A program made the position numbers and the translations under genes. From Bactericera cockerelli (taxonomy: Eukaryota; Arthropoda; Insecta; Hemiptera; Triozidae), in NCBI GenBank assembly GCA_024516035.1, contig JAMCCL010000053.1, positions 62,001-126,000 of the forward strand: a DNA stretch of 64,000 bases, written 5' to 3'. Within the stretch, counting starts at the first letter, position 1, and each line of letters opens with the position of its first letter. Shown one piece after another: positions 1 through 64,000 of this stretch. The notes under the pieces were generated by a model. It made no database searches, was not told where the DNA came from, and saw only the letters and a program-made list of their open reading frames with translations.

Positions 1-223
1 GAGTCCTATGGTCCCCACGCCGGAGCACACATCCAGCAGGGTGGTCTCCTTGGTAAGCTGGGCCAGCTCCGCCACGGTCTCATACAGGGTGACACAGGCG
101 CCCGTGTTCACCTGGAAGAAGGAGGCGGGCGACACGGAGAAGTTGAGGGCGAAGAGCTGCTGGGTGATGGTGGGCGTGCCGGCCAGGAGCTCCACGGGCG
201 GCGACTTCTGACCTGGCGCCAGT
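1..223 (-). CDS. TRMT2A: TRMT2A exon, SAM-binding methyltransferase motif (partial)
   Basis: The acceptor gaacttccag opens a frame that runs to the window edge. It contains TITQQLFALNFSVSPASFFQ, VNTGACVTLYETVAEL and DVCSGVGTIGL, the Gly-rich SAM-binding motif I of the RumA/TRM2 family. The remaining C-terminus lies outside. Confidence 0.92.
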
Positions 224-3200
224 CTGGAAGTTCAGCATTGAAATAATAAATAATTGATATAAATAAATAAAAATAAAAATATTGATCACAGAAAAAAAAA
301 ATTGAAATAATAGTCTTCAGTGGCGGGATACATAATACAGAACAAGAAAATGTTGATTACAGGAAAAAAAATTGAAATAATAGTCTTCAGTGGCGGGATA
401 CATAATACAGAACAAGAAAATGTTGATCACAGGAAAAAAATTGAAATAATAGTCTTTCAGTGGCGGGATACATAATACAGAACAAGAAAAATGTTGATCA
501 CAGGAAAAAAATTGAAATAATAGTCTTCAGTGGCGGGATACATAATACAGAACAAGAAAATGTTGATCACAGGAAAAAAAATTGAAATAATAGTCTTCAG
601 TGGCGGGATACATAATACAGAACAAGAAAATGTTGATCACAGGAAAAAAATTGAAATAATAGTCTTCAGTGGCGGGATACATAATACAGAACAAGAAATC
701 CCACGACACAAGGACCATACTTCATAGGTGTGGTGGTCCTTAGTGTGGGATGACGACAGCCAAAAGAAACTGGCATAAGTTCAGTTAAAAATATTATTAA
801 TTATGTAAACTGTCATTGTTATGTATATTTGAACCATTTACTTGTCATGTATTAAATAAATAAATATAAAAAGAAACAATATTATAGATTTAAAATAGTT
901 GCAGATTCAGAATGGTATTTGTACTAGTCATTTTTAAATACATGAGGTACTGCAAATTTGAACAACATAATGATGAGATACCCCAGGTGTGAAGAACGCC
1001 CTATACAAAAAAAAATTGACAGCGCGGCAGAGTGTAAGGTGACGGAAAACATAGTTCCCATGTATGTACAATACTCTGTTTATCCTGCAAGAATGAGACT
1101 AAAGAGTCCCTTTACTCTCACAGTCTAAGCAAAGTTGTTGTTGTTGTAGCCAGCTTGGCTACAGCTGGAGGGGGGAGTGATGGTCCCCAGCCAACTTTAT
1201 TTCAAAGTTGGCTCGTCCTGAACCACATATTTTTTCTATGTGCGATCAACCATCATGAGGACTTGGACTTTTTTTATAAGCCATTAAACCCTTGGGAAAC
1301 TGCAAGCTAGCCTAGCTTGTAAGGGTTGGCTAGTCTGTTCTCTGTTTATAGTCCTCGAGCGAGACACTGGTCTTCTCCCTGTTTAACGTCCCCCAGCCAG
1401 ACTAGCTAAGCAAAGTCTCATTAATTGGTGTGAAGTACAAAGTATACATACCTCATCCAACGTCTAAGCTTGGCCATTCAGAGGGGGAATGCAGCCAGCA
1501 TTGCGGGCTCATTCCCCTTCACAAATTCACTGAATGAAGTCTTTGTGTTATAGTTCAATAAAAAAGTTACTTCCCAGTACATAGATGGCTGGGTAAGTAT
1601 ACTTTAAGTGAAAAAAGAACAAACTCTACCTGCGAGGCATCAGTTGGAAGTGGATGGAGGTACAGTTGGCCCTCTTGCCCTCCTCGCTGTTCTCGAAGAA
1701 ATCTTTCAGCTCTGCACGCACTACGTCCAACTGTTCCTTGGTGAAGTTCTGAGGATCAAAACCTGTGGGGGAAGTAATAAATTATCTTTTTTTTTTTACA
1801 AGAATTGACGGGATGTATTCCCATTTATTACAACATTAAAATACAATCATTACAATATTAAAATACAAACATCATTACAATATTAAAATACAAACATCAT
1901 TACAATATTAAAATACAAACATCATTACAATATTAAAATACAAACGAAAATCATATGCACAATTCGTTTTGAAAACAAAAAAATATATCAACTTTGTCAG
2001 CTATATTGTTCCCTAGTTTACAATCTTAGTAAAATCATTACAACTTATCATCATAGGGTGGCGTCATCGTGAACGATGGCAGCCAGACAGCGGAGGAATG
2101 ACTCAGCACTTCTAGCACTGTCTTTACAAGGAGGCTAATAATTGACAAGGGCCCCCAGAACCAAGCCAATGCTGGTCTACTCCCTGTTTATACGAGTCCT
2201 CCAGCCTCGTATAAACAGGGAGTCCTCCAGCCATACTGCTGGTCTCCTGTGTGTGGTACAGTGTGGTGTATTGTGTAGTGTTGTTTATGTATTAAAAAAA
2301 ACTCACGAGTAAAATAAAACTCACCGTATTTGTTATAAGGCCTTCAGCCTAGCAGAATTCTAAAATTGTAAATATGAGTATAGTGAAAAATAGGTAGTTT
2401 ATAATATTTTGATAATTATTATATAAACTTAGATTATAATTTTGTAACTACCTATTTTGCCACCTAGGCTGAAAAGAGATAACTTTAGTATATTTTGAAA
2501 CCCTTATGTTTGTAAATTTCTTTAAATGATTAACTCTTCAATAAAGGCTATTTTATTTTATTTTATTTATTATAATAATATAATAAAACTATCGGAAGTG
2601 AAACTCACCGATCTTGATCATCAGCTGGTCGGAACTGTCCGAGTAGCGGCTCATCAGGAGCTTCCAGTGACCGGTCTGGCTGACCACGTCGAAGATGGCG
2701 TGCGGGGAGACGCGCAGGTACCCCTCGAACACAGACACGACTGTTTTCATGCGCGCGTGTATGTGCACGAGCCCCGTGACACAGCCTATGTACACGGACC
2801 CGTCCGAGTACTTCCCGTAGCGGAACCCCACGGTGATCTCCTTGGTGCGTGGGTGAAGACCTGGAGGCGAATTATTATGATGATGATGATGATGATGATA
2901 ATAATAATAATAATAATTTGAATTTTGAATGCAGTCTTACATGTTAACGTCTAAGGAATATGGTTTATTCCAGATGTTAATGTATGTTATGTACGGATAA
3001 AAAAAATATATCTTGATTTGAGTGCCATAATTTTACCATACTAGTTATAGTTTTAGTGAGATAGACTGAAATGTCTCCTCACTATTAACTTAGAAGCAAA
3101 AAAAAAAATTGTATCTACCTCGAAATAATAATAATGATAGTGGTAATTCATTCCTTTAAATTTATTAATTATATAATTTATTAATTTAAATTACATTAAA

Positions 3201-6200
3201 AAAGACTATAAACAGGAAGTAGACCAGCAGTCTGGCTGGGGGACTATAAACAGGGATTAGACCAGCAGTCTGGCTGGGGGACTATAAACAGGGAGTAGAC
3301 CAGCATTGGCTTCTGGGGGCCCTTGTCAATTATTAGCCTCCTTGTAAAGACAGTGGTAGAAGTGCTGAGTCATTCCTCCACTGTCTGGCTACCATCGTTC
3401 ACGATGCCGCCACCCTATGATGATATGATGATGAATTAAATAATTAATTTATTTAAATTATTTTAGTATAATAATAAGAAGCAAGACAAGTTAGAATCAC
3501 AGCGCACCAGACTGTTAAGTTAGAATCATAGCACAGACCATCTCTCAAGTCCAACTTGAGAGACGATCTGGCGTGTTTATTTCTTTTTAAAAAAACGATC
3601 ATAATATTTGTGCTAATAACTATCATAATATCATGATGCCACAGTTACCAGTGGTGTCATCAACAGAGTTTAAAGAGAGTTATGTAGAGGATTTAGAAAA
3701 GCAATGATTGAGGATGGTGCAGGTGTAGATTTTATGTATATAAAAAAAACTAAAAATAGAAAAGAATATAATAACACTCTTTAGTAGAAGGTAACCACCA
3801 AGCGAGGTTAATGCTAAAAACATTTTTATCTATAAGGAAAAATATTACTTTCGATTTCTAATATTAGAAATTTCTCGGTTGTAATAACCTATTTATTAGA
3901 GAAACATGAATTTTTCTTCAATAATTTGCGTTTGTGACCACATAATAATAAGACTCTGAGGGTTAGGTTTAGGTGGTAGAAAATGATTTGAGCATTAACC
4001 TCGCCTGGTGGTTACCTTCCACTAAAGAGTGTTATTATTATTAACAAATAAATCAAACTCCTCATTCTTCCTAAGGGATGACACAGATGCAATAAACTCC
4101 ACTTTAGTATACCTCAAAAACCTAAACATATATGTATAATAATAGCCAAAATACGCGAATGACTTAATAGTTAAAGCGGTACCTAAGAAAAAAAAAACTC
4201 CTCATTCTCCCTAAGGGATGACACAGATGCAATAAACTCCACTTTAGTATACCTCAAAATCCTAAACATATATGTATAATAATAGCCAAAATACGCGAAT
4301 GCCTTAAAAGTTAAAGCGGTACCTAAAAAAAAAAAAAAACTCCTCATTCTCACCAATGCTAAACTCGCACTTGTTCCTGTAGCCCTCCCGCTAGAGGCAT
4401 GGCCAGAGTGTTATTATTATTATTAACAAAGAAATCAAACTCCTCATTCTCACCAATGCTAAACTCGCACTTGTTCCTGTAGCCCTCCCGCTTGAGGCAT
4501 GGTTATTATTATTAACCCCTGAAGGTACCATATAAATTTTAAGAAATCTTCCCCAAAGTACCATTTTTTTTTCTTTGCTATTTTGTTCTAAATTTATTGC
4601 TGAGTAGTAAACTTATTTTTTCAATTTTTTTTTTTTTTTCTGCCGAAGACATAGTTTTTGACGATTTTGTAAAAAAAAATGAAGTATTTGACCCATTTTA
4701 AAATTTCCTTTGACTGAAATATCAGTCACCGTTTTAAAAAGTTCTCTGTTTCATGTTTTACTAAATTTATAAAATAAACCATCAAAATCATTGTAAATAC
4801 TCATGATAACACCAGAAAAACCACTTATTTCAAATAACTTTCACAACAATTTGAATATTTTTCAAGTTTTGTTTGCAAAATTTACTAGATCAATCTAAAA
4901 CCCCTTGTGACTGATATATCAGACAATATGATAACAGGAAATTCCAAGGGGAGGGGGATTTTCTTTTTTCAAAATTATTCATGTAGCGCTATCTGTTGAA
5001 GTCTTGAGAAACTATCAGAAAAGGTTCAATTATGCTCGGACTGATATTTCAGTCAGAATTTGATTTGAAATGGGAAAAAACGTGAGTCTGAAATATCAGA
5101 CACTGAGTCTTTTTTTTGACATTTTGTTGCGTCTGATATATCAGTCACGGTACTTTAAGGGGTTAACAAAGAAATCAAACGCCTCATTCTCACCAATGCT
5201 AAACTCCCACTTGTTCCTGTAGCCCTCCCGCTTGAGGCCAGAGTGTTATTATTATTATTAACAAAGAAATCAAACTCCTCATTCTCACCAATGCTAAACT
5301 CCCACTTGTTCCTGTAGCCCTCCCGCTTGAGGCCAGAGTGTTATTATTATTATTAACAAAGAAATCAAACTCCTCATTCTCACCAATGCTAAACTCACAC
5401 TTGTTCCTGTAGCCCTCCCGCTTGAGGCATGGCCAGAGTGTTATTATTATTATTAACAAAGAAATCAAGAGCGCGCGATTAGCTCAGTGGTTAAGCACCC
5501 GCTTGCCATGCGGAAGGTCCCGGGTTCGATCCCCCGTGCCGACAAAAATTTGTATTCTAAATTTGTTTACAATTGTTTGTAAGGGATACCTTCCGGTACG
5601 CTCGTGTTGACCCAGCACCTAAATGGGAAGTATTGTGTCACTTCTTGCCCATCAGAGGGGAGGCATACTACGGGATGGGCAGGCTACAACACAGACCACA
5701 AGCTTCTACAGTAGCTCCTGTTTCACGGCTACGAAATAAAAAAGGCTGTGAAACACTCATCTTTAATATAAAAAAAAACTCCTCATTCTCACCAATGCTA
5801 AACTCGCACTTGTTCCTGTAGCCCTCGCGCTTGAGGCATGGCCGTATCGGGTCCAGCTGCACGGGCAGGCCGTCGTACTTGGCTCTCTGGGAGTCGAACC
5901 AAGGCTTGAGCTTGGGCTGGTACTGCTCGATGCTGGCTACCATCTGGTGGATCTGCTTGCGGGCGTCTTCCATCTTCATCTCCAGCTGAAATCCAGCGAG
6001 CAAAAGACATTGCAGATCCCCAAGTTACAACAAAGTTACTATGGTTGGGTGGAAGAGCTTCTTGAAGGAGAATCCTGCCATATAAAAGAAAGCCCAGAAA
6101 AACAAACAAAAAAAAATCGGAGCAAAAACATTTCTTTCGATTTCTAATAATAGAATTTTATCTAACATTTCCAGCTGAAATCCAGCGAGCAAAAGATTGC

Positions 6201-9200
6201 AGATCCCCAAGTTACAAATAGAAAATCGGAACAGATTTTTTTTTTTTTTTTTTTTTTGAAAAACGAACACAATACTTCCGATTTCTAATATTAGAAATTT
6301 ATCGGAAGTAAAATATCTGGCTAGGGGACGTTCAACAGAGAGAAGACCAGTGTCTCGCTACAGGACTATAAACAGAGAACAGACTAGCCCACCCTAAAAG
6401 TCAGATCTTGGAGTTCCTCAAGTGTCCTTCATTTTAATATTACCTGCTCTTCATAGGGTACATTCCAGAGTGGTATTTTAATATTACCTGCTCTTCATAG
6501 GGTACATTCCAGAGTGGTACAGTGGTGTCTTTCATTTTAATTTCGGGATCCTCATCCACAGGGTCCGGTTTTTGTTCTTGATTACTATGAACGGGTCCGG
6601 CAGAGCATTGGCTTTCTGAAAGCAAAAAATGTGAAGTTGAGTATGTATCGACCGACCTCAGTAGCAATCAAACAGGTCTTAATCGTCTAGTAATATTAAA
6701 ATAGTGCAAAATAATCTGATGGGCGAGAGTAATAATAATAATAATATCGTCTTATTTATACTGCCCGATTAGGACTATTAAAGTCCCATTATTCCATCAG
6801 TAAGCCCAAGACATATTATTATGTGGTAAAAATCCCAAATGGGAGGAAAACTTGTCATGTCCCGGATGGGGTTTCGAATCCACGACCTCTGGAATCTCTG
6901 GATTCACAGAGTGCCGCCTTTACCACGGAGCTACCGGGACAGAGAAGAACAAAATGGGCGAATTTTTTTTTTCTTCAAAAAGGGCGAATTGTTCTGAAAT
7001 CAAGCACTCACCACAGCTCGCAGTTTCTTCCCCTTGTAACAGTAGCCATCCAGCTTGCTCAGGGCTTGGGTTCGGGTTTCCTCGTCGTAGAAAGTCACGA
7101 ACACACCCGATTCGAACGGGCTTTGTCGGTTGAATCGTCGGTTGGACCGGCGGTTGTCCCGGTTCAGTGGGATCACCTTGCACACTCTGGCGTTGATGAG
7201 GGCTTCGAAGTGCTTGCGGATCTCCTGGGAGACAAAGATGGAGAACAAATGAGGAATAAAGGAGCGATAAGAAAGATAAAAAAAAGGAATAAAGGAGCGA
7301 TAATAAAGATAGATAACAAATGAGTAATAAAATGAGCGATAAGATATATCGATAACAATTGAGGAATATAGGAGCCATAACAAAGATAGATAACAAATGA
7401 GGAATAAAAATAATAATTTCTAATTTGAGAGTTTCAGGAATATAATACAAAGTTTGTGTTCAGAGTTTCAGGAATATAAATTTTTGGGTGATTCCATTAC
7501 TTCCCTTATGTTGATAGGATAAGGAAAGTAAAAAAATGCATTCATAAGAATAGTTATATCACAGTTACTCAAACTCAATATAATGCAAAAAATATTTGCC
7601 ATACTTGGGACTTGAGCCACCGACCTCCAGGTTACGAGTACGTTGCCTTATCGATCGAGCTACCAATAAGACCGATTTCAAGAATATAAAGAAAGCGTAA
7701 CGAAAAAGACTGAAGCTTTTGGACAGAAAAAAAGGAGACAAATCGAGTTTCCTTGAAAGTAACACAAGTACCTATGGTAGCAGATGTCTTCAGAAGTTAG
7801 TAGCTTGATCGATACTTGTACTCTGGAGGTCGGAGGTTCAAGTCCCACTAAGTCCCAATCCAAGTTAGACAAAAAAGTTTACTGAACCGACTTCGAGTAA
7901 TTGTGATATCACGATTGTGATTAACACAAATAAATATCATAATATGATGAAAATATCTATCTCTAATTCAGGAGAAAGGAATCAACCATGGACGATGAAC
8001 TATGATATACTTCACATACTTTTAATAAATCTAATGCCTGTGATATCTCACAGCCTGTGAGATAATACTAATAGTACTCTGGAGGTCGGAGGTTCAAGTC
8101 CCACTAAGTCCCAATCCAAGTTAGACAAAAAAAATTACTGAACCGACTTCGAGTAATTGTGATATCACGATTGTGATTAACACAAATTTCATAATTTGAT
8201 GAAAATATCTATCTCTAATTCAGGAGAAAGGATGGACGATGAACTATGATTTATTTCACATACTCTTAGTAAAAAAACTAGCCGCGTTGCAGCTAGGTCT
8301 ACGGCGCAGTGCGAATTTTGCACTTTTGACAATTTTCCCGGAATCGTACGTAAATTTCACTTGGGGTCATCTCCCATCAATTTTTCGTTATCTCTTGCCG
8401 TTTTTGGTCTAAACAATTTGGGACACACAAACAAACAAATATACAAATCCGCCCATATTTCTCTTTTATACACACATTGAGATGTTATTTTCCCGCTACT
8501 CTGTCCAATGCATTTACAAATTGGGAATCGCTGATCTCGAGAAACACAAGAAATATCTCACAGGCTGTGAGATATCACAGGCATTAGATTGGTTGAAAAT
8601 GTAAATATTAAAAATTACTACAGGAAAAAAATCAAATATACGCACTACGGCTATAATTTTATAGATATAAAGTAGTAACATACTCGTATATGTCTAAGTA
8701 AAACTGGTTCTGACTTTTTAACCTGACACGTCATACATAATAATATGTCTTAATTAACGCTCGAATGAAATTGCCTGGTCGATTAGGCGAATGAATTTTA
8801 ATTAAAATGCGCAAGAAATCTTCTTCTCTTTGTCCATATTACACTTCTTGCAATCTTCTCAAACAACTCGACTTCTTTTTCTTTTGGCATTGGTTGTGGC
8901 TATCAAGGCTGAGAGGACGGTACCGTCAAACTCTAGACATGCACTATACATACATCATTATTAATGTTAATAATTACTGAGAAAACCGGTACTCATGACA
9001 AAAATTATTTATAGTGCCCGCGGCATTTTTCCGATGAGATCGGGGTTTTCCCCACGGAATCTTAACGTTAGAAGAATTTACTAACTTATAGAACATCAGC
9101 AAATCTTAATCTGATATATAACAAGAACATGTACATATAATAATACAGTCGTAAGTTAATATAAGAGCCGAAAGCATACTTACTGCAATCTCATAAATTT

Positions 9201-12200
9201 ATTTTCCCTATAAAGAGAGGTAAATTTAACCTGGAAAATAATCTTTTGTACCCAGGATCAACTGCATAATATATGTATATTATTTAAATAGATGTTTGCA
9301 CATGTTGAATCAGTTGAATATTTATGTCTTCAGTTCAGATTCTTTTTCTTATTACTATCATAATATCATATTAGGCTTTATTAGGTAAGACAAAATATAT
9401 ACAGTCAAATACAATGAAATTATAAAGAAAAATAAATAGATTGAACAAAAGAAACAAGAACAAAAAAGAGAATAAAGCTAATGTCCTACCTAAAGGGCGA
9501 GGTTATTGCCTGTGGCAATCTCTTCCAACCAACCCTTTGTTGGAAGATGGAAGAAAAAAGTTTCTTACTTTTTTCATATAATTTATAGATAGTAATCGTA
9601 AATAATTTATGAATGTCGAGTTTCGTAAAGCTTGCAAATTACATACCATCATCTGAAGTTCACGTTAATATCACAGATGCACGTGGTATGTACGTACAAG
9701 GAAATACTTAATCACGTGACTCAGACGCTTAGCTAATGACCACCAGAACGTCTTTTCCTTCACGATTTCATTATTAAATCCGAGTTACAGTATCTTGTTT
9801 TTTCCTCTCAGTCTATAATTTCCGCATTATCTCAAAGGATCTTCTTTTATCCCTATCCTAATCTGTACGTACTGTTTTTTGTATAAGTAGTGGTAAAGAA
9901 GTTTAATTCTTTAACACGGGTTTCTTTGCGTTTCAAGCTGATTTTTTTAAAATAACCTTCTTGATTATTTTTTTAAGTTCAGAAGTTAGTTTTTTTAAAA
10001 GTTTAAACATTTTTTTTTTCTCTTTTAAATTAATAAAAATATCAAGTTCCGCACAGTGAGAATCATGGTTTTCAAGTGGAGGCTTTTTGGTCCATAGTCG
10101 ATTTATTTATATCTAACCATCATTTTTGATTGTATGGTCTCAGCCCTAAGCAATATGTTTGGAAAATATACTCTCGTGCTAGTTATCTCAGTGCTGAGTG
10201 CCGAGATTTTTGGTGGTGCAGAGAATTCATGGTCCTCCTCCTCCCAGTGGTCTTTCTCTGGAAACTGGCCCCCGGGAAAACAGCAAGGAAACAGCCAGAA
10301 TGGTAAGTTTTTTATACAGTGACACACGATTTTTTTTTGTGTAAATCTGATAGCTGTGTAGACGTTAGTCGAAAAAAAATTGAAATCGGAGCAAAGAAAT
10401 ATTTTTTTTTACAAACACGAACATAATATTTCCGATTTCTAATATTAGAAATAGGTCAAAATAAAATACGTTTTTGCAATACCTCTGTGGTGCGAAGTCA
10501 CGGATTGCGTACTGTGTAAGATAGGAAAACTGACGCTTAGCAATGACATCAGTTATAGAATTTGTCTATTAATTTCGTCCTTAATCTTGTCGAACTGAAG
10601 TAAAGGATTGGTTTAATTTTTCTCTCAATGTTTCTTTTTTTCAAGCACCCATTTTCAACCACGACCAACTACTGTCACTCATTTCCAATTCCGATCGACC
10701 GACATTCAACTCCAACCATCGGCCGGTGCGACAGCCCCAGTTACTTCAGGCTCTAGCACAACATGTCAACAATCAAAACCGACCTTTTGATGGTAGACTT
10801 GAACACGTCAATAATCAATTCCAACAGTTGAATTCTCAGGTGCTTGAGTTCACCAATCAGTTGCTCCAGTTCGGGAATCGCAGCCCAAATCCTGATAACC
10901 GCGGCAAAAACCAAATACGACCACCTCCGAATCAAGTACAGCAACTTGACTCAAGTAACAACAATCAAGGGCAAAGATTCGACAGTCAAGGGCAACGATT
11001 TGACAATCAAGGGCAGCAATTCGACAATCAAGGTCAACGATTCGATAATCAAGGTCAAAGATTCGATAATCAGGGGAAACAATTCGAAAATCAAGGGCAA
11101 AGATTCGACAATCAAGGACAACAATTCGACAATCAAGGGCAACGATTTGACAATCAGGGGCAACGATTTGACAAACAAGGGCAACGATTCGACAACCAAG
11201 GGAAACAATTCGACAATCAAGGTCAACGATTCGATAATCAAGGTCAACGATTTGATAATCAAGGAAACAATTCGACAATCAAGGGCAACGATTTGACAAT
11301 CAAGGAAACAATTCGACAATCAAGGTCAACGATTCGACAATCAAGGTCAAAGATTCGATAATCAAGGAAACAATTCGAAAATCAAGGGCAAAGATTCGAC
11401 AAACAAGGACAACGATTTGACAATCAAGGGAAACAATTCGACAATCAAGGTGAACGATTTAACAATCAAGGACAACAATTCGACAGTCAAGGTCAACGAT
11501 TCGATAATCAAGGGAAACAATTCGACAATCAAGGGCAACAATTTGACCTTCGAGGATCACAGTTTGACAAGCCACAAATCAAAAACCAAGAGCCACAATT
11601 TAACAATGAAGAACCAAAATTCAACATACAAGAGCCACAATTTAACAATGAAGAACCAAAATTCAACATACAAGAGCCACAATTGAACAATCAAGAATCA
11701 CAATTTAACAATCAAGAACCACAGTTCAACAATCAAGAGTCTCAGTTCGACAACAAAGACTCAAATGGTGAGTTACCACAGTCGGATAATCGTGATCCAC
11801 AATCAATCAATCTAAGACGACAGACAAGCAATGGATTTCGACAACCGGCCAATCAAAGACGACAAGTGGAGAGTCCAAGAGAAAAACCAACCAATCAAAG
11901 ACAGTCATTCAGTCGGGTGCCAGAGGAAGTTGACGATCGTCCGGTGTGGGGTGGCCATGGGGAGCAGGAGAAAACAAGAAAATTGCTGATCCAAAATTCA
12001 AGTCGAAACTAACGACATCTAGCGGCGAAGAAGAACAACCACGAGCTAATCCGGCTTCAATCGGAGATGAGGAAGGGGATCTTTATGTTCCACCTAGCAT
12101 GCGAGATTTTGTGAAAACTCGGAGTATGAAACGTAAGTTCAGTCAGCAATGAGATGCGTTTATGATATTCCAAGTATCTATAGACATTTCTTGAACTAAT

Positions 12201-15200
12201 TTACTATCAAAACTTTTGTAAAATGCTTCTTGGTATCAAGAGTGATAGAATATTGTAACACTGCACAGCTTAGAAATCGAAAGTAACCACTACTTATATG
12301 CATGAACAAGTCACTAACTCTACACCATACTTTTGATACTGTTTAGTTACAGATATTTGACATTTCGGATTGGGTATAGTAAGATAACTTTGTGCTTATC
12401 AGATTGTCTTAGCCTTTGCGAATTCAAAATGGCGCTGTCCAAACTCCGCGGATTGTCAAGAGGATATCCTTCAGCCGCGGGAGGGACAGACACCTTACTG
12501 CACGAATTTCCTCACATGGTAGGACAAACCACGCCTGATTTCAGTCACGACATTCTGCACATACGTTTTATCAAGTGACCATAAGATTTTAGTTGAAAGA
12601 GACGAGAAGAGAATTTCTGTCTATTAATTTGGACCAAAAATTTTAATTAAAAAAATAATACATAAAATATATAGTTAAGGGAGTTTTCGAAGGTCAAATT
12701 CAATAGAAAAAACAGGGATCACAAATTCAAGTCAGAACTTACATTTCTCCCTCTAAAACAATATGAAAAATCTATACTTAGGGTGGAACAAATAGACTTT
12801 TTGTAATACCTCTGTGGCGCTAAGTCACGGATTGCGTACTGTGTGAGATAGGGTAAACTGACGCTTAGCAATGATTTGTCTAATAATTTCGCCACTCATA
12901 ACAGAAACTTATGTCCATAGAGGTATTACAAATAGGTGTGTCTCATAATCTCACCTAAAAAATTGGACAAAATCCAACACTGACATTGGGAAGGACGCAG
13001 AACTTTTTCAATTGTAATAGAAAACAGTTATAAAACTTATGAAATACAGGATTCTTAAAATACTCATTAGTCTCTTGTAGGTAATTTTTCAACTTTGATA
13101 TACTGCGCTGTGAGGAAATTCGTGCAAAAGTGACACTATTATACTCTATGCCCTATTAGACTTCAGACTCTCATTTCAAATGTATTGCCACAAGAGCAAG
13201 CAGATAAATACGCCTGCTACGCGCTGCTAATGGGCTTTTGGTCAGCACCAAATTTTCTTTTGAAAAAAAAAACATGGACTCTCTTGTACTCCTCAGATTG
13301 TAGAAGATACTGCAAGTTTCCGTACGGGGTTCCTGCAGTATCGGGGGGTTCCGACGCTCATCTACATGAATTTCCTCACATGGTAAGACCGATAAGCCCG
13401 CTGTGGGGTAATAATAAATCCTTGTTTTCTCAGAAAGGTTTCTTTTACTCTGTCTTATACCGCTTGAACGGGGTCGACGTTTCTGGTCAGTTTCTTCGAG
13501 TACATTCGATTTTGTACATCGCGGCTGGTCTCCACTCATTTTCTCTCATGTGCTCCAAAACACAATTTTTCCACGATTTCTTAGGTCTTCCTCTCCTCTC
13601 TTTTACAAAGGCAGGTTTTAGTCAAGCTGACATCACTCTTGTTATGAACACACAATCAACAAAGTTTTTATCAATTTATATTACAATAGGTAAAAATGAT
13701 ATGGGTACAACGTGAAAAAAAGGCATTCATGTTTTTCCTTTCGAAAAAAGGTGTTTAATAATGAAATAATATAAAATTAAATTCAAATTTACCTGTTCTA
13801 GTTGGAATTGGGTGAACATTGTCATGCAGATAAAAATGACTTCCTTTGCAGCAGGAAGACTATTGTTAGCTGGTTTATTGCAAGTTTGTAGCTTTTTTAC
13901 AGAATATTTCTGCAGGTTAAATGTATCATGTGAGGAAATTCATGTAGCAAGTGAATGCGGCATTTGTCAGACACAGGTATTATCAATTTCAAAACCCTTT
14001 TTTCAACTCTTAGGGTGGAATTATGAAACATGATTAACTATCGAAGTGGACACTATCACTTAACTTAGGCTATAGTGACCTGTGATTGGTTAAAATCTCC
14101 ACTAGATTGCGTTCTAAGGGATAGTGTCCAGAACTTACATTTACCCCTTTAAAACAATATACAAAATCTATACTTAGGGTGGAACTAATAGACTTTTTGT
14201 AATACCTCTGTGGCGCTAAGTCACGGATTGCGTACTGTGTGAGATAGGGTAAACTGACGCTTAGCAATGACTTGTGATATGGAATTTGTCTAATAATTTC
14301 GCCATTAATAACAGAAACTTATGTCCATAGAGGTATTACAAATAGGTGTTTCTCATAATTTCACCTAAAAAATTGGACAATATCCAACACTGACATTGGG
14401 AAGGACGCAGAACTTTTTCAATTGTAATAGAAAACAGTTATAAAACTTATGAAATACAGGATTCTTAAAAATCTCATTAGTCTCTTGTAGGTAATTTTTC
14501 AACTTTGATATACTGCGCTGTGAGGAAATTCGTGCAAAAGTGACACTATTATACTCTATGCCCTATTAGACTTCAGACTCTCATTTCAAATGTATTGCCA
14601 CAAGAGCAAGCAGATAAATATGCCTGCTACGCGCTGCTAATGGGCTCTTGTTCAGCACCAAATTTTCTTTTGAAAAAAAAAAAACATGCACTCTCTTGTA
14701 CTCCTCAGATTGTAGAAGATACTGCAAGTTTCCGTACGGGGTTTTTCTTGCATCGGGGGGTTCCGACGCTCATCTACATGAATTTCCTCACATGGTAAGA
14801 CCGATAAGCCCGCTGTGGGGTAATAATAAATTCTTGTTTTCTCAGTAAGGTTTCTTTTACTCTGTCTTATACCGCTTAAACGGGGTCGACGTTTCTGGTC
14901 AGTTTCTTCCAGTACATTCGATTTTGTACATCGCGGCTGGTCTCCACTCATTTTCTCTCATGTGCTCCAAAACACAATTTTTCCACGATTTCTTAGGTCT
15001 TCCTCTCCTCTCTTTTACAAAGGCAGGTTTTAGTCAAGCTGACATCACTCTTGTGATGAACACACAATCAACAAACTTTTTATCAATTTATATTACAATA
15101 GGTAAAAATGATATGGCTACAACATGAAAAAAAAGGCATTCATGTTTTTCCTTTCGAAAAAAGGTGTTTAATAATGAAATAATATAAAATTAAATTCAAA

Positions 15201-16423
15201 TTTACCTGTTCTAGTTAAAAATGAGTTCCTTTGCAGCAGGAAGACTATTGTTAGCTGGTTTATTGCAAGTTTGTAGCTTTTTTACAGAATATTTCTGCAG
15301 GTTAAATGTATCATGTGAGGAAATCTGGAAATTCATGTAGCAAGTGAATGCGGCATTTGTCAGACAAAGATATTATCAATTTCAAAACCCTTTTTTCAAC
15401 TCTTAGGGTCGAATAATGAAACATGATTAACTATCGAAGTGGACACTATCACTTAACTTAGGCTATAGTGACCTGTAATTAGTTAAAATTTCCACTAGAT
15501 TGCGTGCTAAGGGATAGTGTCCACTTGGATTAAATAATACTGTTTCATGATTCGGTCCGTAGTCCTACAGACAGACCTCAGCTTAGTCAATAAGACGGGG
15601 AAATCCTAGCCCAGAGGTCAGTGGTTCGATTTCCAAGTACAGCAGAAAATTATCACTAGAGTGATTAACACAAATATGATAACTTTTTTCGACTGCTTGC
15701 CTTGCAGATTGTCTGAGCTACTGTCGTTACCCCGCCGGCGGTGTAGGTTTTGCTTCGGGTGGTCAAAATGCGCGCTTACACGAATTTCCTCACATGGTAA
15801 GAGTTTTCTACACGCTTACTCCAACAAGAACCCGGGTTCAATATCCGGTGACGTCAAAATCTTTTGCTTATTTCCTTGTCATGGTAAGATAGAATAAAAT
15901 GTAAATGCCTTTGGCCTTAAGTGGCAAAGAAATGGATAGGAGTAAGGAGTACATATACGTGGTACCTGAGTAGACTTTTTTTTGCATTATGGCCTCCGTA
16001 GCAATAGGATTTCACTGAAGAGAAGGAGGAGAGGATGGATGAAGAGAATATCCAGATTTTGTGGAAGAGCACTGTCAGGAAGAAATTATTGATTTATAGG
16101 TGACACAAGTTACCAGTTTTTGTGGTGTAACGATTGTGACGCCCGTAGTCAAGAGATCCTGAGTTCGATTCCCGGAATTTTGAAATAATCCTCTCACCAT
16201 GTACGAGCCAATGAAAAATAAATAAATTATAACAAAGGAGCCATGTTATGACCGTTTAATTAAGAGATACCTTATATTTAGCTCCTTTTGTGGTGAGGAA
16301 ATTCGTGTAGCGAACGGATACGTAATTACTTTCCTCAGTCAAGAATTTAGATTGAGAAAGAGAAAAAATATTCTGAAGGCCTATTTACTAAATATGATCA
16401 AATCTCTATCATTAAGACATTCC

Positions 16424-16464
<41 letters not shown>

Positions 16465-19400
16465 GTCAATGGTTTAATAAATTACTAAAACATGGAAAAT
16501 CTCTATCAAAGAACTTGATTCTGTGCCTTACAGAATGTCTGAGCAACTGCGTCTTTCCCAACGCTGTGCCTTACGTTTATGGTGGGAAGAATGTTCGCCC
16601 ACACGAATTTCCTCACATGGTAAGAGTTTCTACACAGAGAACCCGGTTCGATATCCGGCAACGTCAATATATTTATCTGTCAATTTTTTTGACTGTCTAT
16701 GAATTCGATTTTTAATGTCTAACAGTAAGTGTTTATTTTAGATATTTTGTTAGAAAAGTGACCCTATTCATTTATCAGTAAATTGTAAAATATTTATCCT
16801 ATAAAATCTGTAAGACTTGCTCGACTGCTGGAGTAAAGGGACTTTTCAGTCTTACCTCGGCAGTATAAACAAGGTATATTCTATTCTATATTCAAGTTCA
16901 CCTGTATTTCTATATTTATGTATTTTAATATTATTATTACATACATATTTTAAATAAATAAAAAAAAAATCTTTATTTTCAGGCAGCTCTAGGGTTTGGT
17001 TCGGGCAGTTTTCAGGGACGATCACTTGTGGCTTGGAATAACTGCGGAGGCACTCTCATAAGAAGGACTACGTCCTCACAGCTGCTCATTGCTTGGATAG
17101 CGATATGTAAGCGCCTTTTTTTTTCTTTCCTTTAAAATTACTTCTTTTGGAAGTAAAAATTTTACTTTCTTTTTTTTGGAAATTAGGAGTTTAGGAACTA
17201 GAGGCCCTTTTTTTCAGCAAGCGGTTAGTTTTTTGTGGGATTTTTTGGCTACCTATCACTGAGAGGCACAATCAGAGTAACGCAAGCTGATTTTACCATT
17301 TTAACGCCAAAGTATTTCCATGCGACATTCATACAACCACCAAACTTTTTCAAAACCTTAATTTTCAGGGGTCCCCCCACTCAAGTTCGAATCGGAGAAC
17401 ATGATCTAGCCGACGCGATGAAAGTGCGTCTCTACCACAAGACTTCCCCATCCTGAGGATCGTTGTTCATCCCGGGTACGAGCCTAAGAAGTCTCTCTAC
17501 AACGACATAGCTCTGCTACAGGTACTTACTATGAAAAAGGCTCTTGTCTGGAAATCCAGGTAGAATACAAGAGCCCAATGGAAAAAAAAAAATAATTTAA
17601 TAATACTAATATTGATTTATGTATTCTGCCCGACTAGGACTAATCTAATAGGCCCCAATATTCCAGCAGTAAGCTCAATATGTATTATTATATGGTCAAA
17701 ATCCCAAATGAAAAGATAACTCGTCATGAGGACATGTCTGCGTTTTGAACCCGCGACTTCTGGATTACCAAAAACAACACCTGGACCACTGAGTTATCTA
17801 CTATTATAACCTGGACATAATAGTAATAAAGTAATAGGTAATCTAACAAGGGCAAAGAGTAATATAATAAAGCTTTTAAGCCCAGAACTTTAATGCAGTG
17901 TCACTATTTTCGTGATGTCTTGGGACACACGCCTCCTGGTTACAAATCTGCTGCCTTATCAATCAAGCTATTGAGGGCGGTGTATAGGAAAAAAGATGAT
18001 TGAGAAGACAGGGAACACACAATCAATGAGTCACCTAGTAGCAAAAATAAGCATGACAATCCAGAGAGGTAATGCTGCCAGCGTGTTGGGAGCATTGCCA
18101 TCAGAACAATTGACATCCATATTCTATCTGTAAATTTTAATAAAATATATATATGTATATATAAAAAAAAAATATTTTTACATTACAGCTCGTGGGTCAG
18201 TGAACTTCACCCAGCACATGCGCCCGGCGTGTCTACACAACGGCAATGTGGTGAGGGACGAAAACATGAGGGCGATCAGGGAGCCCACTGCAGGGGTAGC
18301 CACCGGGTGGGGCAACACTGGCTTTGGTAAGACATAGGCCCGCCATACTAGGATTTGAGAACACTGGCTTTGGTAAGACATAGGCCCACCATACTAGGAT
18401 TTGAGAACACTGGCTTTGGTAAGACATAGGCCCACCATACTAGGATTTGAGAACACTGGCTTTGGTAAGACATAGGCCCACCATACTAGGATTTGAGCAC
18501 ACTGGCTTTGGTAAGACATAGGCCCACCATACTAGGATTTGAGCACACTGGCTTTGGTAAGACATAGGCCCACCATACTAGGATTTGAGCACACTGGCTT
18601 TGGTAAGACATAGGCCCACCATACTAGGATTTGAGCACACTGGCTTTGGTAAGACATAGGCCCACCATACTAGGATTTGAGCACACTGGCTTTGGTAAGA
18701 CATAGGCCCACCATACTAGGATTTGAGCACACTGGCTTTGGTAAGACATAGGCAAACCATACTAGGATTTGAGCACACTGGCTTTGGTAAGACATAGGCC
18801 ACACCATACTAGGATTTGAGCACACTGGCTTTGGTAAGACATAGGCCCACCATACTAGGATTTGAGCACACTGGCTTTGGTAAGACATAGGCCCACCATA
18901 CTAGGATTTGAGCACACTGGCTTTGGTAAGACATAGGCCCACCATACTAGGATTTGAGCACACTGGCTTTGGTAAGACATAGGCCCACCATACTAGGATT
19001 TGAGCACACTGGCTTTGGTAAGACATAGGCCCACCATACTAGGATTTGAGCACAGGTTTGGGTAACACTGGACCTTTGGTAAGACATAGGCCCACCATAC
19101 TAGGATTTGAGCAAAGGTTTGGGTAACACTGGCTTTGGTAAGACTTATGCAAACTATACTGGGATTTGAGCACAGGTTTGGGTAACACTAGCTTTGGTAA
19201 GACATAGGCCCACCATACTAAGATTTGAGCACAGGTTTGGGTAACACCGGCTTTGGTAAGACATTGGCCCACCATACTAGGATTTGAGCACAGGTTTGGA
19301 TAACACTGTCTTTGGTAAGACATAGGCCCACCATACTAAGATTTGAGCACATGTTTGTGTAACACTGTCTTTGGTAAGACATATGCAAACTATACTAAGA

Positions 19401-22346
19401 TTTGAGCACAGGTTTGGGTAACACTGTCCTTGGTAAGACATATACAAACCATACTAAGATTTGAGCACAGGTTTGGGTAACACTAGCTTTGGTAAGACCT
19501 AGACTCACCACATACTAGGGCAGCTTAAGCCATAACCAGATGGTTTTGAGAAAAAATTATGCGATTGCGGCGCACTATTAGATACTGGTAAAGATACTCA
19601 CTTGCCATGCGGAAGGTCCAAGGTTCGAATCCCAGTGCTGGCAAAAAAATCGTATTCAAAATTTGATCACAGTTGTTGGTAAGGGAGTCAGCACTGTAAT
19701 GGGAACTATTGTGTCACTTCTCGACCATCAGAAGGGAGGCATACAACGGAATGGGCAAACTATAACACAGACCACAAGCGTCTACAGTATCTGCAGTTTC
19801 ATGGCTGTGAAATACTTCTTTTTTCTTAGCTGATATTTAACTACATATTAATCGCCATGGCCGACCGCTCGGACCAGCTGAAGGGTTGGGTGGAAGAGAT
19901 TGCCATAGGCAATAACCCCGCCCTTTAGTTAGGACATATGTATATATTTTGTTTATTTTTTCTTGTTTATATTATTAATGTTGTTAATTTTTATATTTAA
20001 TTTTTACCATTTTTTGTTTGTATATATTTTCTACTAATAAAGAGTTTCTAAATAAATAAATGATCAAAATTGGTTCATTTAGCCATACCACTTGTCAGCG
20101 CTCTAGGCTTGCATGCACAGTAACTTGTGTTTGAATCCCTGCAGCACAGAATTTTTTTTTTTTTTTTGCTGTGAATTTGCATTTTTGGCGTCCACTAATA
20201 CCTCATGAAAAATGAGTAGCTATTTGTATGAAGGAATACAAATAGATGTTAGGGAATGATGAAATTGTAATGCTGAGCTACCCACTAGAGTTGTGACATG
20301 TGTAATAAGTATTAACTTAAAAAAACCATATTCTACATTGAAAAATTAAGTCTATTTATTTCGGTATTTGTCTTTTTTTTTAAGATGAGTGTTTCACAGC
20401 CGTTTTTATTTCGTAGTCATGAAACAGGAGCTACTTACTGTAGACGCTTTTGGTCTGAGTTGTAGCCTACCCATCCCGTAGTATACCTCCCCTCTGATGG
20501 GCGAGAAGTGACACAATACTTCCGAATTAGGTGCTGGGTCAACACGAGCGCACCGGAAGGTATCCCTTACAAACAATTGTAACCAAATTAAGAATACAAA
20601 TTTTTGTCGGCACGGGGGATCGAACCCGGGACCTTCCGCACGGCAAGCGAGTGCTTAACCACTGAGCTAATAGCGCGCTGTTTTTTTTTTTTTTTTTCTA
20701 TTTGAACATCTATCTGAATTCTAGTGGACGCCCCAAGTGATATCCTTCAGAAGGTGGACCTGGATATCATAGACACTCCAACCTGTCAGCGATATGTCAA
20801 AGCAGACCAGTTCATTCCATCCGGAGTACAGGGTGACTCACAAGTGTGTGCGGGGGTCCTAGCTGGAGGCAGGGACACTTGTCAAGTAAGAACAATCACT
20901 CAAAAAAACTACCATAGAAAAAAAGGACCAAGTTCTGGAGCTCCTATTTCTCTTATTAAAAACTGTTTTCAGAGTTCCTTATTTTGTACGTCAATATTGT
21001 ATACACTTGCCCATAAAAAATAATTGGCTTTCCATTATTGCTATACATATTTAGATTTTTACTAAATTGGTTATAAATTCTTAAACAATTTTTTTCCTAT
21101 TTGTTTTATATGATGGAATACTATTTTTTTTCTACATTATACATTTTAAATACATAGTAAACACAGTATTTCTCCTCTTCAATAAGCAATATACTTTGTA
21201 GTATGTACTTAAAAGACAAAGGAAAGTACTAAAACCAATTTTTTTTATATATTCTTCTTCTTTATGCTGGGTGGCACAGTAATTCACACAGATGATTATT
21301 TTTTTTCAGGGTGATTCTGGGGGACCACTACAAGTGAACCACACCGTGTTTGACCCCATACGAGAGTGCCCCATGGAAATAGTCGGCATCACCTCATTTG
21401 GGAAAATCTGTTCCGAAGCAAACTCTCCCGGTGTGTACACAAGGGTGGCTCACTATGTGCCATGGATTGAGGATATTGTATGGCCAAGAAAATCCAAATA
21501 ACTTCAGAATAGCTAATGAAATAGATTAGTTTAATTCATAATACCTCATATATTTAATATTAATTCTCAGAAGTAAAAGAAACCCACTTCAGGACTGCTC
21601 AGTGATTTAGTTGGGACTCAAAATAAAAACTTATATACTTTTGAATATAAATTAAACATGTCATTAATAGCCTTGTAATTTTTTAGTAACCAGTATTATC
21701 AGTGGTCATTTCTCAAATAAATAATGAAAAAATGCTAGACAGACTGGGCTCTCAATATGAGGATACCTCATTTTTAACTACTACCCAACAAACCCCATGC
21801 AATTAATTATAAATTATAATTAAAATATATTTACAAAAAACTTACCCCAATTCCAAAAAATTTGGGCAGACCCTTCACAATAATTTTGAACACCTCAGAT
21901 GTGAAATCTCCACGCTTGCTGTAAGCATAGGCCTCTTTATCTTGCTCCTTTTTATCATCTTCCTTCCTCTTTCCTTCTTCTATTTTATCGGTCTCGTCCT
22001 TCTTTTCTTCTTCTTTTTTCTCTGCCTCATCCTTTTTTTCTTCTTTTTTCTCTGCCTCAGCTATCTTCTCTTCTTTAATCTTCTTTTCTCCTTGATTGTT
22101 CCCAGCTGTTTCCTCTTCATTCAGAGTTTCATCAAGTTTTCTCTTTCGGTCTCCATTTGTTTCCTCTGAATTGGAAACATTAGGAGCAACTGTTGTGTCA
22201 GTTTCATTTGTACTGACTGACAGAGTGTCTGTCAAATTGGTTTGATTTACATTGTCAACTTTTTCAGTTTTTATTGTGACATCGGCTTGATTTTCAGTGT
22301 CTGCCATGATCAAGCTTTTTAGGATACTGAGTGTTACACAAGTTAT
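1..22346 (-). CDS. TRMT2A: TRMT2A, tRNA (uracil-5-)-methyltransferase homolog A (gene span, C-terminus outside window)
   Basis: The enzyme family transfers methyl from S-adenosylmethionine to U54 of tRNA, giving m5U in the T-loop. Seven coding exons on the minus strand join in compatible phases: 21846-22307, 7012-7224, 6488-6615, 5793-5985, 2609-2860, 1630-1762 and 1-223. In order they encode a charged Lys/Glu-rich N-terminus, an RRM (KIIVKGLPKFFGIG, then VFVTFYDEET and LDGYCYKGKKL), a linker with TTVPLWNVPYEEQ, the family motif YRNKCEFSIG, VGFRYGKYSDG, and the start of the methyltransferase fold with FFQVNTGACV and the SAM-binding motif DVCSGVGTIGL. The catalytic Cys region should lie to the left of the window. 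The first coding intron is about 14.6 kb and contains an entire serine protease gene on the opposite strand. One exon (6488-6615) is one base short. Identification rests on several family motifs in the right order and is secure. Confidence 0.93.
281..712. repeat. Tandem repeat, about 69-bp unit, six copies
   Basis: Six near-identical copies of a unit containing cttcagtggcgggatacat and aatgttgatcacagg, differing mainly in A-run length. The array ends about 60 nt from the acceptor of the TRMT2A exon at 223. Short frames here are artefacts of the repeat. Confidence 0.92.
1131..1400 (+). repeat. Interspersed repeat, 'agccagcttggctacagctg' family
   Basis: A dispersed repeat with a hairpin-forming core (agccagcttggctacagctg). 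Related copies lie at 39028-39290 and, inverted, at 31155-31395 and 6310-6400. It ends with alternating phrases seen in other copies (ctgtttatagtcctc, gtctggctggggg). No coding capacity. Confidence 0.75.
1630..1762 (-). CDS. TRMT2A: TRMT2A exon, GFDPQNFTKEQL
   Basis: The exon begins GFDPQNFTKEQLDVVRAELK after the acceptor ccccacag and ends IHFQLMPR before a gtagag donor. It is 133 nt and in phase with both neighbours. Confidence 0.9.
1828..1946. repeat. Tandem repeat, about 29-bp AT-rich unit, about four copies
   Basis: The phrase acaatattaaaatacaaac recurs with a short catcatt linker. Confidence 0.85.
2044..2240 (+). repeat. Interspersed repeat, 'gaacgatggcagccagacag' family, copy 1
   Basis: It matches, in inverted orientation, 3203-3425 on the other side of the TRMT2A exon at 2609-2860, and in direct orientation 39530-39720. 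Shared phrases include cactgtctttacaaggag and ctaataattgacaaggg. A transcript could fold the two flanking copies around the exon. Confidence 0.8.
2609..2860 (-). CDS. TRMT2A: TRMT2A exon, VGFRYGKYSDG region
   Basis: It encodes LHPRTKEIT, VGFRYGKYSDGSVYIGC and then GHWKLLMSRYSD, which match the TRMT2A central region (GFRLG..., GHWK...). It is 252 nt with acceptor cgcctccag and donor gtgagt, and its phases fit both neighbours. GC content is clearly higher than in the surrounding introns. Confidence 0.92.
2870..2920. repeat. ATG/ATA trinucleotide microsatellite
   Basis: A run of (ATG)n passing into (ATA)n immediately upstream of a TRMT2A acceptor. Confidence 0.9.
3203..3425 (-). repeat. Same repeat family, inverted copy 2
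   Basis: Reverse complement of the 2044-2240 repeat, with a short tandem extension (gtctggctgggggactataa repeated) on its left side. Confidence 0.8.
3766..4034. mobile_element. Palindromic MITE, about 270 bp
   Basis: The ends are inverted repeats of more than 40 bp: aacactctttagtagaagg and gcgaggttaatgct at the left recur inverted at the right with few differences. No open frame. The AT-rich flanks make the target duplication ambiguous. Confidence 0.75.
4045..4335. repeat. Two-copy tandem repeat, about 139-bp unit
   Basis: Two nearly identical blocks each start aactcctcattctncctaag and end taaagcggtacctaa plus an A-run. The start shares its first bases with the intron side of the nearby decoy donors, so this may be an older arm of the same array. 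Confidence 0.8.
4338..5468 (-). repeat. Array of five partial copies of the 3' end and splice donor of the TRMT2A exon at 5793
   Basis: Copies at about 4340-4405, 4440-4502, 5180-5237, 5274-5335 and 5367-5432 each hold roughly the last 50 coding nt (REGYRNKCEFSIG in frame), the gtgagaatgagga donor and about 20-30 nt of intron, separated by a TTATTA-rich spacer. They lie downstream of the real exon in gene sense, lack an acceptor, and are interrupted by a TTAA-flanked element (4516-5163). A SINE (5469-5778) separates the array from its parent exon. Confidence 0.9.
4516..5163. mobile_element. TTAA-flanked nonautonomous element (piggyBac-like MITE)
   Basis: The ends are inverted (ccccTgaaggtaccat versus ccccttaaagtaccgt) and both sides abut TTAA, the piggyBac target. 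The interior carries five copies of a short palindrome of the form CTGAWATWTCAG. It has no transposase. It sits inside the decoy array, so it is younger than the array. Confidence 0.7.
5469..5778 (+). mobile_element. tRNA-derived SINE (family 1)
   Basis: A tRNA-like head has an A box (ttagctcagtgg) and B box (ggttcgatccc) around a loop reading ttgccat. A body of about 230 bp follows (gtgtcacttcttgcccatca, gggatgggcaggctacaaca) with an A-rich tail. Related copies occur at 19562, 20381 (minus) and 32428, and degraded at 49620 and 51405. The 3' body and dispersed copies make this a SINE, not a working tRNA gene. Confidence 0.88.
5793..5985 (-). CDS. TRMT2A: TRMT2A exon with YRNKCEFSIG
   Basis: The acceptor ggatttcag leads into LEMKMEDARKQIHQMV, and the exon ends with the conserved YRNKCEFSIG followed by a gtgagaatg donor. 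It is 193 nt, phase 0 to 1, and joins the next exon (GLHPRTKEIT) cleanly. Both edges of this exon have been copied: the donor side into a five-copy array on its downstream side (4340-5468), and the acceptor side once upstream (6168-6217). Confidence 0.92.
5986..6310. repeat. Acceptor duplication and MITE-like insertions upstream of a TRMT2A exon
   Basis: In gene sense, about 50 bp ending in the real acceptor (tcgctggatttcag then CTGGAGATG) is repeated at 6168-6217, giving a decoy acceptor followed by CTGGAAATG. Between and beyond the copies lie A-rich sequence and two copies of a small palindrome (gatttctaatattagaaat) also found near 3855, 10430 and 29440. Confidence 0.75.
6444..6487 (-). repeat. 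44-bp tandem duplication of exon end plus donor
   Basis: The last 30 nt of the TRMT2A exon at 6488-6615 and the first 14 nt of its intron are repeated once, creating a second identical CAG|gtaatatta donor 44 bp downstream. Because 44 is not a multiple of 3, use of the second donor changes the frame. Confidence 0.92.
6488..6615 (-). CDS. TRMT2A: TRMT2A exon, linker between RRM and methyltransferase region (one base short)
   Basis: The acceptor gctttcag opens a frame reading KANALPDP, plausible as the tail of the RRM region. The far end must read TTVPLWNVPYEEQ to match the family and join LEMKMEDARK in the next exon, and these two frames disagree. The exon is 128 nt where neighbouring phases require a multiple of 3, so one base is missing. 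The best candidate is the A-run near 6575. The last 30 nt plus donor are duplicated just downstream (6444-6487). Confidence 0.82.
6760..6945 (-). mobile_element. tRNA-like SINE (family 2)
   Basis: On the minus strand a tRNA-like head (gtagctccgtggtaaagg, B box near 6875) is followed by a body with tgggatttttaccacataat. Related copies are at 17615-17815 and, degraded, at 46030-46190, 56080-56240, 56450-56540 and 57300-57400. Confidence 0.72.
7012..7224 (-). CDS. TRMT2A: TRMT2A exon, RRM core
   Basis: A tctcccag acceptor precedes EIRKHFEALINARVCKVIPL. The exon continues through an Arg/Asn-rich loop into VFVTFYDEETRTQALSKLDG, the RNP1-like strand of the RRM, and ends GKKLRAV with a gtgagt donor. 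It is 213 nt, phase 0 at both ends. The intron before it is the one that hosts the protease gene. Confidence 0.9.
7560..8027. repeat. tRNA-like fragment and first arm of a direct repeat
   Basis: 7600-7670 reads on the minus strand as a decayed tRNA-like head. 7818-8027 is repeated almost unchanged at 8078-8270 (shared ctggaggtcggaggttcaag and gtaattgtgatatcacgat). Confidence 0.6.
8029..8590. mobile_element. Nonautonomous DNA transposon with 37-bp inverted ends
   Basis: The terminal repeats are perfect for about 37 bp (aatctaatgcctgtgatatc... at the left, inverted at the right). Each contains an internal palindrome, atctcacagcctgtgagat. No transposase frame. The second arm of the 7818-8027 direct repeat lies inside it. 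Confidence 0.78.
8591..10133. other. TRMT2A intron and upstream region of the protease gene
   Basis: Mostly AT-rich sequence without coding signal. 9400-9560 is the inverted 3' end of a non-LTR element (gggcgaggttattgcctgtg) also seen at 19850-20060 and 30420-30540. The last few hundred bases upstream of 10134 should contain the protease promoter. No convincing TATA box or initiator was picked out. Confidence 0.5.
10134..10302 (+). CDS. Protease exon 1, signal peptide
   Basis: Reads MVSALSNMFGKYTLVLVISV and continues LSAEIFGG, a hydrophobic core with a likely cleavage near the Ala/Gly residues, then a Ser/Trp-rich stretch. A second ATG at 10155 would give a more compact signal peptide and could be the true start. 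Donor gtaagt; ends in phase 1. Confidence 0.85.
10134..21501 (+). CDS. Secreted S1A serine protease with repeat-rich prodomain and five alternative activation exons (gene span)
   Basis: A complete chymotrypsin-fold protease gene nested antisense in TRMT2A intron 1. Order: signal peptide exon (10134-10302), long Gln/Asn-rich exon (10646-12132), five alternative activation exons (12403-12518, 13297-13382, 14709-14794, 15708-15796, 16534-16619), then common catalytic exons 16983-17106, 17369-17521, 18189-18326, 20725-20885 and 21310-21501. The triad is visible: His in VLTAAHC, Asp in YNDIALLQ, Ser in GDSGGPL. Asp six residues before the Ser (DTCQGDSGG) predicts cleavage after Arg or Lys. The C-terminus VPWIEDIVWP is typical of insect hemolymph proteases related to snake and persephone; no clip domain is recognisable. 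Three catalytic exons are each one base short and exon 2 nets one short, so the window copy does not translate straight through; I attribute this to sequence error. AATAAA occurs near 21620 and 21716. Confidence 0.9.
10646..12132 (+). CDS. Protease exon 2, low-complexity [Q-G-Q-R/K-F-D-N]n prodomain
   Basis: A polypyrimidine acceptor precedes APIFNHDQLLSLIS. After about 100 residues a heptad-length repeat begins (QGQRFDN with R/K and Q variation), running for about 40 copies and drifting into NNQEPQF/FNIQEPQ units. A Gly/Asn/Arg-rich tail follows, ending VPPSMRDFVKTRSMK before a gtaagt donor. The repeat frame slips at three copies that read caaggaaac where the others read caagggaaac, and the frames agree again after the third. 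One further base is missing near 11950-11990. Repeat number may also be misassembled. The repeat is hydrophilic and resembles an extended spacer or adhesive region; no enzymatic domain is seen. Confidence 0.82.
12403..12518 (+). CDS. Alternative activation exon A
   Basis: 116 nt, acceptor ttatcag, donor gtagga; phase 1 in, phase 0 out. After the split codon it encodes HCLSLCEFKM, a longer basic insert than its siblings, then RGYPSAAGGTD and HEFPHM. The Gly-Gly pair aligns with chymotrypsin residues 18-19, so predicted P1 is Ser (S|AAGG). It has the CxxxC pair shared by all five alternatives. Confidence 0.82.
13109..13126 (-). promoter_or_regulatory. Antisense pairing element a', complementary to end of exon A
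   Basis: 18 nt perfectly complementary to 12499-12516 inside exon A (core gaggaaattcgtgca). It matches A rather than B-E at the distinguishing bases. Flanking sequence is unrelated to the exon, so it is a short isolated antisense copy. Confidence 0.72.
13297..13382 (+). CDS. Alternative activation exon B
   Basis: 86 nt, acceptor cctcag, donor gtaaga. It encodes HCRRYCKFPYGVPAVSGG then SDAHLHEFPHM; predicted cleavage is A|VSGG. It lies in the first copy of a 1.39-kb tandem duplication. The surrounding intron happens to stay open in the same frame, but that is not coding evidence. Confidence 0.85.
13927..13947 (-). promoter_or_regulatory. Antisense pairing element b', complementary to end of exon B
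   Basis: 21 nt perfectly complementary to 13362-13382, ending at the last base of exon B. It has the exon-B-specific catgtag form. Confidence 0.76.
14519..14536 (-). promoter_or_regulatory. Antisense pairing element a'', duplicate of a'
   Basis: Identical to 13109-13126 and carried here by the 1.39-kb tandem duplication. Still complementary to exon A, not B or C. Confidence 0.68.
14709..14794 (+). CDS. Alternative activation exon C (duplicate of B)
   Basis: 86 nt, in the second copy of the 1.39-kb duplication. It is almost identical to exon B except at the activation site, where GVPAVSGG has become GVFLASGG, moving predicted P1 from Ala to Leu. Nearly all the coding change between the two copies is at the cleavage site. 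Confidence 0.85.
15312..15340 (-). promoter_or_regulatory. Antisense pairing element c', complementary to end of exon C with 8-nt insertion
   Basis: The same 21 nt as b' but split by an 8-nt insertion (a local duplication of aaat/ggaaa sequence). Pairing with 14774-14794 would leave a bulge. Confidence 0.68.
15590..16200 (+). repeat. tRNA-like SINE fragments around exon D
   Basis: Fragments resembling tRNA B boxes (gtggttcgattt at about 15632, gagttcgattcc at about 16170) lie in the introns flanking exon D, outside the exon itself. Confidence 0.45.
15708..15796 (+). CDS. Alternative activation exon D
   Basis: 89 nt, acceptor cttgcag, donor gtaaga. It encodes HCLSYCRYPAGGVGFASGG then QNARLHEFPHM; predicted cleavage is F|ASGG. 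Confidence 0.85.
16293..16309 (-). promoter_or_regulatory. Antisense pairing element d', complementary to end of exon D
   Basis: 17 nt perfectly complementary to 15777-15793 in exon D, extendable by several pairs past a one-base bulge. It has the D-specific form cgtgta. 16 of the 17 also match exon E. Confidence 0.7.
16425..16460. repeat. Poly-C / poly-T run
   Basis: A (C)n(T)n homopolymer tract upstream of exon E. Length is unreliable. Confidence 0.85.
16534..16619 (+). CDS. Alternative activation exon E (closest to the catalytic exons)
   Basis: 86 nt, acceptor cttacag, donor gtaaga. It encodes QCLSNCVFPNAVPYVYGG then KNVRPHEFPHM; predicted cleavage is Y|VYGG. It is the only alternative with no antisense exon-end copy in the intron after it, so it may be the default choice. 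Confidence 0.86.
16983..17106 (+). CDS. Protease catalytic exon with His (VLTAAHC)
   Basis: Opens AALGFGSGSFQGRSLVAWNN then CGGTLI. The frame must shift to reach DYVLTAAHCLDSDM, the His57 motif. Length 124 nt versus the 125 that phases demand, so one base is missing at ataagaagg. It joins HEFPHM of any alternative exon. Confidence 0.86.
17369..17521 (+). CDS. Protease catalytic exon with Asp (NDIALLQ)
   Basis: Begins GPPTQVRIGEHDLADAMKVR. After one missing base in cacaagactt it continues DFPILRIVVHPGYEPKKSLY then NDIALLQ, the Asp102 motif. 153 nt where 154 are expected. Confidence 0.86.
17615..17815 (-). mobile_element. SINE family 2 copy
   Basis: Same body as 6760-6945 in the same orientation, with a decayed tRNA-like head near 17745-17810. 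Confidence 0.65.
18189..18326 (+). CDS. Protease catalytic exon, RPACL...ATGWGNTGFG
   Basis: Encodes RGSVNFTQHMRPACLHNGNV and later AGVATGWGNTGFG, the conserved segment before the 140s loop. One base is missing at the start (ctcgtggg; a Leu-Arg pair is expected). Its last bases and donor founded the array that follows. Confidence 0.87.
18309..19510 (+). repeat. 24-copy array of exon end plus splice donor
   Basis: The real exon end actggctttG|gtaagacat is followed by 23 more copies of the same junction. The 16 nearest the exon repeat every 46 bp almost perfectly. The next eight have a period of about 59 bp, are more diverged, and include a longer piece of exon (ggtttgggtaacactgg). Frames on the minus strand (repeats of SYQSQC and YVLPKPV) are by-products. 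Confidence 0.95.
19562..19820 (+). mobile_element. SINE family 1 copy
   Basis: Shares with 5469-5778 the tRNA-like head (cttgccatgcggaaggtcc) and the body (gtgtcacttctcgaccatca). Older and diverged. Confidence 0.8.
19840..20060 (+). mobile_element. 3' end of a non-LTR retrotransposon
   Basis: Ends with a short frame MADRSDQLKGWVEEIAIGNN followed by a stop and an AT-rich tail ending in A/T repeats. The same tail recurs inverted at 9400-9560 and 30420-30540. Truncated, no reverse transcriptase here. Confidence 0.65.
20381..20682 (-). mobile_element. SINE family 1 copy, next to a protease acceptor
   Basis: Full-length inverted copy with intact B box (gggttcgatccc on the minus strand). A T-run at 20682-20699 joins it to the intron end. 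The acceptor of the next protease exon is only about 25 bp further on. Confidence 0.88.
20725..20885 (+). CDS. Protease catalytic exon, VDLDIIDTPTC...GRDTCQ
   Basis: Encodes DAPSDILQKVDLDIIDTPTC and later SQVCAGVLAGGRDTCQ. The Asp of DTCQ is residue 189, predicting Arg/Lys specificity. 161 nt, phase 1 in and 0 out, no indel. Confidence 0.92.
21310..21501 (+). CDS. Protease last exon with catalytic Ser (GDSGGPL)
   Basis: GDSGGPLQVNHTVFDP, then VGITSFGKICSEANSPGVYT and the C-terminal VPWIEDIVWPRKSK followed by TAA. Gly216 and Gly226 positions are intact, consistent with a trypsin-like pocket. Confidence 0.95.
   Translation, partial: GDSGGPLQVNHTVFDPIRECPMEIVGITSFGKICSEANSPGVYTRVAHYVPWIEDIVWPRKSK
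21846..22346 (-). CDS. TRMT2A: TRMT2A first coding exon, charged N-terminus and start of RRM
   Basis: The chosen ATG is 22305-22307 (MADTENQAD). The reading frame continues upstream to another ATG, but an acceptor (ctttacag) ends at 22347, so 22308-22346 is 5' UTR. Residues 15 to about 125 are low complexity and rich in Lys, Glu and Asp, probably disordered. The exon ends with the first RRM strand (FKIIVKGLPKFFGIG), and a gtaag donor follows at 21845. It ends in phase 0, as the next exon at 7224 requires. Confidence 0.9.
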
Positions 22347-22509
22347 CTGTAAAGAAAAGCAGAAGTAGGTATTTTGACATTGTCGGTTTGGAAACATTTT
22401 AGCCATTTTTTAAATAATTGGGTAATCAATAATATATATATTTTTGCAATAAACATTTAAAAAAATATCAAAACCTCCATTTGTTGGATACTCACAAACC
22501 AGCTACTGA

Positions 22510-22640
22510 AATTAACTGCCCCCCGACTGAGTGGGGCTGGGAAGAGGGTTTCAATGGTCTTACATCTAAGTCCAACCCTTGCTGGACATTGTTTAACTAC
22601 AGTGACATAATGAGAACTAGTGTATACAACATATCATTGA
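22510..22640 (-). mobile_element. Decayed 5S rRNA-derived SINE
   Basis: On the minus strand it resembles 5S rRNA (ttctcattatgtcact, agttaaacaatgtccagc), more clearly recognised by comparison with 31395-31490 and 33005-33130. Confidence 0.5.
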
Positions 22641-22962
22641 CACCCACTAATGATTAAGTTGTAGTTTCATTTATATGATGAAATTAAAAATACAAGTTGA
22701 TACATTTTGCTGTACATAGTTTTTTTATGAAGGTGGGGAGGAAATTTTACTTACAAACTTAAGCTCTTGAAACCAATTGGTCTAACCATCAGTAACACAG
22801 AAGATTTGTACTTTTAATGTTTTGGTTCTCTAGTAAGAAATACTGATTAGAGGTTATATCTTTGCTAGTCTACTTCCCAAAGGTTTAATTTTTGGTTCTG
22901 TTTGGTGGGGTTCTGTGTTGTGGAGACGAGTGAAGAAATTGTACAAGGTATATTTTATTTAC

Positions 22963-25900
22963 CTATTCAGCTTCTGGTTCTTCAGGTTTGGCCACTGGTG
23001 GGTGATTTTTCTTAGTAGAAAGATGGGGCTTTTCTTTGCTGATGGCACGAGATCTTAATTCTTCTTCAATAGCTTTATTCACGTTCTTGGAAATAGTTTT
23101 TTGTATTTTGACTGACTCAAGATTTTTGTTCTTTTTAGCTTGAATTGGGCGGTCTGCAGAATATGAAAAATAAAAAAATCATTTTACTATTAATTTATTA
23201 TACTACCCTATTTCAAGAAAGAGTAGTCACCTCATGTGTATTTCTAATACTTCAGGTAGGTACTCATGAAAAGTTAATCAACAATCAAACTTACAAGGAA
23301 CCAACCTTACTAACAAATACTAACTATTAATTATTAGGCTTTAAGTATCATCTCACAAGGATTAAAACCAAACCAAAGATTATATTAGTCTCACTGTATC
23401 AGAAATAGAATGTCATCTGAAAAGGTGGCTGAAGACTGGCCATTTGAAATAAAATGGAGAGTTAAACTCTTACTTTCCTAAATTGTGATTCTCAAGGGTT
23501 TTTAAGGGCAAAATTGGTATCACAAGTTGGGACTTTAAGGTTTTCTCTTTAAACTGTAATAAATTGTAGATATGTAGCCATGAAATACATAAGACCTGTT
23601 TGACTGCAGGAGTAAAGGGACTTCTCAATTTTACCTCAGCAGAATAAAAAAGTTATATTCAATTCTATTTTATTAAAGCATTGGTTTAATATAAAACAAT
23701 GCCCAAAATCTAGACTTGAATATACTGAGGATTAACAAAACCAATAAATTTAATAATTTGGCCCTAAAAACACAAAATTGAGGGCACAATTGATACTCTA
23801 TGGACTTAGGTCTACATTAAGGAAGAATTAATAGACGTTTCTGTAATAACTCTGTGGTGCTAAGTCATGGATTGCGTATAGTGTAAGATAGGGAACACCA
23901 ACACTTGGCAATAACTTGTGATATAGAATTTTTATATTAATTTTGCCCTTTGATTATAGTTTTAGGACAAAATTAATAGACGTTTTGGTAATACCTCTGT
24001 GGTGCTAAGTCACAGATTGCGTACTGTGTAAACCAACACTTAGCTATGACTTACACTACCGGTCAAAAGTTTGGGTACAGCTATGTTTTTTTCAGTTTCT
24101 TCCCTATTGAGGAGTGAAAGGTCATTGAAATCACCACAGAGCCATCATGACTGAAAGTTCATGTTCTTATCTATTAAATAAATTTAAATTACTCCATACA
24201 TATGAAGTACATGTACATAAACCTACTGAAATTGACCCTTGTTAATGTATAGCTGTACACATGAGACTGCATGTTTGTTTATACCTACAGTTTGTAGGTA
24301 CATTTTAGGCATAGGTATCTATATTCGGATTATATTTTGTTATGAGTGATACCTCTGATATTATTTTAGTGTCAGATAAGTGGTTGAAAGTGATTCATTG
24401 TGTTGATTTTAAGTTGAAAGTCAAGCGTTCCAATTTGCGTCAAGTGTCTAAGTAAAGTGCCTAATTTTTTTTATAAAAGTGTTAAAATAGCTCCTTATTG
24501 TCAAATTTCAATGGAAAAGAGATCTGCCATAGTAGCATTGTGCAAAGCTGGGCATTCTCTGCGGGAAATTGCATCTCTTCAACGTGTCTCACTGCATGGT
24601 GTTCAAAAAACCTTGCAGCGTAATGAAGAACGCGGAACTTTGAGTGACCTCCCAAGAAGTGGTAGGCCAAAATGCACTTCCAAACAAGAAGACAAATTCG
24701 TCCGGGTCACATCCAAGCGAGATCGCTTTAAAACAGCGACTCAAATTCGTTCTGAGCTGCTTGAAATGAGAACTGCTGATGTTTCAGTTTCTACCGTCCA
24801 AAGGCGTCTTTGTGATGCTGGTCTCAAAGGCTGTGTGGCAGCAAAAAAACCTTTGCTGCGGCCTATAAATAAAAGAAAAAGACTAGCATGGGCCAAGAAA
24901 CACAGCAACTGGTCACAGGACCAATGGAAACGTGTTCTCTTCACTGATGAGTCCAAGTTTGAAGTCGGATCCAAAAGGAGAAAATTCGTTCGGCGTGCAG
25001 CGGAGGAAACGCATGCTTCCTGCCTGTGTGCAGCCTACGGTGAAGCATGGAGGTGGTTCCCTCATGGTGTGGCGTTGTTTTGGAGGCAATTCAGTGGGAG
25101 ACATTGTTCGTATCAATGGAATAATGGACTCCAAAGTGTACCATGGCATCCTGGTGCGGCATTTGGTACCATCTGGACTGAGACTTATCGGCCGTGGATT
25201 TGTCTTACAGCAGGATAACGACCCTAAACATGCCTCAAAATTGTGCAGAGACTATGTAGCCAAAAAAGAGGGTGAAAATATACTGCAAAATATGATCTGG
25301 CCTCCTCAAAGCTCCGACTCTAACCCTATAGAGTTGCTTTGGGATCACGTGGACCGTTGTGTACGCCAGCAGCACATAACCAGTCAGAATCACTTGTGGG
25401 AGGTGATACAAGAGCAGTGGAGAGCGGTTGGCGAAGAAACCCTGAAAAAACTTCTTGAAAGGATGCCGCGAATATGCCAAGCAATAATCCGTGCAAAAGG
25501 GGGTTATTTCGATGAAAAGAATGTTTGAGCAATTGTAATGAAAAAACAATGTTAAATATCATAAATATATTGTCTACAAAAACTTAAAGATTTTATTTTT
25601 CATTTCTAATATTTTTTATTCTTTTAAGAAGCTTTAAAAATTTATTTTGTGAGGAAACTTTTCAAATTTTGAGGTGTACCCAAACTTTTGACCGGTAGTG
25701 TAAGTTATCAATGTTGTCTATTAATTTGCTTTTAAATGGAGAAACTAATGCTTAAGTTTGTAATACCTCTGTGGCACTAAGTCATGGATTGTGTTCTGTG
25801 TAAGATAAGGAAAACTGATGTTAAGCGATGTCTTAAGTTATCTATTTTGTCTATTAACTTCGTTCTTAGACTTAAGTCCACAAAGGCATAACAAAAGTGT

Positions 25901-26167
25901 CTTTTTATTTCTTTCCTAAAGTAGGTATGATATTAATATTTAATTAAAAGTTGTATACTACTTTAACTATGAATACAGGAAGGACAAAATTGAAATCAAA
26001 AGCCACAAGACAAAGATAATAATGAACACCGGTGACAGTTGATAGTGGTTCTAATAGCTCCAATGTATCATTTTCAACTCACTTTTCTTATAGGTTCCTC
26101 TGTTTGCGCCCTTAGTTTTGACACCCGCGGGTAACTTGGCTTTTACTTTGGTCTTTCCCTGAGGCAT
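22963..26167 (-). CDS. UPF0390-family small protein (Leydig cell tumor 10 kDa / C19orf53 homologue), gene span
   Basis: Two coding exons, 26083-26167 and 22963-23153, give 91 residues. The first encodes MPQGKTKVKAKLPAGVKTKG and NRGTYKK; the second RPIQAKKNKNLESVKIQ, SKNVNKAIEEELRSRA and a Pro/Glu-rich tail ending EEPEAE. The MPQGK start, the Lys-rich middle and the VNKxxEEEL segment match the UPF0390 family, small basic proteins of unclear nucleic-acid-related function. Splice phases agree (1/1). AATAAA-like sequence follows the stop. The intron holds three MITE copies and a Tc1-like transposon. It lies upstream of TRMT2A on the same strand and diverges from the candidate gene at 26501. Confidence 0.82.
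23819..24053. mobile_element. MITE copies ('aatacctctgtggtgctaag' family), second one split by a transposon
   Basis: Elements of about 130 bp with inverted ends of the form aaggacgaaattaatagac and a core aatacctctgtggtgctaag. One spans 23819-23950. A second starts at 23955 and is interrupted at 24053, resuming at 25701. Further copies: 10460-10585, 12780-12900, 14175-14305, 25740-25875, 34472-34600, and fragments at 43250 and 47070. Confidence 0.82.
24054..25700 (+). mobile_element. Tc1/mariner-like transposon, DD38E spacing
   Basis: 1647 bp flanked by TA duplications (24052-24053, 25701-25702). The ends are inverted repeats starting cactaccggtcaaaagtttg. It contains one transposase broken by a single frameshift. 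It is inserted in a MITE, which itself sits in the UPF0390 intron. Good end preservation suggests a fairly recent insertion. Confidence 0.93.
24511..25528 (+). pseudogene. Tc1-like transposase, one frameshift
   Basis: The N-terminal half (MEKRSAIVALCKAGHSLREI, then a GRPKCTSKQED linker) is a paired helix-turn-helix DNA-binding region. The catalytic half begins VLFTDESKF (first Asp), continues in a second frame from about 25005 with LQQDNDPKHASK (second Asp) and NPIELLWDH (Glu). 38 residues separate the second Asp and the Glu, rather than the 34 usual in Tc1. The frame change is near 25005 (agcggaggaaacgcatg), one base too many or two too few. An ATG further upstream (24457) is in frame, but homology begins at MEKRS. 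Confidence 0.9.
25740..25875. mobile_element. Third MITE copy of the same family
   Basis: Shares aatacctctgtggcactaag and the end gtctattaacttcgttctta. It makes a near-tandem trio with the copies at 23819 and 23955. Confidence 0.75.
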
Positions 26168-26500
26168 TTATGGTTCATAAAAGACACGACTGAAATAAAT
26201 GGAGCAGTCGAATTTAAGCTGGGTATTTAACACCAAAAGTCACTGAAGATCTACACATCCACAGAAAGAAAAGACTGAAATTTAAATGAATTGATCGATT
26301 TATCATGCGCAAAATTCAACCACGTCTTCGGTCTTTTTTCTTTTGATTTACATTTTACAATGGGCTATTTCAAAACTTCGCGCTATCAAAATCTAGAAGA
26401 CCCACAGAGGTGAAAAGGTGGGCCTTGCCCTTTGGGGCAAATCCCAATGAAGCAAACGTAAATAAACAATATTTTTTCATGCTTCTCAAAATTTGTAAAG
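26168..26500. promoter_or_regulatory. Putative bidirectional promoter
   Basis: 333 bp separate the start codons of UPF0390 (minus) and the candidate small gene (plus). No TATA box was identified. The arrangement is inferred from the two gene models. Confidence 0.4.
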
Positions 26501-27326
26501 ATGACCGCGAAAGGTAGAATTCGTGATAGCTTTTGTTTTATTTTTTCCTACATGCAGTACATGCTTTTTGTTGTTTGGTTAGAAACTAGGAAAAGGATAA
26601 AAATGTAATCTTCATATTCTGTAAGTATTCTGAAAACAAAGTTTTAGTTTGCAAATGAAAAAATCCAACCCAACCCAATCTAGGTGAGATTAATACAATA
26701 AAATTCTCTGTTTATCCTACTAGGATGAGACTAAAGAGTCCCTTTACTCTCCAAGTAGAATTGTTGGGATTAGGAAGGGCATTCAGTGGGTAAATATGTG
26801 CTACAACCAACCAACCATGAAATTGAACAATGCCAACAACAAGGAGAAAGTAATGTGTCATAAATGTATTTTGAATATTCCAGCTTGCAATCTCATTTAT
26901 CCTACTGGTGATATAGCTGGTGCATGTATTGCTAAGGTCCAAGAAGCTTCTATTAAGAGGTTGGTGGGTACATGAATATAGAATTCAGTTTTCAAAACCC
27001 AAACCATTATTTAGCCCTGTTATGTCAGACTGGTATTCAGGTCATTATTGACCCGTATTTAAATAAGCCGGAAAACTAATGTTTCAAAAGATTTCTTAAG
27101 ACATTTTTTCTATTACCAATAGCAAGACACTCTGTTATTGTATTTGGAGACAAAACAATGAAATACCACTGAGCTTTCTTCCCAATAAAAACATGAGATG
27201 GATTGTCAGCATGTCTCTATGATGTAGTTAAATGTGTTTTTTTTTTTTTTTTTTCAGATTGTAGCTACTACCAAAAAAGTGATCAGAACCCATAAACTAA
27301 AAAAAGCTGGAAAATCATCAGATTAA
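26501..27326 (+). CDS. Candidate 53-residue gene, three exons
   Basis: Proposed exons 26501-26513 (MTAK plus one base), 26884-26963 and 27258-27326 join in matching phases with GT/AG borders. The product continues NLIYPTGDIAGACIAK, VQEASIKRL and a basic tail KKVIRTHKLKKAGKSSD with a TAA stop. The middle exon uses a weaker donor (gtgggt). A long T-run precedes the last acceptor. I do not recognise the family. Support is phase agreement across three exons and the divergent position next to UPF0390; a chance assembly of short open stretches is possible. Confidence 0.4.
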
Positions 27327-27886
27327 GGCCAATACTCAGATGGTCTCTCATCTAAGTTCTGCTATTTATGCTCATTAAAGCTATATATTAAAGAACTACA
27401 AAAACTCAAAGAAGAAAAATTGTTAACTGCAGTTGTTGTGGTGTCACACCAGTTTATTTCTCATTATTGTTTGTATTTTGTAACTGTTTACAGCTAGCTA
27501 AGGAATGGTATTTTTGAAGAGACTCTCTTACTTGTGGTTTTGAAAGCTTCATTATTTTGTGGTCACTAGTACAGTCCACTCTAAATAATTCCAACTCTTT
27601 ATAAATAAAAAGTTTTTTTATGTCCTTCCAACTTGGAAATATCAAGAGTTAACTGTACTTAAAGCAGGGGCTGAACAAAGTCTCACCAAGGTCCAAGTTA
27701 TTGGGAAACTACTTAATAGTATAGTATAGTATAGTAGTGCTTTATTTAGACTGTCGGCTCGAGACAGGAAGTCCCATTACGCTAACATTTTAATATGTCA
27801 AGAAACTCTAAAACCCTTTTACCTCTATGTCTTTGGAGCTATGTTTTAGAAATAGAGAAAAAATATACCCACAGTACCCCATTAAG

Positions 27887-28247
27887 GTTGATTCACACAC
27901 ACCTGTGACATGACAGTGTCATGTCTATGACGTGATCCCTCCGGCGAGGAAAATCAGATTCTTGTAGGAATTTGAAGGGCCCTATTCCCACTTGCCCGGC
28001 AGGTGACCATGACAGTGCAAATAGTGCTTGTACTGTGATCTGGCACATTAATAACGGACAATATTTTTCACAGCCGGTGATTTTGATTTTACCAGTGTTT
28101 CTCTGCAATTACCAGTGTTTTCATGCAAGTGCACTGCCACTGCATGGTTGGAGCACTGACCAGTGTGAATAGCAATCACTGTGTTCACAGCCGGGATAAT
28201 CACATTCTGGTTATGGAACTGCCATGTCACAGGTGTGTGTGAATCAA
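27887..28247. mobile_element. TTAA-flanked MITE with inverted ends
   Basis: Left end ggttgattcacacacacctg and right end the inverse (caggtgtgtgtgaatcaac), each abutting TTAA. The interior is partly palindromic and noncoding. Confidence 0.75.
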
Positions 28248-28249
28248 CT

Positions 28250-28740
28250 TTTAAGGTTGCTTTTAAATCTTAACTCGCAAGTACTTGCACCAAAAAATAT
28301 CATTCTCAGCTCTAACTCAATCATGTTTGGATCATTCCTTACAGAGGGTATCAAATTTTACAACAGCCTCCCTATTGATCTAAAATCCCTCCACCCTGAA
28401 ATTCTTTAAAAGAAAAACTTTTTGATCTTATGTTGTATTCTTCTTCTGAGATTTCAGTGTGACCTGGCTACCATACAGTCTTATCACTATACCTCACCAC
28501 TGTTTTTTTTATTTATATAAATGTATGTATCATTCTCATCAATTAGTCAACATTTTCCTCTGTCTTTCTACCTTGTCATCCTTCTGCTATATCTCAATTC
28601 TTAGCATTTTTCTCCTCTTTTTATTATTTGTTTTTAAAATAAGTAAATATAAATATCTAAGTTAGTTTCAAGACTAGAATAAGAAATTGTGTACATGGTA
28701 ATGTAATTAAACAATAAAAATATTATTATTATAAAAAGTT
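28250..28740 (+). mobile_element. 3' end of a non-LTR retrotransposon
   Basis: The frame ending FGSFLTEGIKFYNSLPIDLK SLHPEIL resembles the C-terminus of insect LINE ORF2 (…YNSLP…). It is followed by an untranslated tail and a TTATTA-type end near 28730. Heavily 5'-truncated. Confidence 0.7.
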
Positions 28741-30419
28741 GGCATTAAAGTACAGCACTCACATTATCAACCTTTATTTTTGTTTTTTCTTTTTGTTGGT
28801 CTTCTTAATTATTTTGTTATAAATTGTTGAGTTATTTGTTTTGTTAAAAAAATTTGTATGAATAAATAAAGACAGAAATAAAGGATTTTTTACATTAAAA
28901 AAGTAAATGTAAAAAATGTTTTCTTTTTCAAACATTAAGCTTAGAGTAAGTTCAGAAAGAGGTTGAAATTAATCAAACATTTAGTTTGACTAGGACGTAA
29001 ATCCAGTCTGGATAAATTGTTTTCTTTATTAAGTCAAAATCAAAGATTTATTTTAAGTCTCTATTTCACATCAAAATCAAGTCTGTATTATGATAGTAAA
29101 TTTCTTATTGATAAAAAGCATTATCATATTTTAGTGTCTTTTAATTTTATTAACTTCATATGATTAGGTAAATTGTTTATTTTGTTGCACAAATCTTATT
29201 GATCTTGTGGTAGGACTTTATGTAGGACATTATTGTTATTTTCTTTTTTTACTTATTTATTTTGTCATTTGTTTGTTTTTTCTTAATTTTATACTGTTAC
29301 CATTGTACTCTGTCCTAATAAAGCATAATAAAAAAAAAGTCATCACATCTGATTTAGACAAATCTTTGTATGTATACACGTATATTAGTGTTTTACATAG
29401 GCCATTTGTAATTATTTTTAAATAAATTATGATTTAACTTTCTAATATTAGAAATTGGAAGTATTGTGTTAGCCCCCCCCCCTAGCCATAATCCTGGCTA
29501 TGCCCATGAGCTGTGTTATTGTGTGGTCACTAATATACCTTTAATTATTAGTTTTAGGGATCATGATTTTAATCAAGTACTCAGATCCTTGAGTATCAAA
29601 CAAAAAATTACTCAATTAGAGAAAATCAGAAAATTACTCAATTAGTGAAAATTACTTGATTATTTGAGCATTCAAGGCTGGTGGTGGTAAGGTTCAATAG
29701 AGGTATAGTTGCCATGGATACAAAAGAAACTTTTAAATTTTTCAACCCTTCACAAAGAAAATGTAAAGCCAGTATCAGTGGAATACACCAGTTCTTGAAC
29801 TGTCATTGAAGTGTGTTATGGTTGTCTTTGTTGTTGAAAACAGTTATTTTTCTTGAAGAATAAATTTAATATAATTATCTTGAAAGCTGTTGGGAAGTTT
29901 TTCAAAGTAGGATAAATTATCAAATTTTATTTGCTTCAATTTCAGTAGGTACATATAATGATATTAAAATAATAAATAATTCTTGAGATATGAGTGAGAA
30001 TTCAAGAATAGGACCTACTTTTACCCCCTTTCAATGTCATGTCAGGACTGTAGTATGTTAACTAGCTCACCCCTTTCCTAAACAAGTACCAGAAGTAATT
30101 GGCTCTGTCACCTATCACACACTTACAACTTATTCCTGTACTGGCCTACAACCTAATGCCTGTTGAAAGTTAAATAACTAAGCAAATATAACAGTATTGA
30201 GCTCTCATGAAATGAAAGTTATTTATTTTAAACAAAAATTTCTTCTTTCTCTTTATGAACTGGGAGGGATCCTAACATGGAGGTTGCATTATTATTATAC
30301 AATGCTTTGTTAGGTGTAAATGGACATTATGTACATACAAATAAATATTTTAACAATTAAAAAAAATGGAAACAATATATATAAATATACAATAAAAAAT
30401 GAAAAAGAATAGAAAATAC
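28741..30419. other. Intergenic AT-rich sequence
   Basis: No supported gene. A decayed palindrome (ttctaatattagaaattgg) is at about 29440 and a poly-C run at about 29477. The open frames at 28459 and 29207 are short, hydrophobic and compositionally AT-driven. Confidence 0.6.
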
Positions 30420-30545
30420 AATAAAAACAAGTCCTAACTAAGGGGCGGGGTTATTACCTATGGCAAACTCTTCCACCCAACCCTTTTGTCTCTCTGCATT
30501 GAGACAATCTTCAGCGGAGATACCATCCAGCTGTAGCTGTTGTGG
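30420..30545 (-). mobile_element. Inverted 3' tail of the same non-LTR element as 19840-20060
   Basis: Shares ctaaggggcggggttattac and the tail ttccacccaaccctt. Truncated. Confidence 0.6.
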
Positions 30546-30784
30546 TGCCTGTTATATTTTTTAGTCACTCACATATGGTTTTTATGAATCTTGATTTCTT
30601 TGCACCATGGGCCATTGCACAAAGAAGCACTAATTCTACTAATAAAATTTAGAGATAAATTACAATGGCTGAGAATCCACATCAAAATAATGTAGATTTT
30701 TCTAAAATGTATCCCTGCAAAATGTAGATTTTTCTATATAATTATATATATATCTTCAGGAACATTTTTTAGACTGTATTAATT

Positions 30785-31020
30785 ACAAGCGGGCTGTCGC
30801 CCGCTTTGCGGGCTGAGGCATGGCCATGAAAGCAAAAAATCCTTTTTCGCCAATGGCAGGTGTTGTAGTGGGAGTTTCGAAAAAATCCCGTCTTATTGCA
30901 CATCTAGACTATAAGACAAAGCTACCTACCAAATTTCAGCTTCCTAGGACTTATGGTTTGGGCTGTAGAGCGATGATCAGTCAGTGAGTGGTCAGTGACT
31001 TTGACATTTATATATTAAGA
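30785..31020 (+). mobile_element. RTE-like or SINE 3' region
   Basis: Begins with a hairpin (gcgggctgtcgcccgc) and continues through ctaccaaatttcagcttcct and a gtcagtcagtgagtggtcag stretch to tttatatattaagatta, a pattern common to arthropod RTE-type retroposon tails. No ORF. Confidence 0.45.
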
Positions 31021-31154
31021 TTAACAAGGATATTATTGATCAGATTGCCCTTTGATGCACAAGGTTTGGCAATTGATTTAAATAGTAAGGTGTTGTACAC
31101 AAAAGGTGAAGTGACTGAGAATTTTCTATTAGCAAATTTGAAGCACAGTGTACC

Positions 31155-31395
31155 CATGATGTACTATCAGTCTAGCTGGGGGATGTTAAACAGGGAGAAG
31201 ACTAGTATCTTGCTTGAGGACTATAAACAGAGAACTGACTATCCAACCCTTTCAAGCCAGGCTAGCTTGCAGTTCCTACCTATAGGTTTTTGTAAAGAAA
31301 AAGTCCAAGTCTACAAGATGGTTGATCAGATCACACATAGAATTATGTGGTTAAGAACTAGCAAACTTTGAAATGATACCATCATTCCCCCCTTC
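31155..31395 (-). repeat. 'agccagcttggctacag' family, inverted copy
   Basis: Inverted relative to 1131-1400, with matching gtctagctgggggatg and gaggactataaacagagaac phrases. Confidence 0.65.
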
Positions 31396-31490
31396 ATCTG
31401 TATCAAAGCGGGCCGAAGTGCCAGCATCACGAAGTCTTCACCTCGCTGGACGTTGCTTAACTTTGGTGATCCTACGAGTACTGGTGTATT
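31395..31490 (-). mobile_element. 5S rRNA-derived SINE head
   Basis: The reverse complement reads agtactcgtaggatcacc and agttaagcaacgtccagc, closely following the 5S rRNA pattern ttctcgtccgatcaccga/aattaagcagcg. Confidence 0.6.
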
Positions 31491-31499
31491 TGTCTTCTT

Positions 31500-32427
31500 T
31501 TAATGATTTTTTTTCTCAAAATTTCCCGCTTTAGAATATTCTTCTCTGTATTACTCCTGGAAAAAAAAAATATAAGCAATAAGCATTACATTTCTTTCTC
31601 GCCAAAATGCATTCAACCTTCCTGTTACGCAATGCGCTAAACACTTTACACGATTAACGAGTTAAAAACAATACTTTCTATACATAAATATACTTTTTAG
31701 GTAATGAATAGTGGGCAGTAAAGCTTTACATTTCGCTAGCCTTCTTTACTCTACACGTATAAATAAAAATATTCATAGAACAATTCATTAATGTGTAGAT
31801 AGCTATGATTTAGGTTGGGAGAAGGCAACTTGAGGTGGGAATCAAGCCGAGATTGACCAAATCTTTTTTGTCTAATAGCCAAAATAATACATACCTACTA
31901 AAAGTAATACAATTCAAAATTTTACTATCTGAGTGGCTGTGGCTCATGACCTGCACCATGAAAACAGGAGAAAACATATTTTTAAGAAAGCAACAATTAT
32001 CATCTTTGGAAGATTTAAGTAGAGACAGCTGTTATTTATGTTATTATTTTTATGTCACAAGATGTAGTGGGTAACATCGACATTACGAGAACTATTGCTA
32101 ATATCTCCAACCAACCGTCATATTTATTCCAAGCAATCAATCTCGTAATGCCGCCACTGATTGTTGTGGACTTGTCCTCACGAGACTATTTATAGTCTCT
32201 AGGGTGGACAGAGTAGGTACAGGGCCGAAAATGTTTCTATCCCGAGTCACCTGGAGTGCAAGCCGAGCATGCTATTTTGGCCAAGGTGACTATTTAGGAA
32301 GCAATTATATTGCTGAGTCTTTCAATTTGTATGGAAGATCGACATATGTACGAAACAGTTGATTGTTAGAGGTCTCGTGACCAACCCCTCGACAAAACCA
32401 ACCCTATTATTTTGTTATGATAACTTT
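31500..32427. other. No supported gene
   Basis: Mixed AT-rich sequence. The frame at 31835-32074 has no recognisable family and no splice or promoter support. 32075-32180 carries decayed repeat sequence. Confidence 0.5.
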
Positions 32428-32772
32428 ATCTCAAAGATAAGAGCACTCCGCTTAACATGTGGTAGGTCCCGGGTTTGATCCCCAGAATCTACAAAAAAAT
32501 TGTATTCATAATAACTAGGTACTTTTTTGCATAAGAGACCATCCGATCCACTCGTCAACAGCACATAAATTAAATACAATACTCGATTTATTCTGCAAGA
32601 ATGAGACTGAAGAGTCCCTTTACTCTCACAGTCTAAAGGGAAGTATTGTGTCTCTTCTCGTCCATCAGTCGGGAGGCATACCTACTATGGAGTGGTCAGG
32701 CTACAACATAGACCTCAAACGTATGCAGTCAGGAGCTACTCTTCTCCTCTTTATAGCAATGAAATAAAAAAA
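32428..32772 (+). mobile_element. SINE family 1 copy carrying a nested small repeat
   Basis: Decayed tRNA-like head (taggtcccgggtttgatccc) and body. A segment of about 60 bp (gaatgagactgaagagtccc) is inserted in the body. The same segment occurs alone at 1070-1130 and 26700-26757, and inverted at 16805-16870 and 23595-23650, so it is an independent mobile unit. Confidence 0.7.
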
Positions 32773-32777
32773 AAAAT

Positions 32778-32957
32778 ACGCTGGGGAAACTTTCAAAGCA
32801 ACCTGTAGCGTGCGGCCACTCAAGCCAGAATGCAACTGATCTAATCAGTGATGGAGAAAGGCTTGCGATTTTGAGAAAACAATAGGTAGTAATCATAAAA
32901 TCAATCACGGAGCAAGGTCGCACGCCGCAGGTTGCTTTGGAAGTTGCCTCAGTGTAA
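32778..32957. mobile_element. Short palindromic MITE, about 180 bp
   Basis: Inverted ends: ctttcaaagcaacctgtagc at the left versus gcggcaggttgctttgg-type sequence at the right. The minus frame across it is not a gene. Confidence 0.7.
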
Positions 32958-33004
32958 ATGCTTTTTAATAATCTTAACATTGAAGGCTGGTTTCACCAGC
33001 GTCA

Positions 33005-33130
33005 GTTGAATGCACCAGTTCTCGTAGGAGCACCGAAGTTAAGCAACACCTAGCGAGGTGAAGACTTCGTGATACTAGCATTCCGGCCCAATCCAGGCTG
33101 GGTGAGCTTAATGAGGGTAGCAGGTTTGTA
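33005..33130 (+). mobile_element. 5S rRNA-derived SINE with tRNA-SINE body
   Basis: Head ttctcgtaggagcaccgaag/ttaagcaacacctagcgagg follows 5S rRNA. The body (ccaggctgggtgagcttaat, ccagcgaatgg) is the same as that behind the tRNA-like head at 36755. Confidence 0.68.
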
Positions 33131-33172
33131 AGTTTCCAGCGAATGGAAGTACTCTTATACAGGGTGAGTTAT

Positions 33173-33339
33173 TTTAACTCTTTGACTGCCAGAGCTAATC
33201 TTGACATGTTTCCTACCCGGCCAAACCAAATACGTGTACACTTCCCCTAAGTGTACTGGCACAACTCGAGTTGTGCCATGGCCGGGTGGGAAAGTGTACT
33301 GGCACAACTCGAGTTGTGCCATGGCAGTCAAAGAGTTAA
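33173..33339. mobile_element. Tiny TTAA-type MITE with internal CTCGAG palindromes
   Basis: Ends ttaactctttgactgcc and ggcagtcaaagagttaa are perfect inverses. Inside, ggcacaactcgagttgtgcc occurs twice in full. Confidence 0.75.
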
Positions 33340-33407
33340 GTTATGCAGTGATTTCCTTGGCCTCTGTTAGTATTCCTGAAATTGTATTCAGAGAGCATTT
33401 TCATTGC

Positions 33408-33785
33408 TCATGGTGACATCAAACTGATCAATCCAGAAAATCTCTGAATAAAACTACCCTGAGAAAAAAAATGAACTTTTTCCAGTTTGAAGAATTTGTG
33501 TGTTTTGGCAAGAATTCTACACTTCCTTTCATCAAAAACTTCACTACTCAAATTTCCAATGACTATAACACAGGCATCGACCGGCGAATTGGTATCAGGA
33601 CATTCTATTTTCATCAATAAAATTGATAGTATTGTAGAGAAAAAGAAATGAAAAACAGAAAAGTGAAGAAAAAAAATATCACAAAAAGTAAACAAAATAA
33701 CAATAAAGGTAGAAATCGCGAAGGACAATATGTAAAATATTGATAAACTACACATTTTAACAGTTTGAGAAACCCTGGCGGCCAT
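33408..33785 (-). CDS. Unrecognised 125-residue membrane protein candidate
   Basis: The frame from an ATG in good context (gaaagATGGcc) encodes MAARVSQTVKMCSLSIFYIL, one or two strongly hydrophobic stretches, then a soluble part with CVIVIGNLSSEVFDERKCRI and KFFKLEKVHFFSQG. The second half is not AT-biased in composition and looks protein-like. No family recognised and no introns or neighbours to support it. Confidence 0.35.
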   Translation of the reverse strand: MAARVSQTVKMCSLSIFYILSFAISTFIVILFTFCDIFFLHFSVFHFFFSTILSILLMKIECPDTNSPVDACVIVIGNLSSEVFDERKCRILAKTHKFFKLEKVHFFSQGSFIQRFSGLISLMSP

Positions 33786-34471
33786 CTTTCTCTTTGATCC
33801 AATGGTATTTGCCCCAAAGATCCTCACTCTGAAAAGGTGTATAATAGAGAAACTTGCTCTTTTGCCGTCATTCTTTTCCGGAATTTTTACATTCTATTTT
33901 CAACATTCCATTCCCTAATAGGTATCTCTCGTACAATTTTTTTTCTATTTGTATTATTAATTCAATGAAATAAATATTTATAATATGATTTTTTATATTT
34001 GAATTTCGCCGATTAACCATTTGATCGGCGAAGTGCAAATAAAGAAAATTACCCAAAATATCGATTGAATGGTTTAAAATTGTAAACGGATCTTTGCTAT
34101 AACACAGAGTACTCAAAAAAATCTTATCATAAAAGTGTACCGCGAGATTTGAAAATCACAAATGTAGATTTTTTTCTTGGGAATTGTCAATGCTGTTAAT
34201 TTAATTACTTTAATAATTTCTTTCTTCACATATTAGTACTTTTTATCATTTATCCATTTTTGGGTGTATTCCGTCTCACCAGTGTTAGCCTTTGAGAGTT
34301 GGTATGTATTAAACTTTAAAATTAAATTTGTCTTTGCTTTCAAAGATAATCTCTTTTGAAGAACACCTTGGTTTCTCATCATTTTTGGTGTTTTCTTTTT
34401 ATTGATCAAAGAAAAAGTTGTAATAATGTTACTGAAAGAGCAGCAAATATTATGATATCATGACCATATTA

Positions 34472-34600
34472 AGGACGGAATTAATAGATGTTTTTGTGTT
34501 ACCTGCTAAGTCACGGATTGCATACTGTGTAAGATAGGGAAAACCAATGCTTAGCAATGATTTGAGATATAGAATTTGTCTATTAATTTCGCACTATGTT
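34472..34600. mobile_element. MITE copy, 'aatacctctgtgg' family
   Basis: Inverted ends aaggacggaattaatagatg and ctattaatttcg, core gctaagtcacggattgcata. Best preserved single copy after those near 23.8 kb. Confidence 0.8.
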
Positions 34601-34712
34601 TGGTAACAGTGCCCTTTGTTTGTGAACACAACAGAGCCCTATACTCTAGACAGGAAGAAGAGAGGGATTGTAAATGTAGCATACTAAATTTAAAACTTAC
34701 CACTATAGGGGT

Positions 34713-34823
34713 TACATGAAATTCTGCTTATCTTATATTATAAAATGATTTATTTGTGTGTGTATGTTACATGAAATTCTGCTTATTCTATATTATAAAA
34801 TGATTTATTTGTGTGTGTATGTT
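34713..34823. repeat. Two-copy tandem repeat, about 55-bp unit
   Basis: gttacatgaaattctgctta and tgatttatttgtgtgtgtat occur twice in succession. Confidence 0.88.
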
Positions 34824-35186
34824 GGTCCATCTATGCCTCAATAAACTCACACTTGCCGCAACACATTTAGTACACAATAAAATGAATTAATTACTTAGCA
34901 TTCTACACTACTTGACCCTCCAAAAAACATGTAATTCCTATTTTGTAAATTTTATTACCTAGATTGAAAAAAATCTATGCATAGGTTAGGATTAGGATTG
35001 AAACTTATTGATTCCTACTCTAGTTCTGAGGTGTTGAGATTAACAATAGTGCATGAACTAATACCTGCTCTTTTTTGACAGGTCTTTGCATTAATGAATA
35101 ATATAAGTCCCAGATTCATCATCTGTAGGTATTGTCCTACACACTACACAGCATAATTATGGTCAGTAATGAACAAGTGTTCAATC

Positions 35187-35271
35187 ATTTTAGTATACCA
35201 GAACAATGTTGCCCAAGTGTTGGGATTTTGTTTCCAAACTTGCCCCTGTCTTTCCTGCAAGAAGTGATCAG
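35187..35271 (+). CDS. PGS1: Possible upstream exon of PGS1
   Basis: Ends gaagtgatcAG with a gtaagc donor. The last two bases complete the Arg codon opening the next exon (R|YVSYLKPNEFY), so phase fits. The upstream boundary and the match to the family N-terminus are unclear. The N-terminal exon with the mitochondrial targeting peptide was not found. Confidence 0.35.
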
Positions 35272-35593
35272 GTAAGCTCAAACATATTTCAAATAACTCA
35301 TAGTGGTTTCCTGACAAGCATAACAATACAATAGGTATTAAATGCTACTGAGAGCAACAAAATTTTCCCTTACAAATACCTATTCTATTCTTGGAAAAAA
35401 TAGACTTTCCATTCTTGAAAAGTCTTATTTTTGTGAACTGTTTTAGGTCCAACCATGATCGAAAATTTACAACCTTATTTTGAAAGTTTTAGCTATGTAA
35501 AATGTATTTTTAGAGAAAAAAATTGTGTGAAAAAAAAAATAAAAATAAACCTTAAAAAAAACATAATATTAATTTTTCTTGGTTTCTTCCTAG

Positions 35594-35791
35594 ATACGTC
35601 TCTTATCTCAAACCTAATGAATTCTACTCAGAGCTTATTCATCGCATACAGAATGCGAAGTCCCGCATTATTCTCACATCTCTCTACATGGGCACAGGAG
35701 CTCTTGAACAAAAAACTAGTACATACTTTGAAAAGCACACTCTCTGATAATCAGGGAGTGAATGTGAGAATTTTACTGGATGCAAATAGAG
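35594..35791 (+). CDS. PGS1: PGS1 exon, ILTSLYMGTGALEQ
   Basis: Encodes YVSYLKPNEFYSELIHRIQN, then SRIILTSLYMGTGALEQKLV and VNVRILLDANRG. The run at 35710 has six A where the frame needs five. Donor gtaagt. Confidence 0.88.
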
Positions 35792-36357
35792 GTAAGTCTT
35801 AAAATTAAATTAATCTATTCCAAATAACAAATTATTCTTATCTTCAAGACAAGAGAGCAAAAAATTAAGAAAAGAAAAAATCACAAGTGGGGCCTGCATT
35901 AAAATCATAATAATAAAATTGTAATTTAATACCACTGATAGATAGTGATTTTTGATTAAATTTATTAAGTGTGCTAAATAAAAAGCAGTTTACAAAAAAG
36001 CAATGGGAAACCCCAAGTAGGTTTTGGAGAAACAAAAAGCAAGACATTCTACAAAAGTATGCATACTTATGTTATATCTAATAATTTTAACTGTAATGTT
36101 TTTTTTTTTTTTTTTTTTCTATCACAGGTACAAGAGGCACAGTTAACTCAAGAACTCTGCTATCTCCCATTGTGAAACAATTCTCTCAGAAGTGCAATGT
36201 CTCATTTTACCATACACCTGATCTAAGGTGGCCTCTCAATCAACTCTTGCCAAACCGATACAATGAGCTAATAGGGCTCCAGCACATGAAGTTCTACTTG
36301 ATAGATGATTGTGTCATCATCACAGGGTAAGATTGTGTTAATCTTTGGGTTACGCTG

Positions 36358-36398
<41 letters not shown>

Positions 36399-39300
36399 CA
36401 AGGTGTTGCATTAGAGAATACCAAAGGAACTAACACCACCATTGATCAGGCTTTGTTTATCAAACGTAAAATTATAATTATGTTCACTTTATAGAAGAAA
36501 AAAATATATATTATGTAGTATTATGCCAACAATTTATCCACCAGCTAAACACATCTTTTTGATTTGTAGATCAAAATATCTCTTCCACCAATTTTTACCT
36601 GAAAATATTGGTCATGTTTGAAGGCAAAGCGCTCTAGAGTTTACACCACTTGATGGCAAATGACTTGCCATCTTACACTACTATCAGTTCAAACTTTTAA
36701 CTATTATTATTATTGACTAACTAATATCAACTATTATTATTATTATTGACTCCGTGGCGTAATGGTTGTGACTACTGCCCGTAGTCCAGAGTTCCCGAGT
36801 TCAACTCCCGGCTGGGGCAGACTTTTCGAAGAAAATTCTGTTCCATCCAAACACGTGAGGCTGGCATTTCCGTCCCTACCCAGGCTGGGTGAGGTTAATG
36901 TGGGTAGCTGGTACGATTCTCAGCGAATGGAGGGTAAAACCCCCGTCCTAATCCAGGACGTTAAATCAAATAGAATCGTTGCCGTTAGGAAGGGCATCCA
37001 GCCTTAAAAAATGTGCCAAAACCAATCAACCTCAACCATGAGGTTGAACAAACGTGACCCTGCTTGAGCGGGATAAGAAGAGAAAAAGAAGAAGATTATT
37101 ATTGGACTCCCTAATATCAACTTTATTATTATTGACTAAACTATATCAAATTTAGTTTAAACTAACATGCATTTTGTAAACTGTTTTCTAGAGCTAATTG
37201 AGCAGTGATTACTTCACAAATCGTCAGGATCGCTATTTGTGATCGAGAACCATCGGGCTCTGTCGGATTTCTTCGACGTTTCTCCCCCGAGTCCTGTGCA
37301 AGATCTCGTTCCAGTTGAGCAGGATGGGTTCACACTGCATGAAGAGTTCCCGCATGTCCTGTAGCCAGGGGAGGACAGTATGTGAAGGAGTCCAGACGTC
37401 TAGTGATGGACATGTATGAGTCATAAGGGGGAGACATTCCTACCTGACTCAACAGGTAAACAATAGATTATAAGAATAGATTTTAGTTCAAAGTATACAA
37501 TAGGCAAGGTTATTGATGTCATGGGAAATTATCTGGATCAAAGAATGTGTTACTTTTTCTTTATATTATTTTATATTACAAAATTATGACATTCTGGTCT
37601 GCAAATTTATATAAAACCAAACTTGAATCACAAAGTTTGGATTATTGAACTATGTGAAACCACACGGAAGAAAAATGAAGGTCCACAATTTTTCATTTCG
37701 AGAAAATTAATATTTAAAGTGCAAAGCTCTGTCGCAGTTTAATTAATTAAGTTTTACTAGATCTTTTTAAAGATAAAAAAGGCTGTACATATGGAAATAG
37801 TATAATAGTAGGGTGCATCATTCTTCGTGTATGGGTATTTTTTGGATTAAGATATCTCAGTACCCTCATTTTTTTGCAATTTTTGAATACTACAATCAAA
37901 CCTACAGTACCCTAATATCCAAAACCCCAAAACTCATTTTTTAATTTTTTGTACCCTCATCGTTTTTCCCGTGTGGTTTTCATTTTACATTGTGCTTGCT
38001 AATTAACCATCTCTAGGAAAAGTTCGTTTTCAGATAAAACAAATATTATTGTAGTTCTATTGATTAATGGGACTTTTGTCAATTATATAGTTATCTGTAG
38101 ATAACCCTTCACTGTCTGCCTTCCATCGTTCACAGAGGCCACCAATTGTGATTTTCTTTTTTTATTCATATTGTTTTATTAATAAATTTAAATACCCGCA
38201 TACTGCATAATAGGGTGACCAGATTTTTTGAAGCCAAAGGGGACGCGGCCCGTTTTGGTTACGGAGGGGGGGGGGATATAGAGTAGCTGTAGAGGCATTG
38301 TCTATAGCTATAGCGACCCAGTCACTCAGTGTCAGCATGTAGGTAAAAATGGGATTAATGAGATTTGAAATTTTTAAAGAAAAAATAAGAAGAAAAAAAA
38401 CCATTTTTTTTTTGTTAGTTTTTTTCATAAGTTCAAAAAGTACGCTTTTTGGCGGCGCTCCTGGCGGTGCACTGGTACCTACCACAAAAATTAATAGACG
38501 AAATTGGCTCTGTGTGTCTGGACCTACATTGAAAAAAAAAGAAAAAATATCCTTTCGAAGTATGCTCGATCTTCGTTAGGTAATTATAAAATATTTCTTT
38601 ATAATAAGGTAAGGAAAGTACATTTTAATGATTTTGGTCAAAAGCGGGAATTTTAGCGTCCCGAAGAGATCGCTCGGGACAGGCGGGACGAAACGGCTTC
38701 AAAGCGGGACCGTCCGCCGAAGCGGGACGTATGGTCACCCTATGCATACATATAATTGGGTTTCCAAGTTAAACTAAGTAGTTGTTTCTCTTTCTTCGCC
38801 AGATCACCCCTCTCCCCCCGAACGTGGATATCGCCCCTCATCGAACTGCTCCCTGGGGATACAACGTGACTCACACGTGACCAAACTCGTGCTCAGTCAC
38901 GCGCGTGACGGCTCGTGCGTGACGCTGGCTACGGGTACTTCATCTGACACGGGACTACGTGACCGCACTGCTGGCGAAACCCATGGTGAACTATCTGTGC
39001 TCATGGTCATCCCCGGTACGTGTGTTGTTGTTGTTGTAGACAGCTTGGCTACAGCTGAGGGACTGATGGTCTCCAGTTGTAGCCAGCTTGGCTACAGCTG
39101 AGGAAATGATGGTCTCAGTTGTAGCCAGCTTGGCGACAGCTGAGGGACTGATGGTCTCCAGCCAACTTAAATGAAAAAGTTGGATTGTCCTGAACACATA
39201 TTTCTGCGATCAACCATCGTGAGAACTTGGGCTTTTTCTTCTTAAGCCATTAAACCCTTGGGAAACTGCAAGCTAGCTGGCTTGCTAGGACTCTATAATA

Positions 39301-40054
39301 TAATAAAAACCGGTCATTGAAAAAAATAAATCGGACTTACGATGAGTTCTCTCTATCTTTCTCATTGAAAGACAATATCATCAATACTGAAATTCCAAAG
39401 ATTCTTTACGAAAACTCCCATTGATTTAAATAAGCAGTCGAAGGGCAATTGCTTTGTAGTCTTTAAAGTGTAAACATGAAATTGAGGAATAGAATTGTGG
39501 TCTTTATGTGGGGACTAAAATAAGGTACACCATCATCATAGGTGGGTCGTCGTGAACGATGGTATCCAGACAGTGGAGGAATGATTCATCACTCCTACCA
39601 CTGTCTTTACAAGGAGACTAATAATTGGCAAGGGCCCCAGAACCAGCGATGCTGGTCTATGTTTTTTGTCCTAGCCAGATGTGGTCTACTCCCTGCTTAT
39701 GTCCCCTGTTTGTCCACCAACAGTTCCTTGTTCTCAAAAATAATGTTTCCACTGCAATGACCAAATTTCGTTTGAATGTCTGAATTTTTTGCTTCCAAGC
39801 GATGATTAAGATTATGAGAGAGACTTGGGGAGAATATGACTTTCTTTAACATAAAGAGAAAATAAAAAAAAGGTGAAAGAATAGAATCGAATAAAAAAGA
39901 ATAGAATATACCTTTTTTTATATGCCAAAAGTAAAATGAAAAGCCCCTTTTTATCAGCAGAAAGAAAAGAAGTTTGAAAAAAAAATTATTATTAGGACAC
40001 AATATTTCAAAGTTTTATTTTTTTTACATCCGACATACTGAAAGATTTCAAAAA

Positions 40055-40096
<42 letters not shown>

Positions 40097-40341
40097 CAAC
40101 GACACCGCCCCAAGTGTTTGTTTTTGAAAAACCTTTCCGGCCTGGGTTCCTGGGTGCCAAAGGTGTCGCGGGCGGCTTTTCCTTCGCCTCCAGGCGCTGG
40201 CGGCGCGGTTCCTGTCCGGGTTTTTCCAATCTGAAGGTCGCCATGTTCGGTACTTTAGGGGGCTGGATTACCCGCAAAGGTCTTGGTATCCCGAGTCCCC
40301 GGCGAACAAACCATCCTCATCTCATTGGTCTTCCAATTTCG
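35594..40341 (+). CDS. PGS1: PGS1, CDP-diacylglycerol--glycerol-3-phosphate 3-phosphatidyltransferase (gene span, incomplete)
   Basis: This mitochondrial enzyme makes phosphatidylglycerophosphate from CDP-diacylglycerol and glycerol-3-phosphate, the committed step to cardiolipin. Exons recognised: 35594-35791, 36128-36326, 37192-37455, 38803-39015 and about 40098-40341. Motifs in order: SRIILTSLYMGTGALEQ, GTRGTVNSR, the first HKD motif QHMKFYLIDD, SSDYFTNRQDRY, VTLATGYFNLT-like sequence, GFLGAKGVAGG and a damaged second HKD region near 40265. One exon has an extra A; later ones lack several single bases, with errors more frequent to the right. The N-terminus and the last exon(s) are not identified. 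This is a phospholipase-D superfamily protein and the assignment is secure despite the breaks. Confidence 0.88.
36128..36326 (+). CDS. PGS1: PGS1 exon with first HKD motif
   Basis: Encodes GTRGTVNSRTLLSPIVKQFS, VSFYHTPDLRWPLNQLLPNR and LQHMKFYLIDDCVIITG. H-x-K-x4-D is intact. 199 nt with matching phases and no indel. Preceded by a T-run acceptor tract. Confidence 0.93.
36360..36398. repeat. Poly-T run (about 38)
   Basis: Homopolymer tract in the PGS1 intron. Length unreliable. Confidence 0.9.
36755..37095 (+). mobile_element. tRNA-derived SINE (family 3)
   Basis: Head ggcgtaatggttgtgactac with B box gagttcaactccc. Body has cccaggctgggtgaggttaa and ttctcagcgaatggaggg. It ends in a GAA/ATT-rich tail and is flanked by TTATTATT/ctaatatcaact copies that look like a target duplication. 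A partial copy lies at 43650-43780. Confidence 0.8.
37192..37455 (+). CDS. PGS1: PGS1 exon, SSDYFTNRQDRY
   Basis: Acceptor ttttctag. GAN joins from the previous exon, then SSDYFTNRQDRY and IENHRALSDFFD. Two single-base gaps (gctaattgagc, tatttgtgatc) break the frame, and a further shift leads to an SFQL stretch that matches the family. Confidence 0.82.
37456..38212. other. PGS1 intron, no features
   Basis: AT-rich. A coding segment homologous to the middle of PGS1 (the Lys/Asn-rich region before TWIYPL in other animals) is expected here but I could not find it. Confidence 0.45.
38213..38745. mobile_element. Nonautonomous DNA transposon, 'tagggtgacca' ends
   Basis: Left end tagggtgaccagat, right end tatggtcaccctat inverted. 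Subterminal ggcttcaaagcgggac-type sequence is also inverted between the sides. About 530 bp, no transposase. Confidence 0.72.
38803..39015 (+). CDS. PGS1: PGS1 exon, TWISPLIELLPG...VTLATG
   Basis: Acceptor cttcgccag. Encodes TWISPLIELLPG, then in a shifted frame VTKLVLSHARDGSCVTLATG and, shifted again, a TRDYVTALLAKP segment. Donor gtacgt. At least two missing bases. Confidence 0.78.
39028..39290 (+). repeat. 'agccagcttggctacagctg' family with internal tandem copies
   Basis: Three consecutive copies of a unit of about 45 bp (gtagccagcttggctacagc, tgatggtctcca), then the family's common tail (gaaactgcaagctagctggc). Confidence 0.8.
39530..39720 (+). repeat. 'gaacgatgg...cactgtctttacaagg' family, copy 3
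   Basis: Direct match to 2044-2240. Confidence 0.75.
40060..40092. repeat. Poly-T run
   Basis: Homopolymer just upstream of a PGS1 exon; it may serve as polypyrimidine tract. Confidence 0.85.
40098..40341 (+). CDS. PGS1: PGS1 exon with GFLGAKGVAGG and second HKD region
   Basis: GFLGAKGVAGG matches the family's FFGAKGVAG. Further on, tggattacccgcaaaggtct can be read as a base-depleted WTxHAKGL, the second HKD region, and the exon ends with a NFG codon pattern before gtacgt. Several bases are missing. The left boundary is a guess. Confidence 0.68.
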
Positions 40342-40354
40342 GTACGTCATTTTA

Positions 40355-40535
40355 CCGCCGTGCCTGGTAGTCAAGTGGTTAACGCGTAGTTTGGTAATCC
40401 AGGTAGGTAGGGATCCGTTGTTTCGAATCCCATCGTGCATGAATTTTTATCAATAATTTGGGTTTGTGACCACATAATATTATATGTGGTCCAGACCACC
40501 GACACATATAATAAGACTCTAAGGATTATGTGCCG
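40355..40535 (+). mobile_element. tRNA-derived SINE (family 4)
   Basis: Head gtagtcaagtggttaacgcg with B box gtttcgaatccc, followed by ttgtgaccacataatattat. The tail phrase is shared with 3905-3960. It starts immediately after the PGS1 donor. Confidence 0.65.
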
Positions 40536-40675
40536 AAAATTTTTAGATTGATTCGCAGGTGCTTACCTACTTGAGTGTTTTATTATTGTTTTTTTTTTTT
40601 TTTTTAAAGATTATCTACAAAAAAAAATTAAGGAAAAAAATTGTTCCCCTCCGTTGTGTATGGTTAAAAAATGCT

Positions 40676-40676
<1 letters not shown>

Positions 40677-40722
<46 letters not shown>

Positions 40723-40735
40723 CTTTTCTTTTTTT
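40677..40735. repeat. Poly-T run (about 55)
   Basis: Long homopolymer. Sequence quality falls clearly beyond this point. Confidence 0.9.
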
Positions 40736-41315
40736 TTAATTTCTTTTAACAGTATTTTTACAAGGTTTGTTTGTTCATTGACAATTTTCATGAGGCAGAA
40801 CTATGAATTCATTAGATTTTATCCATCAATTGACTAAATATGCTCCTGAACTGGTCTGTATTATGTTCAATAACAAGTCGGGCCAAATTTTTTTAAAACA
40901 AATGAATTTTTTTTAGCTCTGAAGTAATAAATTGCGCTGGGGGTTTTTATTCTGGCCAACTTAGGTGGGTGAGGTTCATTGGGAGTGGAATTCTGTTGGT
41001 CTCGAGAAAAAGAAAGTGAACTTGGAATTCTGTCTGAGGTTCTGACTTAGTTGTGAATTTTTTAAACTCCCGGCTTTTTATTATCATACATTATTAATCA
41101 GAAGTCAGCAGTATTTTTTTTAATTTACTGATGTCACACAAATTAACATAAGAATAGGTTATTCTGAATGACCTTTTATTGCAAACTTTTTTTAGTCAAG
41201 TCCCATAAAAATAGAAAATTGGGGTACTTTCTATAAGGTAATGAGATATTAGGGTAAATTTTTTTCTTCCCTTTAAAAAGAAAGGAAAATGGCGTTTTAC
41301 TGTGTAATTTTGAGA

Positions 41316-42840
41316 AGATACGTAGAATTTTGGATGAGCAGATCTTTGTAGAATTTTTGAGTCAGGAATTTGTAGATTTTGAGCGAGCAGGATACTTTGT
41401 AGATTTGAAGTGAGCAGATACTTTGTAGAATTTTGAGTAGCAGATCTTTGTAGAAATTTTGAATGAGCAGATACTTTGTAGATTTGGGTGGCGATACTTT
41501 GTAGAATTTTGAGCGAGAGGATACTTTGTGAATTTTGGCGAGCAGGATATTTGTAGAATTTTGAATGAGCAGATACTTTGTTGAATTTTGGGAGCAGGAT
41601 ATTTGTAGAATTTTGGCGAGAGGATACTTTGTAGAATTTTGAATGAGCAGATATTTGTTGAATTTTGAGGGAGCAGATTCTTTTTGTTGATTTTGAATGA
41701 GCGATATTTTTAGAATTTTGATGAGAGATCTTTTTTTAGAATTTTGGATGAGCAGATACTTGTAGAATTTTGAATGAGATTACTTTGTAGAATTTTGGTG
41801 AGCAGATCTTTGTTGATTTTGGCGGAGCAGGATACTTTGTAGAATTTTGATGAGAAGATTACTTTGTAGAATTTTGGTGAGCGATTTTGTAGGAAATTTT
41901 TGGGGAGCAGTACTTTGTAGAATTTTGGGGTAGCAGATATTTTTGTAGAATTTGAGTGAAAGATAGATACTTTGTAGAATTTTTTGAATGAGCAGATTCT
42001 TTGTAGAATTTTGAGCGAGCAGATACTTTGTGAATTTTGAATGGCAGTTTTTTGTAAATTTTGGATGAGGAACTTTGTAGAATTTTGAGCGAGAGGAACT
42101 TTGTGAATTTTGAATGGCAGTACTTTGTAGAATTTTGAGGAGCAGATACTTTGTAGAAATTTTGGAGAGAGTACTTTTTAGAATTTGAGGGAGAGTATTT
42201 GTGAATTTTTTGAGTGAGAGATACTTTTTGTAGAATTTTGTTTTAAACAGAATTTGTAGAATTTTGAATGAGAGTCTTGTAGAATTTTGACGAGCAGATA
42301 TTTGTAAATTTGAATGAGCAGAACTTTGTAGAATTTTGAGCGAGCGGATATTTGTAGAATTTTGAATGAGAGGATACTTTGTAGAATTTTGGATGAGAGA
42401 TCTTTGTAGAATTTTGAGGGAGATAATTTGTAGAATTTTGGAAGAGAAGTACTTTGTAGAATTTTGGAGAGCAGATACTTTGTGAATTTTGAGGAGAGGA
42501 TATTTGTAGAATTTTGAGCGGGAGGATATTTGTAGAATTTGAATGAGCAGATACTTTGAGAATTTTTGGGAGCGTATTTGTAGAATTTTGAGCAAAGTAA
42601 TACTTTGTGTTTTGAATGAGCAGTTTTTGTAGAATTTTGAATGAGCAGTATTTTGAATTTTGAGCGAGCAGATATTTGTAATTTTGAATGAGCAGATACT
42701 TTGTAGTTTTGGTGAGAGATATTTGTAGAATTTTGGCGAGCGGATATTTTAGAATTTTTTGATGAGCAGATACTTTGTAGAATTTTGGGGTGAGAGATAC
42801 TTTTTGTTGAATTTTGGGGCAGATATTTGAGAATTTTAAA
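41316..42840. repeat. Degenerate 27-bp minisatellite, roughly 55 copies
   Basis: Unit ttttgaatgagcagatactt + tgtagaa, alternating gaatgag and gagcgag. Many copies have one-base indels, as expected from unpolished reads. The 271-residue minus frame across it is repeat read-through. Confidence 0.93.
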
Positions 42841-42947
42841 AGAAGATGTAGATTTGTTATTTGATTTGGTTATTCTTTAATTTTTATGGATCTGAAAATG
42901 TGTTAAAAAAAAATTGATTATTTTAAAAGCATAAATGTATTTTTTTT

Positions 42948-43035
42948 TCTCTCTCTCTCCTTCTCTCTCTCTCTCCTCTCTTTCTTTCTCCTCTTTCTCT
43001 CTTTCTCTCTTCTCTTCTTCATTTTTCTTTTTTTC
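42948..43035. repeat. CT microsatellite
   Basis: (CT)n with TTC interruptions. Confidence 0.9.
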
Positions 43036-44639
43036 TCACTACTCTTTTTTTTTTTGCCTCCCTTTCCCTGTATATTGTTATTGAAATATTTTAAAATTTA
43101 AAAATGTAAGAACTATTTAATTTCTTTGCAATGTTGCAAAAAACTGGCATGAATAAAACTTGTTTTTTTTTGGGATTTAAACTATAAATTATTGAAATAT
43201 AAAAATGGTTTTTGAAAAATTAGGGGGGTAATCCCATAAGTAGGATTGGGTATGATAAGATAGGGAAAACCGCCTTGAATGCTTGGATATGGATTTGTTA
43301 TTAATTTGGTCCCTAGGTCTTCGTAATTTGAATATGTATTTGAAAATTAATTAAAGAATAATTGGTCTTTCAAAGATTTAAAAAAATATTCGTATCCAAA
43401 TTTTTGTTAAAATGTGTATTGTAAAATAAACTTTAAAATTTTTTTTTAAAAAAAAGGGTATGGCAATTGAAATGAGCCAAGATTTCCTATTTTAAGAATA
43501 AAGGAAAGTCATGAGGTGTGATTTTTTTTTTTGTAAACCCCGAATGCCAGTCCCCCATGTTTGTTAGTTAGGCAATTCATAGGGGTGTACCCGTATACAT
43601 TTTTCTCATGATTGAATAAATTTTATGCGGTGAATTTTATAAAAGGGAAGTCTAGGTTTCAATTCACCCGGTAAAGGTGAAAATCTTTTGTTGTGGGTAT
43701 GTCGCCTCTCAGGCTGGGTGAGGTTATGTGAGTGCTGAGTAGTTTGAGCAGTTCTGGGTACAATATCCACCATAGTAGTTGAAATGGGTTGAGCCGCAAT
43801 GAATAAGTAAAAATAATCAAAGATTTGCAAATTCATGGTGGCGTTGTAATTTCGGTTTTTTTTTTTTTTTTTATGTGGTTTATAAAATTTTAACAGTGAA
43901 TAAGATTTGAATGAAAAGTGTTGAATTTTTTTTGTGTTGAGATTTGAGTTTAGAAAATTGTTTTATGGTAAATAAGAGAATTTTATTAAAAAAATTACTT
44001 AGCCCATATTTTAAAGAAAAAAAAATACGGGTGAAAATGTTATCTGTACTTTACATGTGCTTAGTCACCGTGGCAGGTAAGTTAGGGTAGGATTGCAGCA
44101 CGGTGATGGGTTGATTCCCGGGGGGGCAGGTTTTTTTTGCTTGTACGTGGGTGTTCGGGTCACTCATTCTCGTGGGAAAATGAGTAGTTATTGTTGGGTA
44201 AGGGAAATGGGGGTGGCGGCATTTAAAAGTTAAAAGAAATAAATGTGTAATAGAGTAATTGAAATGTGAAAGGGGGTTTAGTAAGCTGCGCTGCCACAAA
44301 TTTTTTAATATTCGGGAAACTCACAAAACTTCGTTAAAATTAACTCCCCCGTCGAGGGGGGGGGTTTTTACCCCGATTTTTCCCTTTTATTTTCATTGAA
44401 ATTTTTTTTTGTAAATATGAAAAAAAAGGTTTTTATTTCTATTTTAAAAAGTTTTAAAAATCCGAAAAGGGGGATTCGAGTGTCCCCCCCTATCACCGAG
44501 GGGGGGTTTTTGCACACGCGGCTACACAACGGCGGAGGCACTCCTGGATGAGTCCCCCCTTCGGGGGCCCGGCCCCGGCCCCCAGACGGGAGCCCCCCCT
44601 GTGGGTGTACTTTTTGGGCCCCCTTTTTCCCCATATATT

Positions 44640-45135
44640 CTAGAATGGGCGTTCGGAGAGTAGTTGAAGGGGCGCTGTGAGAATCATTTTTGAATGGGGT
44701 TCGCTGAGAATTTTTTGGGGAAATGGGCGTTCGTGAAATCGTTGTGGGTTGTTGGAAATTTTTTTATTTATTTATTTTTTTATTGGGGTCTACGTTTTTT
44801 TGGCCCCTTTTTTTCCGATACTATTTGGGAAGCTCTTCCGATACTACTTTGGGAATGGGCTTTCCCTTGAGAATCGAAAAATGGGTTTTGTTGACGAACA
44901 ATGTTTTATTTTTTTTTTTTTTACCGGTGCTACATTCTAGAATGTATATTCTGAATATTTTCGCTGAAATTTTTTTGAATGGGCGTTCGCGGGAGAGTGT
45001 TGAAGGGGCGTTCGCTGAGATCGTTGAATGGGGTTCGTGGGGAATCAGTTGAATGGGCGTTTCGCGGGGAGAATCAGTTAAAAGGGGCTTTTCCTGAAAT
45101 CATTTTTAAATGGGGTTCGCTAAAAAACCCATTTT
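44640..45135. repeat. Degenerate tandem repeat, 'gaatgggcgttcgctgagaa' unit
   Basis: Around a dozen imperfect copies of about 26 bp, with an AT-rich interruption at 44755-44960. Confidence 0.8.
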
Positions 45136-48100
45136 GAAGGGGTTTGTTGACCCCAATGTTTTTTTTATTTTTTTTTTTTTATGGTATAATTCAACCCCTA
45201 GATATAAGACAATTCGAGGGGGGGAATTTTTTTATTTTTTCAATTTTTTTTTTTTTAAAAAAATTTTATCTTCTAAAAATGCTTTAGGGTTTTAAAAAAA
45301 AAAAAAAAATTTTGAAAAAAAAAAATTTAAAAATTTAAAGGAAAATTTTTTGAGGGGTTTAAAAAGAAAATTTTTATATTCAGCTTTTTTTTTAAAGATT
45401 TTTTTTTTTCCCTTTTGGAAAGAGATAGTTTGGATCGCTAATTGTTTTTTATAGGGGTTTTCCCTAAATCTGTATTTATAAAAAAAATATTGAAAAAAAA
45501 TTAAAAATTTAAAAAATATTAAAATATTGAAAAAAAAATTACCTCAGGTTGTTTTGGGGAAAAACGGATGTAAGTTGGAGAGGGTTTTTCGAGCCCGAAG
45601 CACGGAAAATTAAAAAAAGGCAGTTGTGTTTAAGGACAAGTTTTGGGGGTTTAAAACACAACTTTGATAATTTTTTAAAATTAAAAAAAATGTTAAAAAA
45701 AAGGGTTTTTTATTTTTGTGCAAAACAAAGAGTATAAAAATCAAACCAACTTAATTATATTAGGGGTATATAACAAAAAATTTTAAAAAAACAAAAAAAT
45801 TTTAAATTTAAAAGGGTAGGAGATAGATAAAAATTTTTCCCCCCGATTATTATCAATCGTTTTACACTCCTTATAAATTTAAAAAAAGGGGTCGGTAAAA
45901 AAAAGTAGAATTGAAAGGCGGGGACAAAATTTTAGGTCGGTGGTTCGCCCCCCAAGTTATAAAAATAAAAATTTTAACCCCCCCCCCCCCCCCTTAAAAT
46001 TTTGGGGCCCTTTTTAAAAGATTTTAAAACCCCCTTTTAATTAACGCCCCCCAAGCTATTATTACGAGGTAAAAATCCAAATGGGAAAAAAATTGTACCC
46101 CCCGGCGGGTTTTTTGAACCACGACCTTTGGAATTTTGGTTCCCCTAGGGGTTTTTTTCCCACTGGGGGGGGAAAAACCCCCGGGTAGTTCAGTTTTGCG
46201 AAGTTTTAAAGAAAATCGGTTGAGTGGGTTTTTTTAAACATATAAAAATTTTTTTAACCTTTTTTTTATTATTTTATACAAAAAGGGAAAAAACCCCCAA
46301 TATATAAATTAAAAAAATGTTTTAAGGAAGGTTAAACAGTCATACAAAATATTTTTAAATCCCAAGAGTGAGGGGTTCCCTACTTGCTTTTTAAAAAAAG
46401 GGTTTTTTTCCCCGAACCCCCTGAAGAAAAATTTAAAAAAAAAAAGATTTTGATTTTTTTTTTTAAATCATTTTTTGAATTTTTGGGTTTGTTTTAATTT
46501 GTAGTGTTGTAAAAAATTTTAAAATTAGTTTTGGGGGATAGTTTTTTGGGTTTTAAGGTTTTTTATTATGTCAAAAACCCAAGGAAAATAGGGGGGTTTT
46601 GCAGGCCCTCACTGTAGGGACCCTGGGTATTTGCCCCTTCAGTGATTTTTTTTATTCAGAATTTGTTTGAAGCGCCTGTGCGCCCTTTCGGGTTGGGGTT
46701 TTTGGGAAAATTTTTCGGGGGCGAAGTTTTCCTATAGAAAATCGGGGCCCCCCCTTTTAAATGAATTAAGTTCCCAAAAAAAAAAGTTTCTGTACACCTA
46801 AAAAATAATGGGAAATTTAAAAAAAATTTTTGTTAAAAAACTAGTTTTTTAGTTAGTTTTTGGGGAAATGTATTTTTTAAAAAAAAGTTGGAAAAAAAAA
46901 TTTTGATTTGTTTGTTTTGTGGAGATAGGGGAATTAATGGGGGGTTTTTTTTTTAATATTTTTGGCGAAGTTCGATTGGTTTTGTTTGGGGAAAAATTTG
47001 TAGATAAGGGGGAATTTTAAAAAAGAAAAAATTTTTAAATTTTTGGGGAAGTGTTGGTTTTCCCATTTACACAGTAAAGAAAAATTACTTGCGCCACAGA
47101 GGTTTACAAAAAAATTTTTAAAATTCCCCCTTGATTGGAAGCGTAAGTCATAAATAGGAATGTTTTTTTATTGTTTTCCCCCAAGTCTAGAAATTTTTGG
47201 GCTTTTTTTGGGGGGAAAAACAAAAGTTTAAATTATTAATTTAATTCTATTTTTTTTATTGTTTCGCCTCAGTCTATTTAAAAAAAGAAGTCATTAATGA
47301 AGGCCGTTTTTATACCTTAATGTGAAATATTGGGGGTTGGGGGATAATTTGGTTTTTTACGGCTCCAAAAAAATTCCCCGGCTGGGTTTTTTCGAAAACG
47401 ACTTAAAATTAAAAAAAAAAAAAAAAAACCCCTATTTTCCCTTTTTTTTTAAAAAGGGGGTTAAAATTTTTTGGGCCCAAAATTTTTTTTGCCCCCACCC
47501 CCCGCGGTGGGCTTAGAGGTTTTAAAAAAAACATATGGAATTTTTCAAGTAGGCAAAAAAAGGTTTGGTTTTGCAGAAATTGAGAAAAAAAAATTTCGGG
47601 GAATCAGGGAAAAATTTTAAAAGGGGCCCCCGGGGTCAAAGTTTGAAAATTTCCCCAAAATTTTTGGGGTTTATAAATTTTTTGGTAATAAAAAAGGGAA
47701 AAAAACTACGAGTTTAAAAAATTTTTTATAAAAAAAAACCATTTTTTTGGGGTTTCCTTGTTGTGTAATACTAGTTCCCCAAAATTTTTTGGTTATCAAA
47801 AATTAAAAAATATGTTTTCGAAAAGGGGGGTTCCCAAATTTTTGGGGGTTTAAAAGGGTGAAAGGAAAAAGGGTAAAAAAAAAGTTTAAAAAAACTTAAA
47901 TATAAAAATTTTAAGGGAATTTTTTTTTAAAAAATTTTTTTTACAATTATAAAACTTAAATCCCCTTTTTATATTTATATTTCCCCAAAAGGGGGAAGGG
48001 CCCTGGCCAGAAAACAAAAAAAAAAATACAAAATTTTTACGTAAATATTCTAATTTTTTTTTTTTTTTTCCTTTTTGGGGGTAGTAACCCCCTTTGGGGA

Positions 48101-49619
48101 GGGGCCCTTTTAAAATTAAACTTGATTTATTTTTTCGTTGTTTTTTTTCGATTTGGTCCGGCGGGGGCAAAAAGGCCCAAAAATAACATCAACAGGTATG
48201 TCGGTTTAAATGTTCGAAAGGTTTGCATGGGAGTTATTTTTAAAAAAAAAAAATTTTTTTTTTTTACGGTTAAAGTTATAGGTCAAATTTTTGGGAAATT
48301 TTCCCCCAAGGGAGCCCCCCCCCGTTTTTCGGTAATTTGGGAGAAACGAAATTTGTTGTATGAATTTTAAAAAGTTTTTTTAAAAAAAAATTGCACAAGA
48401 ACCCATTTATTTAAGTTTTTAAAAAATTTTCCCCCATGCCCCGGGAGGGTTTTGGGGAAAAATTTTTTTGGGAAAAAAATTTAAAACCCATAAAAAAAAA
48501 TAGGGTTTTTTTTTTTTTTTTTAAATTTTTTAAGGGCGTTTGGGGAAACCCCGGGGGGTGAGATTTATGGATGCCTGTTAGCCATGGTAAAATTTTGGGG
48601 TATGTAAAAAAAAAAGCATATTGGGGAAATATAATGTTTAAATTAAAAAAAACCCCTAATTTTTAAACCCCCAAAATGATTTGTTTTTTTCTTTTTTTTT
48701 ACTTTTTTTTAAAAACCCCCGAAAAAGAGGGATTTTTTCCCCAGAAGATCTAAATGGAAAAAAAGATAAAACCCCTAGTTTTTTTTTTCCCCAAGGGGGT
48801 TTGTTGGGGTTAAAAAAAAACCCCCCGACGAAACGTAAATGAATTCAGTATTTGATCGATAAGGGGTGGATTGAATTGAGGTCGTGGTTAAGTTTGGTTT
48901 TTCGGCTTAGCTTCAAAAAGGGGGAGTTTGATTTTTTTTGTGATTTCAAAAAGGGATTAAACAAATATAAAACTTTTAAATTTTTTTAAAAAAAATTTTT
49001 GTGAACGTTTAAAAAAGGCTGTGGCTGTACTTTTTATGAAAATGTAAAAATTAAAAATCCCCCTTATTGTAGGAAAAAGGGCCGTATTATTAGGGGGTTA
49101 AACCCCCTTTAAAAATTGTGCCCCCGGCTAGTTAAAAACCCCCCCCGGTTAATACCAGGGGAACTTCCCATGAGTACGGAAAAATTTTAAAGGGAAAATT
49201 TTTTGGTTTTTTGGTGAAAACACTTGTGCTTCCTCTAAATCCCCGTCTCAAGTTAGAGTAGGGGGAAACCCTTTTCTTTTAAAACCCCTTTCTCATTTTT
49301 TTGGGGTACCCCCGGGTTTTGAATAGGAGGTGGGAGAACCGGGGTAGGAATTTTTTTTTTTAAAAGGGGGAAAAAAAGGAAAAAAAAAAAAAAAAATTTT
49401 TTTAAAAAAAAAAAATTTTTTCCCCAAAAAACCTTTGGGGGTTGTGTTGTAGGGGCCCTTTCCAAAATTTTCCCCCCTTTGGCAAAACTGAACAATTTTT
49501 TTTTTTACTTTAGATATATTTTTTTATTTAAAAAAAAAGGAAAGAACATTTCAAACATCTTTTTTTAAGTTAAAAAAGTGTGTCTAAACCCCAAAGAGGT
49601 TAGTTGTATTCGTGTGTAA

Positions 49620-49800
49620 CGGGGATATGCTCAGAGGGGAGGAAAGCCCCCCTTTCAAAAAATTGTAACCAAATTAAAATTTTCTAAGGAAAAGGACTTG
49701 ATTGTTTAAGTTCCTCTGTAAATAAATATCGTAAAAAAAATACATATTTTTGTCGGCCGGGGGAAACGGGAACCCCGGGGCCCCCCCGATGGGGAAAGGG
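49620..49800 (-). mobile_element. Degraded SINE family 1 copy
   Basis: tgtcggccgggggaaacggg and gatatgctcagaggggagg correspond to the inverted family 1 head and body. Confidence 0.5.
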
Positions 49801-50218
49801 GGGGTTTTAATTGAGGAAAACCGGGTTTTTTTGAGGTTGCCAGTTCGGGGAAGGGGGGACCCCGGGGGGGCGTTTTTCTTTTTCCCCAGGGCACTGGAGG
49901 GTGTATTAAACATTTTGGATAAAATTTTTTTAAAAAGAATTATACAATTTAAAACATGAAAATGGATTAATAAAAAAAACTTGATAAGGGGGTTTAAAAA
50001 CCCCAAGGGGGGTTTGTGGCCAAAATTATTTAATTTTTCTCGTTTAATTTTGTGTGTGCCCCCAAAAGTTTGTTTGAAAAAGGGTTTTTTCATCCCAATG
50101 TCAAAAAGAAAGCTCGAATAAAAAAGTAAAAATCATTGGGGATTCTGGGCGCCCCGCTTTGTTTTTTCCGGGAAAAAAAAAAACAAACCCCCTAGGGCGG
50201 GCCCCTTTTAAATTTTTT

Positions 50219-50256
<38 letters not shown>

Positions 50257-51404
50257 AAAAATTTTTTGTAGCTGAATTAAAAAAATTTAAAAATTTTTTT
50301 TTGAAAATTTCCCCAAAAAGAAAATTTTTTGGGGGGAAAAGTTTTTTGTTTTTTCGTATTTTTTTTTTTGTACCCTCGGGTTTTAAAAATTTTTTTTAAA
50401 ACCCCTTTTAAAAACCCCGTGTTTTTTTTTTCTTTTTCAAAAATGTAAAAAATATTGAAGGGTTTTGGGGGTTTTTTTTGATCGAAGGTTTTCCCCATTT
50501 ATTGTTAAAAATGGCCCCCATTAATTTTTTCGGAAAAAATCTTTAAAAATTTATTTTTTTTTCGATTCAAATAAAGATTTTTAAAATTTTCCCGGGAAGC
50601 TTTTGAAAACCCCTTTTATGATTTTTTTTAAAAAAATTGGGGGACCCTTTAAAACGAATTTGAAAATTTTTTTTTTTAAAAATTGCTCAACCAAAAAAAA
50701 AGTTTTATAATTTTTTTAAAATTTCCCTTTTCCCCAACGTATTTACTTTTTTTTTAAAAACTTGATTTTCAACAGTAAAAAAAATTTTTCAATACTGTTT
50801 TAAAGAATAAAATTTAAATTTTTTTCAAAAATTGTTTTTTATCTTGTTTCCCCGCAAGTGTAAAAAATTGACTGGGGCCGGTAGACTTTTTGTTACCTCA
50901 ATCCGTTTTTGGGGGGCTCGTGTGTGGTTGTAAAGGAAATTTTCTGGGGAAAGGGGAGAGGGGGGGCTTTTTCCGGCAGCTAGAAAAAAGGGCCCCGGGT
51001 TTTTGCCGAGACGTTGAACCGTCGCTGGGGTTGATAAGTGAAAAAAAAGGGGGTCAGGTTGAAAACCCCCGGGGGGGGGAAAAAAATTTTGTTTTATATA
51101 TTTGGGGTTTTGGGTTTTGTTTTTTTTCCTTCAAAAAAAATTTTTTAAAAGCGACCCCCAATTATGGAAATGGTCAAATTAACAATCTTTTTTTTGGTCA
51201 CTGCCAAAAAATTTGTATTTTAAATTTCGTGGGGGAAAATTGTGACTGATTTTTTCGGTTTCTTAAAAGGTAGCGATGTAAAGTAAAAAAAACCCCTTTT
51301 AAAAAAAAAAATTTTATCTTTAGAAGAAAAAAAAAAAAAACCCCAGTAAGTTTTTGTCTTTCGTCGAGTAAATTTAAAATTTAAAAAAAAAAAATTCCCC
51401 AAAA

Positions 51405-51680
51405 TTTAATGTATAGCCGACTACCAAAATGGTAGATCCCCTTTTTCCTTTTGGGAAAAGGCCCCCGGGGCAAAACCCTTGGGCCGACAAAAAAAAAAGT
51501 TTTCCCAAAAAATTTTTGGGTTTCTTTTTTTTTTTAAGGAAAATTTGATGAGTGGGGTTTTACCCTGAACCTTAAAAGGGAAGTTTTGGGTACTTTGGGG
51601 CCCTCAAGGGAGGCTTTCTGCGGGATGGGAGGCTACGCAAGACCAAAAACGTTACATTACATAGCCATGTTTATAGTTAA
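51405..51680 (+). mobile_element. Degraded SINE family 1 copy
   Basis: Retains gggccgacaaaa, ctcaagggaggctttctgcg and ggatgggaggctacgcaaga in the order seen at 5469-5778. Confidence 0.55.
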
Positions 51681-54600
51681 AAAAAAAAAAAAGGTTTTTA
51701 AAAGGGAAACAATTTGGGAAAACCCCCTGTAAATTTAGGGAAAAAAATTTCTTAGTTGAAAAACGAAAGTTTGGGGGGAAAAAAGCAATCCCCCTTTAAA
51801 AATTAAATTTAGAGAAGGTAGGTTCGGATGTCTTATTTTGTCAAAATTTTTTGAAATAATGAGGTGAAAGGTATGCGATCTAAAAACCATGATAGGACGG
51901 GGCCCAAGTGTTTTGTGCAGGGACGGCAAGCAAAAAACCATGCGACCCCGGGTGATACTTTGATAATAACGACAAAAAGGGGGTAATTTGAAGAAGGATT
52001 GAATTAACGTCCCCTGGTATTAAGTGGTTATTTGGGGTTTCGTAGTTATTTTTCGAAATTTGAAAAAATTTCCCCCAAGGGAGTGGTATTGTCTGCCCCG
52101 GGGGGTTTTTTTAAAGTGATTTTTATTTCCCAAACCAATAATTTCCGGGGAAAAAGAAATAATCGTAGACTTTTAATTAGAAAGCGCCCCAAAAATTTTT
52201 TTACAGTTGCCCCAAAACAAGTCCCCCGGGGGGGGCAAAACGCTCGTAAAAGTGGCCACCCCTTCCCCATATCAAGGGGGAAAAGGTTTTTTTTTAATTT
52301 TTTTTTAAGAATAAAACGAAAAAAAGATGAAGAAAAAAAAAAAAAATTTTAAAACGTGGAAACAAAGATTATTTTTTTTTATTTGTCGCATTGTTATGAG
52401 TTTTTGGTAAAAAAAAAACCCCCCACTTTGTAAAAGAAAAGTAGTCGAGGATAGAAAAGAAATAGAGGGGTAATTCAGAAGGAAAAAAAAAGGGGAGGGG
52501 ATTAAAAAAAAAGAAAAAGAAGGCCAAAGGTGTTTACAGTCGAATTATAAATATTTTTGGTTTTGCAAATAATAGATATCTACCCCATATAAATTTTGGA
52601 ATTTTAAAATTGTCCCCCGGAAAAAAAAGGGCGGGGGTTTTTTTGGGTTTTTTTTTTTTTTTTTTTTTAAAATGAGTGAAAATAAATAATTTGAATTGAT
52701 ATGGTTTTTTTTAATAGCTTAAACCCAAAGTGAAGGAACTTTTCTAGTTAAAATGTAATTAAGTACCCCTTTAAATGGATTTAAAATTTTACTTTCTTGT
52801 TAATTGGGTTTTTTTTCAAATTTTTTGCGGGAAAATTGGTGATAGGGGAAACTCCCCCGATTTTTTTTTTTTACATTGCTATTGAATGTATTTGGGGGAT
52901 CGATTTTTTGGGCTGTTCTTTTAAAAAGTTAAACCCCCCCTTAAAAAATTTTTAATTTGGGGCGCAATTTAGGTGGGAAATGTGCGACAACCTTCCCTTC
53001 TTTGAGTAGGTCATTAAAAATAAATATGGGCCCCCCCCTTTTGGCCCCTTTAGTCGGGGGTTTTTTTTTGTGATAAAAATTGGGTAAATGAAATTTGGGG
53101 AAAGGGAAAATTTTCCCCAAAAAAATGTTTTTTTTTCCAAAATTTTATCCCCCGTGGGAAAAATTTTTCATTTTTTAGTTTTTTTTAAAAATAATTTGAG
53201 ATTTTGCCCTTATTTTTTTTTAAAAACTTTTGCCCCCTTAAAAATTTTTAAAATTAAAAAAAAAATTGATAAAAAATAAAAAATAAAAATTTTTTTAAAA
53301 AATAAAAGTTTTGAGGTATAATTTTGGGTTTTTTTTTGTTGAGAAAAATTTTTTCAGCCACATTTTCCTTTTCGTTTGCGAATTTCCCCCTTTTTAGTTT
53401 GACAATTAGTTGGAAAATGTGGGAAGGTTTTGGGGGGACTTTTAATTTTTTTTCTAGTTTTTTATTTATGTCAGGGGGAAATAGTCTTTTTTTTGCATTG
53501 TTTTTCAATATCCCTAGTTCAATACCCTATTCAATTTTTCTTTGTCGATACTCTTTAATTTTTTTTAGTTTATTTTTGTCAGAAAAAAATTGTTTATTTT
53601 CGCATAGTTTTAATAAGTTTTTGGGGGTTTAAATTTTTTTTCCCCGCGGCCCCCTTTAATTTTTCATAATTTATCTATGTGGGGGAAAAAAAGTTTTTTT
53701 TCCCCTTTTTTTTTAAAAGAGTTGGGTTTCTTTTTCCCCCCTTTTGTAGATACTTTTTAAAATTTTTTTTTACTTTTCATCTTGTGGGGAAAATTTTCTG
53801 TTTTTTTCGGGCTTTTTTAAAAAATTCCTTTTTGGGCTCTTCAATTTTTTTGTGGGGAATTTTTTAATTTTTTTTTAGTTTATTTATGTGGAAATACTGT
53901 TTCCCTTTTAAAAATTTTTTTAAATTTAGTTGATAGTCTTAAATTTTTTCCCCTTTTCCCCTTGAACCTTTTTAATTTTCTTTCAAATTTTATCTTTAGG
54001 TAAAATATGTTTATTTTCGATTTTTTTCAAATTTAAATTGGGTTTTTATTGTTCAAAATAAATGTTTTTTTGGGAAAATTTTAAAATTTTTTTTTTTTTT
54101 AAGAAAAATTTTTTGATGTATTTAATTGGGAAATTTTATTTTTGTTTTTGAAAATAACTTTTTTTTGAATTGCCCAAAATTTTAATTTTAAATTTTGGGT
54201 TTTGGGGGGGTTTGGGGGGGGGTTTTTACAGCCCCCCCGCCTGAAAAGGGTTTTTAAAAAGGAAAAAAGGGTTTTTAAAAATTAATTAAAAATTTAAATT
54301 TTTTTTTTTGAAATTAGGAGAAAAAATTTTTGGGTTTGGGGAAATTTTTTAAAAAAAAAATAAAAAAGAAAAAAAACCCCTAAAAAATTTCTGCCCCCAA
54401 AAGTAATTTTTTTTGTTTTTTTTTTAAAAATTTACTCCCCGGTGATTAGTTTTATAAAATATGATTTAAATTTTCCCAAAAGTATTTTTTTTTTTGCTTC
54501 AGGTCTTTAAAAACCCCGGTCTTTTAAAAAGGGTGTTTTTTTGGGAAATAAACGAAAATTTAAAACCCCACCCGTGGGTTGGGGGGAACACCCCGAAAAA

Positions 54601-57479
54601 AGGGATTCGAAATCACCCCAATCCAAATTCGTTGAACTTTTGTCATTTGGGGGAATATAAAAACCCAAAGTTTTTTAGATGTTTTTTCGAATTTCCCTTG
54701 ATTTTTAGCTAATGTTACTTTGAGTACAGGGGGTTTTGGGGTCATTTTCCCCTTCCCCAATTAAAAGGGAAAACGTGTATGATTTTTTAAATAACTTTCA
54801 AATTTAGGGGGGCCGTTTAAATTTTTAAATTTTCCCCCAGTTCCTAAAAATTTTAAAAAGTGAGGTTTGGTGATAAAATTTTATTTTTTTACCCCCCCTT
54901 GATATCTCAAGAGTTTTTGGGCCCCGTATTATTTTGGTTTAAAAGTATGTTTGTTTCCAGTTGAGGATTATTTTTCCCCCCCCTTTTTTAATTTTAAAAT
55001 TTTTTGGGAAAAAATATTTCCCATTTGGAAAATTAAGTGTTAAAAGGTTTTTTGGGAAGAATTTTTTTTGTAAAAAAAATTTTATTTCTTTTTTTGTTTC
55101 TAAAGAAAGAGGAGGAGGTCTTTTTTTTTTCCCCCTTTCCCCTTTCTTTTTTCCCCTCTCTTCCCCCTTTCAGCATAGGTATTTAATTTTAAAAGAATTT
55201 GGGAATTCTTTTTCCCCAAACATTTTTTAAAAAAATTTCAAAAAAATAAATGGATCGATTTAAAATTTTCACACTTAATTATTATGATTGTTTTAAACGA
55301 TTTAAATTTTTTATGACCCAAAAAAAAATTTTTAAAGGTATCGATTTTGAGAAAATGTTTTATGGCAAAAAATTTTATGCCCATTATTTAAAATTTTTTT
55401 TGTTATTTTTTTTTAGGTCATTGAACTTTGGGGCCCAAAAACTTTTCCCGACCAGGAAAGGGGAGGGGGGGACCCCCGAGTTGTTCTGAGGACAAATCCC
55501 AAATGTGTCAGGTGAGCCCCAAAAACCCATTTTTTATAATAAAAAAATTTCGGTTATCTTTAGGGTCAATGTTTTCCCTTTTTTCTAAAAACAGCCCCAA
55601 TTTAAATTTTTGGTTTTTAAAAACTTTGGGGTTTATTGAGGGTGAAGGAAGAATTTTTTAAAGCCTTTGGTTACAAATAATTTTTGAATTTATCTAATTA
55701 TGTCCCCCGGTTTTTAAATTGTAAAACGAGTTGCCAATAAAGTAAAAAAAAAATAAAAAAAAAAATTTAGTGGAAATTTTAAAAAAAGGGGGGGAGTTAA
55801 TGTAAAGCAATTTTTACCCCCTAGAGTTTAATTTTTTTTTGGGAAAACTCCCAAAATTTTGAAAAAAAATTATGATGGGGGGGATTGAAACCCAAAAATT
55901 TTCCCCCACCCCGGTTTTAAAAAAGGCCCTTTTAAACCCTTGGGTACCCCCGGGGCAGTGACGGTTTCCCCGTAAAAACCCCCCCCCCTTTTGGTTTTTT
56001 TTTATTTCTGTTTTATTGCGATGTATTATGTGAAGTATAAAAAAATTTTAATAATAGCCTTTAAATTTTTATGCCCCCCTGGGATATGAAGTCCCCCCAT
56101 TTGCAGTAAGCCCAAAAAGTATTATTTGTGGAAAAATCCCCAAATTTGGGGGGTAAATTGTCTGGGCCCCCTGGGTTTCGAACCCCCCACTTTTGGGGAA
56201 TTTTGGATTCAAGAGTGCCCCCCTTTTTTTATGAGTAGGGACGACAATAATATAACCCGGGTTTTTTGTTCACCCCCTTTTGCCCCCGAGAAGGGAAAGG
56301 GGTTTAGGAGGGATGATCCAGCGTTGTGGGAGTTCCCCCGGGGAGGAAAAATTTGGGAGGTCCGGTAAATTCATTGTTAATAATTCGTTTTTTTATATGT
56401 TAATCGATGTATTTTTGAGTAAAAATAAATTTATTATGTGGGAAAAAACCCAAAAGGGGGATAACTTTTTATGTCCCCGGGGGTTTTGACCCCCGAATTG
56501 GGTTTTAGATGGAATTTTGGATTCACAAAGGTTTACCCAGCACCCGGACGCTTTTTGGAATAAAAAATCTGGGGGGGAAAGCATTTTAGGCACTCCCCGA
56601 AGATAAAAAACCATAGGGAAACAAAATTGGGGGGTTGGTGTTAGTGGGAGAAACCTTTTATTCCAAATCCCTGAAAATTTTTTAAAAGTCCAAAAGACTC
56701 TGTTGTTGTTTGAACGAATAACCAAAAGTTGGTTTTGTGACGGTTGAAAAAGGGTATTTGGGAGTAGAAATGAAGAAAAACCCAATTCAGTAGATAAGTA
56801 TGAAACCATTGTAAAGATTTAGTTTTTCAAGAATCTTTCAAAAATTTATGGTAATACGGTTGTTTTGCTTATGGTTGTAATTGTAAAAGGTTTGGGGGTA
56901 GGTATTTAAATGTTTTTAAAAGAGATTTTAACAGTTTAAAAATGGAAACCAAAAAAAATAAAAAATAGTAATTAAAATAAAATTCAAAATGTTCTCCCAA
57001 AAGCCCATAAAATTTTTATTTTTAAATCCCATATAAAAATTTAATTTTCCCCAAAATTGTTTTCGGCTTGGACTCAAACACAGGAACAAAGGGCCCCAAA
57101 ACAAACAATTTGTTCAAACGGGTTTCGAACCCCCAGTAGCCGGCGTATTTCTTATTGGTAATTGAAAACCCGTTGAGGAAATTTTAGAAAAGGTTGAAAT
57201 AATATGCATTGACATGCCCCGGGGGACTTTGAATTATTATTTATTAGTGGTAAAAATATAAAACGGAGGGACATAATTGTAATTTTTTGGCTGGCTTTGG
57301 TCGAAGACCAGAAGAGTGATCACTGGGCTACTGGGAAAAGATTTTTTTTTAATGCCCCGGCTAGGACTTATAGTCCCTTTTTGAGAGTAAACCCAAAAGT
57401 ATTATTTTTTGATAAAAAAAATGTGGGCCCCTACATTCAATGGAGTTCGAAAAATGTTAATAAAACTGTGGTACTAGGG

Positions 57480-58090
57480 TTGGGGGCGGGATTGGGGTAG
57501 GGGGCTCCGAGTGACCGCCCTGGGGTGGGCGGGCTGGGCCCGGGGGCCCCCCCCGGTTTTCCCTCCCAAAGGGGAAACGGTGCGGCCCGGGCCGCCCCCG
57601 CTTTGCACGGCCGCGGGGGGTGGCGAACCCCCAGGGCCCCGGTGGGAGGGGTGGGGGGGGGGGGGACGGGGGGGTAAAAAGGGGAACTAGTAAAACCCCC
57701 TAGGTCCCGGGTGGGGGTGTTTGGGGGGGGGACGGTGGGGGGAAAGGGGGGCGGGGATGGCGGGGGCCCCCCCCCGGCCTGGGGGAGGGGGGTGGGGGGT
57801 GGGGGGGGAAAAGGGGGGGGGGGGGCTGGGGGGGGGGGGTTGGGTGGGGGGGGGGAAAACACAAACCCCCAGGGTCCAAGGTGAGGGGAGGGGTTTGGGG
57901 GGGGTGGGGAGGGGTGGGGCCGGGGGATGGGGGAGTGGAGCACACCTCCCTGGCTGAGGGGGAGGGAGGGGGGGGGGGAGGGGGGGCTAGGGGGGGGAAG
58001 GGGGTGGCGCCACCCTTTCCCCGGTGGGTGGTTTAGTGGGGGGGGGGGGTTTGGGGGGGGGGAAGGGGTGGGGGAACAGGGGAATTTTTT
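57480..58090. repeat. Extremely G-rich tract with a loose repeat
   Basis: About 600 bp dominated by G on the plus strand. The phrase aacccccagggtccnnggtg recurs loosely at about 57628, 57692 and 57860, so a GC-rich minisatellite is likely under the base-calling noise. The 226-residue Pro-rich minus frame is a by-product. Confidence 0.7.
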
Positions 58091-61000
58091 AACAGATTTC
58101 TTTGGGCACAAAACCAAAATGGGGTTTTTTTCCCTTTTTTTGAGGTTTTTAAAATGGGGGTTGAACTCGGGGGGGCCCCCCCTTTTTTTTTGATAAAGGG
58201 GAGAAAACTTTTAGTTTAAAATTTATGAGGGGGTTTGGGGCAAGGTGAAAAAATTTTTAAAAACAAGGGGTTCAGGACCCCCCTCACCCCCCCCCCCAAT
58301 TAATTATTTGTAGAGAAGAAAAGGGGAAAAACATGATTAAGAAAAAACCCCAAACCACCTGCAGGAAAGGTAATATTTTAGTAGAGGACATTAAAATTTT
58401 TGAAAGGGACATTTGTTAGGGGAAAGGATTTGACTGGGGGTGCAAGGGGCCAAAACAAAAAACGGCCTGGAAAATTTGGGGGAGGGTAGGCCCAGGCAAA
58501 AGGGGGGGGGTTTGGGGGCAGGTTTGGGGGTTTTGGGGGGCCCCCCTACGAACTAAAAAGGGTTATGGGGGGGTGAGGTGAAAAAAAAGGAAAAAGGGAA
58601 AATTTTGGGGGGGGAAGGGGTTAAAAAATGGGGAGTTTGGAAGAAAACCCCAAATCTTTTCCCAAAGGAGTGGGGGTAGGGGAGGGGGAAGGGAAAAAAA
58701 GGGGAGGGGAAAAGCCTTTTTCTTTTTCAAAACCCAACCCTTTTGAAATCCCTTTATCAATTGGTCAATCTAAAAATTGAAAATTTTTTGGGCCCCAATT
58801 ATTTTTTTTGACTTGGCCCTTTTTTTGGGGGGGAAAATTGGAATTAGGTTTTTACCCCAAAAAAAGGGTTCCTTTTTTTTTCCCCCGGAATAATTTTTTA
58901 AAAAAAATTTTATTTAAAATTGATAAAGAAGTTATGAAGCTAAAAATTAATTTTTTTTTAAGCAAAAATTTTACTAGGTTTTTATTTTAAATTTTTTTTC
59001 CCTAGTTAAGGAAAAGCCTCCCAAATTATACCGGGGTTACTTGTTTTCCACCCTTCCCTCCCCAGGTAGAGGGGGCCCTTTTTTTTTTTAATATTGTTTA
59101 GAATATTTCAAAATTTTAACGGTTTTGGGTTTATTAAAAAAGGGGAATAGTGCTATCCGGATCATTTTTTTCCCCCCTTCCCTTTTCCCCTAGGGAGGGG
59201 GAACAGGCTAAGGATTTCCGGGAAAATTTAGAAGTGGATCCGCCAAAAAATTAAAAAAAACATTACGGCTTTAAACTTTGGGGGGGGAAAGGTTTAGTTT
59301 AGCAGTTTCCCCCCCTGTTTACGTAATTCCCAAAAATTTTTGGCGGTAAAAATATGAAAAAAAAAAAAAAAAAAAAAAAAACGGGTGGGGGGTTTTAACC
59401 CCTAAAAAATTTTTCTTATTGAGGGGACCCCTAAAAAAAGCTCTTTTGAAAAGCGAAATTTCCCCCCGGGGGTTCCCCTTTACAAAGAGTTTTTATTTTA
59501 AATTATAATTGGGGGTGGGGGAAAACAATACTATAGGAAAAATACCCGAGGGGAAATTTGTCCCAAGTTAAAATTCATTCCCTTTTTATTTTGGTTTTTA
59601 AACCCTTTTTAAAATGTCAAGGGGGGTTTAAAGCCGATCCCCAAGTTTTTAAAAGGCAGTGTTTTTTTTTTTTTTTTTTTTTTTTCATTTTTTTTTTAAA
59701 AAACCGGTTTTAAATTTAATTTTTTTAATTTTTTTTTTTTTAATTTTTTTAAAATATTTTTAAAAATTTTCCACGTTTTCCCCAAAAATTATATTGATCT
59801 AAAAAAAAATCCCCCCTTTTAAAAAAAAAACCATTTTTTGGAGAAATTTTTTCATGGTTTAATAGATTTAAGGGGAGGGGGTAGACCGGGGGGGGGGGAC
59901 CAGAGCGGAATAAACCCGCCCTTTCACCCTTTCCTCAGGTTGGTATAATTATAAATAAAATTTTGAATAAAAAAAATAAATTTTTGTTTGTTCCTTTTTT
60001 TTGGGGGAAAAAATAATTGTGGGGCTTTTATTTCCCCTCCCTTCCTCTCCCTCTCCTTTTTGTTTGGGCTTCACACTCGGCGAGGGGGTTTTGGGAGCAA
60101 CAAGGAGGAGGTTTTCGGGGCCCCCTTATTAAAAAAAAAAAATATGGGGAAAATTAAAAACTGGGGAGGGCTGGAAATGGTTAAAAATTTATGTAAAAAT
60201 GGTAAAAAAAGGAATTTGGTTTAATTAAAAAAAAAAAAAAAAAAAAAACCGTTTTGGTTTTCCTTTTGAAATACTGACTTTTTTTCTTATTTGAGGGCTT
60301 TATAAATTGGGAAGTTAACAATTTTGCTTATTGGGTTTCTTAAAAAGTTTATAAAAAAATTTTTTAAAGTCGGTGGGGGAAAACAGGAATTACCATTGGA
60401 GGGGAAAAAAAGAGGGATAAAAACGCATTTTTTCTGGGGGGCCTTGTCTTTTGTTTTAAAAACCCCTTTTAAGGGGGGAGCCCCAGGGGTTTTAAAAGTT
60501 TCCCAGCCCCTTAATTTTGGAGTTTTTTTTTTTTTTTTTTTTTTTTTTCAAATTTTTTTTTAACCCCTGAAAAGGATTTAAAAGTTTTTTTTTTCTAAAT
60601 TTTTTCTCCCCTTGATGGGGGGAAAAGGCCAATTTTTAAATTTTTAACACAATACCTCAAGTATAAAAAATTAAAAACAAAGCGGAATCCCCCCTTGTGG
60701 GGCCATTTAACCGAGCTTTCTCCCCCCCGATGGGCAAAGGGTGGACTTGTGGGGCAGATTTGGGTGGGGGGGATGAGAACAAAAAGGGCCGGGGGCCAAA
60801 ATGCGGGGTAAAACCCCTCAAAAAGGCCATTCTTAAAAACCGGGGGGTGGAAAAAAATAAAAGGCCATTTTTCTGCATTTAAAAATCCATTAAAACCCCA
60901 AGTGCTTCTGGGGGAAAGGACGAAAATGGTTTTGGGGTAAAATTCCCCCACCTTACCCCCTTTGGTCCCTTGGAAAAAAAGTGCTAACCCGGGAAATTTT

Positions 61001-64000
61001 GGGTTGAAAAAAAGGAGGAAAACACCAGCGGGTTTGGAACCCCCCCTGGGGTTCCCGTCGAAGGGAAAAAAAAAAAATTTTTAAAGGGTATTAGGAGGAT
61101 TAAAAAGGGGGTGAAATTTTGGGGAAAACTAAGAAGAACTTTGGTTTGGAGTTTTAAAAAACCTTTTTAACAGGGGGAAGGGGGAAATTTCAGTTTAATT
61201 TTTTTTAAGAAAACATTTCGTAAAAAGGGAAAAAAGATTCCGGTTTTTGGATTTTTTCTTTTTTGGGGGGGCTGGGTTTTGGGGGATTTTAAAAAAATCC
61301 TTAAATTTAGAGTTTTTAAATTTTTGATAAACAGGATTTTTTTTGGCAGATTAGGATTTTATAAAAAATTTCCCCGGGGGGGACTAAAAAGAAATGTCTC
61401 CCTAAAATATTTTTCAGAAAGTTAAGAAAGTCTGGGTAGGGAAAAATAAAGGAAAGTAAACCTTGGGTTTTTGTTTTTGGGGCCCTTTGGTTATAAATTT
61501 TCCCTCTTTTTAAAAAAATTTTTGAGGTTTTTGGGCCCCAATTCCCGGCAAACCCTTTTTGTTTACCAAAAGACCCATTAATTGAGAAAATTAATTTTTC
61601 TTTTTTTTCTTTTTAAAAGAAAAAATTTTTTTCCGACAAATTTTTTTTTTACTGTCATTTTTTAAAATAAAAAACCTTTTTTTTTCTTGTTTGTAACCTT
61701 TTTTCCCCCCTGGCCCTGTAGTAAAAGTCTCTTATTGGGAAGAAGTGGACCCAATAATTTTTCCCAATTTCCTGGGCAAAAACCGGGGTATTCAGTTTAA
61801 ACATTTTTTGAATTTTTAAATTTTTGTGCACTCCCAAAGGGGGGGTTTTCCCCTCAAGGGTGGAATTTTGGCCAATCCCTTGGTGGGGGGAAGGGGGCCC
61901 CTAAAAGTGGGGGGAAAGTCCCCTTCCTGGTGGGGTTCGTGAACCAAAAAGGTGGGAAGGGAAAAACCCTGGGGGGGTTTCAAATCACAAAAGGGTTTTC
62001 ATAAGGGGAATTGGGGACAAAATGTTTTCAGTAAATTTTTAAATGTTTGGAATTTAATGATCATTTATTAGTAACACAGGAAACAATACAAAACAATTTC
62101 TGCGTAAAGGTAATTTTTTAAAAACCTCAAATGGAAAAAATTTTTTTTTGGGGGGAAATTTTAAAGGTTTTTCATTTTTTTAAACCAAAGCCCATTTAAT
62201 TTTTCCGTTTTTTTTTAAATTAAAAAAAAATTTAAGCCGTCCAACCAGGGGTGTGGGGTTTAAAGTTCCCCCGAAAAACAAAAAAACAAAAAAAATCTTT
62301 AAAGCCAAAAAAATTTTTAAAAAAACAAAACATTAAAATTATAAATTTAGCTAAAAAAATTTTTGGTTTCTAATTTTTTTTAAGACAAAAAACGAGGGAT
62401 CCCCCCGGATGTACTCGAATCTTTAAAAAAAACATTAAGGAAAAAAGATAAAAGGGTCCCTTTTTCCCTTTTTTAGTTTTTTTTTTTACCTTTTGTCTTT
62501 TTAGAGTGTGGAATTGAAGGCTAAAGGGACTCAAAAAGGGGGGGGTTAAAGGAAGGTTTTTAAATGTAAAAAGCAGAAATGGTATGTTAAATAAAAACCC
62601 CCAGAAAATGAAAATAAAATTTTGTTTTAAAAAATTTTTTAATGGGGTTTTTTAGCCAAATTTTTGGGGTTAAAAAATTTTTAAAAAACCCAAAAAAATT
62701 TTTTTTAACCAAAATTTTTAAGGGAAATTTTTCTTTTTAAATTTTTTTGATTTTTTAAAAAAAGGTTATCAAAAGCTAGAAGTCGGGTTTTTGTTTATTT
62801 AATGCCCTTTTTTTGTCCTTTAATTTTTAAAAATTTTTGGGGAAAATTTCCCAAAAAAGAAAATTTCTTTTTTTCTTGGAAACCTTTTTTTAAAAATTAG
62901 TTTTTTTTAAAAAAAATGACTAAAAAAGGGGGTTTTTTCTTTGGAATTTTTCCCCCAATTTTTAAATTTTTTTAATGGTGTGCTTTTTAAAAGAAAATTT
63001 TTTTTTGCCCATTTTCCCAATTTTTTTGAAATAAAAAAAAACCCCCCTTTTTTGGGATTCGTTCGGTTGAAAACTTGAAAAAAACCAACCAAACCCAAAG
63101 TTCATTGTCACAAATCCCCCAAATTAAAAAACTGGTGCTCATGTTCCATTGCAAAACAAATTTGGCAAATTTCCAAATAAAAAAAAAAAAATTCCCCCAA
63201 AATTTTCCATACAGAAAATGTAAACCCCGGTTTTGGTTTATGTCCAAAAAATTTTTTGAAAACACTAAAATTTTTAAAAATTCATTTCAAGGGGAAAAAA
63301 AAATAATCGTAAAAATCCAAAATGGGGGCAAAATTGTGATAAAAAAAAAAAAAAAAAAGGGGGCAAAAACTTCCAACCAAAAAATTTAAAATTTAATTCT
63401 TTTGCCAAAAATCAACCCCTTAAATGTGGGAAAATTCTTTCCCCACAAAAACTCACTTTAAGGTTTAAATTTCTGGAAAAAAATCATATTTAAATTTTCT
63501 TGAAATTTAAAAAATTTGGTGGGGGGTTTGGGGTTTAATTCCACCCGGGGGGAAAGCAGGAAAAGTGTTACAAAAAGTATGCCCTGGAAATTTAACAAAA
63601 AAGGGGCTTGGGGGTTTGTGATTAAAATGTATGATTATGACCCCAAAAACAAGGGAAAAAATTAACACAAAAAATTCTTGGGGGTTAGGGGAAAAAGTAT
63701 TATTTTTAAAAAAAAGAATTTTGAAAAAAATTTTTTGGGGGGCAAATTTTTTTTGTTTTTTCTTTTTTTTATATTTTTCTCGAAACTTCAAATTAATTTT
63801 TTTTTCTGCTTTTTTAATTAAAAAAAAAATTTTTAAGACAAGGCCATTCCGAGTTAAAGGCCTTGTAGGTGCGTGTGGGGACAGTAAACCCTCCCCCGCA
63901 CCACCCCAAACCATAAAAACACAAAAATGGCTTAATACCCAAAAAAATTTTACACAGTAAAAAAACACAATCAATAAAAATTATCAAAATTTAAATACCA

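Follow-up and report, generated by a model that had tools for sequence, protein, structure and literature searches.

The window analyzed here is a 64,000-nt stretch of the Bactericera cockerelli genome (565 Mb in 1032 contigs) corresponding to C517:62001-126000; unless stated otherwise, positions are those of the window. It contains a gene whose product has a trypsin domain (PF00089; 3.3e-56, Pfam) and, in translation, the motifs TAAHC, NDIALL, and GDSGGP, which carry the catalytic His, Asp, and Ser. Judged by its best matches, which include insect proteins named "serine protease snake," this is a gene for a snake-type serine protease. Its closest protein relatives come from the psyllids Cyamophila, Diaphorina, and Cacopsylla (51-54% identity), and Pfam detected no clip domain in two of the relatives, P0003 and P0005. 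A role of the protease in immunity is a guess from its family.

The same locus is found on the opposite strand of C11 (10.357-10.362 Mb), with a main block at 12656-17116, spanning the exons, that is 96% alike. We infer that C517 is an alternative haplotype of the chromosomal C11. In the window allele, the reading frame of the upstream exon (11900-12012) stops at 12012, and the exon that begins AALGF (16984-17107) has a one-base gap relative to C11; C11 is open at both places. These faults mark either a broken allele or an assembly error. The upstream coding repeat FDNQGQR (10585-12012) is present in many copies, and their number differs between the alleles. Further along the same gene, at 18315-19510, lies a minisatellite with 16.1 copies of a 46-nt unit and 8.5 copies of a 59-nt unit. 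Its unit repeats the end of the exon ..NTGFG, including the GTAAGA donor, so that a series of copies of this donor seems to come after the exon. Elsewhere in the window, two overlapping frames at 24418-25528 resemble a Tc1/mariner transposase. The region from 40000 to 64000 is unlike the first 40 kb: its GC skew stays positive throughout (0.05-0.41), and it contains homopolymer runs and lysine-rich repeats. It possibly consists of poorly assembled repeats.

The central part of the gene is an array of five alternative exons, followed by a common exon:

12403..12518, plus strand: alternative exon A, 116 nt, ends HEFPHM with donor GTAGGA
13297..13382, plus strand: alternative exon B, 86 nt, ends HEFPHM with donor GTAAGA
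14709..14794, plus strand: alternative exon C, 86 nt, tandem duplicate of B, ends HEFPHM with donor
15708..15796, plus strand: alternative exon D, 89 nt, ends HEFPHM with donor GTAAGA
16534..16619, plus strand: alternative exon E, 86 nt, ends HEFPHM with donor GTAAGA
16984..17107, plus strand: common downstream exon, begins AALGF, holds the catalytic-His motif TAAHC

Exons A to E each encode a Cys-containing linker, then an activation site, then HEFPHM, after which the protein continues into the common exon. All five are 2 mod 3 nt in length. With a single base left over from the upstream exon and a downstream exon that opens on a codon, the frame is kept when one (or four) of the five exons is included. 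When D or E is added as a second exon, translation reads into an early stop. In having tandem homologous exons, splice sites, and a frame kept by one (or four), the array has the makeup of a cluster of mutually exclusive exons. Arrays of the same kind were found in psyllid relatives, where the Diaphorina P0002 model strings together three exon ends and Cyamophila P0001 two; P0003, a contig of 1277 nt that probably derives from RNA, and P0005 have one exon end each. In the Cacopsylla P0004 protein record, two exon ends stand one after the other, an argument against strict exclusivity in that species.

Alignment with plasmin places the mature N terminus of the exon E isoform at the V of VYGG. 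When this was read across to the other exons by eye, the predicted cleavage sites (marked by a slash) were S/AAGG in A, A/VSGG in B, L/ASGG in C, F/ASGG in D, and Y/VYGG in E. The exons are thus predicted, from their translations, to swap the activation site of the zymogen. Between exons B and C there are six differences in 86 nt. All are confined to a single stretch of 8 nt and together change three neighboring residues at the predicted scissile bond, a sign of either selection or very short conversion. A search of the open-access literature, covering titles and the starts of abstracts, found nothing on alternative activation-site exons in proteases, which is not proof of absence.

Each of the four inter-exon introns contains antisense copies of exon ends:

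13109..13126, plus strand: antisense element A, exact complement of the exon A end (18/18)
13924..13947, plus strand: antisense element B, 24 bp with the exon B end, reaching donor position +3 and including one G.U; 21 nt exact
14519..14536, plus strand: antisense element A', second copy matching exon A (18/18), tandem copy of element A
15309..15340, plus strand: antisense element C, interrupted in this allele by 8 inserted nt; unbroken in C11
16293..16310, plus strand: antisense element D, exact with exon D at 17/17 (16293-16309) and with exon E over 16 nt

The longest exact antisense match between an exon and its own downstream intron was 18 nt for A, 21 nt for B, 14 nt for C, 17 nt for D, and 6 nt for E, and no set of 60 shuffled introns yielded a match longer than 12 nt. 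Element C matches exactly over 14 nt in this allele and over 21 nt in C11. An earlier, sequence-only reading of this DNA had described such copies after each of exons A to D. This held for A, B, D, and the extra copy at 14519, which are exact or near exact, but only in part for C, whose copy is broken by the 8-nt insertion in this allele. That reading had element B pair up to the last base of its exon; the pairing reaches this base but goes further, into the donor. Its estimate of the spans, about 500-600 nt, agrees with the measured distances from exon to element of 591, 542, 515, and 497 nt for A to D, respectively. Element D also lies 224 nt upstream of exon E. In the intron before A and the intron after E, there was no antisense match of at least 14 nt, the cut for reporting. 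The motifs AG/GT found shortly upstream of elements A and B (13079-13082 and 13914-13917) resemble zero-length exons or decoy splice sites and may be due to chance.

The 15-mer GTGAGGAAATTCRTG occurs in nine exact copies on the two strands of the window, which correspond to the five exon ends and four elements. Genome-wide, it has 35 exact matches: 9 at this locus, 9 in its C11 copy, and 17 elsewhere. Two of these 17 are the exon end of the two copies of a gene on C4 (see below), and the other 15 are located in unrelated sequences, mostly repeated ones. The shuffling maximum of 12 nt together with the 15-mer distribution rules out a chance origin of the antisense matches, and the distribution of the 35 genome-wide matches does not support a dispersed repeat as their source. 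None of 4227 Rfam families matched 12000-17200 at the gathering score. The same kind of literature search, of open-access titles and abstract starts, returned nothing on antisense copies of exon ends in introns, again not proof of absence.

All five constitutive exon ends of the same gene had antisense matches of 8 nt or less. A second comparison is offered by a snake-like paralogue on another chromosome, C4, where its two copies are separated by 335 kb (L023 4000-6200 and L024 3400-5700). It has an array with three exon ends of the HEFPHM type, the middle of which reads HEFPHA and may have decayed. Antisense matches were 10 nt or less at all six exon ends, leaving this array without elements. 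The three exons on C4 are probably also alternative, and an element-free array implies that alternative exons of this kind do not need elements. By eye, the protease exons of the C4 paralogue look closer to the Diaphorina protein than those of the window gene do. Two further relatives are located on C7.

The exon ends at the window locus are closely alike at the nucleotide level. Over their final 18 nt, exons A, B, D, and E agree at 17-18 of 18 positions, as opposed to 9-17 of 27 positions (33-63%) in the 27 nt just upstream. The codons for E, F, P, and the second H are identical in all of A to E. Calculated from the gene's own codon use and assuming free drift of synonymous sites, the probability of this identity is about 7e-5 for four independent exons, or 0.0015 for three, with D and E counted as one. 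The C4 exons vary in their EFPH codons (GAATTCCCTCAT, GAATTTCCTCAC, GAGTTTCCCCAT or CAC). Synonymous identity thus appears to go with the presence of elements, a comparison of one array with one; exon-to-exon gene conversion is another possible cause.

An exon and an intronic complement are also the layout of known A-to-I editing sites. The antisense copies might accordingly serve as exon-complementary sequences that form double-stranded RNA for the editing of exon ends, a function that would likewise conserve synonymous bases. However, the helices are near perfect, and HEFPHM is invariant in all five exons, and we regard editing as very improbable.

The evolutionary record of the elements is complicated by a 1.4-kb tandem duplication, which gave rise to exons B and C as well as elements A and A' (outside the exon, 35 of 1282 aligned sites are substituted, compared with the 6 of 86 nt within it). 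Because of this single event, B/C and A/A' are not independent, and three independent elements are left. Two columns change on both sides between elements: in the His codon, C/T in the exon is accompanied by G/A in the element, and just before this codon, G/A in the exon is accompanied by C/T in the element. The claim that the elements covary with their own exons is borne out by these two double-sided columns. The pattern is thin, however, since with three independent elements the permutation chance of own-exon matching is 1/6, so that covariation alone is weak, and element D energetically favors E and A. Elements B and D share a 35-nt stretch at 77% identity (anchored p of 0.005 ungapped and 0.045 gapped; best of three pairs). 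In a comparison of 3' flanks for common ancestry of the elements, this pair alone, one of three, was suggestive. If the 35-nt stretch reflects homology, the His-codon difference between B and D is a paired change that followed duplication.

Own-exon matching and the two double-sided changes would also be expected from copying alone. The elements may be functionless relics of inverted copying of exon ends during the growth of the array or of gene conversion between exon and element, and the 1.4-kb duplication shows that the region rearranges. When flanks were anchored at the core, 2 of 12 comparisons between element flanks and exon bodies fell below 0.05 (A-A, p of 0.013; D-E, p of 0.033), indicating slight similarity beyond the core; copying therefore remains a candidate origin. 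No p below 0.1 came out of the 12 unanchored comparisons, which looked for whole exons copied in inverted orientation. Against copying, the element cores are alike and most of their flanks are not, the same exon end would have had to be inverted in small pieces several times over, landing each time about 500-600 nt past its exon, and exon-end codons are conserved only where elements exist. On balance, we consider functionless relics of copying rather unlikely, but they are the main rival to a role in pairing. A short element with 29-nt inverted ends (83% complementarity) lies in both copies of the duplicated unit, at 12797-12935 and 14193-14345; similar stretches are present elsewhere in the locus, and the element is perhaps a MITE.

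All of the antisense elements are present in both alleles, and the differences amount to the one 8-nt insertion in C and one lost terminal pair in the D element of C11. Exon D itself has a T-to-C change between alleles opposite a G in the element, converting U.G to C-G. Between the alleles, the elements carry a single substitution over 102 aligned sites, along with 8 gap columns. The corresponding counts are 1 in 102 for the exon ends, 90 in 3985 for the introns, and 37 in 705 for the D intron outside its element, numbers that have no power for a selection test. The allele comparison thus gives no proof of selection, as copying without function would have it.

Folding of the pre-mRNA, which the earlier reading had proposed as a check, favored the expected helices, although in silico folding of 500-nt loops says little about living cells. 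In folds of an exon with its intron, the mean pairing probability of the exon's own helix was 0.99 for A, 0.99 for B, and 0.96 for D. In the minimum-energy fold of the whole cluster, A, B, and C pair with their own elements, D pairs with A', and E pairs with element D, leaving all five exon ends paired. The predicted helices are 16-24 bp long; they cover the donor through position +3 in B and C and end 2 nt (A) or 3 nt (D) before the exon end. Pairing beyond the core was found in 5 of 24 flank tests at <0.05, uncorrected (both flanks of B-B, 0.040 and 0.028; B-D, 0.035; B-E, 0.033; D-E, 0.037).

In the RNAduplex rankings, elements A and A' preferred exon A, and elements B and C preferred exons B/C. 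Element D of C517 ranked E first (-45.5), followed by A (-42.8) and then B, C, and D (-40.6); for its C11 counterpart, the values were -45.0 for A and E, -41.8 for D, and -38.8 for B and C. When D and E were folded together, element D paired with E (0.993) over D (0.001). The two exons thus compete for element D in silico. Exon E had been proposed as the default exon for want of an element. It does lack one downstream, its longest match there being 6 nt, but element D, located between the two exons, is predicted to pair with E no less well than with D, and the duplex ranking and joint fold argue against E as an element-free default.

The most likely reading of these observations is that the elements act as RNA locks, which would base-pair with the 3' ends of exons A to E, mask their donors, and so help to make splicing mutually exclusive. 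From the sequence evidence, we put the chances of this reading at about even. Pairing of an element with an exon end would hide the donor and make the exon end poorly visible to the U1 snRNP. Since the elements of A to D are located about 500-600 nt after their exons, locking would compete with U1 during transcription: each element would be transcribed about 500 nt, or seconds, after its exon, and the outcome would depend on whether U1 binding or locking came first. With D and E competing for one element, E would be locked only when D does not hold element D. The transcript would keep one of five interchangeable activation-site exons, and the exon chosen would set which protease can activate the zymogen. 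A fuller proposal, in which the coding ends of the exon array are themselves the docking sites and the intronic antisense copies lock all but one, providing an immune protease with any of five activation baits, is more tentative.

Pairing could instead bridge or loop the RNA and thereby activate an exon. A study of insect mutually exclusive clusters describes long-range pairing as mostly activating (PMC6071210), and most selectors of beetle Dscam1 exon 6 are partly exonic, according to another (PMC8042237). At the psyllid locus, however, there is no single shared docking site, and the exon end itself forms one arm of each helix, which in B/C extends over the donor, so that the helix must open before the exon is used. 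A formed helix should therefore hinder its exon, most clearly in B and C, where the donor is covered, and locking is favored over bridging. The sequence-only reading had left both options open, namely, pairing that masks donors or that brings exons together. Masking is the better reading, given the codon identity, the predicted pairing, and the presence of the elements in both alleles; bringing exons together is less likely, and we consider it improbable.

If locking is true, copies of exon ends can take the place of a separate docking site in setting up a mutually exclusive choice, which would give exon duplication a simple route to creating its own control. For tests, the element-free array on C4 provides a ready-made control within the same genome.

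Repression of an exon by RNA structure is also known from chicken beta-tropomyosin exon 6B. In tau exon 10 and SMN2 exon 7, hairpins mask the donor by hiding the 5' splice site through base pairing (PMC11802352, PMC10790352). Those are local hairpins at single exons, whereas the helices predicted here span about 500 nt and are repeated along an array of exons.

Competing RNA structures between docking sites and selectors govern mutually exclusive exons in insect Dscam1, 14-3-3zeta, Mhc, and srp (PMC6071210; PMC8042237). Those systems have tandem alternative exons, long-range pairing, and competition among several partners; the psyllid array has the tandem exons and, in silico, the long-range pairing and the competition. 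In the known systems, many selectors pair with a single docking site in an intron, and the pairing promotes use of an exon. In the psyllid array, by contrast, there is an antisense copy in each inter-exon intron (elements A, A', B, C, and D over four introns), and the other arm is not intronic but the exon's own coding end. The nearest precedent found is beetle Dscam1 exon 6, in which selectors lie partly in exons (PMC8042237).

At the protein level, the array recalls two groups of proteins. If the activation site is indeed swapped by splicing, the protease mirrors those insect serpins whose reactive loops are swapped. Insect serpins of the serpin-1 type have alternative exons for the reactive loop. 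Alternative splicing of a wasp serpin is described in PMC10513286. In both cases, tandem alternative exons swap the bond attacked by a protease, as predicted for the psyllid gene; here, however, what changes is a zymogen's activation site rather than an inhibitor's loop.

Drosophila snake has a nonbasic residue before its cleavage site. The window gene likewise has a nonbasic residue before the predicted cleavage, and it shares with snake/CLIPC-type proteases the trypsin domain and the catalytic motifs. Persephone, in turn, senses microbial proteases by means of a bait region (PMC10732536), which shows that foreign proteases can be detected through a site of this kind. Unlike Persephone and the snake/CLIPC proteases, the psyllid gene has five alternative activation sites, as predicted, within one gene.
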